Positions 1-64,000 of a DNA stretch of 64,000 nt are shown here, piece after piece. Within the stretch, counting starts at the first letter, position 1. Each line of letters begins with the position of its first letter. The position numbers and the translations under genes are program-made. Under the pieces are notes generated by a model. That model had not been told where the DNA came from, ran no database searches, and saw only the letters and a program-made list of their open reading frames with translations. The DNA lies in assembly GCA_011389985.1 (NCBI GenBank), contig JAABTH010000005.1:1-64000 (forward strand). Reading direction: 5' to 3'. The stretch comes from Bacillota bacterium (GTDB lineage Bacteria; Bacillota; Dethiobacteria; DTU022).

Positions 1-135
1 ACAACGCAAAGTTATGCCGATTGGAAAAAAGAAAACGAAGAAGAAGAGATTACTGGCGGAGATGGCTGGTTTGACGATTTCGGATCAAATCCCTCCGGTT
101 TTAATTTCAACAGTGACGATGAAGACGACGATTAA
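1..135 (+). CDS. 3' end of an unidentified gene with an acidic C-terminus
   Basis: Frame 1 is open from the left edge to a TAA at 133-135, giving the last 44 residues of a protein whose start lies outside the window. The tail is strongly acidic, with an EEEE run and a terminal DDEDDD, and has Gly/Phe-rich residues in between. A good intrinsic terminator follows 33 bases later, which supports this being a real gene end. No family can be named from this fragment. Confidence 0.6.
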   Translation, partial: TTQSYADWKKENEEEEITGGDGWFDDFGSNPSGFNFNSDDEDDD

Positions 136-168
136 AGCAACATATTTTTGTTAACTTTTGCTTAATTA

Positions 169-204
169 GAAGCCCCTCCGCATCAGCGGAGGGGCTTCCT
201 TTTT
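169..204 (+). terminator. Rho-independent terminator
   Basis: A perfect 13-bp stem (169-181 with 186-198, loop ATCA) is followed by CTTTTT. It ends the partial gene at the left edge and abuts the 3' end of the minus-strand tRNA-Arg, so it probably separates two converging transcripts. Confidence 0.85.
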
Positions 205-281
205 GGTGCGCCCGGCAGGATTCGAACCTGCGACCTGCTGATTCGAAGTCAGTCACTCTATCCGGGCTGAGCTACGGGCGC
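204..281 (-). tRNA. tRNA-Arg (anticodon UCG)
   Basis: On the minus strand the acceptor arm GCGCCCG pairs with CGGGCGC, followed by discriminator A and an encoded CCA (204-206). The T-loop has GGTTCGAATCC, and the anticodon loop CTTCGAA gives UCG, which reads CGA. The D-stem has a G-T pair and the first anticodon-stem pair looks like an A-C mismatch, so the fold is slightly imperfect. It is closely related to the tRNA-Arg(ACG) at 58.5 kb, but its 3' half differs in sequence from the dispersed tRNA fragments found further right. Confidence 0.93.
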
Positions 282-356
282 ATATTGTCTCAAACCGGTA
301 AAACAATTTAACCATATATTTATTAAGCAATCAAGATCATCTTAAGCTGCAACCCC

Positions 357-1421
357 TTAGCCTTGCAGAGGAAAACAATCAAAACCGGCTTCACAGGGCG
401 GGCCATCGCTTGCCAGCATCAGCTTTTCTTCCGGTATAAAGATCAGGGCTGCCTGTGTTACAGAATCTGATTCTCCTTCAACCACATGCCGACAGATGCT
501 TAAAGGGTAATTGGCGTGATCACAAAGTAAATTTTTACAAACCTCAAGATCGACTTTGCCAAAATTATTCTCCAGAAGCTGGCGCATCCGGCCGCTACGG
601 ATATGTGTATTAGAGCTTCTGACCGGCGGCCTAATTTCATACTGACGCAGGAGATCATCTTCATAGTGGTTGGCATGAGCATGCATAGCTGAAATATAGA
701 TAATTCTTTCCTTTGAACCGGTGGCTTCAATGTTAAAGCCACCATAAATATTGCCGACTATATAATTGTATCCGCTTGCCTGCGGAGTATTAAGCAGAGT
801 ATGAACTGCATTATTTAAATTTTTGCCCTCCAATACTTTGCGAATAAGCAGCGTGACCGGTACACCGGTAGTTTCATCAACTGCTTTTACCGTGCTCCAA
901 ATCAGGGTAAGGCCGTGCTCATTAATCCCTGCCCCGCCTACAATGCCGGGATGAGTGAGCATGATCAGTTTAGGATTTGCGCTGCTCTTTTCAGGCGCAA
1001 TTGAGATGATGACAGGGTAAAAAAACTGCTCCATGTCCCAGCCCTGTCCCATATAAGTTCTCTCATCAGTGGTTGCCCTGCCATTAGCCAGGAAAAGTGT
1101 GCAACCGTTAATCTGATCTTTTGTTTGGTTATAATATGCCATTTCATCATAGCAGTTCATGAAGAAAACCTTTTCAAAAGCCAGTCCTGATCCATCAGCG
1201 ATACCATCAATCTCTTCAATCAGATCTGGCGCGTGTTTCTGCGTGCTTTCAATATACCTGCCGGTAAAGCCGACAATACTGCGTTCATCAGATGAAGGTG
1301 TATAGTCTGTATAAAAATGAAGCAGTTTGTTATAAAGTTCATGGATTTCTTTTTTCATGGATTCACCGTGCTGTCTGCCAATTTCCTTTGGAGACCCGCT
1401 GAAATCGTAACGTTTAATCAT
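357..1421 (-). CDS. C45-family acyltransferase/amidohydrolase (IAT-like Ntn hydrolase)
   Basis: The 354-residue protein resembles the penicillin acyl-CoA:6-APA acyltransferase (peptidase family C45) group. These are N-terminal-nucleophile hydrolases that cleave themselves before a Cys and then act on amide bonds. The NGCTLF segment places the expected autocleavage site before Cys107, and downstream motifs such as GQGWDME and THPGIVGG fit the fold. An ATG at 1421 is preferred over the upstream one because AGGAGG precedes it with an 11-base spacer and it avoids overlapping the preceding gene. It is the last gene of the minus-strand operon that includes the Dpp importer, which suggests hydrolysis of an imported N-acylated or amide compound. 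The exact substrate is unknown. Confidence 0.75.
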   Translation of the reverse strand: MIKRYDFSGSPKEIGRQHGESMKKEIHELYNKLLHFYTDYTPSSDERSIVGFTGRYIESTQKHAPDLIEEIDGIADGSGLAFEKVFFMNCYDEMAYYNQTKDQINGCTLFLANGRATTDERTYMGQGWDMEQFFYPVIISIAPEKSSANPKLIMLTHPGIVGGAGINEHGLTLIWSTVKAVDETTGVPVTLLIRKVLEGKNLNNAVHTLLNTPQASGYNYIVGNIYGGFNIEATGSKERIIYISAMHAHANHYEDDLLRQYEIRPPVRSSNTHIRSGRMRQLLENNFGKVDLEVCKNLLCDHANYPLSICRHVVEGESDSVTQAALIFIPEEKLMLASDGPPCEAGFDCFPLQG

Positions 1422-1452
1422 ACTGAAGCAATCCTCCTGTTTATACAAGTTA

Positions 1453-2649
1453 CTATCTAACCCGTTTGCCACCCTGGTAAACCATATCTACATTATCTAA
1501 CAGTGGTCGCAGTTTATTTTCAAGCGAACCGCCAACCACGACAAGATCGGCAATTTTATTTTCTTCTAGAGTACCTATTTCGGAAGAAAGACCCAGCGCT
1601 TCAGCAGATACTTTTGTACCCGAGCTGATAGCCTGAAGCGGAGTCATAAAACCTTCTTCAACAAGAATAACAAGTTCAAGAGCATTGTTGCCGTGATAAT
1701 TATAGTTCGTTCCGGCATCTGTTCCGAATGCAACTAAAACACCGGCATCAATAGCCCTGCGCAAATTTTCTTGCCACACCTTTTCTGTTTTTCTTGATTT
1801 TTCAAGCATGAATTCAGGAACACCGTTTTCTTCGCCGTTTTCTTTCATCAGGTAGCCCACTATATAGGTAGGAACGAGAAAGATGTCGCGTTTAATCATT
1901 AATTCTATAACATCATCGTCGAGAAAAGTGCCGTGTTCTATTGTTGCCACACCAGCTTCAATAGCATCTATGATACCCTGTTTGCCATGAGCATGAGCAG
2001 CCACTCTTAAGCCAAGTTTAGCTGCTTCTTCAACTACAACAGCCATTTCATCGCGGTTAAGCTGAGAAGCGCCAGGCACACCACCAGGATTCATGTAGGC
2101 TCCTGTAGCCATCAGTTTGAGAAAATCGGCCCCTACCTTAAGCTGCTCCCGGGCCGCTTTTCTAACCTCATCACAGCCATCTGCCTCACGATACATACCA
2201 AGGAAATATTCATTACCGGCAGCTGTCATGCTAATTATCTTTCCACTGGCCAATATACGCGGCCCTTCGCACCAACCTGCAGCTATGGCTTCTTTAACTG
2301 CAATATCAATGTAGTTAACGCTACCACAGTTGCGTACGGTAGTAATTCCGGCCAACAACGTCTTGTGCATTTCCCTGGCAGCTCTGACCGTCCGCAGTTT
2401 ATCTTCAACAAGGTTTTCTTCAAAAGTATCGGCCATGCCGTGCATATCCAAGTGAATATGAGCATCGATCAGGCCGGGTATAATTGTTTTTCCGTTAATA
2501 TTAATTATTTCTGCTTTCTCCGGAACTTCTTTAATACCGGAAGGCCCGGCGTATGTAACCAGGTTCTCATCAATCATCACCAGAGCATCTTTAACCGGAG
2601 CTTTACCGGTTCCGTCAATCAGGGTTGCCCCTTTAAAAGCTACTACCAC
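1453..2649 (-). CDS. Metal-dependent amidohydrolase (imidazolonepropionase/prolidase-like)
   Basis: This 398-residue protein belongs to the amidohydrolase superfamily. The visible metal-site set is complete: HIH at 64-66, Lys178 in FLKLMATGA (probable carboxylated bridging lysine), His219/His221, His239 in TIEHG and Asp311 in GTDAG. It resembles the Xaa-Pro dipeptidase and imidazolonepropionase-like members, which hydrolyse N-acyl or cyclic amides in the cytoplasm. The start is GTG at 2649, with GAGGT nine bases upstream. It lies between the substrate-binding protein and the C45 hydrolase in one operon, so it probably acts on the same imported compound. The substrate is not predictable from sequence. 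Confidence 0.85.
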   Translation of the reverse strand: MVVAFKGATLIDGTGKAPVKDALVMIDENLVTYAGPSGIKEVPEKAEIININGKTIIPGLIDAHIHLDMHGMADTFEENLVEDKLRTVRAAREMHKTLLAGITTVRNCGSVNYIDIAVKEAIAAGWCEGPRILASGKIISMTAAGNEYFLGMYREADGCDEVRKAAREQLKVGADFLKLMATGAYMNPGGVPGASQLNRDEMAVVVEEAAKLGLRVAAHAHGKQGIIDAIEAGVATIEHGTFLDDDVIELMIKRDIFLVPTYIVGYLMKENGEENGVPEFMLEKSRKTEKVWQENLRRAIDAGVLVAFGTDAGTNYNYHGNNALELVILVEEGFMTPLQAISSGTKVSAEALGLSSEIGTLEENKIADLVVVGGSLENKLRPLLDNVDMVYQGGKRVR

Positions 2650-2681
2650 AGCAACTTAACCTCACATTCATCATAAGCTTC

Positions 2682-2726
2682 CCCTTGATTCGATCAAGGG
2701 AGCAGACCTCAAAGGTCTACTCCCTT
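2682..2726 (-). promoter_or_regulatory. Two overlapping, mutually exclusive hairpins in an operon gap
   Basis: In the gap between the substrate-binding protein and the amidohydrolase, 2696-2726 folds as a long imperfect stem (arms near 2696-2707 and 2713-2726, one mismatch). The segment 2682-2700 can instead form a perfect 8-bp stem (CCCTTGAT / ATCAAGGG, loop TCG). The two share bases 2696-2700. There is no U-tract, so this looks more like an RNA-processing or differential-expression element after the highly expressed binding-protein gene than a terminator. Confidence 0.5.
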
Positions 2727-2749
2727 ATTGTAACACTGTCTTGATCTAT

Positions 2750-4324
2750 TTACTCGAAGTAAGTGCCCAACAAAATAACATTACCGATCGGATCCAACCT
2801 GAAATCAACAACGTTACCGGCAACAGCTGCGGTGTAGTCATTATGCGCAACCGGCATCATAGAAGCATCGTTGTGGATAATTTCCTGCATTTCACGGTAA
2901 TACTGTTCCTGCAGTTCCATATCGTTAGTAGCATTCGCCATATCCGACAAGTCCCATAGTTCCTGCGGTTTGTAATTATTTGTCATTCCTTCCAGGACAA
3001 GTGCACGCATGAAATTGTTAGGGTGAGCCACATCATACCAGCCTTCAAAAGCCAGCTGGTAATCGTAGGAGCTGATCAGGGCAAAATGGGTGGCTGCTTC
3101 GTTTACAACTACCGTAGGATTAATGCCAACAGCCCTGAGGTAGTCCGCAACAATTTCAGCAGCATCTATTGGCCGGCCAATATAAACACGGGCGGTAGAA
3201 AGAGTATGAATGTCCAGATCAAAACCGTCAGGATAACCGGCTTCAGCCAATAATTCTTTTGCTCTTTCAGGATCATATGCATAGGGAACAATGTCATCAT
3301 TAAAACCAAAGACAGTAGGAGGCATAGGATTAATTGCGCGGGTTCCCAGGCCTTCATAGACACTTTCCACCAGCTTATCAAAATCGATAGCATGCATCAG
3401 GGCCTGTCTAACTCGAACATCCCCTAAAGGCTCTGCATCATGATTGATACTGCCATAAAAGATATTAGCCCCTGCCATACGGACTATGTTTATATCTGGA
3501 TCAGCTGTTAAAACTTCAAACTGTTCAGGTAGAATAGTTTTTATCGCATGCACTTCGCCGGTCTGCAGTTCCATCATACGGGTTGAGGCGTCAGGAACCA
3601 CTTTCCAGATTATCTTCTCGATAGCCGGTTTTTCGTCCCAGTAATCATCAAAGAGAACCATACTGGTTAACTCTTCGCTTTTCCATTCTTCCATCATGTA
3701 AGGTCCAGTGCCAACCGGGTTTTTGTAGAATTCATCCCCGTATTCCTGAACTGCTGTCGGGCTGATAATAAACTGTGAATAAAGCCCCATATAAGTCAGG
3801 AAGGGGGAGAATACATTGTTTAAAGTAAATTCTACCGTATAATCGTCAATTGCCTTTACTTCAGCGATTACATCACCAAGCAGGTAGTCAAGGTATGACC
3901 AATCGCCCATGTTTGCATAAGGATGATCTTCCTGCAAAATTCTTTCATAAGTAAACACTACTGCATCAGCATTAAAGTCGGTTCCGTCATGAAACTTAAC
4001 GCCTTCCCGAAGCTTGAAAGTCCAGACAGTGCCGTCTTCAGAGTTAGACCATTCGGTGGCCAATGACGGACCCACATTCAGATCATCGTCTATGTATTCC
4101 ACCAAACCTTCGTAGAGATGATACATTAAATCGATTTCGCCTTCATAATAAGCCCAGTTGGTATCAAGAGTCACCGCATCGGTCCCCCTGGCAACTATAA
4201 AAATATCATCTTCCTGTCCCGCCGGATCACCGTTTACTGCTTCTTCCTGGGCACATCCAAATACACTGAAAGCCAACAAAACTGAGATAAATACCATTAA
4301 AAACAAACTACTTTTACCCCTCAT
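2750..4324 (-). CDS. Extracellular solute-binding lipoprotein, family 5 (DppA/OppA type)
   Basis: The protein has 524 residues. The N-terminus is a lipoprotein signal with lipobox SVFGC at about residue 24, followed by an acidic linker. The body is a typical family 5 binding protein of dipeptide, oligopeptide or nickel importers, with segments such as LATEWSNSEDGTVWTFKLR and VGTGPYMM. It captures substrate outside the membrane for the permeases and ATPases encoded just upstream. AAGGAGG lies ten bases before the ATG. Binding specificity cannot be read from the sequence; the hydrolase-rich operon suggests a peptide or acylated amino compound. Confidence 0.93.
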   Translation of the reverse strand: MRGKSSLFLMVFISVLLAFSVFGCAQEEAVNGDPAGQEDDIFIVARGTDAVTLDTNWAYYEGEIDLMYHLYEGLVEYIDDDLNVGPSLATEWSNSEDGTVWTFKLREGVKFHDGTDFNADAVVFTYERILQEDHPYANMGDWSYLDYLLGDVIAEVKAIDDYTVEFTLNNVFSPFLTYMGLYSQFIISPTAVQEYGDEFYKNPVGTGPYMMEEWKSEELTSMVLFDDYWDEKPAIEKIIWKVVPDASTRMMELQTGEVHAIKTILPEQFEVLTADPDINIVRMAGANIFYGSINHDAEPLGDVRVRQALMHAIDFDKLVESVYEGLGTRAINPMPPTVFGFNDDIVPYAYDPERAKELLAEAGYPDGFDLDIHTLSTARVYIGRPIDAAEIVADYLRAVGINPTVVVNEAATHFALISSYDYQLAFEGWYDVAHPNNFMRALVLEGMTNNYKPQELWDLSDMANATNDMELQEQYYREMQEIIHNDASMMPVAHNDYTAAVAGNVVDFRLDPIGNVILLGTYFE

Positions 4325-4342
4325 TAATAGAAAACCTCCTTC

Positions 4343-5320
4343 TTATTTTGGAACATTTATCAGGTGACATGCAGCGCTATGCGTTTCAGTTATGCTTTTT
4401 AAACCGGGCAGCTCACTCCTGCATCGATCATCTGCATATTCACAACGGGGATGAAACGCACATCCGTCTGGAGTATTGATCGGACTTGGCACCTCCCCTC
4501 CCAGTATTTTAAAATCATACTTTTCCCTGGGATTTGGTACGGGAATAGCTTTAAGCAAAGCATTGGTATAAGGATGAAGTGGATTCTCAAAAAGTTCTTC
4601 TGTGGTAGCAGTTTCGACAATTTTTCCAAGATACATTACTGCGACCCGATCGGAAATATAACGAATAACATTCAAGTCATGTGATATAAACAGGTAAGTT
4701 AAATTTAAACGATGTTTAAGCTCTTTGAATAAATTTAATACCTGGGCCTGAATCGAAACATCCAGGGCAGAAACCGGTTCGTCCGCAATGATAATCTGAG
4801 GATCGAGGGCAAGCGCCCGGGCGATACAGATTCGCTGACGCTGTCCGCCGCTGAACTCATGTGGATAAGCTGACTTGCACTCTTCACGCAGGCCGACAAG
4901 ACGCATCAACTCAACCGCCTTTTCAGTTCGCTGTGAAGAAGTTCCAATACCGTGAATACGCAGGGGTTCTGTAATCAGGTTGATCACTTTCCATTTCGGA
5001 TCCAGGCTGGAGTAAGGATCCTGGTAGACCATCTGTACATTTCGACGGTATGCTTTCAACTCTGCCGCATGCATATGAAGTAAATCTACTCCCTGGTAAT
5101 CAATCTTTCCGGCAGTGGGCGGCTCAATTCTTAAAAGCATCCGACGAGTAGTAGATTTTCCACAACCTGATTCACCAACCAAGCCCAGGGTTTCTCCTTC
5201 GAAAATTTCAAAATCGACTCCGTCAAGGGCTTTCAGCCAATCAGAACGGAAAAGGTGGTCATTACTCTTTACCGGATAGTGTTTTTGCAGATTTTTTACT
5301 GAAAGCAAGGTTTTACCCAT
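4343..5320 (-). CDS. dppF: Dipeptide/oligopeptide ABC importer ATPase (DppF/OppF type)
   Basis: The 325-residue ATPase has Walker A GESGCGKST, a Q-loop in MVYQDPYSSLDP, signature SGGQRQRI, Walker B IIIADEPVSALD and H-loop ISHDL. The C-terminal extension with a Cys cluster (CAFHPRCEYADDRC) is typical of the OppD/OppF/DppD/DppF subfamily and may hold an Fe-S cluster. It partners the adjacent DppD-type ATPase as the second half of a heterodimeric motor. The two genes are 12 bases apart, and GGAGT precedes the ATG. Confidence 0.93.
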   Translation of the reverse strand: MGKTLLSVKNLQKHYPVKSNDHLFRSDWLKALDGVDFEIFEGETLGLVGESGCGKSTTRRMLLRIEPPTAGKIDYQGVDLLHMHAAELKAYRRNVQMVYQDPYSSLDPKWKVINLITEPLRIHGIGTSSQRTEKAVELMRLVGLREECKSAYPHEFSGGQRQRICIARALALDPQIIIADEPVSALDVSIQAQVLNLFKELKHRLNLTYLFISHDLNVIRYISDRVAVMYLGKIVETATTEELFENPLHPYTNALLKAIPVPNPREKYDFKILGGEVPSPINTPDGCAFHPRCEYADDRCRSELPGLKSITETHSAACHLINVPK

Positions 5321-5332
5321 TTTTTACTCCTT

Positions 5333-6295
5333 TCAAGCATGAAGCCAGCACCTGACTTTACGACCTTCGAGTTCGCTCATTTTCGGAATATCGATAGAAC
5401 ACCTGCTGATTTTCTCCTTGCAGCGGGGATGAAAACGACACCCGCCGGGAAGTGAACTCAAATCCGGCACAGTTCCCTCAATTTCCTCAAGTTTGGCCTT
5501 TGTTTTTTTAGCATCCGGTATTGTATTCATCAGCCCCCTGGTGTATGGATGCAGGGGAAGATCAAATAGATCCTCTACTGCTGCATATTCTACAACCTGT
5601 CCGGCATACATAACTGCAACTTTATGCGCAACCTGGGCTACTACACCTAAATCGTGGGTGATCATAATTACTCCGGTCTCAAGTTCTTGCTGTAGTTTTC
5701 GGATCAAAACCAGGATCTGAGCCTGAATTGTCACATCAAGCGCAGTTGTCGGCTCATCAGCGATTAATATGTCGGGGTTACAGGCCAGGGCCATGGCAAT
5801 CATTACCCTTTGACGCATACCGCCACTGAGCCGGTGGGGATAATCCTTCATTCGTCTTTCAGGGTTAGGAATGCCAACAATTCGAAGCGCTTCAATTGTT
5901 TTATCCCGGATTTCCCGGGAATGCAGTTTACGGTGTAAACGGTATACTTCACTCAATTGATTTTGAATTGTAAACACAGGATTCAGGGAAGTCATTGGCT
6001 CCTGAAAGATCATTGATATTCTATTTCCCCTGATGCCAATCATTTTGCTTTCGTTACACTCTAAAAGGTTACTGCCTTCAAAACATACCTGACCACTTTT
6101 TTTCGCATTATTGGGTAGCAAACCCATGATCGAAAGTCCGGTCACACTTTTACCGCATCCTGATTCTCCGACTATACCAAGGGTTTGACTCCTGTCCAGA
6201 GTAAAATCAACACCGTCAACTGCTATTACCTGGCCCCGTCCGGTATCAAATTCCACTTTCAAATTTTCTACTTTCAACAAATTATTTGCTGACAT
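5333..6295 (-). CDS. dppD: Dipeptide/oligopeptide ABC importer ATPase (DppD/OppD type)
   Basis: The 320-residue ATPase has Walker A GESGCGKSV, Q-loop MIFQEPMTSLNP, signature LSGGMRQRV, Walker B ILIADEPTTALD and H-loop ITHDLG. The GGMRQR form of the signature marks the D-type subunit. The C-terminal oligopeptide-transporter domain has the expected Cys-containing CRFHPRCKEKISRC. It is preceded by GAGGTG and lies 14 bases after the DppC-type permease, consistent with tight co-expression. Confidence 0.93.
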   Translation of the reverse strand: MSANNLLKVENLKVEFDTGRGQVIAVDGVDFTLDRSQTLGIVGESGCGKSVTGLSIMGLLPNNAKKSGQVCFEGSNLLECNESKMIGIRGNRISMIFQEPMTSLNPVFTIQNQLSEVYRLHRKLHSREIRDKTIEALRIVGIPNPERRMKDYPHRLSGGMRQRVMIAMALACNPDILIADEPTTALDVTIQAQILVLIRKLQQELETGVIMITHDLGVVAQVAHKVAVMYAGQVVEYAAVEDLFDLPLHPYTRGLMNTIPDAKKTKAKLEEIEGTVPDLSSLPGGCRFHPRCKEKISRCSIDIPKMSELEGRKVRCWLHA

Positions 6296-6309
6296 ACCGG
6301 CACCTCTTT

Positions 6310-7167
6310 CTAAACTCTTAGCTTCGCATCCATAGCTTCTCTTAAACCATCTCCCAGCAGGTTAAATGAAAGCACTGCCAGAAATATCATTATGCCAGGG
6401 AATACTGTAACCCACCATTTTCCCAGCAACAAATAGTCTTTGCCTCCGCTGAGCATGGCGCCCCATTCTGGTATGGATGGATCAATACCGACTCCGAGAA
6501 AACCCAACGCTGCAGTATAGAGGATGGCATCCCCAAGTAATAGGGTTAAATAAACTACCGTAGGCGTAATAATATTGGGCAAAACATGCCTGAGCATAAT
6601 CCAAAAGTGCCCTCCACCCATGGCCAGAGTTGCTTCAATATAAGGCAATTCCTTAACCGTAAGGACTGAACCCCTGACTATACGGGCCAATCCCGGAATA
6701 TAGACAATCGCAATCGCCAGCATGGCCTTTTCTATGCCAGTACCAAGAGCAGCAACAATAACCAGGGCAAGCAGCAGGGGTGGAAAAGCAAGAACAATAT
6801 CGACCACTCTCATAATCAGCATATCCAGGATGCCACCATAATAACCTGAAATAATACCGAGAATTATACCAACAAAAGCTGTAATAATAATTACCGTGTA
6901 TCCAACTTTTAAAGAAATTTTTGCGCCATAGAGTAAGCGGGCCAGTAAATCACGACCAAGACCATCTGTACCCAACATGTTTTCATAATTATCCGCCCAA
7001 AAACCCGGAAGCAACCTGGCATCCAGGTTTGTTGAAAGAGGATCAAATGCCGTTAATCTCGAACCCAGCAGGGCAATGAAAACCAGAGCAAGGGCTACAA
7101 AGAAGGCCAGAACTGCCAACCGGTTTTTTTTAAATTGTTTTATAAACATCATAAATTCAGTATCCAT
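6310..7167 (-). CDS. dppC: ABC importer permease (DppC/OppC type)
   Basis: The 285-residue inner-membrane permease has a cytoplasmic N-terminus with a KKNRLAVLAF-type segment, about six membrane segments, and the binding-protein-dependent transport (BPD) region with an EAA loop (YIEATLAMGGGHFWIMLRHV) that contacts the ATPase. The extracellular region after the first helix, with a DGLGRDLLARLLYG-type segment, is typical of DppC. It pairs with the upstream DppB-type permease. Confidence 0.93.
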   Translation of the reverse strand: MDTEFMMFIKQFKKNRLAVLAFFVALALVFIALLGSRLTAFDPLSTNLDARLLPGFWADNYENMLGTDGLGRDLLARLLYGAKISLKVGYTVIIITAFVGIILGIISGYYGGILDMLIMRVVDIVLAFPPLLLALVIVAALGTGIEKAMLAIAIVYIPGLARIVRGSVLTVKELPYIEATLAMGGGHFWIMLRHVLPNIITPTVVYLTLLLGDAILYTAALGFLGVGIDPSIPEWGAMLSGGKDYLLLGKWWVTVFPGIMIFLAVLSFNLLGDGLREAMDAKLRV

Positions 7168-7186
7168 CTAAATAACCCCCCGTTAC

Positions 7187-8194
7187 TCAGTAACGAATAC
7201 GTGGATCAAGATAAGCGTAAATCAGATCGACAACAAGATTAATGACTATAAAAACAAGAACAACAAAAAGGACTATACCCTGAATCATCGGGTAATCACG
7301 AAAACCGATACTGGTGATTAATAGTCTCCCTATTCCCGGCCATGAAAATACTGTTTCGGTCAAGACAGCGCCGCCCAATAGCTGGGCAACAGAAAGTCCG
7401 ATAACGGTTACAACAGGGATTAAAGCGTTTTTTAAAGCATGTTTAAATACAACAATATTCATCTTTAAACCCTTGGCCCGTGCAGTTCGGACATAGTCTT
7501 CGCCCAACACTTCGAGCATACTGGAACGGGTAACCCTGACAAAAAGAGCAAGATAAACTGTTGCCAGCGCCAATACCGGCATTGCCAGGTGTCTTAAAGC
7601 ATCAATAAAAAATTTAAGATTTCTGGTTAGAATTGCATCAATTAAATATAACCCTGTAACTTCATTGACACTTAAGCCCAGGGAAAGGCGCCCCGATACC
7701 GGCAGCCAGCCCAAAACCACTGCAAATAAAAATATCATCATCATCCCCAGCCAAAAGATAGGAATGGATACACCGAGTAGCGAAAACCCAATTGCCATCT
7801 GGTCTATAATGGTATTCCTATAACGGGCAGCAGTTACTCCAATTAATATCCCGGCGCTGGCCGCTATAAATACAGAACCAATAGCCAACTCCATTGTTGC
7901 CGCCAACCTGGTTAGAATCTCGTCCAGTACTGCAGTATTTGTCCTGATTGATGTCCCAAAATCACCTTTCATTGCCGCTGTAAACCAGTTAATAAACTGA
8001 ATATGCATCGGCTGGTCAAGACCCATTTTCTCGATCAGGGCCAAGCGGGCAGCTTCTGTTGCCCTCTCACCAAGCATTACTGTGACAGGATCACCGGGGA
8101 TAATGTGAATTAAAAGAAAAACTACAATGCTTGCTCCGATTAAAGTCGGTATGACAATCAATAATCTTTTAATAATGTAACGATAAAATGCCAT
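7187..8194 (-). CDS. dppB: ABC importer permease (DppB/OppB type)
   Basis: The 335-residue permease has the classic DppB N-terminus (RYIIKRLLIVIPTLIGAS), the FLLIHIIPGDPV segment, and the EAA loop in EDYVRTARAKGLKMNIVVF followed by HALKNALIPVVT. GGAGGCG precedes the ATG. It is the first gene of the transporter block, which follows the M20 hydrolase gene after about 95 bases. Confidence 0.94.
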   Translation of the reverse strand: MAFYRYIIKRLLIVIPTLIGASIVVFLLIHIIPGDPVTVMLGERATEAARLALIEKMGLDQPMHIQFINWFTAAMKGDFGTSIRTNTAVLDEILTRLAATMELAIGSVFIAASAGILIGVTAARYRNTIIDQMAIGFSLLGVSIPIFWLGMMMIFLFAVVLGWLPVSGRLSLGLSVNEVTGLYLIDAILTRNLKFFIDALRHLAMPVLALATVYLALFVRVTRSSMLEVLGEDYVRTARAKGLKMNIVVFKHALKNALIPVVTVIGLSVAQLLGGAVLTETVFSWPGIGRLLITSIGFRDYPMIQGIVLFVVLVFIVINLVVDLIYAYLDPRIRY

Positions 8195-8288
8195 ATATAA
8201 AAAGCGCCTCCTTACTTTCGGGGAAAGTCAGGGAATTGGCTTAAAACCAAATAACCTAGATACAGACCGGTAGAAAATAGATCTTTTA

Positions 8289-9461
8289 TTAGCCGTTTAA
8301 ATATTTTAGTGCAACCCTTACCAGCATTTCCGTTCCGGTTAAAAGGGCATCTTCATCAATGTTGAAACAGGGATGATGGTGCGAATAATCTGTTTTTTTA
8401 TCGCAATTTCCGGAACCTATGAAAAAAAAGACCCCGGGTACAGACCTGATATATTCTGAGAAATCCTCACCGCCCATTGATCTGAAAGCGGCTGAAAGCA
8501 TTTTCTCGTTAACCAAACATTCCAAAGCTGCACGGCGAGCAATTTTTACCATCTGCGAATCATTGGAAACTATTTCATTGCCTATTTTATATTTCAATTC
8601 ATATTCAGCCTTGTTAAGGGAGCAAATACCGGCAACAACTCTTTCAAAAGCTTCCTTAACAGCTGCGCCTTCAGCAGACAAAAACCTGATTGAGCCCTGC
8701 ATTTTAACTTCTTCCGGTACTATAGTCGGGCTGGAGCCTGCATTGATCTTAGTAAAAACTATTGCTACCGGCTCCAGCGAATCAAGCTCCCTCGTCTGCA
8801 TAGACTGCACTGCCTGTATGATACCGGCACTAATTGAAATGGGATCTACTGCCCTATGCACACTGCCTGCATGCCCGCCCTTGCCTTTTACCGTAAGATA
8901 AAAATAATGGCTCGCAGCCATTACCGGTCCATCAAAAATATCAATTTTACCAGTTTCAAGGTCAGACCAAAGATGCAGACCAACTGCCGCATCTACCTTT
9001 GGATTATCCATAACGCCTTCATCAATCATCAGGTACGCCCCGGCATCTTCCTCGTTAGGCTGAAATACAAACTTAATATTACCGTTAAGTTTACTTTTCA
9101 ATTTAGCCAGTATTTGTGCCGCAATTAGCATCATGGCCATATGGCCGTCGTGACCGCAAGCGTGCATTATGCCTTTGTTAACTGAACAGTAAGCCAATGA
9201 CTCATTCTGTTCGTGCACCGGCAAAGCGTCCATATCTGCCCGTAAAAGTAAGGTTTTGCCTGATCCGCTACCCCTGAGCAACCCTACAACACCTGTTTTA
9301 GCCATTCTATTAACTTCTAGCCCGCAACTCACCAGGTAATCGGCAATAATATCTGCAGTCCTGTGCTCTTCAAATCCCAGTTCAGGATGCTGATGAAAAT
9401 CTCTTCGAAGCCTGATCAGCTCTTCACTATAACGGGATATAACCTTTTTAATTTCCGGCAT
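8289..9461 (-). CDS. M20 family amidohydrolase (N-acyl-amino acid/hippurate hydrolase type)
   Basis: The protein of about 390 residues belongs to the M20D amidohydrolases that remove an acyl group from amino acids (aminoacylase, hippurate hydrolase or IAA-amino acid hydrolase type). Metal-site motifs are visible in HACGHDGHMAMML, in NEEDAG and near the C-terminus in MGGEDFSEY. The dimerisation domain follows residue 180. The ATG at 9461 is preferred over the one nine bases upstream, because it forms a TAATG overlap with the stop of the dehydrogenase gene and has GAGG nine bases before it. It probably releases a free amino acid for the adjacent dehydrogenase. Confidence 0.9.
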   Translation of the reverse strand: MPEIKKVISRYSEELIRLRRDFHQHPELGFEEHRTADIIADYLVSCGLEVNRMAKTGVVGLLRGSGSGKTLLLRADMDALPVHEQNESLAYCSVNKGIMHACGHDGHMAMMLIAAQILAKLKSKLNGNIKFVFQPNEEDAGAYLMIDEGVMDNPKVDAAVGLHLWSDLETGKIDIFDGPVMAASHYFYLTVKGKGGHAGSVHRAVDPISISAGIIQAVQSMQTRELDSLEPVAIVFTKINAGSSPTIVPEEVKMQGSIRFLSAEGAAVKEAFERVVAGICSLNKAEYELKYKIGNEIVSNDSQMVKIARRAALECLVNEKMLSAAFRSMGGEDFSEYIRSVPGVFFFIGSGNCDKKTDYSHHHPCFNIDEDALLTGTEMLVRVALKYLNG

Positions 9462-10696
9462 TAGATCCATCCTCTGGCTTTAATTGCTGCGCTTAATTTA
9501 TTCAGGGCGTTGATCCAGGCTGCATAACGCAATGAAGTTCTTTTATCTTTGGCGGTTGATACGGTTTCGTTGTACGACCTGATAATTCTTTCCTGTAACC
9601 GTTTCAATACTGTTTCGTAATCCCAGTAATCATCAGTAAGACCCTGAATTCTTTCAAAACTACATACTATTGCACCGCCGCAATTGGCCAAAACATCAGG
9701 AATCACAGTAATATTATTTGCAGAAAGTATTTTTTCAGCTTCCGGAGTAACCGGACCGTTAGCCGCTTCAACTATAAGCCTGGCCTTGACTTCAGCCGCG
9801 TTATCAGCATTTATCACACTCTGTATAGCTGCCGGCACTAGGATATCGCACTCCAGTTCAAGGATGCTTTTATTTGTCAGCACGCCAGACCCCGCAAAAC
9901 CCTCGACAAATCCGGTGGCGGCCACATGTTTCGACAGGGCTTCAATATCCAGGCCGGCAGGATTATGAACACCGCTTTTAATGTCACTGATTGCAATTAC
10001 CTTAAAACCTGCATTCTTAAAACAGCGTGCAGCAACAGCGCCTACATTGCCAAAACCCTGGATAACAACTTTTGCTCCCGGTTTTAGATTATAAGATTTT
10101 AGCGCTTCTTCTGTAACAAAGAATACGCCAGTACCGGTTGCCTCAGCGCTTCCATAAGTACCACCGGTTGCGACCGGTTTATCATTAATCGCCGCCGGGC
10201 TGTGAAAGCCCATGATTTCTTCGTACTCATCGAGCATCCAGGCCTGAGTACGGCCGGAAGTACCGATATCGGCGCCGGGAATATCAACCCAGGCTCCCTT
10301 TAGCGGCAATTTACGGATAAATGCTCTGGTTAGCTTTTCTAATTCATTGTCGGAAAGTTTGGCCGGATCAACAATTATACCGCCTTTGCCACCACCAGCG
10401 GGGATACCGCCAACAGCATGTTTAATTGTCATCCAAAACCCAAGCGCTTTAACCGTATCGAGATCCAAGTCGGGCGCAAACCGGGTCCCGTTTTTAACCT
10501 GGCCAAGAGCATCGTTATAGTGCACTCTGTAGGCTGTAAAAATTTCCAGTCTGCCATCATCCATCTTCAATGGAATCATGAAATCGAAGATTCGTTTCGG
10601 ACGACTTAATATTCGAATCACATCGGGATCAATTCCCGCCAATGCACCGGCCTCGTGCAGGGTAGTCAGTGCTGTTTCAAATGGGTTATCTTTCAA
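9461..10696 (-). CDS. gdhA: Glu/Leu/Phe/Val dehydrogenase (glutamate dehydrogenase type)
   Basis: The 411-residue enzyme catalyses reversible oxidative deamination of an L-amino acid to a 2-oxo acid with NAD(P). The N-terminal domain carries the GGIPAGGGKGGI segment with the substrate and catalytic lysines. The Rossmann domain has VVIQGFGNVGAVAARCF, a GxGxxG-type site, followed by the conserved NCGGAIVC region. Length and motifs fit hexameric GDHs, but a branched-chain-specific activity cannot be excluded. The start is TTG with GAGGTG upstream. Its neighbours (PanB and, across the divergent promoter, a branched-chain aminotransferase) make 2-oxoisovalerate or similar acids plausible substrates. 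Confidence 0.92.
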   Translation of the reverse strand: MKDNPFETALTTLHEAGALAGIDPDVIRILSRPKRIFDFMIPLKMDDGRLEIFTAYRVHYNDALGQVKNGTRFAPDLDLDTVKALGFWMTIKHAVGGIPAGGGKGGIIVDPAKLSDNELEKLTRAFIRKLPLKGAWVDIPGADIGTSGRTQAWMLDEYEEIMGFHSPAAINDKPVATGGTYGSAEATGTGVFFVTEEALKSYNLKPGAKVVIQGFGNVGAVAARCFKNAGFKVIAISDIKSGVHNPAGLDIEALSKHVAATGFVEGFAGSGVLTNKSILELECDILVPAAIQSVINADNAAEVKARLIVEAANGPVTPEAEKILSANNITVIPDVLANCGGAIVCSFERIQGLTDDYWDYETVLKRLQERIIRSYNETVSTAKDKRTSLRYAAWINALNKLSAAIKARGWI

Positions 10697-10735
10697 TTAC
10701 CAAACACCTCGCTTAAATCATAAGCTTAATAAATT

Positions 10736-11674
10736 TTATGCTTCAGGTACGGATAGATCATCACGGTAATCATTAAAGACAAGATCATAATCGCTTCTAT
10801 CGCACCATTCTTTGCAAATTTCCGCATACTTGACCTTTTCTTTCACCAGGAAATCCTGGTAACCGGGCTCTTTCCAGGCGTTATATAAATCAGCTTCGCT
10901 CTTGCCCGGTTCAAATTTAAAATATACCGGTGAACAGATACGCGCTATTTCAGCTGCTTCCAGCTGCCTCTGGTGACCGCCCATTGAATCGACAATGCTC
11001 ATATAAACATCAAGAGGAAGTTTCACTACACTTCTGATTGAAGCGAGCATAGGCAGGGTAAGATCGGCAAGGGGGTTAAAGCTGTTTGCACCCAAATCTT
11101 CAAGCAGTTTTCCACCGACAGCATTTGCATGACCGGCAAAGACAGAAACTTTGAATTTAACATTTGGGGGAATTACTCCGTCAGCTCGCATTTTGCCTAA
11201 AAGGTAAAGCAAGCCTTCATCAGGAATAAGAAACCCGCGAATCCCCGCTTCAAGGCAGCGATTAAATTCTTTTAACCAATGATAAAGGCTATCATGACCA
11301 CGAATTCGCATTCCTGAAACATATCCTTCAGTAGTAACGTATTGACGACCTGTATCCCAGCTTCTGGCCGGAACCGGATTGAGCAAAACTTCAATTTTAC
11401 TCTGGGCGCCGATCTGAGCATAATGTTTTAATTCCTGGTTATCTAAAAGGGCTGAGCCACCAACAGTGCCGATTACCCGGTGAACAGGAACTTTTCGTTT
11501 TTCAATTTCGGAAAGCATCGATTCGAAGTTTGAGGCGCATTCGATACCGGGAACTTCCATTCTATAATGGGCACCCCCGTCAAAAACCTGTTCTGATGCC
11601 GGTAAGTCATATCGATCTTTTAGCGGAAAAACAGTTTTTTCAGTGATGTAATTTTCAATGCTGGCAAATGGCAA
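10736..11674 (-). CDS. Unrecognised, probably barrel-fold protein
   Basis: The protein has 312 residues from a TTG start at 11674. That start is chosen because GAGAGG precedes it with a nine-base spacer and it removes a long overlap with the panB-like gene. The alternation of beta-strand segments (VHRVIGTVGG, SKIEVLLNPV, GIRGFLIPDEG, KFKVSVFAGH, PLDVYMSIVDS) with helices suggests a TIM barrel. It faintly recalls U32-peptidase-like proteins, but I do not see their Cys-rich signature, so no function is assigned. Its position between PanB and the dehydrogenase, with gaps of 19 and 39 bases, implies a step in the same pathway. Confidence 0.8.
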   Translation of the reverse strand: MPFASIENYITEKTVFPLKDRYDLPASEQVFDGGAHYRMEVPGIECASNFESMLSEIEKRKVPVHRVIGTVGGSALLDNQELKHYAQIGAQSKIEVLLNPVPARSWDTGRQYVTTEGYVSGMRIRGHDSLYHWLKEFNRCLEAGIRGFLIPDEGLLYLLGKMRADGVIPPNVKFKVSVFAGHANAVGGKLLEDLGANSFNPLADLTLPMLASIRSVVKLPLDVYMSIVDSMGGHQRQLEAAEIARICSPVYFKFEPGKSEADLYNAWKEPGYQDFLVKEKVKYAEICKEWCDRSDYDLVFNDYRDDLSVPEA

Positions 11675-11693
11675 ATTCTTATACCTCTCTTTT

Positions 11694-12533
11694 TTAATAT
11701 TCTCCAAATAGTTTTGCGAACGCTTCATCGCTGTCAAGCGCGTTGTAGACATAGTCGTCGGTTGGAAACTTTTCGTTCCTGACATCGCTGATATATTCCT
11801 TAAAGGCATTAGTTTCCACTTCAGCTACATTAGCGTATTTCTTAACAAACTTTGGCGTAAAAGCCTGAAATTTACCCAACATATCGCCGCTGATTATTAA
11901 CTGCCCGTCTGCAGGGCCGGCACCGATTGAGTAAACTGGTATGGAAAGCTTTTTGGTTAAAAACCTGGTTAAAATTGGCGGTATAGCTTCAACAAGAAGG
12001 GAAAATGCTCCGGCTTCCTCAACAGCAATTGCATCTTCGATTACTTTGCGGGCGCTCTCAACATCCCGTCCCTGGGCTTTAAAACCGCCAAGCACACCGG
12101 AACTTTGCGGAGTAAGACCGATATGACCCATTACCAGAATACCGGCCTCAGTAATAGCCTTTATTCTGCTTTTGACCCTGACACCACCTTCAAGTTTCAC
12201 ACAGTCAACATCCGCTTCCTTGAGAAAACGGACTGCATTTTCTACAGCTTGCTGGTCGGATAACTGGTATGATCCAAAAGGCAAATCACCAATTATCCAG
12301 GTATTGGGAGCGCCTCTGCGAACCGCCTGGCAATGTGAGATACAATCTTCCATGGTAACCGGTATTGTTCCCTTGTAGCCAAGAACAACCATACCCAGAG
12401 AATCTCCAACAAGAAGCATGTCCATACCAGCCTGTTCAGCGAACGATGCTGTGGGAAAGTCATAAGCAGTTATCCATGCAACCTGCTTACCTTCCTTCTT
12501 CATTTTGTAAAAATCGTTAACATTCTTTTTCAA
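11694..12533 (-). CDS. panB: 3-methyl-2-oxobutanoate hydroxymethyltransferase (PanB family)
   Basis: This 279-residue TIM-barrel enzyme matches the PanB family, which interconverts 2-oxoisovalerate plus methylene-THF and ketopantoate. Motifs include AWITAYDFPTA, LLVGDSLGMVVLGY with the Mg-binding Asp, CVKLEGG, and GHIGLTPQS. The start is TTG with GGAGG seven bases upstream. It is the first gene of the minus-strand operon. No panC, panD or panE is nearby; instead it is grouped with a peptide importer, hydrolases and an amino-acid dehydrogenase. A catabolic (retro-aldol) or otherwise specialised role is therefore as likely as pantothenate synthesis. Confidence 0.9.
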   Translation of the reverse strand: MKKNVNDFYKMKKEGKQVAWITAYDFPTASFAEQAGMDMLLVGDSLGMVVLGYKGTIPVTMEDCISHCQAVRRGAPNTWIIGDLPFGSYQLSDQQAVENAVRFLKEADVDCVKLEGGVRVKSRIKAITEAGILVMGHIGLTPQSSGVLGGFKAQGRDVESARKVIEDAIAVEEAGAFSLLVEAIPPILTRFLTKKLSIPVYSIGAGPADGQLIISGDMLGKFQAFTPKFVKKYANVAEVETNAFKEYISDVRNEKFPTDDYVYNALDSDEAFAKLFGEY

Positions 12534-12581
12534 TTGATAACCTCCTCAGCCGCTTGGCGAAGTATACATATAGAGATAAAG

Positions 12582-12598
12582 GTTCTGCGAATAAGAAC
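12582..12598. promoter_or_regulatory. Operator candidate 1 (17-base inverted repeat)
   Basis: Arms GTTCT (12582-12586) and AGAAC (12594-12598) form an inverted repeat with the same outer bases and length as the palindrome at 12681. It is a plausible binding site for the divergently encoded IclR-family regulator, close to the minus-strand operon start. Confidence 0.5.
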
Positions 12599-12680
12599 TT
12601 TGTTCTGAAAATCATATATTCAACGCCAATTTAATTATTCCTTCATAATTGGAAAAAATATTTCTGTTTTCAATAATGCT

Positions 12681-12697
12681 GTTCTGAATAACAGAAC
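12681..12697. promoter_or_regulatory. Operator candidate 2 (perfect 17-base palindrome)
   Basis: GTTCTG (12681-12686), AATAA, CAGAAC (12692-12697) is a perfect inverted repeat. It lies 27 bases upstream of the regulator's -35 box, so it could serve autoregulation. The size fits IclR-family operators. Confidence 0.6.
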
Positions 12698-12723
12698 TTC
12701 TCCCTCTATGTCGCTACTATACA

Positions 12724-12752
12724 TTGACAAATCCTTATAAATTCTATATAAA
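12724..12752 (+). promoter_or_regulatory. SigA-type promoter of the IclR regulator
   Basis: TTGACA (12724-12729), a 17-base spacer and TATAAA (12747-12752) form a near-perfect vegetative promoter. Transcription would begin near 12759, about 118 bases before the TTG start codon. Confidence 0.8.
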
Positions 12753-12876
12753 GGAACACATATTTTAAAATGCAAGAAGCGTTACCTATGAGGTTTGATT
12801 GCCAGTACTATTGGAACGTAGTATTATAGAATAGAATGTAGCCAGGATCTCTTCGTGCGAAAAGGAGTGTAATCCA

Positions 12877-13683
12877 TTGAAAGAGAAGGAAGAGAACAAG
12901 TATAAACCCAAATACCCGGTTCAATCGCTTGAAAAGGCTCTTGATATTATTAATCTTTTAAAAGAAAGCCCCGGGGAAGGTTTACGGATTAATGATTTAA
13001 GCGAAAAACTTGGCCTCGGGAAAAGCACCATTCACCGCCTGCTCGACACATTACTTTCGTATCAGTACGTTGAGAAAAGTCCGCGAAGCTCTTACCGTTT
13101 AGGCTGGAAACTTTTTGAAATTGGCAACACTATTCCCCGTCAACGCAACCTTGATTATTTTGATCCGATATTGCTGCATGATCTATGCAATAAACATAAT
13201 GAAACAGTAAACCTGGCCGTTAGGATCAATGATCGGGCTGTAATTATTTCAAAATATGATCCCCAAAAAGTAGTAGCGGTAAAAGCCAACCTGATGGTTG
13301 GCAACCGGGAACCCCTTCATGCCACCGCAATTGGCAAAGCTTTAATCTCAGAAATAGAACATGATGAACTCGCTAGCATTCTTGGTAAAGATCAATTTGA
13401 ACAATATACGCCTAAAACAATTACTTCCTTTGATCAACTTTATACTCATTTACAGGATGTTCGCAAAAAGGGGTATGCAATCGATGAGGAAGAATACAGC
13501 GAAGGGCTTACCTGTATAGGAGTGCCTATCCATAATCACCAGAAAGAAGTTATCGCTGCAGTAAGCATAAGCGGACCAACTTTTCGTCTGCAGCATAATA
13601 GAATAATTAATATTATTGAAGATCTTAAAACGGCACGCGATGATATTTCACAATATTTCGGTTTAAACAAATCTGGCGACTAA
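12877..13683 (+). CDS. IclR family transcriptional regulator
   Basis: The protein has 268 residues. The N-terminal winged helix-turn-helix (about residues 18-70) is seen in SLEKALDIINLL and RINDLSEKLGLGKSTIHRLL. The C-terminal effector-binding GAF-like domain includes HATAIGKALIS, EEYSEGLTCIGVPI and AAVSISGP. The start is TTG with AAAGGAG nine bases upstream. It is transcribed away from the panB operon and is its most likely regulator, sensing a small-molecule effector, probably a pathway metabolite. The branched-chain aminotransferase gene follows 93 bases downstream. Confidence 0.93.
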   Translation: MKEKEENKYKPKYPVQSLEKALDIINLLKESPGEGLRINDLSEKLGLGKSTIHRLLDTLLSYQYVEKSPRSSYRLGWKLFEIGNTIPRQRNLDYFDPILLHDLCNKHNETVNLAVRINDRAVIISKYDPQKVVAVKANLMVGNREPLHATAIGKALISEIEHDELASILGKDQFEQYTPKTITSFDQLYTHLQDVRKKGYAIDEEEYSEGLTCIGVPIHNHQKEVIAAVSISGPTFRLQHNRIINIIEDLKTARDDISQYFGLNKSGD

Positions 13684-13776
13684 TTTCATAAGCTTAATCT
13701 TTATTAGGGTAGGAAGGTTATTTCAGGTTAATATAGAATTTATCTATTTGTATACTAACGGGAGGGGCGAAATATA

Positions 13777-14844
13777 ATGAAAGTAAGTTTTCCTGTAACA
13801 AAAACAACAACGCCAAGACAGAAACCGAACCCACGGGAACTCGTTTTTGGGACTATTTTTTCGGACCACATGTTTGAAATGAGTTACAGCCCGCAAAAAG
13901 AATGGCATGACGGCAAGATTGTGCCATACGGACCGATTATGCTGGAGCCTTCAACTGCGGTTTTTCATTATGGACAGGAAATGTTTGAAGGACTTAAAGC
14001 TTATAAAGCTGACGATGGCCGAATTCTTCTTTTCCGCCCTGAAAAAAATGCAGATCGAATTAATGTAACGAATGAAAGAATGTGTATACCTACAGTTGAT
14101 CCTGAGTTAATGGTTGAAGCGATCAGACAGGTAGTAACAGTTGACCAGGACTGGATACCGGAAGCAGACGATACTTCACTTTATATCCGGCCATTTATTA
14201 TAGCAACAGATCCCTACCTGGGTGTCCGCCCTTCTAAGACATTTAAACTTTATATTATACTTTCACCGGTAGGCCCTTACTACAAAGGCGGGCTAGCCCC
14301 AACTAAAATTTTGGTTGAGGATAAATACGTCAGAGCCATAATTGGCGGTACGGGATATGCCAAAGTGGGAGGCAATTATGCCGCCAGCCTGAAAGCACAG
14401 GAAGAAGCAATCAAAAAAGGATACAGCCAGGTGTTGTGGCTTGATGGAATAGAAAGAAGCTATGTAGAAGAGATAGGCACATCGAATGCTTTCTTTAAAA
14501 TAGATGGCGAAATTTTCACCTCTCCACTTACGGGCACAATATTACCCGGCATAACCAGAGACTCGGTGCTGCAGCTACTTAAACACTGGGGCGAAAACGT
14601 TACCGAAAAGCGCTTTACAATTCAGGAAGTATATGAGGCTCATGCTTCAGGTAAGCTTGACGAAGTATTCGCAACTGGAACAGCAGCTGTTATATCTCCG
14701 GTAGGAGAACTTTGCTGGAAAGACCAGGTTATTACAATCAATAATAATGAAATCGGAGATATCTCTCGTAAGCTTTATGATGAAATTAACGCTATCCAAA
14801 GAGGCAGAACAACAGATACATTCGGTTGGGTTGTCGAAGTGTAG
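13777..14844 (+). CDS. ilvE: Branched-chain amino acid aminotransferase
   Basis: The 355-residue fold-type IV PLP enzyme transfers amino groups between glutamate and branched-chain 2-oxo acids. The catalytic lysine is Lys196 in GYAKVGGNYAASL, and Glu231/Glu232 lie in SYVEEIGTSNAFF. GTAAVISPVGEL is the conserved phosphate-binding region. The length and N-terminus fit the larger BCAT group rather than the 300-residue E. coli type. A strong GGGAGGGG site precedes the ATG. Its position beside PanB and an amino-acid dehydrogenase links it to 2-oxoisovalerate metabolism. Confidence 0.93.
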   Translation: MKVSFPVTKTTTPRQKPNPRELVFGTIFSDHMFEMSYSPQKEWHDGKIVPYGPIMLEPSTAVFHYGQEMFEGLKAYKADDGRILLFRPEKNADRINVTNERMCIPTVDPELMVEAIRQVVTVDQDWIPEADDTSLYIRPFIIATDPYLGVRPSKTFKLYIILSPVGPYYKGGLAPTKILVEDKYVRAIIGGTGYAKVGGNYAASLKAQEEAIKKGYSQVLWLDGIERSYVEEIGTSNAFFKIDGEIFTSPLTGTILPGITRDSVLQLLKHWGENVTEKRFTIQEVYEAHASGKLDEVFATGTAAVISPVGELCWKDQVITINNNEIGDISRKLYDEINAIQRGRTTDTFGWVVEV

Positions 14845-14862
14845 GCGGATCGAGGAGATGCT

Positions 14863-15720
14863 ATGAAGCAATACTTTGCTCGAAAGCTCATTTTAATTAT
14901 CATAACATTTCTCCTTGCGGCGATTATGCTCAACGGCTGCAGCATATTCGGCGGTTCTATCAATTATGACGGAGGGAAGTACCGGGGCGATTTAAAAGAG
15001 GGCATACCACATGGTGAGGGGAAATGGGTAGGGCCTGACGGAACAACTTATGAAGGACAGCTCATAGACGGTGTGGCAGAGGGAACAGGAACGCTTGCCT
15101 TTCCTGATGGTCGTATATATGAGGGCGAATTTGCTGATGGGCTTCCACATGGTAAAGGCACTGAAACCCTGCCTGACGGCGAAGTCTATGAAGGTGACTG
15201 GGAAAACGGTTTAAGGCACGGTATGGGAACATATATATTTGACGACACCGTATACGAAGGAGAATTTATAGAGGGGGTGCCAACAGGTACAGGCAAGGTT
15301 ACTTTACCGGATGGAATAGAATATGTAGGTGAAGTAGAAGAGTATGTATCGCACGGCACAGGTGTAATGACGTGGCCAGATGGCAGAGTCTACGAAGGTG
15401 AATGGAAAGACGGTAAGCGTGAAGGCTACGGAGTATTAACTTTTCCCAACGGCACCAGATATGAAGGTGAATTTAAAAATGGTGTGCCCCACGGCACGGG
15501 GACAGAAATCTGGGCAGACGGCAGCACGTATGTCGGTGAATGGAAGGATGGCCTCAAACACGGTATGGGAATTTACACCTGGCCCGATGGTTCTGTTTAC
15601 GAAGGTGAATGGGCAGACGGAAACATGCACGGTTTAGCTACTTATACCGGGGCCGATGGAAAGGTTAAAACAGGCGTATGGATTGATAACGAATACCAGG
15701 AAAATAAAGAGCAGCCATAA
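14863..15720 (+). CDS. MORN-repeat lipoprotein
   Basis: The 285-residue protein starts with a lipoprotein signal (lipobox LNGC at about residue 26). The rest consists almost entirely of about ten MORN repeats of roughly 23 residues, of the form YEGEW.DG..HG.GT....DG. MORN arrays form extended beta-hairpin solenoids that bind proteins or lipids. In bacteria their roles are mostly unknown; here it would sit on the outer face of the membrane. It starts 18 bases after ilvE with a GAGGAG site, so it may be co-transcribed, and it ends at a strong bidirectional terminator. Confidence 0.9.
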   Translation: MKQYFARKLILIIITFLLAAIMLNGCSIFGGSINYDGGKYRGDLKEGIPHGEGKWVGPDGTTYEGQLIDGVAEGTGTLAFPDGRIYEGEFADGLPHGKGTETLPDGEVYEGDWENGLRHGMGTYIFDDTVYEGEFIEGVPTGTGKVTLPDGIEYVGEVEEYVSHGTGVMTWPDGRVYEGEWKDGKREGYGVLTFPNGTRYEGEFKNGVPHGTGTEIWADGSTYVGEWKDGLKHGMGIYTWPDGSVYEGEWADGNMHGLATYTGADGKVKTGVWIDNEYQENKEQP

Positions 15721-15740
15721 AACCGGCTGCTCTTTATTTT
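15706..15740. terminator. Bidirectional Rho-independent terminator
   Basis: An 11-bp stem AAAGAGCAGCC / GGCTGCTCTTT (15706-15716, 15725-15735) with an eight-base loop is followed by ATTTT. It lies between the converging MORN-repeat and baeRF-like genes and overlaps the former's stop codon. Confidence 0.85.
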
Positions 15741-15751
15741 CTGATGATACA

Positions 15752-16909
15752 CTACCAACGAAAAACTGCTGCTACAGGGCTTGAATCGGGCATTTGATCA
15801 ACCTCAAGAGCATAAATATTGCCATTGCTTAAAAATGTTTTGGTAGTAGCAAGATCAATTAAGTCTTCACTTTCATTGTGAGGTTCTTCGCTTAAACTTA
15901 CCTTTTCAGCTGCCTGGTCATAATTCCCCCATTGCTGAACACCCGGAGCGACAAAAAGCTCGCTTATTCTGCCATGGTGTGCGGCCGGTAATATTTCAAC
16001 AATATTATTTGAGGTTTTACCCGTCCCCTTGTATTCATAGTAAAGCGCCTTTGCTTCTTCCTGTTTTTCCTTAAAATACGGGCTTATTATTGTCCAGGCT
16101 TTTTGCTGCAGCTCGTTATCTGTCACGTATTCAGGATTCCCCTTGATAATTTCTTCATGTAAAGGCGAATACTTGCTTACATCCCTGTAAAGAGGAGCAA
16201 GGTAATCAACACAGGCCAGGACCAGCGGTGCCTTTGTTTCGATAAGTATGCTTTGAATCTCCCGGTCAATAAAACGAAAATAATTAAGCAGCTTCTCTCT
16301 TTCAATGCTATCAATTTCGCCGCCATGCCCATGGTAAACAGCGCCCCGGTCACCTTCTAGACCGGGGGTTCCGGTATGAAACTGCAGGTGTTTTTCTATC
16401 AGTTCATCCCCAACCTCAGCTTTATATTTATCAATGATATCGCTTAAGTCTACTTCTTCAACTGTAGACTTTGTACAGCGCAGCAACCTGGCGTTTTTCT
16501 GGCTGAGAGCAAGAATGTAAAAATGGCCGTCGGAAGAAAAAAGCTTAAAAAGCGGTTTTAGGTGAAAAGAATTTCTGACCACTGCCATTTCTTCAAATTG
16601 CAGTGGCAACTTGTACGATCTGGTAAATTCCGGAGATATGAAGTAGGCTAATCCCTCACTCTGGTTTGCCCAAAAGTAACTATCGCTAATGAGCTTTTTT
16701 GCCGGTTCGGTTAACTCTTTGAGCTCAGATGAGTTCGTATCTATTCTTTCCAGGTATTGTCCTGCCTCATTCAGCAGGTTTTTAAACCGGGTTGAATTCT
16801 CTTTTGCTCTTTCCCTACCTTTCATTGTAGGCATATAAATCGATATGCAGGGCTTACCTTTACCTTTGCCCAATAAAAGCTCAATATCGTTCTTACTTAA
16901 ATGTTCCAT
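15752..16909 (-). CDS. eRF1-like (baeRF family) protein
   Basis: The 385-residue protein looks like the bacterial archaeo-eukaryotic release-factor-like (baeRF) proteins. It has an N-terminal CISIYMPT-type strand, a central segment with VLACVDYLAPLYRDVSKY, and the characteristic C-terminal domain ending in PVAAVFRW. Members are proposed to act on ribosomes, but none of the canonical peptide-release motifs is obvious here. AAGGGGGAATAATTC precedes the ATG. It is monocistronic and shares a long upstream region with the ECF operon on the other strand. Confidence 0.65.
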   Translation of the reverse strand: MEHLSKNDIELLLGKGKGKPCISIYMPTMKGRERAKENSTRFKNLLNEAGQYLERIDTNSSELKELTEPAKKLISDSYFWANQSEGLAYFISPEFTRSYKLPLQFEEMAVVRNSFHLKPLFKLFSSDGHFYILALSQKNARLLRCTKSTVEEVDLSDIIDKYKAEVGDELIEKHLQFHTGTPGLEGDRGAVYHGHGGEIDSIEREKLLNYFRFIDREIQSILIETKAPLVLACVDYLAPLYRDVSKYSPLHEEIIKGNPEYVTDNELQQKAWTIISPYFKEKQEEAKALYYEYKGTGKTSNNIVEILPAAHHGRISELFVAPGVQQWGNYDQAAEKVSLSEEPHNESEDLIDLATTKTFLSNGNIYALEVDQMPDSSPVAAVFRW

Positions 16910-17000
16910 GAATTATTCCCCCTTAGATATTATTGAACGCAACAGGCAAGGCTGCTACACTGAATCATGTTTTCCCAATTGGAAGATAGATAAGTGGATT

Positions 17001-17022
17001 CTGTAGATAATAGAATCTACAG
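17001..17022. promoter_or_regulatory. Palindrome in the baeRF / ECF divergent region
   Basis: Arms CTGTAGAT (17001-17008) and ATCTACAG (17015-17022) with a six-base loop form a perfect inverted repeat, about 90 bases upstream of the baeRF-like gene. The rest of 16910-17206 is AT-rich and shows no gene or recognised riboswitch. It may be an operator or a hairpin in the 5' leader. Confidence 0.4.
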
Positions 17023-17206
17023 CGTTGTTGCTTAACTATGATTGCATCTCTATTTATATTATATATTATTCAGCTACAGCTTCAACCTCTTCGAGGAAAT
17101 CATATTAAATCAATTGCTTGGAATGTAAATTTCCAGATCGGCCTTGACTCCGAAAATGTATTCTAAACAAATATTTTTTAAAAACCTATTTCAAATATTT
17201 CACTTT

Positions 17207-17242
17207 AGCGTTATACTTATGAAAGTATAACGCTTTATATTT
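17207..17242 (+). terminator. Terminator-like hairpin immediately before the ECF operon RBS
   Basis: A perfect 12-bp stem AGCGTTATACTT / AAGTATAACGCT (17207-17218, 17223-17234, loop ATGA) is followed by TTATATTTTTTT and then AGGAG. An intrinsic-terminator shape in a 5' leader, with no plus-strand gene upstream, suggests attenuation of the following operon. I could not identify an aptamer upstream. Confidence 0.6.
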
Positions 17243-17260
17243 TTTTAGGAGTTGTATTAG

Positions 17261-17875
17261 ATGAGCAAAAATCTTTTTTTATCAGGGAACATTGGCGCAG
17301 GTAAATCAACCCTGATCAGGGAGTGTCTGCTTCCATATTTAGCTGCAGTTGGAGGATTCTATGTCCAAAGAATATTTTGCGGCAATGAACTAATCGCTTT
17401 CAGTTTAAAACCTATTGCTGATAAATTGAGCTATAAGCTTACTTTAAAAGTAGATGACCTGGAAGGATTGGATAATCTATTCTTATATCTTGATAATAAT
17501 GGTAACTGGCAAAGCAATAATGATGTTTTTCTGAACAGCGGTTTAGAGATTCTCCAAAGCAGTATTCAAAAAAATAAAAAGTTAATTCTACTCGATGAAC
17601 TGGGTGGAATAGAACTGCACAACCAAACCTTTATGACAGAGGTGTATAAAATTCTCAAAGGCTCAATACCGCTTCTGGGTGTGGTAAAAGCCCCCAAAAA
17701 TGCCCGCATCCTGGAGCGGGTTAATGCGGGTAAAGGGGTAACTAATGTTAACCTCATGTTTATTGATTACCTGAAAAATGATCAGAATACAGAACTGCTA
17801 AATGTTAATAATATTGATCGAAACGAAGCAGCAAGCAGGATCTATAACTTCGTTGAAGAGGTATTCAATGGTTAA
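17261..17875 (+). CDS. THEP1-like nucleoside-triphosphatase
   Basis: The 204-residue P-loop NTPase has Walker A GNIGAGKST at residues 9-17 and Walker B LILLDELGGIEL with Asp112-Glu113. The overall pattern and length fit the THEP1 (NTPase_1) family, which hydrolyses NTPs and is of unclear function. It is the first gene of an operon with a methyltransferase and a full ECF transporter. Its stop overlaps the methyltransferase start by eight bases. It probably modifies or senses the imported compound or a nucleotide derived from it. Confidence 0.75.
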   Translation: MSKNLFLSGNIGAGKSTLIRECLLPYLAAVGGFYVQRIFCGNELIAFSLKPIADKLSYKLTLKVDDLEGLDNLFLYLDNNGNWQSNNDVFLNSGLEILQSSIQKNKKLILLDELGGIELHNQTFMTEVYKILKGSIPLLGVVKAPKNARILERVNAGKGVTNVNLMFIDYLKNDQNTELLNVNNIDRNEAASRIYNFVEEVFNG

Positions 17876-18617
17876 AAAAGGCGATTGGACAGAAGAGCAG
17901 ATAATTCATTACCTGGAAGGGATAAAACACAGCGACTATCCGGCAGTTTTCTGGCAGCGCATGCTGCCATATTTAAACGGCTGCCGAACCCTAACTGATA
18001 TCGGCAGTGGCCCCGGCGCTTTTGCCCTGAAGGCAGCAGAAAACGGGTTTAATGTTCAGGCTGTAGACAGCAGTCGCAAAAGCCTCGAGGTTATTGAAAA
18101 ACAAGCTTTCGATCAAAGCTCTGGCAAGATTAAAACAATTCATGGAAACTGGCCGGATGTCGATCTGGAGCAAAGTGATGTTACCGTCTGTGCCTACAGT
18201 TTTGGCGGTGAGATCGGCACATCACCGGGAATCGCTAAAATTTTTGATTTAACCGGTCAGGTCATTTTCTTTATCAGCCCGGTTAATAAAGTTCAAACTG
18301 ATTTTTTAAGCAGTGAACTGTATGCAGAAGAAGGTATTAAGCCCCCTGAATTTAAAAGTAATCATCACGATCTAGTCGATCTACTAAATGGATTAAATAT
18401 AAAATTCAGTGTTGAAATTGTCAGCTACGATTTTGGTTTCCCCATTAAAAACCGCTCTGAAACCGAAGAGATTGCGCTATACCTGGCTGATAAACTGGGC
18501 CTTTCCTCTGTTGAGCAGGTAAAAAAACACCTGCAAAAGATTATTGCTTATCGCAACAACCTGCTTTGGGTGCCCAATCCGCGTACGAGCGCGTTAATAA
18601 CTTGTTTAAGGAGTTGA
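17868..18617 (+). CDS. Class I SAM-dependent methyltransferase-like protein
   Basis: The protein has 249 residues. SAM-binding motif I is LTDIGSGPGAFAL at residues 42-54, with an acidic end of strand 2 in VQAVDSS. The ATG at 17868 is chosen over an upstream one because GAGG lies just before it and it gives a compact overlap (ATGGTTAA) with the NTPase stop. No substrate-recognition motif is identifiable. Conserved coupling with an ECF S component suggests it methylates the transported molecule or a derivative. Confidence 0.8.
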   Translation: MVKKGDWTEEQIIHYLEGIKHSDYPAVFWQRMLPYLNGCRTLTDIGSGPGAFALKAAENGFNVQAVDSSRKSLEVIEKQAFDQSSGKIKTIHGNWPDVDLEQSDVTVCAYSFGGEIGTSPGIAKIFDLTGQVIFFISPVNKVQTDFLSSELYAEEGIKPPEFKSNHHDLVDLLNGLNIKFSVEIVSYDFGFPIKNRSETEEIALYLADKLGLSSVEQVKKHLQKIIAYRNNLLWVPNPRTSALITCLRS

Positions 18618-18622
18618 TCATA

Positions 18623-19195
18623 ATGGTAAAAAAATTTCTACAACATTTTACTACTTTCGATCTTGTTATCATCGCCCTTCTATCTGCCGGAGGCATCGCT
18701 ACCAAACCTTTTGTCAGGGCCCTGGCCCAGATATTTACCGGTTCGTTAATTCCAATCGGTACTGTCGCCGGTATTTTTTACATGCTCTGGATTGTTCTGG
18801 CCTGCTGTATAGTGCAAAAGCGGGGAACTGCTATTCTGGTTGGCATAGTTCAATCAGTGCTGGTAGTTGCTTTTGATATGCTCGGTAACCGCGGTTTGGC
18901 CAACCTGCTTGTCTATATTATACCCGGTATCACTTTGGAATTGGTAATGCTGCTTTTCCCCCGCTATGTTTCGTCGCTATTCAGTTCATTTACTGCAGGC
19001 GGGGTTGCCAATGCCACCGGAGCAGTTATCGTTGGCTGGTTTTTCCTGCGTTTGCCGGCAATTCCCCTGTTTGGTTCTGCTGCTGTATCATACCTGTTCG
19101 GCGGTATCGGCGGAATAGTGGCCTTTAAATTATTTAAGATAGTCAAAGGATTCCGGACGAGCGCAGAGGATTTTGACAGCGCTGATCAAGCCTGA
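18623..19195 (+). CDS. ECF transporter S component (substrate-specific membrane subunit)
   Basis: The 190-residue hydrophobic protein has about five or six membrane helices, small-residue-rich loops (LLSAGGIATKPFV, ANATGAVIVG) and a basic-acidic tail. It sits directly upstream of EcfA, EcfA' and EcfT genes, where the S component is expected. AGGAG lies nine bases before the ATG at 18623. The sequence does not match the thiamine, biotin, riboflavin, folate or cobalt S components closely enough for me to assign a substrate. Confidence 0.8.
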   Translation: MVKKFLQHFTTFDLVIIALLSAGGIATKPFVRALAQIFTGSLIPIGTVAGIFYMLWIVLACCIVQKRGTAILVGIVQSVLVVAFDMLGNRGLANLLVYIIPGITLELVMLLFPRYVSSLFSSFTAGGVANATGAVIVGWFFLRLPAIPLFGSAAVSYLFGGIGGIVAFKLFKIVKGFRTSAEDFDSADQA

Positions 19196-19238
19196 ATGCT
19201 ATTGTCAGTAAAATATATTAATTCGGATAGGAACTAGA

Positions 19239-19955
19239 ATGAAAGCTCTGAGAGTAGAAAACCTGACTTACAGTTATGCTGCAAATGAAAAACCAGTTCT
19301 GGCTGATCTATCATTCAGTTTGAACCAGGGGGATGCCTTAGGGGTTATCGGTCTTAACGGCAGTGGTAAAACGACCCTTAGCTTCTGCCTCTGCGGCATT
19401 ATTCCTCACTATCTGCGAGGAACAATGAAGGGATCTGTCTACATTAACGGGAAAGATACCCGCACCACTCCCCTTCATCAATTGACCTTAGAAATCGGTA
19501 TCGTTTTGCAGGATCCGAATATCCAACTGCTGATGCCTACTGTGGAGGATGATCTCGCTTTCGGACTGGAGAATCAGAACATGCCACCGCAGATGATCGG
19601 TGAAACGATCGATCGCATCTGTGACCTGACCGGGATCAATGACCTGAGGAAAGAAAATCCCAACCATCTCTCCGGTGGGGAAAAACAGTTGGTGGCACTT
19701 TCGACAGTCCTGGCCATGAACCCATCAATTATTATATTCGATGAATCGCTCTCCATGCTGGACGATAGGGCCGCTGAAAAGATCCTGGCAATAATGCAGA
19801 AATTGAAAGAAACGAACACTACCATGGTCATTATCGACCACACCGGCAAGAGCAGGTCTATTTATGACCACGCATTTGTCCTTAAAGAAGGAATGATCGT
19901 TAACAGAGGATCAACGGAAGAGATAGTTCAAGCTTATTTCAGCAGTGAGGTATGA
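19239..19955 (+). CDS. ecfA1: ECF transporter ATPase, first subunit
   Basis: The 238-residue ABC ATPase has Walker A GLNGSGKTT near residues 38-46, Q-loop VLQDPNIQLL, signature LSGGEKQ, Walker B IIIFDESLSMLD and an H-loop His in IIDHTGKS. The QDPxxQ segment is characteristic of ECF-type ATPases. It pairs with the next ATPase, whose start codon overlaps its stop. Confidence 0.92.
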   Translation: MKALRVENLTYSYAANEKPVLADLSFSLNQGDALGVIGLNGSGKTTLSFCLCGIIPHYLRGTMKGSVYINGKDTRTTPLHQLTLEIGIVLQDPNIQLLMPTVEDDLAFGLENQNMPPQMIGETIDRICDLTGINDLRKENPNHLSGGEKQLVALSTVLAMNPSIIIFDESLSMLDDRAAEKILAIMQKLKETNTTMVIIDHTGKSRSIYDHAFVLKEGMIVNRGSTEEIVQAYFSSEV

Positions 19956-20635
19956 TCAAACCGATGGTTAATATCAATCTGAATAACGTCAGCTATACTT
20001 ACAGCGGGCGATTGGAGCCTGCTGTGGAAAACGTTACGCTCAGCCTGGATAGCGGTGAGATCACCGCTATTACCGGTTTAAACGGCAGTGGAAAATCAAC
20101 TTTAGCCAGGCTGATCCTGGGCTTGCTAAAGCCACAAGAAGGGCAGGTCTGCCTTGATAACCGACCGGTTAACAGTTACACTCTGGCTGAGGTGGGGGAA
20201 AAAATTGGTTATGTCTTACAAAATCCCAACCAAATGCTCTTTAATACAACAGTCTATAACGAAGTTGCTTTCGGTCTGCGCTGGAAAGGGATGAAAGGAG
20301 AGGAGCTTAAGGCCAGATGCAATCAGTATCTTGAGCTTTTTCATCTCTGGCCACTAAGGAATAAGCTTCCGTTCAACCTCAGTGAAGGCCAGAAACAGAT
20401 GGTAGCAATCAGTGCTGTATTGGCGCTGGAACCATCATGCCTTATTCTTGATGAGCCGACAAAAAGCATAGACACCCTTCGAAAAAAGATTTTGATCAGG
20501 GTCCTGCGTGATATCGGTTGTCTGGGAACCGGAATTATAGTAATCAGCCACGACCGCTCTTTTGTAGATGCTTTAGGTGGTCGGGAAATAAATATGGTCA
20601 AAGGTAAGATTACCGCATATGAAACTCGACGTTAG
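19952..20635 (+). CDS. ecfA2: ECF transporter ATPase, second subunit
   Basis: The 227-residue ABC ATPase has Walker A GLNGSGKST, Q-loop VLQNPNQMLF, Walker B CLILDEPTKSID and H-loop ISHDRS. The signature is LSEGQKQ, with Glu at the usual first Gly, a change also seen in other ECF A' subunits. Its ATG overlaps the previous stop (ATGA), and its 3' end overlaps the EcfT start by 17 bases. Confidence 0.92.
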   Translation: MIKPMVNINLNNVSYTYSGRLEPAVENVTLSLDSGEITAITGLNGSGKSTLARLILGLLKPQEGQVCLDNRPVNSYTLAEVGEKIGYVLQNPNQMLFNTTVYNEVAFGLRWKGMKGEELKARCNQYLELFHLWPLRNKLPFNLSEGQKQMVAISAVLALEPSCLILDEPTKSIDTLRKKILIRVLRDIGCLGTGIIVISHDRSFVDALGGREINMVKGKITAYETRR

Positions 20636-21344
20636 AACAAAACTGGTTATTGCCGCTATTTTATCAACCCTGGCCATTATCTATCAGAATGCAGTTGTGC
20701 TCGGTGTTGTTCTTATTATAACTATAGTTGCCCTCGCTTTACTAAAAGTTTCTCTGCAGAGTTTTTTTGATTTCCGCAAACTTATTTATCTATATCTAGT
20801 TTTAATTGTTATTCAAAGCCTTTTTATCAGAGGTGGGGAACCGCTCATCACTATTGGTGAACTGCATCTATTAACAACTGAAAGTATTATTTATGGAATC
20901 GCAATTATTTTAAGGTTTTTAATTTTGATCGGATCAGGCTTGATTTTGTTGAGTTGCAATCTCTCAGAGATGCTGCTGGCAATGGACAGGATGCACATTC
21001 CCTATGAAATTGTCTTCATGATCCAGATCGGAATCAGGTTTATCCCGGTATTGATTAATGAATTAAGTAATATCTTTGATACCATCCAGCTGCGCGGGGT
21101 AGACCTGCGCAAAGTTTACAAGCGTAAAGTTATTCGGGTCTATATCAGTATTTTCACACCATTGATCTACAGCATCTGGCAGAAAGCCGAACAACTATCT
21201 ATTTTACTTGAGCTGAGAGGGTTTCGTCGTTACCCGACCCGTACCTATTACAGGACTATCAGTATGGGTGTTATCGATTATATTATTATAGGGCTTTCTC
21301 TTTCGCTGGCTGTTATTTTTGTTGTTGTTATATCTATGCTCTGA
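20619..21344 (+). CDS. ecfT: ECF transporter T component (transmembrane coupling protein)
   Basis: The 241-residue protein has about five membrane helices and a long cytoplasmic region with two Ala-Arg-Gly-like coupling motifs of the EcfT family, seen here as QLRGVDLRK and LELRGFRRYP. These helices transmit ATPase movement to the S subunit. It is the last gene of the ECF operon; no clear intrinsic terminator follows. Confidence 0.9.
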   Translation: MKLDVRTKLVIAAILSTLAIIYQNAVVLGVVLIITIVALALLKVSLQSFFDFRKLIYLYLVLIVIQSLFIRGGEPLITIGELHLLTTESIIYGIAIILRFLILIGSGLILLSCNLSEMLLAMDRMHIPYEIVFMIQIGIRFIPVLINELSNIFDTIQLRGVDLRKVYKRKVIRVYISIFTPLIYSIWQKAEQLSILLELRGFRRYPTRTYYRTISMGVIDYIIIGLSLSLAVIFVVVISML

Positions 21345-21542
21345 TCATATGGAAAGGTGTAAGAGGTAGCTGTTTGCTCTACCAATATAATCCAGTCGTA
21401 AAATCCCTCAGGTTGTTAAGCAGGCTATTAATAATTACGATTGCGGCTACCTGGTAACAACCGCTGTATTTGACTGAAAAACAATCGAATGCTATAGTGA
21501 AATTGGTTAAGATTGGCTAGAGAATCAAAGGGGTATTACGCC

Positions 21543-21812
21543 ATGAAACGATTGCACCTGAAAATCTACGGCAGAGTCCAGGGAGTCTATTTTAGATCCT
21601 CAGCACAGAGCAAGGCTCGTGAACTAGGTTTATCAGGCTGGGCCAAAAACATTCCTGACGGAACTTTAGAGACAGTTGTAGAAGGCGAAGCGGAAATGTT
21701 AGAAGAATATATCCGGTGGTGTAAAAAAGGGCCTGCCGCGGCCAGGGTGGATAAAGTAGAGGAAAAATGGGATGAGCCTACCGGTGAGTTTAAAGGATTT
21801 AGCATTAAGTAA
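21543..21812 (+). CDS. acyP: Acylphosphatase
   Basis: The 89-residue enzyme hydrolyses acyl phosphates. The two catalytic residues are present: Arg18 in GRVQGVYFR and Asn36 in GWAKNIPDGTLE. AAGGGG precedes the ATG at 21543, which is preferred over an in-frame TTG further upstream that would add ten unusual residues. Length and sequence are typical of the family. Confidence 0.95.
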   Translation: MKRLHLKIYGRVQGVYFRSSAQSKARELGLSGWAKNIPDGTLETVVEGEAEMLEEYIRWCKKGPAAARVDKVEEKWDEPTGEFKGFSIK

Positions 21813-21885
21813 AAACCGAAAACTATGTAACCGACAGTCACGTACACATATTCCCGGATAAAAAGAGAATTCTGGTAGGGAACTA

Positions 21886-22161
21886 CTGTTCATTAAGGAA
21901 ACATTCCATTCTATCATCTCTGTTATCATTTGCATTCTGGAGTCCTTCGGCGTGATTGTATTTTTTTATGGAGCAGTTTATTCTTTTTATCGTTTTATCA
22001 GTACCAGAAGTAAAGGTCGTGAAATTCTTAAAACGATAATTGCCAGGTCACTCGAAGAATTATACACTATTGGGGCAATAATCCTTCTCCGTGCTGCATT
22101 GAATTACGTGATCCACTGGGAAATTAAGCAGGAAACATTGGAAAAAGAAATAAAGATGTGA
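21886..22161 (+). CDS. Small membrane protein, DUF1622-like; start uncertain
   Basis: The frame is open from 21862 to a TGA at 22159-22161. The predicted chain has an N-terminal membrane helix (IISVIICILESFGVIVFFYG), a basic loop with a conserved-looking ARSLEELYTIGAIILLRAALNY segment and a charged tail. This fits DUF1622 membrane proteins. No ATG, GTG or TTG precedes the first helix: the only standard start (GTG, 21952) would cut it in half. CTG at 21886 after TAGGG is the best candidate. The gene may use a rare start or have lost its own. Confidence 0.5.
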   Translation: MFIKETFHSIISVIICILESFGVIVFFYGAVYSFYRFISTRSKGREILKTIIARSLEELYTIGAIILLRAALNYVIHWEIKQETLEKEIKM

Positions 22162-22638
22162 GATCAGTATGGATCAATACCCTGTTATTTTCCCTTCGAT
22201 TTCAACCCAGTTTCCCCTCAACAGCAGATATTTTACCAAAAATCTTTCCCCTCAGGCATGATAATGATCTATCAGTTTTGGCCGAAAGGCCCGGTAGCAA
22301 TATTTACTGATCTTCTTCATACAGATACGAAGAAGGGGCAAAAACCTGCTTTTTTGAGAGGAGCATGCCAATAATGCTTAATAACGTTATCAGAGTAGAA
22401 ACGTAAAACGGTAACCTGATCATGGAAACACCTAATAGATACTCAATTAACCCCGGGACCAGAGGTGATACGAACTGACCCAGGTAGAGTGAGGAATTTA
22501 TTACGGCCAGAGCAGATTATATGCAGTTTATGCAATAAAAGATGGGAACACGATCACAAAATCATGGGCACAATGCTAATAGACTTATTAGCACACATTC
22601 AGGTAGCATAGAATTAAAAATAAGGCGGATGATTATTG
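22162..22638. other. Long gap holding a transporter remnant and a palindrome
   Basis: There is no intact gene. It contains the C-terminal remnant of an MFS transporter (minus strand, listed separately) and a perfect inverted repeat TGCTAATA-GACT-TATTAGCA at 22574-22593 that could be an operator. Confidence 0.6.
22304..22516 (-). pseudogene. C-terminal remnant of an MFS-type transporter
   Basis: The minus strand from 22516 to a TAA at 22304 encodes about 70 residues. They include SSLYLGQFVSPLVPG, then two hydrophobic helices and a charged tail ending YLYEEDQ. This is the layout of the last helices of a major facilitator superfamily permease. A stop codon precedes it in frame and no start is available, so it is a decayed 3' end. 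Confidence 0.65.
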
Positions 22639-22743
22639 ATGAGTTCAATAGTGGTAATGCTCATAATTTTATGGCTTCTCAGTGTGGCAATCTATTCTTT
22701 TTCACTGCTTGACGATCCCGACTCAGACAGAGTTTCGCAGTGA
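22639..22743 (+). CDS. Possible 34-residue single-span membrane protein
   Basis: An ATG at 22639 opens a 34-codon frame with one hydrophobic helix (VVMLIILWLLSVAIYSF) and an acidic tail (LLDDPDSDR). The upstream AAGGCGG is a weak ribosome binding site. The composition is protein-like, but nothing else supports it. Confidence 0.35.
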   Translation: MSSIVVMLIILWLLSVAIYSFSLLDDPDSDRVSQ

Positions 22744-22865
22744 CATTTTGGAAGTTCCTTAGAGAGGCAGACTCCTCAAAAGCTGACATAAATGTCAATA
22801 ATAACGGTGCCGACCGGTAAAAGGATTAAAATCCTGGATACCTCCTGTACTGATCTACGCTCTGT

Positions 22866-23576
22866 TCAAAAATCCCTTCTTCTCAAATGGCGAATCCCTT
22901 TTTCACCTGCGATGATCAGGTCATCTGCCAGGTTAATAAAGAGACCGTGCTCAACTATACCGGCCTGCTCATTAAGCTTGCCTGCCAACTGAACAGGATC
23001 GGTAATCGGACCAAAGTTACAATCAAGAATCATATGACCCTGATCTGTTGTAAACGGCGCCCTTTCCACAGTAAGGCGCATTTTTACTTCCGCTCCAAGG
23101 CGCTCCAGAAAGGCAACCTGGTAGCGCCACGCAAAGGAGATAACCTCCACCGGTACAGGGTGTTTTGTTCCCAGAACTTCTGACAGTTTCGATTCGTCGG
23201 CAATAATCATCTCCCGGCTGCTGGCCCGGGCCAGGATCTTTTCCCTTAACAGTGCCCCACCACCGCCTTTGATCAGGTTTAATTCCGGGGTAACTTCGTC
23301 AGCGCCATCAATAGTTACATCCAGCGCAGGATACTGGTTTAAATTCGTAAGGGGTAGGCCCAATTCTTTCGCCGTTTTTTCTACTTCACTGGAGGCGGGG
23401 ACACATAAGATAGCCCTGAGAGAACCCTCACTCATTTTCCGGGCGATCAACTTAACCGCCTCCAGGGCAGTGCTCCCGTGCCCGAGGCCGACAATCATGC
23501 CGGAATCTAAGTAGTTAACAGCATACTGTGCCGCCTGATACTTGAACCGATCTGTACCTGTCAAAATATTTAGCAC
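22866..23576 (-). CDS. rpiA: Ribose-5-phosphate isomerase A
   Basis: The 236-residue enzyme interconverts ribose 5-phosphate and ribulose 5-phosphate in the pentose phosphate pathway. Conserved segments are GLGHGSTALEAV, DGADEV and the active-site KGGGGALLREK. The start may be GTG at 23576 directly after a G-run, or an in-frame TTG five codons in, which has better spacing from that G-run. It is preceded on the same strand by a remnant of a disulfide oxidoreductase. Confidence 0.95.
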   Translation of the reverse strand: MLNILTGTDRFKYQAAQYAVNYLDSGMIVGLGHGSTALEAVKLIARKMSEGSLRAILCVPASSEVEKTAKELGLPLTNLNQYPALDVTIDGADEVTPELNLIKGGGGALLREKILARASSREMIIADESKLSEVLGTKHPVPVEVISFAWRYQVAFLERLGAEVKMRLTVERAPFTTDQGHMILDCNFGPITDPVQLAGKLNEQAGIVEHGLFINLADDLIIAGEKGIRHLRRRDF

Positions 23577-23580
23577 CCCC

Positions 23581-23733
23581 CTAACTCTCTATCATTTCGA
23601 AAAGAGTATTCATAGCCTCGGAAATGGTCGGATGAGATAATATGGCATCACGTAAAACAGTATAGTGCAAGTCTCCCATTATGGCCACCTGCTGGCCGGC
23701 CTCGGCCAGGGAAGTGCTGGCTATAAGAGGAAT
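23581..23733 (-). pseudogene. C-terminal remnant of a pyridine nucleotide-disulfide oxidoreductase
   Basis: The minus strand encodes about 50 residues ending at TAG 23581: LIASTSLAEAGQQVAIMGDL, then a segment with HPTISEAMNTLFEMIES. The HPTxSE motif is the conserved C-terminus of the dimerisation domain of lipoamide dehydrogenase and mercuric reductase-like flavoenzymes. A stop lies immediately upstream, so about 90 percent of the gene is gone. Confidence 0.75.
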
Positions 23734-23839
23734 CTAACAATAAACCGTGAATTACTGATCACAGCAGTAAGAATTCAAGAGAACCATAAAGCTTTGCTGA
23801 TATTTTTTGATCTAATTTAAAACAGCGGGGTGAAATATA

Positions 23840-25189
23840 GTGAAAAAAGTTATTGTAATCGGTGGCAATGCTGGTGGGCTCAGTGCCGCCAGCCAGGTTA
23901 AGCGTCAGCAGCCGGATTGGGATGTTATGGTCCTTGAGAAGGGATCTTACATATCTTACGCAGCCTGCGGTATTCCCTATCACGTAGAGGGCATCGTTTC
24001 CGACTTGGACGACCTAATGCATATAAGCCCGGAAGATGCCAGGAAGAAACGCAAACTTGATTTAAAGCTTCATAGTGAAGTGACAGAAATAGACCCTAAA
24101 CAGAGAACAGTCACCTTTAAAACAGGTGAAAGCCAAAACACCACCGATTTTGATTACCTGGTTATAGCAACCGGGGCTAAGCCAATACAATCCGGAATTA
24201 AATACAGCCCTTCGAAGCGCATTTACAATGCCCATACTCTGGAAGATTCCAAAAACATGCGCTCCTTTATAGAAAAAGAAAAACCAAAATCCTGTGCCGT
24301 TGTTGGCGGTGGTTACATTGCCATTGAAATGCTTGAAGCGTTCCTGGCCCGTGGCCTGGAGACTCACCTCTTTCACCGTCGCGACTCATTGAGCCGCAGT
24401 TTTGAAAAAGAGATTTCTGATCTGGCCCTTGCTGAGATAGAAAAAGAAGGCGTTAAACTGCACCTTAACAAGACGGTAAAGGAAGTAACAAAGAATAACA
24501 GCGGAGTTGAAGTGCACTGCGAGGAAGAAACAGAAGACTTTGACCTAGTTGTAATCGCTATAGGGGTTGAGGCAAACAGTGACCTGGCCCGGGCAGCGGG
24601 AATAAAGACCGGCATTAAAAACTCGATCAAAGTTAACGAGTATATGCAGACCAACTACCCCTACATTTACTCTGCCGGTGACTGTACCGAAACGATAAAT
24701 ATTGTCTCCCGACAACCTGTTTTCATACCCCTTGCTTTAAAAGCCAACAAGGAAGGAGCTACCGCAGGTGTTAATATCAGCGGAGGGAAGGAAGCATTCC
24801 CAGGTGTTCTGGGAAGCGCTATTACAAAGTTTCGCGACCTTGGGCTGGCCCGGACCGGGCTGACCCTGACAGAAGCTGAAGAAAACGGATTTAAGGTCGT
24901 AAGATTTTCAGTAACTGCCAACAGTAAATCCGGCTATTATCCCGGCACTGGCCCTTTAACTGCCGTATTAATAGCTGAGCAGGAAACAGGCCGCCTTTTA
25001 GGTGCACAGCTGGCCGGTCCTGTTGATGGGGTTAAGAGAATCGACGTTTATGCCACTGCTATAACCGCCAAAATGACCGTCGAAGATATCTTCCAGCTGG
25101 ACCTGGCTTATGCCCCGCCCTTCTCACCGGTCTATGACCCGGTGGTATTAACCGGTCGGGTTGGCCGCAAGAAAATAAAGCAACTCTAA
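23840..25189 (+). CDS. CoA-disulfide reductase-like FAD oxidoreductase
   Basis: The 449-residue flavoprotein has an FAD site GGNAGG at residues 8-13, a single redox cysteine Cys43 in SYAACGIPYH and an NAD(P) site in AVVGGGYIAIE. The C-terminal dimerisation domain carries DLAYAPPFSPVYDPV. The single-Cys motif and C-terminus fit the CoA-disulfide reductase and NADH oxidase/persulfide reductase group, which reduces CoA disulfides or persulfides with NAD(P)H. The start is GTG at 23840. A separate fragment of another member of this family lies at 52.7 kb. Confidence 0.9.
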   Translation: MKKVIVIGGNAGGLSAASQVKRQQPDWDVMVLEKGSYISYAACGIPYHVEGIVSDLDDLMHISPEDARKKRKLDLKLHSEVTEIDPKQRTVTFKTGESQNTTDFDYLVIATGAKPIQSGIKYSPSKRIYNAHTLEDSKNMRSFIEKEKPKSCAVVGGGYIAIEMLEAFLARGLETHLFHRRDSLSRSFEKEISDLALAEIEKEGVKLHLNKTVKEVTKNNSGVEVHCEEETEDFDLVVIAIGVEANSDLARAAGIKTGIKNSIKVNEYMQTNYPYIYSAGDCTETINIVSRQPVFIPLALKANKEGATAGVNISGGKEAFPGVLGSAITKFRDLGLARTGLTLTEAEENGFKVVRFSVTANSKSGYYPGTGPLTAVLIAEQETGRLLGAQLAGPVDGVKRIDVYATAITAKMTVEDIFQLDLAYAPPFSPVYDPVVLTGRVGRKKIKQL

Positions 25190-25201
25190 GGAGCGTTCAG
25201 A

Positions 25202-25769
25202 ATGAACCAGGTCATTGATTTGCTTAAAGCGCATCGTTCAGTCCGCAAATTTAAAACGCAGTAAAGACTGCTGGGAAGAAATTGATCCTTCAATTCTATC
25301 CAATACAGAAATGTTCATCACTGCTACCGTAGACACCGCTCTCGCTGCTCAGAAAGCATTTGTTGCCGCCCAGTCACTTGGTTTGGGTGGCGTATATATC
25401 GGTGGCATCCGCAACGACCTGAAAACCATTTGTGAGTTGCTCAACATTCCGGAACTGGTATACCCGGTTTTCGGTATGTGCCTGGGTTATCCGGCTGAAC
25501 AGCCGGATCAGAAACCGCGCCTGCCCAAAGAAGTTATATTCAAAAAAGATTTTTATACTGAAGAGGGCGATGGTGAAATGTTAGAAACCTATAACAGAAA
25601 AATGAGAGATTACTACAATGAGCGGACAGGCGGTAAAAAAAAAGATACCTGGAGCAAACACTGCGGCAGCTCAATGATGGCAAAAACCCGTGAATATCTA
25701 GGCAACTTTCTTAAAACAAAGAGAGCAATTATAAAGCGGGAAAGAAGCATTGATAATTTCTTCGTTTAA
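25202..25769 (+). pseudogene. Nitroreductase (NfsA type) with internal deletion
   Basis: An ATG at 25202 begins MNQVIDLLKAHRSVRKF, the classic N-terminus of NfsA-type NADPH nitroreductases, but this frame stops at 25262. From about 25268, in another frame, the chain resumes at a point equivalent to mid-protein: WEEIDPSILSNTEMFI, then ALAAQKAFVAAQSLGLGGVY and YPVFGMCLGYP, to a TAA at 25769. Roughly 60-70 codons plus the reading frame are missing at the junction. Part of the FMN site is lost, so the gene is probably inactive. Confidence 0.8.
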
Positions 25770-25932
25770 AAACTTCGCTTTTGGCGGTAAATGAATCACT
25801 CCTGTATAACTATTGTTCTCTAACTTATGCTATGTAATAAACTGTTTAAAAACCCTGTCAAAGCTTTATTGAGTATTTATAATCCGCTGTGATAAGATAA
25901 GCAGGATAAAGTAATTGTTGAGGTTGGATACG

Positions 25933-27684
25933 ATGAAATCATTCTGGCTTTTAAAGGACTTTTTCCGTGCTAATGTCTGGCGCTATGCTCTGGGTGTGTT
26001 ATGGCTGATTATAGTTAATTCAGCACAGCTGGTGATTCCCTATCTGTTAGGTTATATTACCGACCAGGTTGAAACCGGGCAAGCTACAACAGCCGACTTG
26101 TGGAGTTTCGCCGGTTATATCATGGTTATTGCGGCAGTGATTGTGGCCAGCCGTTATCTGTGGCGCATCTATATCATGGGTACTGCGCGCAAACTTGAAT
26201 TTCACCTAAGAGACATGCTCTTTTCCCACCTGCAAAAGCTGTCGGCAAACTTCTACAACGAACACAAAACCGGCGACCTAATGGCCCATGCCACCAATGA
26301 TGTCAACGCCGTTCGGATGGCGCTTGGTCCGGGAATTATATTGCTGACCGATGCAATCTTTCTTACCGTTGCCACTGTGATCATCATGTCACAAACAATT
26401 GATATTCGTCTCACGGCATTGGCCCTTCTGCCCCTGCCCTTCATGGCCGTGCTGGTCATGTTTGCCGGCAGAATTATTCATCTCCGCTTCAAGGCTGTCC
26501 AGGCGGCATTTTCCAACATGACTGATCGGGTTCAGGAAAATCTTTCCGGCATCCGGATCATCAAAACATTTGTCCAGGAAGACACCGAAGCGAAAAAATT
26601 CGATGAAGTAGCCCGCAGTCTTATCTTTAGAAACATGGATCTGGTCAGAGTATGGGGACTGTTCATGCCCCTGGTTCAGTTTATCTCCGGCCTCAGCTAC
26701 CTGATCGTCCTGGCTTACGGCGGTATCCTGGTCATTGAAGGAACAATTACCTTAGGCGCCTTCGTCGCTTTCAATACTTATCTGGCTATGTTGATCTGGC
26801 CGATGATGGCCCTGGGCTGGGTTATAAATGTTTTGCAGCGGGGGGCTTCTTCTATGGAACGCCTGAAAGTTTTACTTGAAACTGAGCCTGAAGTTGTAGA
26901 CAGGCCTGATGTTAAAGAGGTGAACAGGCTTAAAGGCGATCTGGAAATCCGCAATCTCGACTTCAGCTATCCCGACGGCACTGCAGTGCTGGAAGATATT
27001 AATATTAATCTTCCCCGAGGCAATACTCTGGCCATTATCGGGCGAACCGGCAGCGGTAAAAGCACCCTTGCTAACCTGTTGCTGCGGCTTTACGATCCCC
27101 CTTCCGGCCGTATATTCATCGACGGAATCGATATAAACCTGATTCCCCTGGAGGTGCTGCGCCGGGATATCGGCTACGTGCCCCAGGATCTCTTTTTGTT
27201 CTCTACCACCTTGCATGAAAACATCGCTTTTGCTGATGAAAACTTTAGCCGAAAACAGGTGGAAGAAGCGGCAAAGCTTGCCCAGATCTATGATAATATT
27301 GTAGAATTCCCGCAGAAGTTTGATACTCTTTCCGGCGAGCGTGGTGTAACTCTCTCCGGTGGCCAGAAACAAAGAATGACTATCGCCAGGGCTTTAATCA
27401 AGAACCCGGCTTTACTAATATTAGATGACTGCCTTTCGGCAGTTGATACCGAAACCGAAGAAAAGATCTTAAAAGGACTACGCCGCTTCATGACCGGGCG
27501 GTCGAGTATTATCATTTCACACCGGATCTCTACGGTGCAGCATGCTGATGAAATTGTGGTCATGGATCAAGGGCGAATTGTTGAAAAAGGCACCCATGAA
27601 GAGCTTCTTAAAGCAGATGGATTCTACAGCACACTTCACCACAAGCAGCAGCTGGAAAGAATAATTGCGGAGGACCGCGGATGA
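25933..27684 (+). CDS. ABC exporter half-transporter, degenerate-site subunit (YheI/BmrC type)
   Basis: The 583-residue protein has six membrane helices followed by a nucleotide-binding domain: Walker A GRTGSGKST, signature LSGGQKQ and Walker B LLILDDCLSAVD. The residue after the Walker B Asp is Asp instead of the catalytic Glu, as in the degenerate subunit of heterodimeric exporters. The ATG at 25933 has GAGG nine bases upstream. The stop overlaps the next gene's ATG (ATGA). The two products probably form a drug or lipid exporter. Confidence 0.92.
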   Translation: MKSFWLLKDFFRANVWRYALGVLWLIIVNSAQLVIPYLLGYITDQVETGQATTADLWSFAGYIMVIAAVIVASRYLWRIYIMGTARKLEFHLRDMLFSHLQKLSANFYNEHKTGDLMAHATNDVNAVRMALGPGIILLTDAIFLTVATVIIMSQTIDIRLTALALLPLPFMAVLVMFAGRIIHLRFKAVQAAFSNMTDRVQENLSGIRIIKTFVQEDTEAKKFDEVARSLIFRNMDLVRVWGLFMPLVQFISGLSYLIVLAYGGILVIEGTITLGAFVAFNTYLAMLIWPMMALGWVINVLQRGASSMERLKVLLETEPEVVDRPDVKEVNRLKGDLEIRNLDFSYPDGTAVLEDININLPRGNTLAIIGRTGSGKSTLANLLLRLYDPPSGRIFIDGIDINLIPLEVLRRDIGYVPQDLFLFSTTLHENIAFADENFSRKQVEEAAKLAQIYDNIVEFPQKFDTLSGERGVTLSGGQKQRMTIARALIKNPALLILDDCLSAVDTETEEKILKGLRRFMTGRSSIIISHRISTVQHADEIVVMDQGRIVEKGTHEELLKADGFYSTLHHKQQLERIIAEDRG

Positions 27685-29741
27685 GCGAAACATATAACTA
27701 TCACGAAGAAGAAGCTCTGGGCAAAAGTTATGATGGTCGGCTGATGAAAAGACTGCTTTCCTATGCCAGACCTTACTGGCTGATTATTTTGACCTGCATT
27801 ATACTGCTGCTCGTTGTTACCGCGACAGAACTGGCCAGGCCGTATTTAATAAAGATTGCCATCGACGACTACATCACTCCCGGGCCGCTATTAGTGTGGG
27901 AATCTGGCAATGAACCGCAGGAAGGTATTAAATATGGAGAGCAAATTTATATTCACCGGCACCGGCTCTCCGAAGATTATCCCGACCAGCCTAAAGCCCA
28001 GCTATTTACCTATGAAGGCGGTTTCTACCTCGTTGATGGCTATATTGAAGATATTAATTATTCTGTTCGCCGAGAAGAAAAAGGCCTGATTATCAATACC
28101 GAAGTAGGTCTTTTCACAGCCAGCCCGCTTGAAGCCGAAGATTACCGGGCATTCCGCCAGCCCGACAAAACCGCGCTGGTTCAGCTGGCCTTGATCTACC
28201 TGGGTATAATTGCTCTCGGTTTCAGCCTTAATTATTTACAGATTTACCTGCTGCATCGTACCGGGCAGCAGATCATCTTTAATATTCGGCACCAGGTATT
28301 TTCCCACCTGCAGCGTCTCTCCCTGCGCTTCTTCGACACCAACCCGGTGGGCCGACTGGTAACGAGAGTGACCAATGATACTGAAACCTTAGACCAGATG
28401 TTTACCGGTGTGGTAGTCTACCTGTTCAAAGATTTATTTATGCTGCTGGGCATTGTTATTGTCATGCTGCAGCTAAATATCCGTCTGGCTTTGATCAGCT
28501 TCTCCCTGATACCGATAGTAATCATTGCCACAATAGTATTCCGTTTAAAGGCCCGCGAAGCTTACCGTGAAGTGCGGACGCGGCTGGCCCGGATTAATGC
28601 CACCCTGGCGGAAAACATTACCGGTATGCGCACCGTTCAGATTTTCCACCGCATGGGGGAAAAACACCAGGAATTTAATGAAATCAACCACGCCCACTAC
28701 CGGGCCAGCTTCCGGGAACTAAAAATATTTGCCGTGTTCCGTCCTTTTATCGACCTGATCTACTTCCTGGCCCTGGCCCTGCTGATCTGGTATGGAGGCG
28801 GCATTGTAATCCGCGGTTTAATCCCCTTCGGCGTGCTCTACGCTTTTATTCAATATATCGAGATGTTTTTTCGCCCAATCAATGATATGGCTGAGAAATA
28901 CAACATCATGCAATCGGCGATGGCTTCATCGGAAAGAATCTTTCAGCTTTTAGATACACCGGTGGATATCCAATCACCAAAGCAGCCTCTACCGACAAAC
29001 ATCAAGGGTAAAATTGAATTTTGTAATGTCTGGTTCGCCTATAATCCGGGAGAGTGGGTCCTGAAGGATGTCAGCTTTACCATAGAAAAGGGACAGACTG
29101 TGGCTTTTGTAGGGGCTACCGGTGCCGGAAAAACTTCGATTATAAACCTGATCAGCCGTCTTTACGACATTCAAAAAGGGCAAATCCTGATCGATGGTGT
29201 GAATATAAAAGAGATGGATCTCGATCAACTGCGCAAAAATGTAGCTGTAGTCCTTCAGGACGTTTTTATGTTCAGCGGCACTATTGCTGACAATATTCGT
29301 CTGAACAGCGATATTGACGATCAGCAGATCCGGCATATTGCCGAGGCGGTTGATGCCCACCGCTTCATCAGTCGGCTGCCCCGGAATTATGAAAGTGAAG
29401 TTAAAGAACGAGGCGCAACCATGTCCGCCGGTCAGAGACAGCTTCTTGCCTTTGCCCGGGCACTGGCTTTTAAACCTAAAATATTGATCTTAGATGAAGC
29501 AACTGCCAATATCGATACAGAAACAGAACAGGTTATACAGAAGGCCATGAAAACAATTTCCCGGGGACGAACCACCCTTGTTGTTGCCCACCGCCTTTCC
29601 ACCATTCAGTCCGCCGATAAAATTATTGTCATGCATAAAGGAAAAGTACGTGAGATGGGCAGCCACCAGCAGCTGCTGGCCAGGGGCGGCTACTACTACA
29701 ACTTATACCAGCTTCAGTACAAAGAGCAGGAAACCGGCTAG
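27681..29741 (+). CDS. ABC exporter half-transporter, catalytic subunit (YheH/BmrD type)
   Basis: The 686-residue protein differs from its partner by an insertion of about 90 residues between the first two membrane helices (about residues 60-160), probably an extracytoplasmic domain, as in the YheH/BmrD group. The nucleotide-binding domain has Walker A GATGAGKTS, a consensus Walker B ILILDEATANID with the catalytic Glu, and a slightly altered signature MSAGQRQ. The complementary defects in the two subunits indicate one canonical and one degenerate ATP site in the heterodimer. Confidence 0.93.
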   Translation: MSETYNYHEEEALGKSYDGRLMKRLLSYARPYWLIILTCIILLLVVTATELARPYLIKIAIDDYITPGPLLVWESGNEPQEGIKYGEQIYIHRHRLSEDYPDQPKAQLFTYEGGFYLVDGYIEDINYSVRREEKGLIINTEVGLFTASPLEAEDYRAFRQPDKTALVQLALIYLGIIALGFSLNYLQIYLLHRTGQQIIFNIRHQVFSHLQRLSLRFFDTNPVGRLVTRVTNDTETLDQMFTGVVVYLFKDLFMLLGIVIVMLQLNIRLALISFSLIPIVIIATIVFRLKAREAYREVRTRLARINATLAENITGMRTVQIFHRMGEKHQEFNEINHAHYRASFRELKIFAVFRPFIDLIYFLALALLIWYGGGIVIRGLIPFGVLYAFIQYIEMFFRPINDMAEKYNIMQSAMASSERIFQLLDTPVDIQSPKQPLPTNIKGKIEFCNVWFAYNPGEWVLKDVSFTIEKGQTVAFVGATGAGKTSIINLISRLYDIQKGQILIDGVNIKEMDLDQLRKNVAVVLQDVFMFSGTIADNIRLNSDIDDQQIRHIAEAVDAHRFISRLPRNYESEVKERGATMSAGQRQLLAFARALAFKPKILILDEATANIDTETEQVIQKAMKTISRGRTTLVVAHRLSTIQSADKIIVMHKGKVREMGSHQQLLARGGYYYNLYQLQYKEQETG

Positions 29742-29904
29742 TTTTATTCAAATATGATGGGATTAAGTCTTATAGGCATCTTTCTGGTTTATTAAAATTG
29801 CAAACTTCATGCCAAGTTATATGAAGTTGTAACAAATAGCTGTTACCACATTGCGTAATGTAATAAAGCCTTGGCAAAGCTCGGCCTCATCCAGTCTGCC
29901 ACTG

Positions 29905-30861
29905 TTATTCTTCATCATCGTAAAGCTCTACGAAGTTGCCGTGTACCCAGCCTTCCATCCCTTCAGGTGTTATTACTTCAAGCCAGACACCTTCTGAATC
30001 GGTCACTTCCAGCACGGTTCCCGAACTGAGGATATCTATAATCAGGTAGGTTATCTCCGGCCCGTTTCTTAAGTTCAGGTTGTCGGGGCCGGTCTTGACC
30101 ACAACCCTATCGCCGGGTTGAGGAGTTGTTGGCTCCTCAACCAGTGCTGCAGGATCTTCAATTATTGCTGCTGCCCGGTTTAGGTCGTCGGGATAGACCA
30201 ACCTCTCAACGATATCGCCACTTTCAGTATCTTCAACTGTCACCGATACCTCCCGGACCGGATCTGCATCATTAAGATACTGGTAGAAAACCGCCAGTAC
30301 AAACAGTTCTGAGGCAGTAACCAGGGCCCGGTTGCTCCGCTCCAGGTTCACTACCAGGTAAAAATCTTCATAGGCGCTGTCAAAGCTGATGCTAACAACT
30401 TCGGGATGCTCTATCTGATCATTTATAGCAGCAAGTTTATCTTTTAGGTTATTTTCCGTTTCCATTAGCAGACTGCTTCTTACTTCAGCAGTCATAGTAT
30501 AAATTAAGGTGCCGTCTTCACCGTGTACAACTTCCTTAACACCCTGCTCGTCGACAGCCCTGGCGGAAACTTCTTCAAGACCCTGCCCGGCGAAAAGGGC
30601 TTCCGGCAGCGTAACCTGTACGGTTTCCTCCTCGAAAGTTAAAAAATCTTCAAACCACCCGGGCAGCCTGTTCATATTACGGCTGCCAAGAAACCAGATC
30701 GCACCAGCAACTACAAACACTATCAGTAGCAGAACAAGAGGAAAAACCCACCTGTTATCCTTAACGTCTGGCTTATCTATCTTGTATCTTCTTGATTGAT
30801 AGGAAGTTTCGTCATCGGCTTTCTCTTCAACTTTTGCACGATGCTCATCAAAATTATCCAA
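29905..30861 (-). CDS. Membrane-anchored GerM-like / SH3b domain protein
   Basis: The protein of about 318 residues has a charged cytoplasmic N-terminus, one membrane helix (VFPLVLLLIVFVVAGAIWF), and an extracellular region. That region resembles the GerMN beta-alpha domain (about residues 75-240) and ends in a bacterial SH3 domain (NLNLRNGP to WVHGNFVEL) of the kind that binds cell wall. A TTG at 30861 with AGGTG upstream is favoured; another in-frame TTG at 30903 would add 14 residues. It probably acts at the cell wall; the GerM match is tentative. Confidence 0.7.
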   Translation of the reverse strand: MDNFDEHRAKVEEKADDETSYQSRRYKIDKPDVKDNRWVFPLVLLLIVFVVAGAIWFLGSRNMNRLPGWFEDFLTFEEETVQVTLPEALFAGQGLEEVSARAVDEQGVKEVVHGEDGTLIYTMTAEVRSSLLMETENNLKDKLAAINDQIEHPEVVSISFDSAYEDFYLVVNLERSNRALVTASELFVLAVFYQYLNDADPVREVSVTVEDTESGDIVERLVYPDDLNRAAAIIEDPAALVEEPTTPQPGDRVVVKTGPDNLNLRNGPEITYLIIDILSSGTVLEVTDSEGVWLEVITPEGMEGWVHGNFVELYDDEE

Positions 30862-30916
30862 GTTTATCACCTGACTTTCGACCGTGAAATGTATGATTAA
30901 CAATAGAATTAGTAAT

Positions 30917-32179
30917 CTAGCGTAAGAGGAAGGCTACGATTAGCCCGGGAATCATAGCTGCCAGCATTAACAGGGGTAATTTGAAGTTATTTTTAAATCC
31001 TGCGATTAAGGCAAAAATCAGGCCTTTTACAAGCGTATTTGTCAGACAGGCCAGGATAATCCCCGTTGTTGCAACTTCAACTGCTAAGTCGTGTCTTGCA
31101 GACCTGGATAATGAAAGGGTAATGGCATCTACATCAATAAAACCAGACACTATCGAGAGAGCGTACACTCCTGTATTTCCGAACCAATCTTGCATTGCTT
31201 CAGCTAACAAAAGCACAACTGCCAGTAACAACCCAAATTGTAAAGCTAGTCCGAGCTGTAAAGGATTTTTCAATTTAAGCGGTGTTTGTTCAGGTGTTTC
31301 TTCCCCATTTCTTTGTAACCATAAATAAATAAATAAACAGATCAGGCCGCTAAACATAATAGTTAAGGGCAGCCACAGTATCCGCAGCAATTCGGGGTAG
31401 ACCACGAGAACTTCAAAGATGACTCTTATAAACATTATTGCTGCAGCAAGTAGAACGCCGCTTGCGAAAAGAAAATTATCTTTACGCTCTTTGGCGAAAC
31501 GGCCAAGGCTAACAGTAACTGCAGTAGATGAAACCAAAGCACCGCTGATAGCAGTGATCATTACTCCCCTTTTTTCTCCAACAATTTGAATTACTATATA
31601 GCCCAGAAAAGATATTGCTGAGATCAGGACTACCATCCACCAGGTCCAGTATGGATTCAGGGCATTCCATGGACCATAACCTCTGTTTGGCAATAACGGT
31701 AAAAGAACCAGGGAAATAATCAGTAAAGTTAAACCGGAATAAAAATCGCCTGGTTTAATATTTCTAAGCCAGGAATGCAAAGCCGGCTTATAGCCAAGTA
31801 GTGAGATCACCACTACAGTAACAACTATAGCCGGAATTTGGTAACCATATACAGCCCAGGCTGCTAAAACAAATGACAGCATCATTGTAAAAGCTGTCGT
31901 GGTTCCCACGTCTTTATCTGAACGGACATCCAAAATGTGAGCAACTATAATTAAGGCTGAAACGCTAATGAACGATACTATCATGAACCATGGTGTAGTT
32001 TGTATTGAAACCAGAGCAGTTATACCGCCTAACAGTCCGATCAGGCTGAATGTACGAATACCGGCAATTCGTTCACCTTCGCTCTGGCCACGCTCGTTCC
32101 AGCCTCTTTCAATCCCGATTAAAAGGCCAATGGCAAGTGCAGAAAATAAATTTAAGAACAGGCTATAATTGCTATCCAT
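30917..32179 (-). CDS. MgtC/SapB family membrane protein with DUF4010 domain
   Basis: The 420-residue membrane protein has an N-terminal MgtC-like part (IGLLIGIERGW, GIRTFSLIGLLGG) followed by a multi-helix DUF4010 region with GALVSSTAVTVSL and VSGFIDVDAITLSL. About 11-12 helices are visible. Such proteins are thought to be ion-related membrane proteins, but their transport activity is not established. AAAGGA precedes the ATG. It lies about 55 bases upstream of the SH3b protein gene on the same strand, so they may be co-expressed. Confidence 0.85.
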   Translation of the reverse strand: MDSNYSLFLNLFSALAIGLLIGIERGWNERGQSEGERIAGIRTFSLIGLLGGITALVSIQTTPWFMIVSFISVSALIIVAHILDVRSDKDVGTTTAFTMMLSFVLAAWAVYGYQIPAIVVTVVVISLLGYKPALHSWLRNIKPGDFYSGLTLLIISLVLLPLLPNRGYGPWNALNPYWTWWMVVLISAISFLGYIVIQIVGEKRGVMITAISGALVSSTAVTVSLGRFAKERKDNFLFASGVLLAAAIMFIRVIFEVLVVYPELLRILWLPLTIMFSGLICLFIYLWLQRNGEETPEQTPLKLKNPLQLGLALQFGLLLAVVLLLAEAMQDWFGNTGVYALSIVSGFIDVDAITLSLSRSARHDLAVEVATTGIILACLTNTLVKGLIFALIAGFKNNFKLPLLMLAAMIPGLIVAFLLR

Positions 32180-32368
32180 AAACCGTCCTTTTACCCTGTA
32201 TTATCAACCTATACTTCTTCATGAAACAGCTGATTATATTGAGGTAATAATAACATGTTGTTCGGTAACGGTGCAAACTTGTTTGTAGTAGGAGAATTCA
32301 AGAACCGCTTTAATCATAAGATTAGCACATCAATGAAAGACCCCAAAGTATGCTTGGCAGCAGAGATG

Positions 32369-32403
32369 GAAAAAAAGCAGGTAATCTTTTACCTTTCCCT
32401 GCT
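32369..32403 (-). terminator. Rho-independent terminator of the OtsB-GH65 gene
   Basis: On the minus strand AGCAGG / CCTGCT (32398-32403, 32376-32381) enclose further pairing and are followed by a run of Ts (32370-32375). It overlaps the end of the coding region. Confidence 0.7.
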
Positions 32404-35400
32404 CATTTAAGCTTAAATTTCTGCAAACTCCCCGGGTTGAGCTGAAAAGTATCCCCGGCAAAGCCAATTGTTACCGGCGTTCTTGAGTCCGTCCGACTGA
32501 CCAGGGTTAATAAATTCTCGGTAATATTCACCTCAAGCTGATTATCACGGTATACGATACTAAATCTCAGGCGATCGAGCTCGGATGGCAGACGCGGATT
32601 AAACCACAGCACATCCTCACGCTTCTCCAGCCCGGTGTAGCACCTCACGATCAGGTCAACAGTGCCGGCCATCGCTGCCAGGTGAATCCCCTCAAAGGTT
32701 GTGCCGCCCTGGATATCCTCAATATCGCTACGCAGGGCTTCCTGGAAAAGATGCCAGGAACGTTCACGTTCGGAACGGGCTAAAACCCAGGCATGAACAA
32801 TATAACTTAGAGTTGAACCATGTGACACCCTCTTCATATAATATTCTATATTATCAGGAAGCATTTCGGGCTTAAAACTGTAATTCATCCTCTCAAACAG
32901 CTCTCGGAGCTCTGCGGAAGAAAAAAGATAGAAGAGCATTAATACATCAGCCTGCTTGGAAAGCTTGTAATTATTGGGGCTGTCACCCTCTGCTTCGAGA
33001 ATGCGATCCAGACGCTGGATATTTTCGTACTTTTCCCGGTAGCCTTCCCAGTCAAATTCTTTTAGTTCATCGTAACCTTCAAATTGGCTGATTACCCCCT
33101 CTTCAAGAAAATAAATTTGCATCTTACGGCTCATATCATTCCAGCGGTCTATTTCATTTTGAGTTACAGCCAGATTTTCCAAAATGTATTTTTTCCGGGT
33201 AGCAGGAAGAATATCGAGCATTTCCAGGGCCCGGCACATCAGCCAGCATACCATCACATTGGTATAAGCATTATTATCGATTCCCGGTTCCGACGATCCG
33301 GGATAACGTTCGTGAAATTCATCGGGCCCCATAATCCCCCGAATATCATAGCGATCAGTTGATTTGTTATACTCTGCTTTGCCGGACCAGAAACGGGCAA
33401 TCCTGATTATAAGTTCTGCCCCATATAAACATAAAAAATCAATGTTTCCGGTTACCTGGTAATAGTGCCAGATGTTATAGACTATAGCCAGGTTGATATG
33501 CCGCTGAAGGTGGGTGTCATCCGGTATCCACCGGCCGGACTCAGGATTAAGATGCCATTCCTGCGCCTGTTCGCTTCCATCGCTTCCGCTTTGCCAGGGA
33601 AACATAACTCCACCTGATCCTTCCCGCTCCGCCGCCCGGCAAGCCCGCGGCAAACGGCGATAGCGGTACAGCAGCAGGTTACGGGTTATATCAGGAATTC
33701 CCAGGTTGAGCAGGGGGCTAATAAATATTTCATCCCACATGATCAAACCGCGGTATGCCTCCCCATGAAGGCCACGGGGCGGCACACCAACATCGAGACC
33801 AATGGTGTTGGGCGATACCGTTTGTAGCAAATGAAAGATATGCAGGTTAAGCGCCTTTATAATATTGCGATCTTTAGTTTCAAGCTTTATATTCCAGCGC
33901 TCCCAGAGATGTTTCCAGCCCAGGATATGGAATTCCAGAAGCTGTTCAAAACCAGCAACATGACGAAGAGCATGCTGCGCTTCAATCAGGCTTTCTGAAA
34001 TAGCAAAATCTTTTGAATTGTAGATAGCCACTGTTTTTTCAACGCGTATGGTTTCACCTGCTTCAATTTGCAGATCAAATTCCTGTCCGATATAGCCATC
34101 TTTCTCGATTACTCTGCCATCACCTTCAACAGGATTATCATCCTTAAAAAGCCTGGTTCGGGCTGCTTCAGCGATACGAATATGAGATTGATTCGTCTCA
34201 ACCTGGATCCAGATCAGTCGATCATCAGTGACACCTTTGCCAAGTTGGTTCAGGTGATGGGTATTAAGCTGCTGGTAGCGTTCAACCAGGCCGTTTTTCA
34301 CCCTGCCGTCAAGCGCTGAGTGGATCTGAATTTTTCCAGACCAGTTTTCAGCCTCTATGATCGTTTCCAGGGCGGCAAGGTTTTGATATCTCATATGCAC
34401 GAAACGCCTTTGAAAAAGTTTCGTCCGGCGTTTCTTTTTATCGCTGAACTTTACTGTTCTAATCAGAATTCCTTTTTTCATATCCAACTCCTGGCGGTAG
34501 TCCAGGATATCAACTTTTTCGAGGCTGAAGCTATCTTCATCTTCAATCCTAAAAGTAAGGGGCAGCCAGTTGGGGACATTAACCAGACTTTCATTTTCCA
34601 CAGTTTTACCGGCAACTGTGCTTTTTAACCGGTTATACAGGCCGGCTACATAGGTTCCGGGATAGTGATTTTCACCAGCAGCCGATTCCGGTGCCGCACC
34701 CCTGGTTGCGAAATAACCATTGCCCAGGGTAGAAAGAGCTTCCCGATGTTTTTCTGCCCCTGGCTCAAATCCTGTGTAAACGAGAGACCAGATATCCGAA
34801 TCCTGTCCTTCCTCCGCCAAATTTAAAAGCTCTTTAAGAAACTTTTTAACTTCCAGAGGATTATTTAAAAAATATTCTGCTGCAGTATCACGGCCTTCAT
34901 CATCAACAAGGATGCCTATTCCCCGGTTCTTTACCGCTTTAAATGCATCTTCGTCAGTAACATCATCCCCGATATAGAGTGGTGCTACCTTTGCATCAGC
35001 CGGGTATAATTTTTCAAGCAGGTGTAGTATCGCTTTGCCTTTATCCCAATCCATTGTCGGACGCAGTTCAAATATTTTTTTACCCAGTGTTTTGACTAAA
35101 TCCGGTATCTGTTCGGCTATTTCATCAACCCGTTTTTCAAGTATAGAAACAGTTTCTTCCTCAGCCTGGCGGTAATGCAGAGTAATCGCATAAGGCTTGC
35201 GTTCAAGACGAACGCCCTCCAGTTTATTAACCGGTTCTTTTAGCCTGTCTTCCGCCATATCAAGAGACGGCAGGAAACGCTTTCCGGGTTCTTCATGAAA
35301 TGAATCGTAAGGTCCGGCCATATTATAGCCATGGCTGCCTGCATAGACCAGGTTTTCCAAACCGACCAGCTTCCTGACATCCTTCAGCGCCCGCCCGCTA

Positions 35401-35612
35401 ACAATTACTACCGCCCAGATTTCTGAAATATTTTTAATTAGCAACCTAACTTCCTCTGCTAAAACTGCCCTATCTGGATCATCTACTATCGGAGTTAGGG
35501 TACCGTCGTAATCCAGAAATATTGCCGGTTTACCTTCCTTAAGCTTCTTAAAAATATCATCTTTATTCTCAAGGGCTGCTAGCGGCTCTTTTTTTTCATG
35601 CTTCTTATTCAC
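32403..35612 (-). CDS. Trehalose-6-phosphate phosphatase / GH65 phosphorylase fusion
   Basis: The protein has 1069 residues. The N-terminal domain (about 25-270) is an OtsB-like HAD phosphatase: AIFLDYDGTLTP with Asp34/Asp36, and IGDDVTDEDAF. The C-terminal domain (about 300-1065) is a glycoside hydrolase family 65 enzyme, with the catalytic Glu in IMGPDEFHERYPG near residue 765 and the substrate-site segment RGLIMWDEIF. GH65 members phosphorylise or hydrolyse trehalose, maltose, kojibiose or related disaccharides and their phosphates. The combination suggests linked turnover of trehalose 6-phosphate. The start is GTG with GGAG upstream. Similar architecture is known for mycobacterial OtsB1. 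Confidence 0.9.
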   Translation of the reverse strand: MNKKHEKKEPLAALENKDDIFKKLKEGKPAIFLDYDGTLTPIVDDPDRAVLAEEVRLLIKNISEIWAVVIVSGRALKDVRKLVGLENLVYAGSHGYNMAGPYDSFHEEPGKRFLPSLDMAEDRLKEPVNKLEGVRLERKPYAITLHYRQAEEETVSILEKRVDEIAEQIPDLVKTLGKKIFELRPTMDWDKGKAILHLLEKLYPADAKVAPLYIGDDVTDEDAFKAVKNRGIGILVDDEGRDTAAEYFLNNPLEVKKFLKELLNLAEEGQDSDIWSLVYTGFEPGAEKHREALSTLGNGYFATRGAAPESAAGENHYPGTYVAGLYNRLKSTVAGKTVENESLVNVPNWLPLTFRIEDEDSFSLEKVDILDYRQELDMKKGILIRTVKFSDKKKRRTKLFQRRFVHMRYQNLAALETIIEAENWSGKIQIHSALDGRVKNGLVERYQQLNTHHLNQLGKGVTDDRLIWIQVETNQSHIRIAEAARTRLFKDDNPVEGDGRVIEKDGYIGQEFDLQIEAGETIRVEKTVAIYNSKDFAISESLIEAQHALRHVAGFEQLLEFHILGWKHLWERWNIKLETKDRNIIKALNLHIFHLLQTVSPNTIGLDVGVPPRGLHGEAYRGLIMWDEIFISPLLNLGIPDITRNLLLYRYRRLPRACRAAEREGSGGVMFPWQSGSDGSEQAQEWHLNPESGRWIPDDTHLQRHINLAIVYNIWHYYQVTGNIDFLCLYGAELIIRIARFWSGKAEYNKSTDRYDIRGIMGPDEFHERYPGSSEPGIDNNAYTNVMVCWLMCRALEMLDILPATRKKYILENLAVTQNEIDRWNDMSRKMQIYFLEEGVISQFEGYDELKEFDWEGYREKYENIQRLDRILEAEGDSPNNYKLSKQADVLMLFYLFSSAELRELFERMNYSFKPEMLPDNIEYYMKRVSHGSTLSYIVHAWVLARSERERSWHLFQEALRSDIEDIQGGTTFEGIHLAAMAGTVDLIVRCYTGLEKREDVLWFNPRLPSELDRLRFSIVYRDNQLEVNITENLLTLVSRTDSRTPVTIGFAGDTFQLNPGSLQKFKLK

Positions 35613-36247
35613 TGTCTAATTCTCCTTTACTTAACAATTGGAATCGCGATCACGAATTTTTATCCAAAGAATCCGTAGATTTGCTTTATTATTTTACTTC
35701 TTCCCGCCCATTATTAAATCCTTTTTTAATTGTTTTGCTGTCACATGCGCCTATTTTAGCGGTAAATTTGACTATCAGGATCTGGGACCGGCTTTTCTTA
35801 TCCTTGACGTTATCCTTAACAGCAAGTTGAGATTCATGCAGTCCGGTCCAAAGGCCAAACCGGCTTCTTATTTCGGGAATTAGGCACAGGATAGAAAACT
35901 TTCCGGGTAGTTAGCTGGGCAGTTTACAGGCTAATAGCCAAACAGCAAACCCAGTTTCCATACATTTTATCTATTTCGACTCGCCAGGCCGAATCAGACC
36001 GAAAGAATACCTGTTTTTGGGTCGAATTAGCTTGACCTGCAACAAATTGACATAGTATTATAATTTCAGCAGAAAGCAAATTTTATCTTTTTTCTTTCCC
36101 TGATTTGACCCACCCAAGCCTTACTGTATGCTGGGATTCTAACCCAATAAAGGCCCATCTAAATTCGAAATTAGAGTTTATATGAATATGTTCCGCTATA
36201 AAGCTTTTGTGTAACTGTGTAAATTACTTGAAACGAGAGGAAGAAGT
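35613..36247. other. Long intergenic region before the P-type ATPase
   Basis: There is no convincing gene in the 635 bases. The right part (35977-36080) is a copy of a dispersed repeat that also occurs near 43.8, 54.1 and 54.9 kb and ends in a promoter-like module, listed separately. The left part is AT-rich with no recognisable feature. Confidence 0.6.
36032..36061 (+). promoter_or_regulatory. Repeat-borne promoter module, copy A
   Basis: TTGACC (36032-36037), an 18-base spacer beginning TGC, and TATTAT (36056-36061) followed by AAT. The same arrangement with an identical spacer occurs at 43880, 54107 and 54922. It would drive the P-type ATPase gene with a leader of about 180 bases. Confidence 0.6.
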
Positions 36248-38977
36248 ATGAAAAATGGGGATGCAAAGAACACGATTTTAGATGAAAATCAGCCCTGGTC
36301 GATTGAAACGGCCGATGTGGTTGAAAAATTTAAGTCAAATCCTGACAAAGGTTTAAGTAATAAAGAAGCCCGTGACCGTTTGAATAAATATGGCCCCAAC
36401 CAAATTAAAGCCAAACAGCAGCGATCAGCATGGGAAATATTTATTACTCAGTTCAAAAATCTTATCGTGCTGCTTCTGGCTGTGGCGTCCGGAGTATCTT
36501 TTCTCCTCGGCCAGCTGCTTGAAGGGATCTCCATCTTTGTGGCTTTGATCATCAATGTTCTGATCGGATTCGGAACAGAGCTTCGGGCAACTCGGTCTAT
36601 GGAGGCCCTGCAGCAGATGACAAGAGTGCATGCCAAGGTGCTGCGACAGGGAAAGGTTCGGCAAATTCCGGTTTCTGAAATTGTTCCCGGAGACATTGTC
36701 GTTCTGGAAAAGGGTGATATGATTCCGGCAGATCTTCGGCTGATCGAATCTAACCGGATTCAGGCTGATGAATCTGCATTAACCGGAGAGTCTGTTCCGG
36801 TGAGCAAAGGCGTTGAGGTCCTGCCGAAAGACACTTCACTGGCGGAGCGAACCAATATGCTTTTCAAAGGCACTGCCCTGACCCAGGGGTCAGGTAAGGG
36901 ATTGGTTGTATCCACAGGAATGTCCACAGAGCTGGGGAATATTTCCCAACTTGCCCAGGGAGCTGAAGTGGAAGCGCTTACTCCTCTGGAGCAGCGTTTG
37001 AACAATCTGGGACAAAAATTGATCTGGCTTACGCTTGGAATCGCCGTTTTGATCGGCTTAACAGGCGTAGTTACTGACAAGGATCTGGAATTAATCTTCA
37101 AAACATCCGTTGCCCTTGCCGTTGCCGCCATACCAGAGGGGCTGCCTATTGTCGCCACCATTGCCCTGGCCCGGGGGATGTGGCGAATGGCCCGAAAAAA
37201 TGCCCTTGTCAATCGGCTTTCGGCAGTAGAAACTCTTGGTTCAACCAGCATTATCTGCACGGACAAAACCGGCACTTTGACTGAAAACAAAATGACTGTA
37301 TCGGCCCTGGCTTTGATCACTTCAGATGGTGTAACCCATATCAAGTGGAACTCAGATGAAGAACAACCTTATTCAGTTGAGAGTGATACGGTGAAGGATG
37401 AATCACTGCAGGAGCATATTACTGATATTATGACCATTGGAGTGCTGTGCAACAATGCACAGTATTCGGAAGATAAGGAGACAGTTGGCGATCCGACAGA
37501 GGTTGCTTTGCTTCAAGCCGGTAAAAGAGTTGGTCTGAAAAGGGATGAATTGCTGCAGTCGCAGCCCGAGGAAAAGGAAGAAGCATTCAGGGCAGAAATC
37601 AAAATGATGGCAACGTGGCACAAGCAGGAGCAAGGTTACATGGTGGCTGTAAAAGGAGCGCCCGAAGCCGTGGTTAAGGCATCCAGATACATTCTGACGC
37701 AGGATTCGGACAAGCAAGAGATGGATGACACGTTACGAGAAAAACTTTTACAAGCCAATGATTCATTAGCTGATAACGGGCTCAGGGTATTAGGCCTTGC
37801 CCGTAAGTTTACCGATAAGATTGAGAAACCTTATGATGCTTTGGTTTTTATGGGCTTTATCGGGTTTTTGGATCCCCCGAGAAAAGGAGTCAAAGCTGTC
37901 ATCGAAGAGCTGAATCGAGCCGGGGTTCGGGTAGTCATGGTCACCGGAGACCATCCGGGAACAGCAGTGGCGATAGCCCAGGCATTGGAACTTCCCGGAA
38001 ATACAGAATCGGTGATTGAAGGTAAAGAACTCAAGGACCCGGATGATTACAGTCCACAAGAGCGCCATGATATTTTGCAATCATCCGTATTCGCACGAAT
38101 ATCTCCTGAACAGAAACTAAATCTTATTTCTCTGTTCCAGGCCGATGGATCAGTGGTGGCCATGACAGGCGATGGGGTCAATGACGCACCAGCCCTGAGC
38201 AAGGCTGATATTGGCGTAGCCATGGGCAAGCGGGGAACCCAGGTAGCACGAGAGACCGCGGACATTGTCCTCAAGGACGATAACTTCGACACGATCGCCC
38301 TGGCCGTTCAGCAGGGCCGGGTCATCTTTAGCAACATTCGAAAGTTTATTGTTTATCTGCTTTCAGGCAACGTCGGCACCATCCTGATTGTGGGTCTGGC
38401 TATGCTTTTTGGGGCGACAATGCCTCTTTTACCATTACAAATTCTTTACTTGAACATGATCAGCGACGTTTTCCCGGCGCTGGCCCTGGGAGTGGGCAAG
38501 GGAGATTCTTCCGTGATGTCTGTGCCGCCAAGGTCCTCCGGCGAACCCGTGGTACCAAGAAAACTGTGGATAATGATTGTAGGCTATGGAGCGTTGATTG
38601 CCGGAACCGCTCTTGCCGGTTTCTGGGCATCACTGGTAAAGATGTCTTTGCCTGCGGAAGAAGCTGTAACCATTACCTTTCTTATCCTGGCTTTCGCCAG
38701 AACATGGCATGTTTTTAATATGCGTGATTTCGGCTCCAATGCTATCTTCAACGATGTAACAAGAAACCCCTTCGTGTGGGGTGCAGTAGCCTTAAGCCTG
38801 GTATTGCTTGTTTTAGCCGTCTACCTGCGCCCGCTGGCCGTGGTTTTGAGTATGGCGGCGCCCACACCTAACGAATGGCTGTTTATTATAGGAATGAGCC
38901 TTATTCCATTCGGTGTTGTTCAGATTTTGAAACAATTTAAGGCTCTTGATCCCTTTCGAAAAAGAGACACACGTTAG
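36248..38977 (+). CDS. P-type cation-transporting ATPase (Ca2+-ATPase-like, type II)
   Basis: The 909-residue membrane pump has the N-terminal cation-ATPase domain, actuator motif TGES, TM4 motif IPEGLPIV, phosphorylated Asp339 in CTDKTGTLT, and the hinge MTGDGVNDAPAL. C-terminal helices include a LNMISDVFPALALG segment corresponding to the TM6 site. The PEGLP motif and overall length fit SERCA/PMR1-like calcium or manganese pumps. A Na+ or other cation specificity cannot be excluded. AGAGGAAG precedes the ATG. It is a single gene behind the repeat-borne promoter module. Confidence 0.93.
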   Translation: MKNGDAKNTILDENQPWSIETADVVEKFKSNPDKGLSNKEARDRLNKYGPNQIKAKQQRSAWEIFITQFKNLIVLLLAVASGVSFLLGQLLEGISIFVALIINVLIGFGTELRATRSMEALQQMTRVHAKVLRQGKVRQIPVSEIVPGDIVVLEKGDMIPADLRLIESNRIQADESALTGESVPVSKGVEVLPKDTSLAERTNMLFKGTALTQGSGKGLVVSTGMSTELGNISQLAQGAEVEALTPLEQRLNNLGQKLIWLTLGIAVLIGLTGVVTDKDLELIFKTSVALAVAAIPEGLPIVATIALARGMWRMARKNALVNRLSAVETLGSTSIICTDKTGTLTENKMTVSALALITSDGVTHIKWNSDEEQPYSVESDTVKDESLQEHITDIMTIGVLCNNAQYSEDKETVGDPTEVALLQAGKRVGLKRDELLQSQPEEKEEAFRAEIKMMATWHKQEQGYMVAVKGAPEAVVKASRYILTQDSDKQEMDDTLREKLLQANDSLADNGLRVLGLARKFTDKIEKPYDALVFMGFIGFLDPPRKGVKAVIEELNRAGVRVVMVTGDHPGTAVAIAQALELPGNTESVIEGKELKDPDDYSPQERHDILQSSVFARISPEQKLNLISLFQADGSVVAMTGDGVNDAPALSKADIGVAMGKRGTQVARETADIVLKDDNFDTIALAVQQGRVIFSNIRKFIVYLLSGNVGTILIVGLAMLFGATMPLLPLQILYLNMISDVFPALALGVGKGDSSVMSVPPRSSGEPVVPRKLWIMIVGYGALIAGTALAGFWASLVKMSLPAEEAVTITFLILAFARTWHVFNMRDFGSNAIFNDVTRNPFVWGAVALSLVLLVLAVYLRPLAVVLSMAAPTPNEWLFIIGMSLIPFGVVQILKQFKALDPFRKRDTR

Positions 38978-39177
38978 CCATCTCAGAGGAGGATCAGGCC
39001 GATCGCCTGGCAGTAGGTCCAGGAACGGCTTTTCAAAGATAAAGGCGAATATATCGATTTGCCCCACGCTTGCTCTTACCTATGCACCGAAGAGCAGATC
39101 ACACAAAAAACCCATAAGTTATTGTAAGAAAAGAAGCACGGGTTTCCCCCTGCTTCAATTGCCTCAATTCAGCGTGA

Positions 39178-39465
39178 TTAAATACTGACTGTGTAGCGTT
39201 CTCCCGCCGGCGGACCGGCTAGAACTCCGGCCAATTTGCCCATTAACTCGCGGTAAATCGGCGCCGTTTCAAAAGCTGCCAAGTCTGCTTCCGTTTCCCA
39301 AATATTAATCGAAACGGCTTTGTTTGTATCTTGCTGGGTAAAGAAATACTGGCTTTTAAAGCCCTTTTGTTGCTCCAGGACAGGCATGATCGCTTCCCTG
39401 ACGATGCGAACACCTTCATCAACTTTGCCCGGTTGGAGCTGCACATTAACCACCCTGGCGAACAT
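39178..39465 (-). CDS. Antibiotic biosynthesis monooxygenase (ABM) domain protein
   Basis: The 95-residue protein has the ferredoxin-like dimeric alpha-beta barrel pattern of ABM proteins: FARVVNVQLQPGKVDEGV, then VLEQQKGFKSQYFF and VSINIWETEADLAAF. Members include heme-degrading and quinone-oxidising enzymes and many of unknown role. The ATG at 39465 is preferred because GGAGG is well spaced before it, whereas the GTG four codons earlier directly abuts that site. Confidence 0.8.
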   Translation of the reverse strand: MFARVVNVQLQPGKVDEGVRIVREAIMPVLEQQKGFKSQYFFTQQDTNKAVSINIWETEADLAAFETAPIYRELMGKLAGVLAGPPAGERYTVSI

Positions 39466-39853
39466 GGTTATCTTCACCTCCTTTGCAAGAGTTTTTGTTT
39501 TGCCTGAAAAGTTTCGCTTTCTGGTTTTAATTAATACTTTTTAAGAGAACCATGAGGTCAGGTCTTGAAATCCACTATTTTATTTTACTTACGGGAAAGG
39601 TTATAGTTGGAACGAAAAGTCGCAATATTCCAAGCTTTTCTTTTTCTATAACAAAACCAGGAACAAAAGTCAAGCATCGACAAATTTCGGATAGACAAAT
39701 TTCGAAACCTCTGCCTCCTTAATTGGGGGTTTTGGTCTTGCCGAACATGAGATTCCTCTTTCTATATCTCCAAATTATTCCCTTGCTAATCCCTACAATA
39801 ACTTAACACTATGTCTCTTTATATCTCTGTTGACTTGGTGATCGGCTAGTGTT
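39466..39853. other. AT-rich gap without a recognisable gene
   Basis: The 388-base stretch has only a short GGTCAGG-CTTGAAAT motif at 39553 that recurs near 58.41 kb, and a small direct repeat (GACAAATTTCG) near 39680-39705. Neither suggests a gene. Confidence 0.5.
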
Positions 39854-40084
39854 ATGTCCCTGCAGTCGGAACTGCTCTGGCAGCGGATCATGCTTTACAT
39901 CGCCGGTGTCGTAATTTTCGGCTTCAGCGTAGCTCTTTACATCAGCGCCAATCTCGGCGACGGCCCCCTGGACGTGAGAACTGTCCGTTTAAACCAGCTA
40001 TGCTTTCAGATTTACAAAACCGGACTGATCATCATTTCGAGCAGACCCCGAAAACCTATTATTCTTTTAATCAGACAATTTTGA
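39854..40084 (+). pseudogene. Truncated YczE/YitT-like membrane protein
   Basis: The first 40 or so residues (RIMLYIAGVVIFGFSVALYI then SANLGDGPLDV) match the N-terminus of YczE/YitT-type membrane proteins, where an NxGxGPxD motif follows the first helix. After that the sequence becomes unrelated and stops at 76 residues. The rest of the gene is missing. Confidence 0.65.
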
Positions 40085-40101
40085 TTTAAATGAAAAATCA
40101 G

Positions 40102-40131
40102 TTGACAACTATTGTATAATATTTGTATTAT
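40102..40131 (+). promoter_or_regulatory. Promoter of the ATP-grasp fusion gene
   Basis: TTGACA (40102-40107), an 18-base spacer and TATTAT (40126-40131) lie 85 bases before the ATG of the next gene. A second TATAAT inside the spacer is too close to the -35 box to be used with it. Confidence 0.65.
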
Positions 40132-40216
40132 TATCTAAGAGAGATTATTTTTTCGCAATCAACGGGCTTTTTTGGACCGGTCTGAATATAAATTTTATTT
40201 TAGGCAGGCTTAAGGG

Positions 40217-42196
40217 ATGAACCAAAAAAAGGAATTGCTTACCGTTGCCTTCGAAAGCGAAAAACTCAGCTACAGCAATCTTGAAGTTGACCTGAATAAT
40301 TCCGGGATCAACCAGATCTTAAGTGTCTGCGCCGCACGCGGACATACGATTTATCATTTTACTATTCAGGATCTTTTTTATCATGAAGGAAATGCTTTGG
40401 CCAAGACCTCTGTCCTGACTCTGCCTGAGAGCTGGTACACAGATCCTCTCGAGTGCTACACTTTGCTTAGCAAGATTGACGAGCGTCCGGTTCCTCTCGG
40501 TAATATTGACCTGTGCTTTATGCGGGGCGATGATGTCAGGCACTCGGGAACTCCCAACCTCGATATCCTGCGCGAGCTGGAAAACCACAGCTTGCTGATT
40601 GAGCGCATTGATGCCACCCTTTCCACAACTGACAAATATGAAATAATCAAGCGGGTTCCGGAAATACCCCAGCCGGTAACATATGCAGCCGGCACCTTTG
40701 ACGAAGCCATGCAGGCCTTAGACAGAGTGCCTGGCAGAGAAGGAGGTTACTTTGTTTTAAAAGACAGGTTCGGCTATGGATGCGGACACGGAGTTCACCG
40801 TATAAAATTTGCCGACCCGGAACTTCCGGAAGTTTTGAAAATGTACCTCAGCAACTATGAAAGCATTATCCTGCAGGAATACTGCCCGGAAGTAAAAAAA
40901 GGCGATCTTGTTGTGACTTTTTTTGATGGAGAATTAATTGGCACAATGTGCCGGGTAGCAGCTCCTGGAGAATGGAAAACCAACTTCAGTTTAGGAGCCA
41001 CGCAGTTTTCCTATAACCTTTCTTCCGATCAGGAAAAAATTGCCCGCACGGTCCAGGACGCGTTCTCAGAATGCCGCCTGCTTTCTGTTGATATGCTCCA
41101 ATCCGGCAAAGTGCTGGAGGTTAACGCTTTTCCCGGAGCAAAAGGCTTGCTTGACCTCTACGGTATTTCTTTGGGTACAATTGCTATGGATCGCATCGAA
41201 CGTGAACTGCTGGGGACGGAAATTGCCATCTCCTTCGAGCCGCAGGTTATAAAACCGGAACCTGCCGCCAGATGGGATGACATTTATTATCAATACAGCA
41301 GTCATGATGAACCTGTCGAAGTCCTCGATATCTTCAGCGAAGAAAAATACAATCTTGCCGTGAAGGATTTGATACAGTTTCGTCCCCAGAATCCTGATTT
41401 TATCCTTTCCATTCCCCATGCAGGAGTTTTAGTGCCTGTCAAATACAAAGAGCACTTTGAAATAAATTCAAAATCGCTTTTAGAAATAGATCTCTTCAGC
41501 GATATTCTATTTGAATCCGTAGGGGGACTACAGGTAATATCCCGTCTGGCCCCATTTTTTGTTGACATGAATCGCAGCAGGGAAGGATCTGAATCTGAAC
41601 AATTGCCCGGCCACCTGACCAACCTCCCAACAGAATATTACAGCATTGAAGATGAACTGGTTCTGCAGAAGGAGTACAGCCCCGCCCAGGAAGAACAGAT
41701 CCTGAAGTATTATGATCTCTATCACGGGATCCTAGCCTCTCTAATTGAAAATCTGAAAAGGGAGCAGGGATATGCCCTGCTTATTGACGCTCACTCCATG
41801 TCTTCGGTTGGCCTCGGCCGGGTCTATGACGAGGGACAGGAAAGGGATAACATAGTAGTCGGCACCCTCGAAGGCAAGTCGGCGCACCCGGATATAATAG
41901 AAGCTTTTGTAGCTACATTGAAGCAAAATATAAAACCTTACCGCCTGGGCCTGACCTGCGCGGAAAACGAACCTTACTCGGGAGGCTTCATCACCAGGAT
42001 GCACAGCAATCCCGGCAACGATGTCCATGTTATCCAGGTTGAAGTAACTATGGATACCTACATGTACGAGCCGGTAGATTCAAACAGGTCCAAACGTTAT
42101 GCTTTGAAGCAGTCCAGACTTCACATTACTCAGGACTTCCTACGCAAAGCGGTCCTGGCAGCCTCAGATGCATGCAGGAAGATCTATACTTCCTGA
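40217..42196 (+). CDS. ATP-grasp ligase fused to N-formylglutamate amidohydrolase-like domain
   Basis: The protein has 659 residues. Residues about 10-345 resemble glutathione-synthetase/RimK-type ATP-grasp ligases: GYFVLKDRFGYGCGHGV for ATP binding, SIILQEYCPEV, and the metal-binding end LEVNAFPGAKGLLDLYG. Residues about 395-655 resemble N-formylglutamate amidohydrolase: SIPHAGVLVP, FFVDMNRSREG, LLIDAHSMSS, NEPYSGGFITR and VIQVEVTMD, which hold the predicted Zn ligands and substrate residues. One half would form an amide or peptide bond with ATP, the other would hydrolyse one, reminiscent of glutathionylspermidine synthetase/amidase. It is a single gene with its own promoter. The substrate is unknown. 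Confidence 0.85.
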   Translation: MNQKKELLTVAFESEKLSYSNLEVDLNNSGINQILSVCAARGHTIYHFTIQDLFYHEGNALAKTSVLTLPESWYTDPLECYTLLSKIDERPVPLGNIDLCFMRGDDVRHSGTPNLDILRELENHSLLIERIDATLSTTDKYEIIKRVPEIPQPVTYAAGTFDEAMQALDRVPGREGGYFVLKDRFGYGCGHGVHRIKFADPELPEVLKMYLSNYESIILQEYCPEVKKGDLVVTFFDGELIGTMCRVAAPGEWKTNFSLGATQFSYNLSSDQEKIARTVQDAFSECRLLSVDMLQSGKVLEVNAFPGAKGLLDLYGISLGTIAMDRIERELLGTEIAISFEPQVIKPEPAARWDDIYYQYSSHDEPVEVLDIFSEEKYNLAVKDLIQFRPQNPDFILSIPHAGVLVPVKYKEHFEINSKSLLEIDLFSDILFESVGGLQVISRLAPFFVDMNRSREGSESEQLPGHLTNLPTEYYSIEDELVLQKEYSPAQEEQILKYYDLYHGILASLIENLKREQGYALLIDAHSMSSVGLGRVYDEGQERDNIVVGTLEGKSAHPDIIEAFVATLKQNIKPYRLGLTCAENEPYSGGFITRMHSNPGNDVHVIQVEVTMDTYMYEPVDSNRSKRYALKQSRLHITQDFLRKAVLAASDACRKIYTS

Positions 42197-42512
42197 ACCA
42201 GTGCCATTATAACCACGGCCCGGAGCAATCACATGAATTTAAATTCCCCTGCTGCTGTTTCAGCAGACCTCAGGGCCAATATAAGCTATAGAAAAGCTTA
42301 ACATGGCCTGCAACCTGCAATATCCGGATATAGACAATCTCTAAAGTAACCGCTATGAAGATGACTATTCAAAGCTACCGGCTGAAGAGCATTGCTTGAA
42401 GCTTTCTGCCTTCAATTAGCGGTTCAACAGCTTTTTTTCTATTGGTGGCTCTGGCTGGTAATGTTTAGCTTGTACTGCCAATTTTTGTTGAAAAGATTTT
42501 GCAACAAAAAAA
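42197..42512. other. Gap containing a dispersed repeat copy
   Basis: There is no gene. About 42311-42413 is one copy of the R2 repeat family. CTGCTG-TTT-CAGCAG near 42250 can form a small hairpin without a T-tract. Confidence 0.6.
42315..42413 (+). repeat. R2 dispersed repeat, partial copy
   Basis: This segment aligns with 52505-52600 and 54672-54740, sharing the core CGCTATGAAGATGACTATTC and GAAGAGC. In one frame the core of all three copies reads NR(Y/C)EDDYS(Q/K)LP(A/D)EE, and most differences alter single codons. It lacks the longer right-hand part seen in the other copies. Confidence 0.7.
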
Positions 42513-43385
42513 TCACTGCGGTTCCCCAACTATTTCAAATGTCTCTGAAGCGAGTTCAATGACCCCTTTATGTTTTTCAAATTCCTCCAGAAGTCTGGTG
42601 AATAAGGCATCTTTTGTCACCCTTCTCGCCCTAATATCAACTATATATCGCAGGGAAAATTCGATCCAGTTATCGTTGAAAATCATGAATGTTTGGTGTT
42701 CAAGTTTAGCATTCTCCAGCTTGAATTTTTTTCTCATGTCATACCAAGCTTCCTTTGCTTGTTTGGAGACATTTCCAACGACTTCATCAGCTACACTATT
42801 CAGAATATTTCTAACTACTTTAATGTCGCTACCAAATCGAATCGGTATATAAATCTCATCCCAGACAAATTGGAAGCTGGCAGAATAATTAAATACTGGC
42901 GATGTGAAAATAGAACTGTTGGCAACCCGGACAATTCTTCCGTTATATTGATCACTATTAACCCAGTCTCCAATTTCCATAAGGGTTGTTCTAAGAATTC
43001 CTAAGTCTATAACATCTCCTTTAATACCACCAAGAAGTACTCTATCTCCAACTTTAAAGAAATCTCCAAAAAGTATTGCAAACCATCCGGCAAAGCTTAT
43101 GATAACCTCACGAAGAGCAAAGGTTATCCCAGCACCTGCGAGCCCAATCGTCGTGTAAAAACCTTCAAATCTATCACTGAAGGTAAATACAAAGATTAAA
43201 AAGATAATGCCATAAATGGTGTTCATGACAGCTTTCTTGATAGAGTACCATTTGTTCTGCTCCTGGAGCACCGGATACAAACGGTTTAGAATCTTCTTTG
43301 AAGAAACATACAAGAGAATTGCAATTATGAGAAATATTGCAATCCGTATATAGATTGGGTCAATGGAATTGATAAACTCTCTCAT
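42513..43385 (-). CDS. MscS-family mechanosensitive channel
   Basis: The 290-residue protein has three or more N-terminal membrane helices and the MscS pore and beta-domain region. The segment GLAGAGITFALREVIISFAG is followed by FFKVGDRVLLGG. The cytoplasmic part continues to about residue 285. The family releases solutes on hypo-osmotic shock. The ATG at 43385 is preferred because GGAGG precedes it by five bases; an upstream TTG overlaps that site. Confidence 0.88.
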   Translation of the reverse strand: MREFINSIDPIYIRIAIFLIIAILLYVSSKKILNRLYPVLQEQNKWYSIKKAVMNTIYGIIFLIFVFTFSDRFEGFYTTIGLAGAGITFALREVIISFAGWFAILFGDFFKVGDRVLLGGIKGDVIDLGILRTTLMEIGDWVNSDQYNGRIVRVANSSIFTSPVFNYSASFQFVWDEIYIPIRFGSDIKVVRNILNSVADEVVGNVSKQAKEAWYDMRKKFKLENAKLEHQTFMIFNDNWIEFSLRYIVDIRARRVTKDALFTRLLEEFEKHKGVIELASETFEIVGEPQ

Positions 43386-43605
43386 AGACTCCTCCAACTA
43401 TTTTGACTCAACCAATTGCAGTCATTCTTTTTCTGAAAGAAAAGATTCAGGCTGTCTCATGATACAATAACAAAGCTTTGTTGCAAAACCAGGTTAGAGA
43501 TAATACGAACTATCTATTATTTTAGCCTAGTAAGAGAGAAAAGGCCACATAAAGGTTTAGACAGGAGCAAATAGCTTATGGTAAGGAAGTATTTTTATCT
43601 AAAAA

Positions 43606-43711
43606 CCTCTTGATTCGCAGTCTATCCCGACCCTTTATTGCGGTACATGGATATGTAGTAATACCTCTAAAACTGCCTAATTCTGTGGACTAAAAAGCTC
43701 ATTGTAATTCT
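43606..43711. repeat. R1 repeat, copy 1 (partner at 47129-47234)
   Basis: A 106-base direct repeat, nearly identical to 47129-47234. The left end (CCTCTTGATTCGCAGTCTATCC) corresponds, on the minus strand, to a degenerate tRNA-Arg anticodon arm lacking about eight bases. The right part contains ACATGGATATGTAGTAATAC. Confidence 0.85.
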
Positions 43712-43741
43712 TGGTGTGTTGTTCTGTCTCTGCCCCTAAAA

Positions 43742-43913
43742 CAGGATCGCTTAGTTTATTTCTTTGTTCCATTTGTATGCTCTTCGCGTAAAAACTTAAG
43801 ATGATCCTTAAATGCCGGCTTTCTCGCCTCTACCCGTGGCGAATTAGACCGAAAAAAGCCTGTTCAAAAAAAGAAAAGTTTGATCTGCCCCGGCAAACTG
43901 TGATACTATTGCT
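43742..43913. repeat. R2 repeat, right-hand part
   Basis: It aligns with 54785-54955 through blocks such as TTTGTATGCTC, GCGTAAAA, AAGATGAT, TTAAATG and CTCTACCCGTGGCGAAT, and ends in the promoter module. The left-hand EDDY-coding part is absent here. Confidence 0.75.
43880..43909 (+). promoter_or_regulatory. Repeat-borne promoter module, copy B
   Basis: TTGATC (43880-43885), an 18-base spacer starting TGC, and TACTAT (43904-43909). It lies 35 bases before the aroF start codon, so it is well placed to be the aroF-pheA promoter. Confidence 0.65.
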
Positions 43914-43943
43914 CAAATAACGGAGCAAAAATGGAGATGGAAC

Positions 43944-44795
43944 ATGGGAAATTTAAAACTGGTTCAATTAGCTGAAAATGGAAAGCGGACAAAAATTAAA
44001 GTCGGCAGCGTAATGATAGGTGAGGGGCTGGTTATTGTCGGAGGCCCCTGCGGAGTGGAAAGCGAAAAGCAGACCCTGAAAACGGCTGAAGCGGTAAAAA
44101 CAGGCGGGGGAATGATGTTCCGGGGCGGTGCTTTTAAGCCGCGCACCTCACCTTACGATTTTCAGGGACTCGGGTTGGAAGGTTTAAAACTGCTCGCCAG
44201 GGCAAGAGAAAATACAGGCCTGCCGATTGTAACGGAAGTAATAGACCCGCGCGATGTATCCTGGGTCTGTGAGTTTGCCGATATCCTGCAAATCGGGGCA
44301 AGAAACATGCAGAACTTTTCCCTTTTGAGGGAAGTAGGCAAAACCGGCAAGCCCGTGCTCTTAAAAAGGGGAATGTACTCCACCCTCAAAGAATGGCTTA
44401 ACTGTGCCGAATATATCCTCGCTGAGGGCAATCCCAATGTAATTCTCTGCGAACGGGGAATCCGGACTTTTGAAACCTATACCCGCAACACCCTCGACCT
44501 GAGCATGGTGCCGGCAGTTAAAGAGCTGACCCATCTTCCCATTTTTATCGATCCATCACATGGAACCGGCAAATTGAGCTTAATTGAGAAAATGAGTCTG
44601 GCTGCAGTTGCCGCCGGCGCTGATGGTTTATTGCTGGAAGTGCACTGCAATCCCAGTGAGGCAAAAAGCGATGCCGACCAGCAGTTGACCCCCGACCAGT
44701 TCGCAGCACTGGTGAAAAAAATTACCAAGCTCAGCAGGTTTATGGATGAAAAACTCTTCAAAACATCAATAATTACAGGTGGCGATCAAATATGA
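43944..44795 (+). CDS. aroF: 3-deoxy-7-phosphoheptulonate synthase (DAHP synthase, I-beta type)
   Basis: The protein has 283 residues. It condenses phosphoenolpyruvate with erythrose 4-phosphate at the entry of the shikimate pathway. Conserved segments are [52 protein letters not shown] and DPSHGTGK, which carry the metal and substrate sites. It lacks an N-terminal regulatory domain. The stop overlaps the pheA start (ATGA), so the two are translationally coupled. Confidence 0.95.
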
Positions 44796-45850
44796 AATTA
44801 AATGAAGTAAGGCAGAACATTGATTTAATCGATTCGAAAATTCTCAAGCTTTTAAACGATCGGATGGAGCAGGGCTTATTAGCGAAGCGCTTTAAAGAAC
44901 AAATTGAGGATTCTGCCCGGGAGCAGGAAGTGCTTGAGCAGGTTAACAATAACCCAAATGCCCTTATCGAAAGCGAGTTCAGTGAAAGTATTTATAAATT
45001 GATTTTTGCTTTCAGCAAGAAATTACAGGCCCGGGAACTATGCCTGACCGGTTTCCAGGGCGAGCACGGCGCCTACAGCGAAGAGGCGGTTCGCCACTAC
45101 AACCGCGAGTATGTTACAATCCCCTGCACCACTTTTAATGAGGTTTTTGAAGGAGTTAACTCAGGTTTATACGATTTCGGTATTGTCCCCGTGGAAAATA
45201 CGCTGGGCGGTAATGTGGGGCCGGTCAACGAGCTGCTGATCAACACAGATTTAAGAATCATAGGCGCCATCGATATGCCAGTACACCATTCACTGCTCAC
45301 TGCACCCGGAACGGACTACCGCGAGATCCGTGAGGTTTATTCCCACTCCCAGGCCCTATCTCAATGCCGCTGTTTTCTTTCCCGCAATAACCTTACCCCT
45401 ATCCCTTATTACGATACAGCAGGAGCAGCTAAGATGCTGGCCGAAACAAAGCCGCGGGGAGCAGCCTGTATCGCCAGCAAGCTGGCAGCGGAGCTTTATA
45501 ATCTGGAAGTAATTAAAGAGCGGGTTGAAGACCTGGGCAGTAATCGCACCCGGTTTTTACTGCTGGCAAAAAGCAATCAGGAATGCGAAAGCAGCAAGTG
45601 CTCAATTGTTTTCACCACAGAGCATAAAGCGGGAGCGCTTTTCGGCGTTCTTCGTCTCTTTGCCGAAGCCGGGATTAACCTAACCAGAATTGAATCAATA
45701 CCGAACGAACCCGGCGATTACTCTTACTTCATTGACTTTGATGGTTCCAATAAAGAACAGGTTGTGCTTGACACTTTAGACAAGGTGGAAAAGCAGACCA
45801 CAGGCCTTAAAATTCTTGGCTTCTATGATGAGAAAAAAGTAGAAGGTTAA
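44792..45850 (+). CDS. pheA: Bifunctional chorismate mutase / prephenate dehydratase
   Basis: The protein has 352 residues. An AroQ-type chorismate mutase occupies about residues 1-85 ([19 protein letters not shown]). Prephenate dehydratase occupies about 90-265 ([14 protein letters not shown], and the catalytic SNRTRFLLL). A C-terminal ACT domain ([32 protein letters not shown]) mediates feedback control by phenylalanine. It commits chorismate to phenylpyruvate. It forms a two-gene operon with aroF, closed by a terminator. Confidence 0.95.
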
Positions 45851-45903
45851 GTTAAGCGGATCAGCAAAGCTGCTGAACTATGGCAGATGATATTAACGAT
45901 ATT

Positions 45904-45950
45904 AACCGCATCGTGGTAGGAGGTTAATCTCTCCCCGATGCGGTTTGCTT
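45904..45950 (+). terminator. Rho-independent terminator after pheA
   Basis: AACCGCATCG (45904-45913) pairs with CGATGCGGTT (45936-45945), with inner GGAG/CTCC pairing, followed by TTGCTTATT. It lies 53 bases after the pheA stop. Confidence 0.75.
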
Positions 45951-46046
45951 ATTCCCAGGCAGGACTTTGATGAAGCTCAGCGAATTTAGCTTTCAAATCA
46001 ATTTTTATGAAGCAATTTCCCGGGCAATAATTAATAAGAAAGGTGG

Positions 46047-46084
46047 GGCTTCCAATGGGCAACAGGATGAGAGGGAAGCCTTTT
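46047..46084 (+). terminator. Possible terminator or leader hairpin
   Basis: GGCTTCC (46047-46053) pairs with GGAAGCC (46074-46080) and is followed by TTTT. It lies just upstream of the truncated ammonia-lyase gene and could attenuate it or end an older transcript. Confidence 0.35.
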
Positions 46085-46115
46085 GAAAAGCTGCTGAAGA
46101 TTAGGAGGTGCAACA

Positions 46116-46559
46116 ATGGATGAAAATATAAAATGGACGAGTGGCACATACCAGGCAAAAGAAAAATCTGATCAAGAAGCTGTTCCGCAGTTTTTTGAAG
46201 AATCTGCTGTTCGTAAAACGCGGCAGTTTATAGAGAGTTTTCCACATTATGATCGTACTCCTTTAAGAAGCCTGGAACAGCTGGCTGCAACCCTTGGAGT
46301 TGGAGGAATTTATGTTAAAGATGAATCATACCGTTTTGGCCTTAACTCCTTTAAAGTGCTGGGAGGCGGGCATGCTATCGGTCGTTATCTTGGTGAGCGT
46401 CTGGGGCTTGAAGAGTTGAAAGAGGAACTCGCTTTAAATCAAAGTTCTCACATTCTTTTGTTCAGCACTGAAGGTGATACGGATCCTGAAATGTACAGAA
46501 GAATCGTCTGGGATGGCGCGTATCCAGATGAAAGTATCTGCAGTAAGGTAGAGGAGTGA
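46116..46559 (+). pseudogene. Diaminopropionate ammonia-lyase with large in-frame internal deletion
   Basis: The 147-codon frame starts after a strong AGGAGGTG. Residues 1 to about 112 match the N-terminus of diaminopropionate ammonia-lyase, with the PLP-site segment KDESYRFGLNSFKVLGG. Residues from about 115 match its extreme C-terminus (SSHILLFSTEGDTDPEMYRR, then IVWDG). The family is normally about 400 residues, so some 250 internal codons are missing without loss of frame. The PLP lysine region remains, but the catalytic core is absent, so activity is very unlikely. Confidence 0.8.
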
Positions 46560-46564
46560 AATAG

Positions 46565-46765
46565 TTGAGTCTCAAAGTGTTACATACTGCAAATTTGCTC
46601 CTGGGGAAGACATTTAATAATCGCAATTACCCTGCAGAAGTGCGACAGCAGCTGGTGGAATCAAGATTTAAAGACCTGGTAAAGCTTGTTTCCCTGGCCA
46701 ATATGTATATTCCTGCCGGCTTTGTTAACAGGTTTGTCATGGTTTATGTATCCCTATTCAAATAA
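46565..46765 (+). pseudogene. SbcD/YhaO-type exonuclease N-terminal fragment
   Basis: A TTG start with GAGGAG eight bases upstream opens 66 codons. The beginning SLKVLHTANLLLGKTF matches the metallophosphoesterase motif HTADLHLG of SbcD/YhaO nucleases, but the metal ligands Asp and His are replaced by Asn and Leu. The frame ends after LVKLVSLAN plus unrelated residues. Both truncation and ligand loss argue for a dead gene. Confidence 0.7.
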
Positions 46766-47057
46766 TTACACCAGTATTTCTATCGCAGCATATTTGATTA
46801 TACCGCGTCTGTTTTTACTGTTATCTGTGCACCGCTGATTATTAAGGAGTGGCTATAAACGAAACCAATTGTTGCCCTCCTAAAAGTTTAAATATGTCTA
46901 GACAGTACTTACATTACCGCTTAAAAAAATTAAATATTCATCCGAAATAAGCTTACACTTACGCCTGACCGAATCAAGTCTTTTTTTATTTAACAGTACA
47001 TAAAAACACAATTACTCTTTACTGAAGGATATCGGTAGTTATGCTGCAATATCTGAG

Positions 47058-47091
47058 GTTCCGGGTTATAATTCAACACCGGAACTTTTTT
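47058..47091 (+). terminator. Rho-independent terminator
   Basis: GTTCCGG (47058-47064) and CCGGAAC (47079-47085) are followed by TTTTTT. It directly abuts the tRNA-Arg fragment and closes whatever is transcribed from the left. Confidence 0.75.
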
Positions 47092-47143
47092 ATTTTACTG
47101 GTGCGCCCGGCAGGATTTGAACCTGCGACCTCCTGATTCGTAG
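47091..47143 (-). repeat. tRNA-Arg(ACG) 3' fragment (att-like repeat), copy 1
   Basis: This 53-base stretch is identical to 53871-53923 and to 58485-58537 inside the intact tRNA-Arg(ACG). It covers the tRNA from the anticodon loop to the encoded CCA plus eight downstream bases. The 5' half of the tRNA is missing here, so it cannot make a tRNA. It looks like the remnant end of an element inserted into a tRNA 3' end. Confidence 0.85.
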
Positions 47144-47234
47144 TCTATCCCAACCATTTATTTCAGTACATGGATATGTAGTAATACCTCTAAAACTGCC
47201 TTATTCTTTGGACTAAAAAGCTCATTGTAATTCT
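47129..47234. repeat. R1 repeat, copy 2
   Basis: The direct-repeat partner of 43606-43711 begins inside the tRNA-Arg fragment and continues through ACATGGATATGTAGTAATAC to CTCATTGTAATTCT. It shows that R1 and the tRNA fragment travelled together. Confidence 0.85.
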
Positions 47235-47308
47235 AAGTATTTTAATTATTTAAAAATGATACAAAAAAAGCGCGAATTACATAATGAAGAATTCTCTACT
47301 AAATCAGC

Positions 47309-47740
47309 TTAATATGAGTATATCTTTTCACCTCTCACAATTGGTATGTTGTTTTTTCCAAGTGTTTGAAGGGCATCGGCAACTTTCTCTACGCGCATCA
47401 TGATAATTGCATTATGAGCCGGCTTATCAATAAAAGAATAAAGATACTCAATATTAATACCAGAATCGTTTAAACATGCTAAAATATCTGCCAGTCCTCC
47501 TGGCCTGTCCGGTACCTCGACAGCAATCACTTCGGTGACAGTAGCCGTAATCCCATTCTCTTTCAATGTACTTACAGCCTTCTCAGGCTGGTCAACTATT
47601 AGTCTCAAAATACCAAAGTCAGATGTATCTGCAATTGATAACCCACGTATGTTTATTCTTGCATCTTCAAGGACCTTAGTAACTTTAACTAGTCGTCCAG
47701 ATTTGTTTTCTAAAAAAATAGATATCTGCTTAATCATCAT
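47309..47740 (-). CDS. ACT-domain amino-acid-binding protein
   Basis: The 143-residue protein consists of two ACT domains: residues 1-65 (QISIFLENKSGRLVKVTKVL) and about 70-140 (VPDRPGGLADILACLNDSGI). It has no catalytic domain. Such tandem-ACT proteins commonly sit beside phenylacetate-CoA ligase genes and probably bind an amino acid or aromatic effector to regulate that pathway. GAGAGG precedes two adjacent ATGs; the second may be the true start. It is 15 bases downstream of paaK. Confidence 0.88.
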   Translation of the reverse strand: MMIKQISIFLENKSGRLVKVTKVLEDARINIRGLSIADTSDFGILRLIVDQPEKAVSTLKENGITATVTEVIAVEVPDRPGGLADILACLNDSGINIEYLYSFIDKPAHNAIIMMRVEKVADALQTLGKNNIPIVRGEKIYSY

Positions 47741-47755
47741 CTAACCTCTCCCTTA

Positions 47756-49051
47756 CTAAAGTGAACGTTTATCAATAACGCGCTGAGCTTTGCCTTCACT
47801 ACGGGGAATATTTTTAGGTTCAACGAGTTTTACATCTGCTGAAACTCCCAACATATTTTCTATTTCAATATGTATTCTGTTTTCAAGAGATTCAAGCCCT
47901 CTTATATGGTCCGAAAACAATTGCTCGGATACTTCAACTAATACCTGGAGAGTATCAAGTGAACCAACCCTTTCTACAACCAACTGATAGTGCGGTTCGG
48001 TTCCACCCATCTCTAAAAGGATACTTTCAATCTGAGAGGGAAATACATTAACTCCGCGGATAATTATCATGTCATCACTACGTCCGCTGATCTTTGTCAT
48101 CCTACTATGAGTCCTTCCACAGGCACATGGCTTACTATTCAAGTTTGTAATATCACGGGTTCTGTAACGGATCATTGGCAATGCTTCCTTACTAATTGTA
48201 GTAATCACCAGTTCTCCAGTTGCCCCCTCCGGCAAAACATCACCTGTTGAAGGATCGATGATTTCAGGTATGAAATGGTCTTCACTTAGATGTAAACCGT
48301 TTTTCGCAGTGCATTCATATGAAACACCGGGTCCGATTATTTCACTTAAGCCATAAATATCAAAAGCATCAATTTGCAATTTTTCCTCAATAACCTGGCG
48401 CATTTTTTCTGACCAGGGTTCAGCTCCAAAAACACCTGAACATAATTTTAGATCACTTGGCCTAAGATCCATTTCAGCAATTGTTTCAGCTATAAATAAA
48501 GCATACGATGGTGTGCAAGCAAGCAGAGTTGTTCCAAGATCCTTCATCATCTTAACTTGCCGTTTCGTTTGACCACCTGAAATCGGAACCACCGTAGCCC
48601 CAATTTTTTCTGCTCCATAGTGAACACCAAGTCCACCGGTAAAGAGGCCATAGCCGTAAGCAATGTGTACTATCGATTCACTGGTAGCACCTCCGGCGGT
48701 TAGAGTGCGAGCCATCAACTCAGCCCATGTTTCAAGATCTTTTCTAGTATACCCGACTACCGTTGGTATCCCTGTTGTCCCTGAGGAAGAGTGAATACGC
48801 ACCACTTCATTTAAATCAACCGTAAAAAGCCCATAGGGAAAATTATCTCTCAGATCGTCTTTAACTGTAAAGGGAAGCTTTTGCAGATCGGCCAGGGAAC
48901 GAATATCTCCTGGTTCAGCTCCAGCACTTTGGAAGCTTTTTCTATAATGGGGAACCAACTGATAAACTCTTTCTATTGTCTGTTTTAACCTCAGAAATTG
49001 TAAAACCTGCAGCTTCTCGCGATCCATTTCTTCGTATTTTCGATTCCACAT
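47756..49051 (-). CDS. paaK: Phenylacetate-CoA ligase
   Basis: The 431-residue adenylate-forming enzyme activates phenylacetate or a related aryl acid to its CoA thioester using ATP. The AMP-binding motif is [31 protein letters not shown] and RYRTRDIT are the downstream conserved segments, and the C-terminal PaaK domain ends in [10 protein letters not shown]. The nearby Cys/His-containing [14 protein letters not shown] is typical. A TRAP transporter lies upstream in the same direction and probably imports the acid. GGAGG precedes the ATG. Confidence 0.93.
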
Positions 49052-49122
49052 TTACTGTTTTCCTCCAATCAATAAATAACAATTCAGAGTTTTTATTGAA
49101 GAGCTTGTTTAATGTCATAAGC

Positions 49123-50427
49123 TCAATTTAAAAGGTTTGGCAGAAATAACGCAATAGCAGGGAACTGAATTAAAAATGCTATACATAATATAATAGCTAA
49201 CAGGTAAAACCCAACGCCTTGAAAGATTTCCATTACCGGTGTTGATCGATCAACACCAGCAACAACATATACATTAGCTCCTACAGGTGGCGTAATTACT
49301 CCCATCCCCAATGCTAAAACAATGATCACCCCAAACCAGATAGGATCAAAGCCGAGCGAGACAGCAACTGGAAAAAATATCGGCACGGTTAATAAAATAA
49401 GCGCCAACGCATCTATAAAACAGCCGAGAATAAGGTAAATGACAAGAATAATTGCCAGGACTGCTACAGGAGGAAGAGAAAGCTCTACAGCCCATCGCGC
49501 AAGCCCTCCAGGAAGTCCTGTAATGGCCATAAACCGCCCGTAAATCGCTGCGGCGGCTACAAGAAACATAATCATCGCCGATATACGCACTGAGTCATTC
49601 AAAGAGTTAACAAAGCCTCGCCAGTTAAGCTGACGTCTAAACAAAGCAACTACTAAAGTTGCAAAAGCTCCAACCGCTCCAGCCTCAGTTGGGGTAAATA
49701 GTCCTGCAAAAAGCCCACCCATAACTGCGATAAAAATAATAACAACTTCGACTCCTCCGTTAATAATTGACCTGAATTTTTCACTCCAGGGAACCGTTAA
49801 CCCCGGGGGAGCTAATTCCGGATTACGTAATGCTAAGCCATAAGCAACCAGCATAAAAAGTCCCATAAGCAAAATGCCCGGGAATACCCCAGCCAGAAAT
49901 AATTTTGGTATAGATTGCTCGGCAGCTATTCCATAAAGAATAAAGATAACACTGGGTGGTATCATAACACCCAAAATCGCTGCGGAGGCAACTGTTGCAG
50001 TTGAATAAGAACGGTTATAACCGTATTTATTCATTTCCGGAAGTGCTACAGCACTCATTGTCGCCGCCGTGGCTGTAGTTGAGCCACAAATCGCTCCAAA
50101 AGCAGTGCAGGCAGCTATAGTAGCAAGAGCAAGTCCTGCTCTTAAATTACCCATTACTTTATAGGTGGCATCATAAATGCGCGAGCTTAACCCTGAATGA
50201 AAAGCTATATAACCCATCCAGACAAAAAGTGGTATTACTATAAGAGAATAAGATGCAAAAGTATTATAGATGGTCTGTACTGCCATTGAGAACATAGCCT
50301 TAGTTGATGTAAGATAAGCAAAACCAGACATTCCTACCACCAGCATAACAAAGGCCACAGGCATGCGGGCAAAAAGAAGCAAGAAAACTACAGCGACGGA
50401 TATTAACCCTATTTGAAATGAAGTCAT
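49123..50427 (-). CDS. dctM: TRAP transporter large permease (DctM)
   Basis: The 434-residue membrane protein has about 12 helices. Conserved features are FARMPVAFVMLVVG near the N-terminus, the GSTTATAATMSAVALPEM loop and LFTPTEAGAVGAF. It forms the sodium-coupled translocation channel of a TRAP importer. Its ATG overlaps the stop of the small-subunit gene. Confidence 0.94.
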   Translation of the reverse strand: MTSFQIGLISVAVVFLLLFARMPVAFVMLVVGMSGFAYLTSTKAMFSMAVQTIYNTFASYSLIVIPLFVWMGYIAFHSGLSSRIYDATYKVMGNLRAGLALATIAACTAFGAICGSTTATAATMSAVALPEMNKYGYNRSYSTATVASAAILGVMIPPSVIFILYGIAAEQSIPKLFLAGVFPGILLMGLFMLVAYGLALRNPELAPPGLTVPWSEKFRSIINGGVEVVIIFIAVMGGLFAGLFTPTEAGAVGAFATLVVALFRRQLNWRGFVNSLNDSVRISAMIMFLVAAAAIYGRFMAITGLPGGLARWAVELSLPPVAVLAIILVIYLILGCFIDALALILLTVPIFFPVAVSLGFDPIWFGVIIVLALGMGVITPPVGANVYVVAGVDRSTPVMEIFQGVGFYLLAIILCIAFLIQFPAIALFLPNLLN

Positions 50428-50924
50428 CTGTTTTGACTCCCTCTTATTACTATTATTACTGCTTTAATAAGGTTTACTAAAAGGACCAGAGCAAGCATCG
50501 CAAAGCTAAAAGAAACCAGAAAAACAGATGGCGCAATGGGTATTAGCAGATTGGGTGTTGAATAACCCCTTTGCGACATCCTCGAGGCAAAAACAAATGT
50601 TTCCCAGGCCAGCATAGATGTAAACAAAAGGGTGATACTGTTGGTAAAAAGATCTACTGCTGCCTGTATTCTTGCTGGAAACCTTTCTACCAGTACACCG
50701 ACTGATATATGCCCCCTCATCATAGCAGTATAAGCTACTGCCGTTGCCAGCAGTATCGCGCCACACATTTCTACAATTTCAACCGTTCCGGGTAATGGCT
50801 TCCACGGTATGCGTATGACTATATTGACAATAATGATCAGCATTGTAAAAAAGAGAACAACCTGAGCAATTTGTGCTGTTCGAAAGCTGATAGCATGCAC
50901 AAATCGCTCCAATTGGTTTATCAA
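50424..50924 (-). CDS. dctQ: TRAP transporter small permease (DctQ)
   Basis: The 166-residue protein has four membrane helices and the VEMCGAILLATAVAYTAMMR segment typical of DctQ subunits. It stabilises the DctM subunit. The apparent start is TTG at 50924 after GGGTGGG. It lies 37 bases downstream of the binding-protein gene. Confidence 0.9.
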   Translation of the reverse strand: MINQLERFVHAISFRTAQIAQVVLFFTMLIIIVNIVIRIPWKPLPGTVEIVEMCGAILLATAVAYTAMMRGHISVGVLVERFPARIQAAVDLFTNSITLLFTSMLAWETFVFASRMSQRGYSTPNLLIPIAPSVFLVSFSFAMLALVLLVNLIKAVIIVIRGSQNR

Positions 50925-50961
50925 AAATGCCCACCCCCATTGATTAAGAAGTCCCTATTAA

Positions 50962-52074
50962 TTATTTACTATAGTCACCGTACTCTGCTGAAAAATCGGC
51001 ATCTAATTCCCGGACTAAATCAACAATTTCCTGCCCGGGCAACCCTAGATTATCAGTTTTTTCGATCCATGACTGAACCATGGGTTCAAGCCGTTCAATC
51101 CACCTTGCCTTCTCCTCAGCATTCAATTCAAATACTTCATGGCCATATTCTTCCACAGCGTACTTCTGTCCTTCAACTGTATAGTCGGCTCTTAGTTTGC
51201 CGTATTCAATAACATATTTTTCATTAACTTCTTCAAAAATCTGCTGAACCGATGGAGGTAACGAATTCCAGGTGTCCAAGTTCATCACCTTCATGAAAAT
51301 TATATTATAGATAAAAGGGGTCTTTGTAATATAATTGGTTACTTCAGCCAGACGGAACCCTTTAAGTGTATCGGTAGGACCAAGAATGCCATTTACAATT
51401 CCTGAATCTAAAGCTACATAGGATTCACTCATTGGCAAGCCAACTGCAGTAGCTCCTAAAGCTTCTACAGAGGCAACCGTTCCACCAACAGCTCTGATTT
51501 GCTGTCCAGACAGATCATCCAGTGTTCTAACAGGAGTATTAGTCATAAAATCCCCCGGTCCGGTCGCCCAGAAAAACATCACCTTAACATCTTCGTATTC
51601 CTTTTGCAGTAATTCATTTCTTTTCCAAGCTTCATACATTGTTAATGATGCTACCAGCGCATTATCGTTATTATAACCGGGAAGTTCAAAAGCCTCTGTT
51701 AATGGAAAAATCCCTGCGGTATAAGAGGGACATGTTGTTCCTAGATCAGCTGCCCCTGCAGCAACACCTTCGTAAATTTCGACTGCTCCAAGAAGAGCTC
51801 CGCCGGGATGAAATTGAAAATTAACCGTATGAGGAGTCTCCGAAGCAACCCTATCCGAGATTTCTTTTGCCCATATTTCATGCCCCTCGGTTACCTGGAA
51901 ATCCATTGCCGGCCAGAAGGTGGCAAATTGTAAATTGAACTGCTGAGCCGTTTCTTCCTGCTCCTCTTCAGTTTCAGGGGCTGGTTCAGGTTCTGCAGAT
52001 GGTTGGCACCCGGTTATTGCAGGCACAATAAGCAAAGTTAAAATAAATAGTAATAAGAAATATGAATATTTCAT
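50962..52074 (-). CDS. dctP: TRAP transporter substrate-binding lipoprotein (DctP)
   Basis: The 370-residue binding protein has a signal with lipobox AITGC near residue 22, an acidic linker, and the DctP fold with segments LDDLSGQQIRAVGGTVA and VALDSGIVNGILGPTDTL. It resembles the binding proteins for aromatic or organic acids rather than sialic acid. The link to paaK suggests an aryl acid, but the ligand is not proven. GGAGG precedes the ATG. A minus-strand terminator hairpin about 135 bases upstream may limit read-through from the tRNA-fragment side. Confidence 0.92.
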   Translation of the reverse strand: MKYSYFLLLFILTLLIVPAITGCQPSAEPEPAPETEEEQEETAQQFNLQFATFWPAMDFQVTEGHEIWAKEISDRVASETPHTVNFQFHPGGALLGAVEIYEGVAAGAADLGTTCPSYTAGIFPLTEAFELPGYNNDNALVASLTMYEAWKRNELLQKEYEDVKVMFFWATGPGDFMTNTPVRTLDDLSGQQIRAVGGTVASVEALGATAVGLPMSESYVALDSGIVNGILGPTDTLKGFRLAEVTNYITKTPFIYNIIFMKVMNLDTWNSLPPSVQQIFEEVNEKYVIEYGKLRADYTVEGQKYAVEEYGHEVFELNAEEKARWIERLEPMVQSWIEKTDNLGLPGQEIVDLVRELDADFSAEYGDYSK

Positions 52075-52208
52075 GATTTATTCCTCCTATAAGTGTATAA
52101 ATACAATCATTTCAAAAATTACAGTCTAAGCACCAATACTTTCCAACTTTTAGCTAAACATCCCTTATATTCATGCCCCCTTGCAATGAATCTATATTTT
52201 TGTCAGGG

Positions 52209-52234
52209 CAAAAAAAATACTCCGTCAGGAGTAT
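52209..52234 (-). terminator. Minus-strand intrinsic terminator upstream of dctP
   Basis: ATACTCC / GGAGTAT (52217-52223, 52228-52234, loop GTCA) followed on the minus strand by seven Ts (52210-52216). It lies in what would be the dctP leader, so it either ends a transcript from the right or attenuates the operon. Confidence 0.65.
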
Positions 52235-52420
52235 GAAAAATAAAAGAAACCGTCTTACCGACCGGTACCTGTTTCAACTTACCCTGCCGTTCTACCATGC
52301 TACAGTGACTATTATTCGGCAAGGTTAAGAAAAATCCTTCCTAATAAAATAATTTTTCATTTCAAACGATTTTTATTTTTGTTCATAAGGGTTTTTATTG
52401 ACACTCTTATAATAAACCAA

Positions 52421-52451
52421 AAGAGTCATGGGCTTTAAACCTACCCATGAC
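52421..52451 (-). terminator. Minus-strand hairpin after a tRNA-like fragment
   Basis: GTCATGGG (52425-52432) pairs with CCCATGAC (52444-52451), and on the minus strand TCTTTTGG follows. It lies 3' of the tRNA-like fragment at 52461, as expected for an old tRNA terminator. Confidence 0.6.
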
Positions 52452-52460
52452 CTTTAATAT

Positions 52461-52496
52461 TACTGTGGTGCGGCCGGCAGGATTTGAACCTGCGAC
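52461..52496 (-). repeat. Short tRNA-Arg-like 3' fragment, diverged
   Basis: GCCGGCAGGATTTGAACCTG and the flanking bases match the T-arm and acceptor of the tRNA-Arg fragments, with a few differences near the 3' end. Similarity stops after the T-arm, where the R2 repeat begins. Confidence 0.6.
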
Positions 52497-52504
52497 TCGC
52501 AGTT

Positions 52505-52682
52505 TCCGGATATAGCCAATCAATATAATAATCGCTGTGAAGATGACTATTCACAGCTACCCGATGAAGAGCTCTGCTCGAAGCATTCTGCCTTCCGGTA
52601 AAACGGTTTTAGGTCATCCTTGGTTTCATTATGCCAAAAACGGGGCCCTTTAGTTTATCTTTTTGTCCAACTTGTATGCTCA
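52505..52682. repeat. R2 dispersed repeat, left-hand copy
   Basis: It aligns with 54672-54830: the EDDY-coding core, AGGTCATC, GTTTCATTATGCCAAAA, CCCTTTAGTT and CAACTTGTATGCTC. It is cut at 52682 by a GC-rich CoA-disulfide reductase fragment. Confidence 0.8.
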
Positions 52683-52851
52683 AATGGTCGGAAGAAGCGG
52701 TGTCGCCCACCGCATCAATGTGGCCGCGACCGCGATAAGCGCCAAGATGACAGCCAAGCAGGTCACCTCGCTCGACCTCGCCTACGCCCCGCCGTTCTCT
52801 CCGGTATGGGATCCGCTACAGACCGCGTACAACCAGGTTAAATGCGGTTGA
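52674..52851 (+). pseudogene. C-terminal fragment of a CoA-disulfide reductase-like gene
   Basis: From about 52681 the frame encodes VGRSGVAHRINVAATAISAK, then LDLAYAPPFSPVWDP and a short tail, to a TGA at 52851. This is the conserved C-terminus of the enzyme whose intact homologue is at 23.8-25.2 kb. The fragment is clearly GC-richer than its surroundings and joins the R2 repeat abruptly, which points to an imported or transposed piece rather than a local copy. Confidence 0.8.
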
Positions 52852-52873
52852 TATGCAAAAGGCGTCATGGACA

Positions 52874-52882
52874 TGATATAAT
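52874..52882 (+). promoter_or_regulatory. Extended -10 promoter candidate
   Basis: TGATATAAT (52874-52882) has the TGnTATAAT form of an extended -10 element, 38 bases before the DUF2892 start codon. No good -35 box is visible, which such promoters do not require. Confidence 0.55.
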
Positions 52883-52919
52883 ATGACTGTAAAACGATAT
52901 TGAAAGGGAGTGTCCATTC

Positions 52920-53123
52920 ATGAAAGGCAACGTAGGAAGAACCGATCAACTCATCCGCTACATACTCGCGATTGTTCTCATCGCCCTGGCGATCATTCTC
53001 AACAACTATTGGATTTTGATCCCTGCGATCATCATCGGGGTCACAGCTGCCACATCCTGGTGCGCGCTTTATAAGATTCTCGGGATCGACACAGTGGAAA
53101 AGGACCCGACGGACAAGGCTTGA
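52920..53123 (+). CDS. DUF2892 family small membrane protein
   Basis: The 67-residue protein has the DUF2892 pattern: a polar start with GNVGRTDQLIRYILAI, two membrane helices separated by NNYW, and a short CALYKILGID end with a Cys. In other bacteria the domain often occurs beside rhodanese and sulfur-related genes. Here it follows a CoA-disulfide reductase fragment, which may be the remains of such a cluster. GGGAGTG precedes the ATG and a terminator follows. Confidence 0.85.
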   Translation: MKGNVGRTDQLIRYILAIVLIALAIILNNYWILIPAIIIGVTAATSWCALYKILGIDTVEKDPTDKA

Positions 53124-53128
53124 AGAAT

Positions 53129-53152
53129 AAAATCCCCGCTCGAGGATTTTTT
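53129..53152 (+). terminator. Rho-independent terminator
   Basis: AAAATCC (53129-53135) and GGATTTT (53144-53150) form a hairpin running into TTTTTT, six bases after the DUF2892 stop. Confidence 0.75.
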
Positions 53153-53243
53153 CTTGCGAACCCTTTGACAAGATCTGTAATATAGATTATTTTATTCATA
53201 ATGATGGTGTGCTATAACCCGACTTTTACAGTTTAAAAAAGCG

Positions 53244-53279
53244 AAAGCCTCAGAGTTTTAGTTAACACGGGGCTTTTTT
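53244..53279 (+). terminator. Weak terminator-like hairpin
   Basis: AAAGCC (53244-53249) and GGCTTT (53271-53276), followed by further Ts. The loop is 21 bases, so it is weaker than its neighbours. Confidence 0.4.
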
Positions 53280-53307
53280 GATGTGACTGTATTTAATATT
53301 TGTTGTG

Positions 53308-53541
53308 CTACAGGGAGATATTTTTCAGAAACTTGTTGAACTTCTCTTGACGTAAAAAGACATTGTAGCAATCTATGCTGAATGTATCCTGAATTAGCCT
53401 GTAATCCAAAGCGATTTCATCTTTGTCTGAGTAAGCGAGGGTATCGACAAGATTGCCTTTTTTATCCCGAATCTTTTTAAAATCAATCGCGCCGCCGACA
53501 TTTCGATATGGCCGAATTTGAATCTTGGTTAAATAACCGGC
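53308..53541 (-). pseudogene. Unidentified gene fragment (minus strand, about 77 codons)
   Basis: The minus strand is open from a stop at 53542 to TAG 53308, with protein-like composition (KIQIRPYRNVGGAIDFKKI, LAYSDKDEIALDYRLIQDTF). There is no standard start codon near its beginning, so it is probably the 3' end of a larger lost gene. No family is recognised. Confidence 0.4.
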
Positions 53542-53748
53542 CTAAAGGTATTAAAAAGGTTGCACACATTAGTTAAGCTGTTGGTTCTGACCGAAAAACG
53601 TTTTTACACACAATTAAGAACTTGATCGTGTCTTTCTTTTCAGAAGGTAATTGCAGCCACAAAGCTATTCTAAAAGAGATAGACGATAGAGGCAAGGAAG
53701 ATACTGTTTTTCATGAAGAATTATTAAGGGAACTGAATGAATATTAAC
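53508..53748 (+). pseudogene. Unidentified small gene with in-frame stop
   Basis: From ATG 53508 the frame reads MAEFESWLNNRPKGIKKVAH, stops at TAA 53574-53576, and continues in the same frame for 56 charged, helix-like residues (FFSEGNCSHKAILKEIDDRG, then HEELLRELNEY) to TAA 53748. The single in-frame stop suggests a recently broken small gene. Its first 34 bases overlap the minus-strand fragment. No family is recognised. Confidence 0.4.
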
Positions 53749-53843
53749 TATCCATAGTCACGATTGAGATGGTGGGTAGTAGAGAAAATATTTGTAAAAT
53801 GTTTAAACAACGGATTTAGTGAACCATTTTAAGCGATAATTAC

Positions 53844-53876
53844 GCCCCGCCAGATTATCTCCGGCGAGGCTATTTT
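53844..53876. terminator. GC-rich hairpin next to a tRNA fragment
   Basis: GCCCCGCC (53844-53851) pairs with GGCGAGGC (53863-53870) with one mismatch, followed by TATTTT. It directly abuts the 3' end of the tRNA-Arg fragment, as at the other tRNA-Arg copies. Confidence 0.6.
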
Positions 53877-53923
53877 ACTGGTGCGCCCGGCAGGATTTGA
53901 ACCTGCGACCTCCTGATTCGTAG
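53871..53923 (-). repeat. tRNA-Arg(ACG) 3' fragment (att-like repeat), copy 2
   Basis: Identical over 53 bases to 47091-47143 and to the 3' half of the intact tRNA at 58493-58570. Identity ends exactly at the anticodon loop; the following bases (GAAGCAG) are unrelated. It marks the left border of the 53.9-58.5 kb segment. Confidence 0.85.
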
Positions 53924-54106
53924 GAAGCAGAATTAGTACCTTTGTATACTCCTTGGTAGCATTATATCCTTAATTTTAAGCATTTCCGGCTTATTAGAGA
54001 ACACGATACTACTAAATGAAAGGTAATGATACCAGAAAAACAGAAAAATAGTGTGTCTGAAAGTATGTCAAATCTGTCGAATAGCCAGTGTTCGGGTCGG
54101 GATAGA

Positions 54107-54136
54107 TTGACCTGCCGCAGGATAGCAGGGTATTAT
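54107..54136 (+). promoter_or_regulatory. Repeat-borne promoter module, copy C
   Basis: TTGACC (54107-54112), an 18-base spacer starting TGC, and TATTAT (54131-54136) followed by AAT. The small membrane protein gene starts 49 bases downstream, so this is its likely promoter. Confidence 0.65.
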
Positions 54137-54184
54137 AATCACAGAAGAAAAGAAAGTTCTTATCTCTTTGAAGGAATAATTCTT

Positions 54185-54553
54185 ATGAAAATAACTCAAA
54201 TTTTTGGGGCGCTGTTAGTAGGTTTGTTATCTGTTGTTGCACAAATTGCTGTGTTTTATGTGCGCTTTGGAAAATGGAACGCGTATTCCACTGTATTAGA
54301 TTACATCCTGTTCTTTGTAGCAGGTACGTTGGGCGGATTGATTTTGATCTATTTTCTAAATCGCCAAAATTCAAAAACAGCATGGTCTGTAACTTTGCTC
54401 GCTTTTCTGCTGGCCTCACCTATTGCCTTGGCTATGATGATCGGCGGCGGTTTTCTCGGCTCAATTGGCGTGTTGGTTTATCCACAAATCCCTTGGACGC
54501 TGTTTGCCTGGTTGGGAGGGATAGTGGGAAATTTCTTGGCAAAGAATGGATGA
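54185..54553 (+). CDS. Four-helix small membrane protein of unknown function
   Basis: The 122-residue hydrophobic protein has four predicted helices with small-residue loops (FVAGTLGGLILIYF, MIGGGFLGSIGVLV). AAGGA precedes the ATG at 54185, and the repeat-borne promoter fits this start. An in-frame upstream ATG at 54026 would add a basic, non-membrane stretch that lies in repeat sequence, so it is rejected. No family is recognised. Confidence 0.6.
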   Translation: MKITQIFGALLVGLLSVVAQIAVFYVRFGKWNAYSTVLDYILFFVAGTLGGLILIYFLNRQNSKTAWSVTLLAFLLASPIALAMMIGGGFLGSIGVLVYPQIPWTLFAWLGGIVGNFLAKNG

Positions 54554-54671
54554 TTGGTGCACTAAAATATGTGTTTTTTGCCAACGAGTCTTCAAATCTA
54601 ACCGCACCTAACCCCACATGGTGACCCGCCTGTCGCGGCAGGCGAGCGGCGCGTTTGGAGCTAATAGACAG

Positions 54672-54960
54672 CAACCGCTATGAAGATGACTATTCACAGC
54701 TACCCGCTGAAGAGCTCTGCTTGTAGCTTTCTACTTCCGGGTAAAAGTTTTTAAGGTCATCGCTGGTTTTGTTATGCCAAAACCGGGACCCTTTAGTTAA
54801 CCTCTTTGTTCAACTTGTATGCTCTCAGCGTAAAACCCCAAGATGATCTTTAAATGTCAGCTGCCTCACCTCTACCCGTGGCGAATCGGGCCGGAAGTCT
54901 GCTTTTTGTGGTCAGGTTAGCTTAACCTGCAGCTTTATAGTGTAGTATTATATTCCCAAC
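54672..54960. repeat. R2 dispersed repeat, longest copy
   Basis: This copy carries both the left EDDY-coding part (shared with 42.3 and 52.5 kb) and the right part (shared with 43.7 kb and, more weakly, 36.0 kb), ending in the promoter module. It probably approximates the full element, about 290 bases. No terminal inverted repeats or target duplications were found by eye. Confidence 0.8.
54922..54951 (+). promoter_or_regulatory. Repeat-borne promoter module, copy D
   Basis: TTAACC (54922-54927), an 18-base spacer starting TGC, and TATTAT (54946-54951). The next gene starts 260 bases downstream. Confidence 0.55.
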
Positions 54961-55005
54961 AGAAAAGCAAATTCCTATCTCTCAGAAAAGCAAATTCCTA
55001 TCTCT
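54960..55005. repeat. 23-base perfect tandem duplication
   Basis: The unit beginning CAGAAAAGCAAATTCC at 54960 is repeated at 54983. A related single unit follows copies A and C of the promoter module, so the duplication arose within the repeat's right flank. Confidence 0.8.
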
Positions 55006-55211
55006 TGCTTGTTTAAGCATGCAAAATATTCAGGCTGCAATGATTAAAGGTGCTAAAAGACAGAGAGTTGGTGACGAAAATGGTATGATATGGAATAGTT
55101 GCCTGGAGACCTTATAAAAAAATGCTTAAAAAAGGAAATATTGATTTGACGTGGAATTTAGGTAAGCAGTAAACTTGGAATAATTATTATCCGGGAGGAG
55201 TCGAATAAACT

Positions 55212-56576
55212 TTGCATCAGATTGTGATCAAAAACGGCCTGATTCCCGGTTTTTCAGAAGGTTTACAAAAGCTCAACGTTGCTATCGACAATGGCTTAAT
55301 AACAGCAGTTGCCTCAAACCTACTTGCCGGGGAATATGTTATCGATGCCGAAGAAAAATATGTGAGCCCCGGTTTTATTGATATACACATGCATACATAT
55401 CCTTTTGATCAGACAGGTTATATTGAAACACTTAATGCAATGGCTCTCATGGGTGTTACCACTGTACTTGACGGACATTGCGGACTGGGCAAATCTGATT
55501 TCATGAAAAGCGAGATGATATTTTTAGAAAAACCTTCGCCTGTAAACTACAGTAGCCTGGTCGGGCACCTTTCTTTAAGGATGATGGTCGGTTGTTCAGA
55601 TCTTTTTAGCCCGGCTTCAGAAGACGATATCACCGCCATGGCTCTTCTGCTTCAGCAAGCCTTAAATGCCGGAGCGCCGGGGCTCTCTTTCAGCCTGGAG
55701 TATGTTCCCGGAACCTCGCTTAAGGAACAACTTACCCTTAGTGAAGCAGTTGCCGCATACCCGGGCCGGATGGTTACAACTCACTTTCGTTACGATGCTG
55801 ATCGTGCCCTTGAAGCAGTCGGCGAGATGATCCTGGTAGCCCGGAAAACCGGGGTTAAATACCAGGCATCTCATATCGGCAGCTGTGCAGCCTATGGCCA
55901 GATGAATAAAGCTTTGCAGATGCTGGAAGCAGCCCGATTAGATGGAGTTGACATAATGACTGATATTTATCCCTATAGTTCTTTCATGACAGCGATCGGC
56001 AGCCCGGTTTTTAGCCCGGGTTGTATCGAGCGCTGGAAGGCTAATTATGAGGATCTTTACATTATTGATGGCCGTCATAAAGGAAAACGCTGCAACCAGG
56101 ATCGATTTAACGAGATCAGGGAAAATGAACCTTCTGTAATGGTAATGGCTGAAGTTATGAACGAGGCTGAAATTGAAGCGGCAATCTGCCATCCACTGGC
56201 GATGGTGGCCAGTGATGGCATGCTATTTGATGGTCAGGGTCATCCCCGGGGAGCGGGCGCTTTCCCACGGTTTTTAGGTCGTTATGTAAGAGATCGGGCC
56301 TTAATGGACTGGCCGGCTGCAATTGATAAAATAAGTGCCATGCCTGCCATGCGTCTTGGTCTTGGTAACAGGGGAGTAATCAAAAAGGGTTATTCAGCTG
56401 ATATCACAATATTTGATCCTAAAAAAGTAATTGACTGTTCGACCAGCGCGGAACCTGCAAAAGCGCCGCTTGGCATTGAAACTGTCCTGGTCGGGGGGGT
56501 CGAGACAGTTAAAGCAGGCCGGCTGACCGGAAAGGCAAACGGAAAATTTTTGAAGCACAAACTATGCCGAGTTTAA
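55212..56576 (+). CDS. N-acyl-D-amino-acid deacylase-like amidohydrolase
   Basis: The 454-residue amidohydrolase has HMH at 59-61 in SPGFIDIHMHTYP, a QASHIGSC metal-site segment, DIMTDIYPYSSF, and the late conserved block MVASDGMLFDGQGHPRGAGA with the catalytic Asp. The C-terminal RGVIKKGYSADITIFDPKK returns to the beta-sandwich. This pattern fits D-aminoacylases, which release D-amino acids from N-acyl forms. The start is TTG after GGAGGAG. The downstream YfcC-type carrier may import the substrate or export a product. Confidence 0.88.
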   Translation: MHQIVIKNGLIPGFSEGLQKLNVAIDNGLITAVASNLLAGEYVIDAEEKYVSPGFIDIHMHTYPFDQTGYIETLNAMALMGVTTVLDGHCGLGKSDFMKSEMIFLEKPSPVNYSSLVGHLSLRMMVGCSDLFSPASEDDITAMALLLQQALNAGAPGLSFSLEYVPGTSLKEQLTLSEAVAAYPGRMVTTHFRYDADRALEAVGEMILVARKTGVKYQASHIGSCAAYGQMNKALQMLEAARLDGVDIMTDIYPYSSFMTAIGSPVFSPGCIERWKANYEDLYIIDGRHKGKRCNQDRFNEIRENEPSVMVMAEVMNEAEIEAAICHPLAMVASDGMLFDGQGHPRGAGAFPRFLGRYVRDRALMDWPAAIDKISAMPAMRLGLGNRGVIKKGYSADITIFDPKKVIDCSTSAEPAKAPLGIETVLVGGVETVKAGRLTGKANGKFLKHKLCRV

Positions 56577-56910
56577 GCGAAAAGATGGTCCGTTACTTTG
56601 CGGAAAGAGCCCGGGGCGGTACCGGCTTAATCACTACCGGCCTGGTTCCGGTTAGCCAGTATATCCGATCCTTCTGTTACTGAAATGGGCGACCGAAGCT
56701 ATTTCCCCCGCCTTGACAAATCGCGGACTGTTTACTCCGGGTGGCGCAATATTGCAGAAGCAGTGCATGCTTTCGGTTCTCGCATATTTATTCAGCTTAC
56801 TCCTGGTCTGGGTCGGGTAGGCTCTCCTGAATACCTGCTTAAGAAAAAACGCTTTCCTGTTTCCGCTTCGTGGAATCCCAAATATCAACTATTTCATCAT
56901 TATTCCTGAG
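56564..56910 (+). pseudogene. Old-yellow-enzyme type NADH:flavin oxidoreductase remnant
   Basis: The first part (ATG 56564, SEKMVRYFAERARGGTGLIT, then TGLVPVSQYI) stops at 56683 because of a one-base frameshift near 56665. The next frame continues DPSVTEMGDRSYFPRLDKSR, then GSRIFIQLTPGLGRVGSPEY and ends at 56910. The two pieces join into the first 110 or so residues of an OYE-like enzyme. The rest of the protein, normally several hundred residues, is missing. Confidence 0.8.
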
Positions 56911-56924
56911 GAGGAATTGTAAAT

Positions 56925-58379
56925 ATGACCGGGGATCAAGCTGTCTTAAAAATCGGCAAGAAAGCCTTCATTCAGTCTGCACTTATTCTTTTAACCTTGA
57001 TGATAGTAGCCGGATTGCTCAGCATCGCTATCCCGAGCGGCAGTTTCGACACAGCCGTCCTCGATGGTAGGAGCGTTATCGTACCCGATTCTTTCCAATA
57101 TACCGAGACGCCTGATTACCCTGCCTGGCGTTGGTTTACTGCTCCGATTGAGGTGCTTTGGGGCCCGGATGCCCCGATTGTTATCACTATCATTCTGATC
57201 ATTCTTTTTATCGGCGGATCATTCGCCCTTCTGGACCGGGCCGGTGTTTTAAAAGCTGTGATTGCCAGGGTTGTCCTGCGCATGGGACACCGCAGATATC
57301 TGCTCCTGGCAATAGTGGTGCTCTGCTTTATGCTCTTCGGGGCCCTGCCCGGAATATTTGAGGAAGTAGTAATCCTGGTCCCGGTGATGATTGCCCTCGC
57401 CTACCTGCTCGGCTGGGATGCGATGACCGGCCTGGGCATGAGTTTACTGGCCATTGCCTTCGGTTTCTCTGCAGCCCTGGCTAATCCGTTTACTATCGGT
57501 GTAGCCCAGCGGCTTTCCGGCCTGCCTGTTTTCTCCGGCATGGGATTAAGAGCGATAGTATTTGTTGTAATCTATGCCCTGCTTTGCACATTCCTCATCC
57601 GTTATGCGAAAAAGATCGAGCGTAACCCGGCGCTTTCGCCGGTGCATGAAGAAGATGAAGCCCTGCGCAGTAAATTCAACCTGACTGAAGAGCAGCTGAG
57701 CGCACAGGCTGATCCCCGGCTAAAAAGCTCAGTGATCTGGTTTGTTTGTTCCCTGGCTCTAATTGTTATCGTGAGTATCAGCGCTTCTTTTGTCGAAGCG
57801 ATCTCAGCCGTAACACTGCCTCTCGTCGGCCTGTTATTCCTGATTGGCGGAGTTGGCGCTGCTCTTTTGAGCGGGATGAAACTAAGAAATGCAGTTTCTA
57901 TCTTCGGCCAAAGTGTCGGGGGTATATCTCCGGCCATTATTCTGATCCTGATGGCAGTCAGTGTTAAGCATATAATGACCAACGCCCAGGTAATGGACAC
58001 CATTTTAGATTACGCCGTGCGAACAATCGGAGGAGCTTCGCCTTACGAGGCATCGCTTCTTATCTACGCCCTGGTAATCTGCCTTAACTTTTTTATCGGT
58101 TCAGCCTCGGCCAAGGCATTCCTGATCATTCCAATAATCGCCCCCCTTGTCGATCTGGTCGGTGTAACCAGGCAGACTGCTGTGCTCGCCTTTGCCTTTG
58201 GAGACGGTTTCAGCAACGTTCTGTTCCCCACCAATGCTGTTCTGCTGATCGCTCTAGGCCTGGCCGGAGTCAGCTATATCAAGTGGTTCAGGTGGGTGAT
58301 CATGCTGCAACTGGCAGTATTGGCAATCACAACCATCTTTATCCTGGTTGCAGTGACAATCGGGTACGGTCCTTTTTAG
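56925..58379 (+). CDS. YfcC family membrane transporter
   Basis: The 484-residue protein has about 12-13 membrane helices and matches the YfcC/DcuC-like anion carrier family. It shows an early SGSFDT motif after the first helix, a central charged cytoplasmic loop (about residues 225-265), and GSASAKAFLIIPIIAPL plus FAFGDGFSNVLFPTNAV near the C-terminus. Members are thought to move short carboxylates or amino acids. GAGGAGG precedes the ATG. It probably works with the adjacent deacylase. Confidence 0.88.
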   Translation: MTGDQAVLKIGKKAFIQSALILLTLMIVAGLLSIAIPSGSFDTAVLDGRSVIVPDSFQYTETPDYPAWRWFTAPIEVLWGPDAPIVITIILIILFIGGSFALLDRAGVLKAVIARVVLRMGHRRYLLLAIVVLCFMLFGALPGIFEEVVILVPVMIALAYLLGWDAMTGLGMSLLAIAFGFSAALANPFTIGVAQRLSGLPVFSGMGLRAIVFVVIYALLCTFLIRYAKKIERNPALSPVHEEDEALRSKFNLTEEQLSAQADPRLKSSVIWFVCSLALIVIVSISASFVEAISAVTLPLVGLLFLIGGVGAALLSGMKLRNAVSIFGQSVGGISPAIILILMAVSVKHIMTNAQVMDTILDYAVRTIGGASPYEASLLIYALVICLNFFIGSASAKAFLIIPIIAPLVDLVGVTRQTAVLAFAFGDGFSNVLFPTNAVLLIALGLAGVSYIKWFRWVIMLQLAVLAITTIFILVAVTIGYGPF

Positions 58380-58445
58380 GCCGCTTTTTGCCGATCACTG
58401 AGAAACGAGTAGGGTCAGGCCTTGAAATACTGTAATAATAATCAA

Positions 58446-58490
58446 AAGGGTTTTAGGGAGACAACTGCTTTCCCGAAAACCCCTTATTTT
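58446..58490. terminator. Bidirectional terminator
   Basis: AAGGGTTTT-A-GGGA (58446-58459) pairs with TCCC-G-AAAACCCCTT (58471-58485), with T-rich flanks on both sides. It separates the YfcC-type gene from the converging tRNA cluster. Confidence 0.8.
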
Positions 58491-58492
58491 AC

Positions 58493-58570
58493 TGGTGCGC
58501 CCGGCAGGATTTGAACCTGCGACCTCCTGATTCGTAGTCAGTTACTCTATCCAGGCTGAGCTACGGGCGC
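58493..58570 (-). tRNA. tRNA-Arg (anticodon ACG)
   Basis: The minus strand gives acceptor GCGCCCG, D-arm, anticodon loop CTACGAA (ACG), T-loop GGTTCAAATCC and an encoded CCA (58493-58495). It is the last gene of a three-tRNA cluster. Its 3' half plus eight downstream bases is repeated at 53.87 and 47.09 kb, marking it as the likely insertion target of the accessory segments to its left. Confidence 0.95.
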
Positions 58571-58573
58571 ATG

Positions 58574-58667
58574 TGGCGGAGAGAGAGGGATTCGAACCCT
58601 CGAAGCAGGCTTTTACCCACTTAATCGCTTAGCAGGCGACCGCCTTCGACCTCTCGGCCATCTCTCC
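58574..58667 (-). tRNA. tRNA-Ser (anticodon GCU)
   Basis: A long-variable-arm tRNA: acceptor GGAGAGA, anticodon loop CTGCTAA (GCU), an extended variable arm, T-loop GGTTCGAATCC and an encoded CCA at 58574-58576. It is three bases from tRNA-Arg, so the cluster is co-transcribed. Confidence 0.96.
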
Positions 58668-58677
58668 GTATATTTAG

Positions 58678-58764
58678 TGGCGGAGGGGGTGGGATTCGAA
58701 CCCACGGCCCTTTCGGGTCACTAGTTTTCAAGACTAGCTCCTTAAACCGCTCGGACACCCCTCC
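58678..58764 (-). tRNA. tRNA-Ser (anticodon UGA)
   Basis: Acceptor GGAGGGG, anticodon loop CTTGAAA (UGA), variable arm with CCCGAAAGGG, T-loop GGTTCGAATCC and an encoded CCA at 58678-58680. It is the first gene of the tRNA cluster. serS lies about 4.5 kb further right on the same strand. Confidence 0.96.
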
Positions 58765-58808
58765 CAAAAACGGATTGGCATTTTTCAGTAAATAATTAAG
58801 CACTATAT

Positions 58809-58838
58809 AGAATACACTATGAACTGCATTTTTGTCAA
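58809..58838 (-). promoter_or_regulatory. Promoter of the tRNA cluster
   Basis: On the minus strand TTGACA (58833-58838), an 18-base spacer and TATTCT (58809-58814) lie about 45 bases before the first tRNA-Ser. Confidence 0.75.
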
Positions 58839-58839
58839 A

Positions 58840-59217
58840 AACAAATTACCTCAAAAACCCTCTTTTTTAGCCTAAAAGAACACCATTAATCAAGAACAAT
58901 ATAATACTACATGTAACCCAGATATTCAACTTTTTTTCATCAGAAATAAATTCTATCGGCTCTAATGTAATTAAAAAACAATCTGTTTGTAATGCTCCTG
59001 TAAACTTGATGTTATAAAATAAAAGGCAAGTTGACCCCCTCTTTTTATATATATCGATTGGGCACAGTAAATACTGTGCCCTCTTTCTTATATCCTTTGA
59101 TAAACAAAACACGATTTCTATTCGCATATAAATCTTTTAGCCTGATGTAGTGTAGTTCAATCTACTACAGAAAAGCCAGGTTGGAATTAAATCTATTTCT
59201 TCTTTGACTTAATAACT
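58840..59217. other. Gap with an orphan terminator
   Basis: There is no convincing gene. GGGCACAGT-AAAT-ACTGTGCCC (59060-59081) followed by TCTTTCTT is a strong plus-strand terminator shape with no plus-strand gene before it. The rest is AT-rich. Confidence 0.6.
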
Positions 59218-59661
59218 TTATTCAATATCTTCTATTAAACTTTTCATCTCTTCAATTTCCCTGAGTTGAGCCTCTATTATTTTGTCGGCAAGTTCTCTGA
59301 CACGGGGGTCTGAAATATTAGCACGTTCACTGGTTAAAATTGCAATGGAATGATGAGGTATCATCGCTTTCATATAAGAAACATCATCAACAGTAATTTG
59401 ACTGCGAACCAAGAAGAGAGAAAGACTGAAAACGACTATGCTAACTATGACAATCCCGATATTAAGCCGTTTGTTCGTTAGCATATGCAACATGAAACTT
59501 AACATAACGATAGCCATCGTCGCACCCATTAACAACGTCATATAGAGCCTTGTCTCACTAAAATATGCATGACCAACCTCATAAGTATTAAGATACATGA
59601 AAATCATCATGACTATCGTGGAGGTTGCTATCATACCAGCAAACTTTTTATAATTTTTCAT
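59218..59661 (-). CDS. DUF305 membrane protein
   Basis: The 147-residue protein has about four N-terminal membrane helices and a C-terminal DUF305 helical segment (MKAMIPHHSIAILTSERANI, then RELADKIIEAQLREIEEMK). The His-His pair and downstream acidic residues are the conserved features of this ferritin-like domain, which is often linked to metal handling. Only one half of the usual double domain is present. The gene is monocistronic. Confidence 0.85.
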   Translation of the reverse strand: MKNYKKFAGMIATSTIVMMIFMYLNTYEVGHAYFSETRLYMTLLMGATMAIVMLSFMLHMLTNKRLNIGIVIVSIVVFSLSLFLVRSQITVDDVSYMKAMIPHHSIAILTSERANISDPRVRELADKIIEAQLREIEEMKSLIEDIE

Positions 59662-59757
59662 GATATACGCTCCTTTTATTTTTTATTGATCTTAATTATA
59701 AAATTTCCGGTACTTTATTACTATAAGGATGACCAAGGTATTTTATTAACAACCGGA

Positions 59758-60249
59758 TCACAACTTGAGTTCATACTTCTGCTCCGTTACTTTTAAGCCC
59801 CAAACCTGCATGTTTATTTCTTCGGTAACTGTAAAACCAAGTGACCTGTAAAGACCTGCTGCCTCAGGTAATATATCAATAGTTAATAAGAATATCGATG
59901 AATATCCGCATTTCCGGGAAAAAGTGATTACTTCTTCTACAAGTTTCTTTCCGATTCCAAGACCCCTAATTTCGGGGTGCAGCAGCAACCAACGCAACTG
60001 GGCTTGTTCATCGGAATACCTGACCAGGGCGACTGAACCCATTATTTTGTTTTCTTTTTCTACTATCCAGATTCGCTCTTTTGAGCAATGTGAATTCATG
60101 AATTCGGCAAGAGGAACTGCCACATATGGTTCGAAAGTGTGATCAAAGCCATATTGATCGGCATAGAGCTTTCCGTGCAGATAGGTTACATAGCCCATAT
60201 CTCCCGGCTTGATTGAATTGCGGATTGTAATCCCGGAATTATTTTTCAT
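59758..60249 (-). CDS. GNAT family N-acetyltransferase
   Basis: The protein of about 163 residues has the acetyl-CoA-binding motif LLLHPEIRGLGIGKKLVEEV and the later LLTIDILPEAAGLYRSLGF strand-helix region. The substrate is unknown. The ATG at 60249 is preferred. TATAAT lies only seven bases before it on the same strand (60256-60261) and no ribosome binding site is evident, so a leaderless or very short-leader mRNA is possible. Confidence 0.85.
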   Translation of the reverse strand: MKNNSGITIRNSIKPGDMGYVTYLHGKLYADQYGFDHTFEPYVAVPLAEFMNSHCSKERIWIVEKENKIMGSVALVRYSDEQAQLRWLLLHPEIRGLGIGKKLVEEVITFSRKCGYSSIFLLTIDILPEAAGLYRSLGFTVTEEINMQVWGLKVTEQKYELKL

Positions 60250-60342
60250 ATATATATTATACACTTTCCCTACAGCAGGTTTCTACAACTAAGTACAGAA
60301 AACAGTTAATATTCAACATATTAAAAGATGGGAGCGATAAAG

Positions 60343-60786
60343 GTGAAGATTTTAGTCTGCACGGATGGATCGGAGTACAGTCGAAAAGCATTGGAACAAG
60401 CTTCGCTGATCGCCGATGCAAATATTGTTGATGAAGTAGCGATAATTCATGTTTATGAAAATAGGCAGAGTGAGTCACCCCTGTTTATTGCTTCTGACAA
60501 ACAGGCTGAATTGATCAGAATGGTGGCAGAAGAGGTGCAGGAAGAAAGGCAGAAGATACTCGCTGAGGCCTTGCAATTTTTTAAAAATAAGAATGTAAAG
60601 TCGCGCACCATTTTAAAAGAAGGCCACCCATCTCACACCATTGTCAGAGTTGCTGAGGACGAAGGTTTTAATATGATTTTTGTGGGCAGCAGAGGGTTAA
60701 GTGGTCTGGAAAAAGTTATTCTTGGCAGTGTAAGTAACGCAGTAGCCCAGGAAGCAAAGAATTGCAGCGTTGTGATAGTTAAGTAA
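60343..60786 (+). CDS. Universal stress protein (UspA family)
   Basis: The 147-residue protein begins KILVCTDGSEYSRKALEQA and ends with the nucleotide-binding motif VGSRGLSGLEKVILGSVSN (G-2x-G-9x-G-S). The ATP-binding residues are therefore present. GTG at 60343 with GGGAG eight bases upstream is preferred over an ATG at 60328 that overlaps this site. Confidence 0.92.
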   Translation: MKILVCTDGSEYSRKALEQASLIADANIVDEVAIIHVYENRQSESPLFIASDKQAELIRMVAEEVQEERQKILAEALQFFKNKNVKSRTILKEGHPSHTIVRVAEDEGFNMIFVGSRGLSGLEKVILGSVSNAVAQEAKNCSVVIVK

Positions 60787-60875
60787 ATATGCCGCCCCGA
60801 AAATGCTGATGGGAACCAAACCCTGAAGTATTATGTCACTGCTAGTAGAGTAACTTGAAAGGGGTGGCATCTTTA

Positions 60876-62117
60876 ATGAGATATACCAGAAGATTTGGGG
60901 TAACAATTTTATTATTTATGTTTATTATGCTATTGGCGCTTGGAGGCGGATGCGGTTTGGAAGGTTCAGAAGGTATGGCTGCACCGGTGGAAGAACTGGA
61001 CCAAAGGCTTGTTGATGCCAATAACGGCTTTGGTTTTAACCTCTACAGAGAGCTGGCATCAGCAGCGGCTGATTCGAACCTGTTTATTTCACCGTCAAGC
61101 ATAATTACTGCCCTGGCTATGACCTATAACGGGGCAGAGAGCGAAACACGCGAGGCGATGCAAAAAACACTACAGCTTGAAGGAATGAACCTGGACGAGA
61201 TTAACGAAGCATTTGCAGACCTGCTTACAATACTGCAAAACCCCGATCCTGAAGTTGAGCTGGCTGTGGCGAATTCGCTCTGGGCACGCAAAGGGGTTGC
61301 CTTTCACGAAGAATTCATGAACCGCAACAGCGAGTATTTTGATGCAGAGGTTGCAGAACTGGATTTTGACGATGCCGCAGCAGCAGATGTTATCAACGGC
61401 TGGGTAAAAGAAAAGACGCGGGATAAAATTGACGGTATTGTCGACCCGCCGATTAATCCGGAAACAATTCTTTTCCTGATTAACGCCATCTACTTTAACG
61501 GCGAATGGTCAATACCTTTTGATCCTGAAAACACCAGAGATGTTCTATTTTCAGCTGTTGACGGTTCAACCAATGATCAGCCTCTGATGTTCAGAAATGA
61601 CGATTTCCGTTATTTTGAAAACGAGCTTTTCCAGGCAGTAAACCTGCCATACGGCAAGAATGAACGGGTAAGCATGTATGTGATGCTGCCTGCTGAAGAA
61701 GTGGGTCTTAAACAGTTGCATTCAGCGCTTAACAACACCAACTGGAACAGCTGGGTTAATTCTTTCAGAACAATGGATGGAGAGCTTGGTCTGCCGCGCT
61801 TTAGCTTTGAATATGAAACTTCGCTTAATGATGCTTTAAATGCACTCGGCATGGGTATCGCTTTTGATGAAAATGCGGCTGATTTCAGCGGGATGAGGCC
61901 TACTCCGCCAAGCCTCTTCATCAGCGAGGTAAAACATAAAACCTTTATCGATGTTAATGAAGAAGGCACTGAAGCAGCAGCGGTAACCTCGGTGGAAGTA
62001 GGTACAACCGCTATGCCCGAGACATTCTCTATGATTGTAGACCGCCCATTTTTCTTCGCAATTGCCGATGATATGACAGGAACCATTCTATTCATGGGTT
62101 CAATACTGAAGCTTTAA
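60876..62117 (+). CDS. Serpin-family lipoprotein
   Basis: The 413-residue protein has a lipoprotein signal (GGGC near residue 27) and a full serpin domain with NSLWARKG, FLINAIYFNGEW and the C-terminal DRPFFFAIADDMTGTILFMG. The hinge EEGTEAAAVTSVEV is intact with small residues, as in inhibitory serpins. Alignment by eye to antitrypsin puts the scissile bond near Thr-Ala in VGTTAMPE. It is probably a surface-anchored protease inhibitor. The ATG at 60876 has GGGGTGG upstream. Confidence 0.92.
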   Translation: MRYTRRFGVTILLFMFIMLLALGGGCGLEGSEGMAAPVEELDQRLVDANNGFGFNLYRELASAAADSNLFISPSSIITALAMTYNGAESETREAMQKTLQLEGMNLDEINEAFADLLTILQNPDPEVELAVANSLWARKGVAFHEEFMNRNSEYFDAEVAELDFDDAAAADVINGWVKEKTRDKIDGIVDPPINPETILFLINAIYFNGEWSIPFDPENTRDVLFSAVDGSTNDQPLMFRNDDFRYFENELFQAVNLPYGKNERVSMYVMLPAEEVGLKQLHSALNNTNWNSWVNSFRTMDGELGLPRFSFEYETSLNDALNALGMGIAFDENAADFSGMRPTPPSLFISEVKHKTFIDVNEEGTEAAAVTSVEVGTTAMPETFSMIVDRPFFFAIADDMTGTILFMGSILKL

Positions 62118-62160
62118 GCAGCGGCTCAGATGCCTAATCAGAATAGCTGGTAAATAATTT

Positions 62161-62196
62161 AAAGGGACAGAACTTTAAGCGAAGTCTGTCCCTTTT
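62161..62196. terminator. Bidirectional Rho-independent terminator
   Basis: AAAGGGACAGA (62161-62171) pairs with TCTGTCCCTTT (62185-62195), with T- or A-rich flanks on both sides, between the converging serpin and AI-2E-family genes. Confidence 0.85.
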
Positions 62197-62222
62197 GTGT
62201 CGATAAATAAAGCTTAATCTAC

Positions 62223-63301
62223 CTATTTCAGTTTAATATGCTCGTAAGTATGATTGACGATAATTTTTAGCACCGTAAAAGTAGGCACAGCCAGAATAAT
62301 ACCGAGCAAACCTCCCAGGCGGCCGGCGACCAAAACTATGAGAATAATTGTCAACGGGCTTAAAGACATTTTACGCCCCATAACCTGAGGTGATATAACC
62401 AGGCCTTCAAGCTGCTGGACAATAACGATGACAATGAAAACCTGCAGCATCAAAAACGGCGAATCAAGCAGAGCGACAAAGGCAGCCGGAATTGCGCCGA
62501 TAAATGGGCCTAGAAAAGGGACTATGTTAGTAATCATGATAAATACTGAAAGGATCAGGGCAAACTCAAGGCCGATCACAAGAAACCCGATATAGGCTAA
62601 AACTCCAACAAATAAGCAGACCACACTGAGCCCCTGAACGTAGGAAGCAAGCATTTTATTCATCTCAGCCAGGGCACTGTTAATTTTACCGGCATATTTT
62701 TCAGGAGCGATCTTATTAACTGCGTCAGGAATAATATTTTTGCCTTTTTCCTTAAGCATATAATAGAGCAGAAAAGGCACAATGATAATAGTCATAACTA
62801 TGCCGGTTAGGAAATCAACAAGGTTGGTCATGCCGGTAACAATACCTGCAACTGCAGCGGATGCTCTCGAAGTGAGGCGATCAGTAAGATTATTCAAATC
62901 GAGAACATCAGTATCGAGGAACCTGGCAACTAAAGGATTACCCTCAAGGCTTTCTAGTAAACGTTTCAAATTTTCAACTCGATTCGGTAAGTTCACGATG
63001 AGTTCGTTAAATTCGGCTGCCAATATAGGCCCTATAATCAGGGCAAGCAACGTTAGCAAACCGATAATGATCAGGAAAACAATTATTATTGCCATCGGGC
63101 GGGGCAGCTTGCGGCTGCTTAACCAGTCACTGAAGGGGTAGGTTAAATAATAGAGAATACCCGCGATTAAAAAAGAAATAAAGAGGGCTTCAAAGGCAAC
63201 AACAACAGGCCTAAAAATAAAGGTAATCTGACTCCCGATATAAATGATCAGGAATGCCAGAAGTATGCCTATTCCCGCTTTGAACAGCTTAGATTGCCAC
63301 A

Positions 63302-63302
<1 letters not shown>
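62223..63302 (-). CDS. AI-2E family transporter (YhhQ/TqsA-like permease)
   Basis: The 359-residue protein has seven or eight membrane helices with a central soluble-looking stretch (about residues 105-150). Conserved blocks include LLYYMLKEKG, VCLFVGVLAYIGFLVIGLE and ITNIVPFLGPFIGAIPA, plus QVMGRKMSLSPL. The family includes quorum-signal exporters and sodium-proton exchangers, so the substrate is open. Its ATG overlaps the serS stop (TAATG), implying co-transcription with serS. Confidence 0.88.

Positions 63303-64000
<698 letters not shown>

Follow-up and report, generated by a model that had tools for sequence, protein, structure and literature searches.

A rare fusion of an ATP-grasp ligase with an N-formylglutamate amidohydrolase-type domain, a candidate for opposed activities on one class of amide

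The gene and its surroundings

The window analysed here, a 64,000-nucleotide stretch from the genome of an uncultured Bacillota bacterium, carries at positions 40217-42196 of the forward strand one open reading frame that starts with ATG, runs without an internal stop, and encodes a protein of 659 amino acids in which an ATP-grasp ligase is followed by an amidohydrolase of the N-formylglutamate amidohydrolase (FGase) type. The ligase domain, of the glutathione-synthetase/RimK type, occupies residues ~7-335 (40235-41221) as delimited by Pfam, an AlphaFold2 model of this half, and VIA-align; the hydrolase domain, placed by Pfam and VIA-align, occupies residues ~381-657 (41357-42187). The strongest Pfam match is to FGase (PF05013; residues 395-616, E 3.4e-35, 122.6 bits against a gathering cut-off of 28.9), GSH-S_ATP (PF02955; residues 179-304, E 1.1e-15) and RimK (PF08443; residues 150-319) also exceed their gathering cut-offs, and GSH-S_N (PF02951; residues 34-105) is the weakest match at 23.9 against 21.3 bits; no other Pfam domain is found in the protein at E <= 0.01. 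When the window protein and 15 full-length homologues from several phyla are scanned at E <= 0.001, FGase, GSH-S_ATP and RimK are matched in 16/16 and GSH-S_N in 14/16. Because all 16 match both domain families, the fusion is no assembly chimera, and the original prediction that one polypeptide joins a ligase to an amide-cleaving hydrolase holds. A protein query of the window's own genome (E <= 0.001) finds no second copy, only the protein itself.

The nearest domain-bearing reading frames on either side, an ABM frame upstream (39181-39477) and an MscS-like channel downstream (42516-43397), both lie on the opposite strand, so the fusion gene is most likely transcribed singly, as had been predicted, without operon partners. 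The same prediction credited the gene with a good promoter. A site matching the consensus at 11/12 positions, TTGACA-18-TATTAT at 40102-40131 on the gene's strand, is indeed the best of 10 promoter-like sites in the region; however, shuffled sequences yield 6.7 +/- 2.8 such sites, so that they are not enriched here, and among seven homologues aligned the site is recognisable in two (L018 and L019) and unclear in the other five. We therefore regard it only as a plausible promoter. Just upstream, at 39854-40081 on the forward strand, a 76-residue open stretch resembles a 224-residue reading frame directly upstream of the L018 homologue (7119-7790), and is likely a decayed gene in the window. Two other features of the window deserve mention in their own right. 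At 32406-35612 on the reverse strand lies another two-enzyme fusion, a 1069-residue protein that may act in trehalose metabolism: a trehalose-6-phosphate phosphatase (164 bits to T6PP, whose cut-off is 68) is joined to a glycoside hydrolase family 65 enzyme (GH65 domains above cut-off). A 147-residue frame at 46116-46556 on the forward strand matches only about the first 95 of the 396-402 positions of diaminopropionate ammonia-lyase models, and is probably a gene remnant.

A survey of fusion homologues and their neighbours had been suggested, and a conserved neighbourhood was sought as a hint at the substrate. Comparison of 26 loci, made with a simple ORF caller and leaving out the neighbours of L043, yielded neither an informative operon nor a conserved neighbour gene: clusters of shared neighbours are pairs of contigs with one exception, which spans three loci (L018, L035 and L040) and is united solely by the widespread GGDEF domain. 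Ten neighbour genes scanned with Pfam have unrelated functions, two of them matching nothing, and in both L025 and L032 a VanY/Peptidase_M15 gene adjoins the homologue, though not on the same side. Given this lack of conserved neighbours, the substrates are probably metabolites common to most cells.

Catalytic residues, folds and family membership

The motifs that had been described as apparently intact were all located, at residues 401-403 (HAG), 450-457 (DMNRSREG) and 524-527 (DAHS). The prediction had staked itself on the key residues of both halves surviving careful alignment, and in the alignments made here the predicted ATP-grasp and metal residues are all intact. Seven predicted ATP-grasp residues (K140, K182, R246, N256, D292, E301 and N303; 40634-41125, a span that also holds V232) and seven predicted metal or catalytic residues (H401, D425, N452, R453, H526, R594 and E609; 41417-42043) are invariant in 16/16 full-length proteins, and those of the ligase are also invariant in all 23 rows of the ligase-half alignment. 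Six of the ligase residues, K182, R246, N256, D292, E301 and N303, correspond to K160, R225, N235, D273, E281 and N283 of E. coli GshB and are identical in 18/18 ligase halves; GshB K125 falls one column off K140. We take the GshB residues to include the ATP-binding lysine, the Asp/Glu/Asn residues that hold magnesium, and an Arg210 with a substrate role. At the position of GshB R233 the ligase halves have Lys in 17 cases and Arg in one, GshB S286-P287-T288 has no counterpart, and the position of R210, an Arg in both E. coli and Paracoccus GshB, is Val in 18/18 (V232 in the window protein), indicating that the acceptor pocket differs from that of E. coli GshB.

An AlphaFold2 model of the ligase half alone (346 residues, 23 alignment rows) reached a pLDDT of 89.5, and its best match is E. 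coli glutathione synthetase 1gsa (Foldseek E 2.3e-21; VIA-align Z 27.9, rmsd 3.4, 303 residues aligned), followed by ArgX, RimK and LysX structures (VIA-align Z 22.7-24.9). This fit, together with the invariance of K182, D292, E301 and N303, places the half among the ATP-grasp enzymes. The whole-protein AlphaFold model has a pLDDT of 65.3 and so gives no mutual placing of the halves; its hydrolase half alone was used, and its ligase rows (2glt, 1gsa and 1glv, rmsd > 11) were replaced by those of the half model. That hydrolase half matches the FGase structure 2q7s (VIA-align Z 20.9 over 251 residues, rmsd 3.2) as well as 2odf (Z 19.6 over 231 residues, rmsd 2.9), with carboxypeptidases and PghL-like enzymes next at Z about 10.

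Neither half is a plain member of the families nearest to it. By NCBI family models, those nearest to the ligase beside GshB are MptN, RimK and LysX, and the window protein misses the cut-offs of GshB (TIGR01380, 73.2 against 299.05 bits; NF003573, 76.5 against 272), MptN (NF040720, 91.1 against 350), the RimK-family alpha-L-glutamate ligases (TIGR00768, 66.4 against 143.4) and, by a wide margin, LysX. The likeness to the GshB/MptN/ArgX-LysX/RimK group is thus one of fold and of predicted ATP- and magnesium-binding residues, whereas the low scores, the valine in place of GshB R210, and the fused hydrolase set the protein apart. In the same way the hydrolase half resembles HutG (TIGR02017, PF05013) in fold and catalytic core: all seven predicted residues, which include the H, D, NR, H, E core, are common to three annotated HutG proteins (L065, L066 and L067), two of which adjoin hutH. 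It differs in scoring 89.8 bits against the HutG cut-off of 278.75, in its fused ligase, in the absence of hut domains among the window neighbours scanned, and in the loop that follows the DLNR motif of HutG (STGESLYPGQxTTGLCP in the three HutG rows), which is replaced here, so that the hydrolase may well act on an acyl group other than formyl. On the score we reject assignment of the hydrolase to the ordinary HutG family of histidine degradation. A split homologue described below (L038) behaves alike, its hydrolase scoring 92.4 bits against the same HutG model.

A glutathione-based metabolite is unlikely for the window gene, judging from its genome's gene content. Neither gamma-glutamylcysteine ligase family (PF04107 or PF04262) was detected in the window genome, a draft that is 96.8% complete, or in eight further genomes of its family. 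Among 14 host genomes searched, PF04107 was found in two (G457 and G459, hosts of the homologues L038 and L043, for which the missing-ligase argument has no force) and PF04262 in none, in searches whose controls rang in 5/14 and 2/14. Glutathione synthase was accordingly rejected as an identity for the window gene, on its low GshB scores, the R210-to-Val change, and the missing gamma-glutamylcysteine ligase.

Conservation shared with HutG and the related fold of poly-gamma-glutamate hydrolase PghL lead us to predict H401, D425 and H526 as metal ligands and E609 as the general base; zinc in PghL is reported to be bound by His41, Glu46 and His102, with Glu165 implicated in catalysis (PMC6506827). 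Both halves are kept by purifying selection: Nei-Gojobori dN/dS is 0.09-0.15 for the ligase half in five pairs and 0.05-0.11 for the hydrolase half in the same pairs, rough values, since dS exceeds 1 in three of the ten comparisons and some rows were used twice. Another possibility is that the hydrolase does mere housekeeping or editing, destroying a wrong by-product of the ligase or clearing N-formyl amino acids, in a fusion without regulatory meaning. A loop diverged from HutG around a preserved core would suit such a role, but the strong conservation of the whole chain and a pairing maintained across phyla make it quite improbable.

The ligase relatives MptN, RimK and ArgX/LysX are glutamate or aminoadipate ligases, and HutG, the nearest hydrolase family, acts on N-formyl-glutamate; since relatives of both halves share glutamate as the amine side, the comparison suggests glutamate as the amine partner here. 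Against this, GshB, the closest structure, ligates glycine rather than glutamate. Part of the assignment for the ligase relatives is given in PDB titles and in PMC8141765, which also describes MyfB, 33% identical to MptN, as building polyglutamate on methylofuran.

Distribution and the fused and split forms

The gene is rare and patchy. Of 60 relatives, counting the window, 16 show a match of some kind at E <= 0.001, and in eight it is full length; within the window's family a match at E <= 1e-15 occurs in 14/43 genomes and spans the full length in ten, again counting the window, and the sole other genome of the window's genus has none at that threshold. One relative (G030) retains, inside a contig (L014, 1501-1608), a 36-residue piece of the hydrolase C-terminus at 58% identity and no other significant piece; we read it as a decayed remnant of a gene lost in that relative. 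Absence from 29 of the 43 family genomes (E <= 1e-15), together with this remnant, shows that the gene is dispensable for the lineage. Samples from other phyla gave a match in 1/398 genomes at E <= 1e-15 and in 1/246, 1/247, 1/246, 1/246 and 2/247 at E <= 1e-40, two of the 1/246 samples being the same phylum with the same listed genomes, and in every case the matches were the seed genomes only. Single-half relatives at 24-31% identity in the relatives' genomes, and single ATP-grasp matches in the seed genomes, were taken as other families.

A scan of public genome contigs with two peptide patterns, which more distant members would escape, recovered 26 loci, at identities from 89% down to 48%. 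Going by record titles, the hosts are mainly Syntrophomonadaceae MAGs, and further include bacterium GSL_GB14_3 (L028), a deltaproteobacterium (L030), a gammaproteobacterium (L031), Desulfotignum (L035 and L040), a Gemmatales bacterium (L038), an Ilumatobacteraceae bacterium (L041) and 'Candidatus Siliceabacter', filed in Actinomycetota (L043); most loci are MAG contigs, and individual host names may reflect binning errors. One homologue, 71% identical to the window protein, sits on a contig titled Candidatus Nealsonbacteria (L036), a host name that is probably such an error. The patchy occurrence suggests that the gene has probably spread horizontally. Many hosts come from samples that we take, from their title names, to be soda-lake material (CSSed, T1Sed, T3Sed and B1Sed) or to stem from the Great Salt Lake or El Tobar; metagenomes of Kulunda soda-lake sediments have been published. 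The link to saline or soda-lake sediments is weak: L038 and L043 seem to come from non-saline sources, and soda lakes may just happen to be where the window's family was sampled.

We also considered a phage, viral, plasmid or defence gene and rejected it. Two scans of viral contigs, each with a few peptide patterns, found no relative; one record of a phage collection matches, in the hydrolase half only; 641 records of a plasmid collection match, none covering 80% of the query, and among the 30 of these that were listed the annotated ones are hutG or gshB; and the fusion protein matches no PADLOC or PHROGs family at E <= 0.01.

In 21 of the 26 loci both halves can be seen, whole or in part, and the remaining five (L036, L037, L039, L040 and L042) break off at a contig end, so that a lone half is seen only where a contig ends. 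Among the 21, one homologue (L029, 6498-8510) has a single in-frame stop in its ligase half and is either a decayed gene or an assembly error, and two carry the halves as a natural two-gene version of the fusion, a form new to this work. In the Ilumatobacteraceae contig (L041) the ligase stop and hydrolase start overlap in ATGA at 4022-4025, and the hydrolase gene runs off the contig; in the Gemmatales contig (L038) the ligase ends in TAA at 8997-8999 and, after 13 nucleotides (GGAGGCAGGAGCC), the hydrolase starts with GTG at 9013. As the frames are open on both sides of each junction, we read these pairs as adjacent separate genes and not as broken fusions.

Trees of the two halves agree in their main groups. 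The ligase-half tree recovers the split L041 as sister to the fused L043 (96/94), with L038 joining this pair (99/98), and the hydrolase-half tree groups the same three only weakly (75/89). L030, L031 and L035 form a group in both trees (100/98 and 98/100), and both part these six and L028 from, or place them beside, the 11 Bacillota-type rows. Because the branches to the outgroups are very long and meet other long branches, either fusion or fission may have come first. The two domains have been inherited together, paired as a fusion or as closely coupled genes.

A proposed mechanism, its rivals and known counterparts

We propose, with a probability of about one half, that the protein is bifunctional and works in both directions on a single class of compound, making and also hydrolysing an amide of the form X-CO-NH-glutamate. 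In this mechanism, the ATP-grasp half would use Mg-ATP to convert a carboxylate of an acceptor X to an acyl phosphate, which an amino acid, most probably glutamate, would attack through its amino group to give X-CO-NH-Glu. In the FGase half, H401, D425 and H526 would hold a metal and E609 would serve as base for hydrolysis of an N-acyl-glutamate amide, so that the pool of the compound could be set by one protein. That both halves act on the same bond, the metal and its ligands, glutamate as partner, and any regulation are what we infer from the comparisons above.

The main rival is that the two activities are consecutive steps in one direction and not opposed: an amino acid or peptide would lose its N-acyl group (formyl, acetyl or other) to the hydrolase, and the amine or acid so freed would be joined by the ligase to another partner. 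Fused or closely coupled enzymes are often consecutive in a pathway, the split pairs fit equally well, and the HutG catalytic core is kept in the hydrolase half. Such a route would nevertheless have to draw on widespread metabolites only, because no other pathway gene is conserved nearby. The data fit both readings, and we hold sequential remodelling to be possible, though a good deal less probable than opposed action.

Opposed ligase-hydrolase fusions are already known as a kind. The original prediction drew its analogy with glutathionylspermidine synthetase/amidase (GspSA), in which, as in trypanothione synthetase-amidase (TRYS), both activities serve for and against one metabolite. The analogy is a fair one in architecture, since these enzymes likewise carry an amide synthetase and an amidase-type domain in one chain, but it does not extend to the domains themselves: the amidase of GspSA is a CHAP-type cysteine enzyme and its synthetase belongs to another ATP-grasp branch, and neither a CHAP cysteine amidase nor a GSP-type synthetase domain is found in the fusion protein (Pfam, E <= 0.01). 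A glutathione-based substrate is, moreover, unlikely for the window gene, since neither of the two gamma-glutamylcysteine ligase families searched for was detected in its genome. TRYS is a described example of an opposed fusion of this type (PMC2784880).

RimBK of Desulfotalea psychrophila is a closer published analogue: it too joins an ATP-grasp amino-acid ligase to a hydrolase in one polypeptide, its domains too occur elsewhere as separate proteins, and the protease activity of the RimB-RimK hybrid is reported to have been demonstrated with purified protein (PMC11957791). Its hydrolase, however, is an N-terminal retropepsin-like aspartic protease, RimB (PMC11957791), whereas the hydrolase here is a C-terminal FGase. 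No RimB-like domain is detected in the window protein (Pfam, E <= 0.01), whose ligase fold begins at residue ~7, and its ligase scores well below the RimK-family cut-off. The fusion might still work in the RimBK manner, its ligase adding glutamates or another amino acid to a carboxylate of a protein or cofactor and its hydrolase trimming them. RimK is among the nearest structures and families of the ligase half, but with that low RimK-family score, with no neighbouring target gene conserved, and with the known FGase relatives acting on small N-acyl amino acids, we think such a role unlikely. Precedents for it are the removal of glutamates from RpsF by RimB and likewise by the RimB-RimK hybrid (PMC11957791), and the polyglutamate that MyfB builds on methylofuran (PMC8141765).

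In the literature searched, we met no GshB/MptN-like ligase joined to an FGase domain, although the survey of amidoligase contexts by Iyer et al. (2009) might mention one. Should both halves act on one and the same bond, as our preferred reading of opposed activities holds, the protein would join GspSA/TRYS and RimBK as a further ligase-hydrolase fusion of separate assembly, and one whose naturally split forms offer a way to study each activity apart. A bolder form of this reading, which we consider doubtful, is that the gene constitutes a self-contained, rare and probably horizontally spread metabolic switch of one or two genes for the synthesis and breakdown of a so far undescribed N-acyl- or peptidyl-glutamate. 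In that case the hosts, many of them found in saline or soda-lake sediments, might use the compound as a charged compatible solute or to store nitrogen or glutamate.
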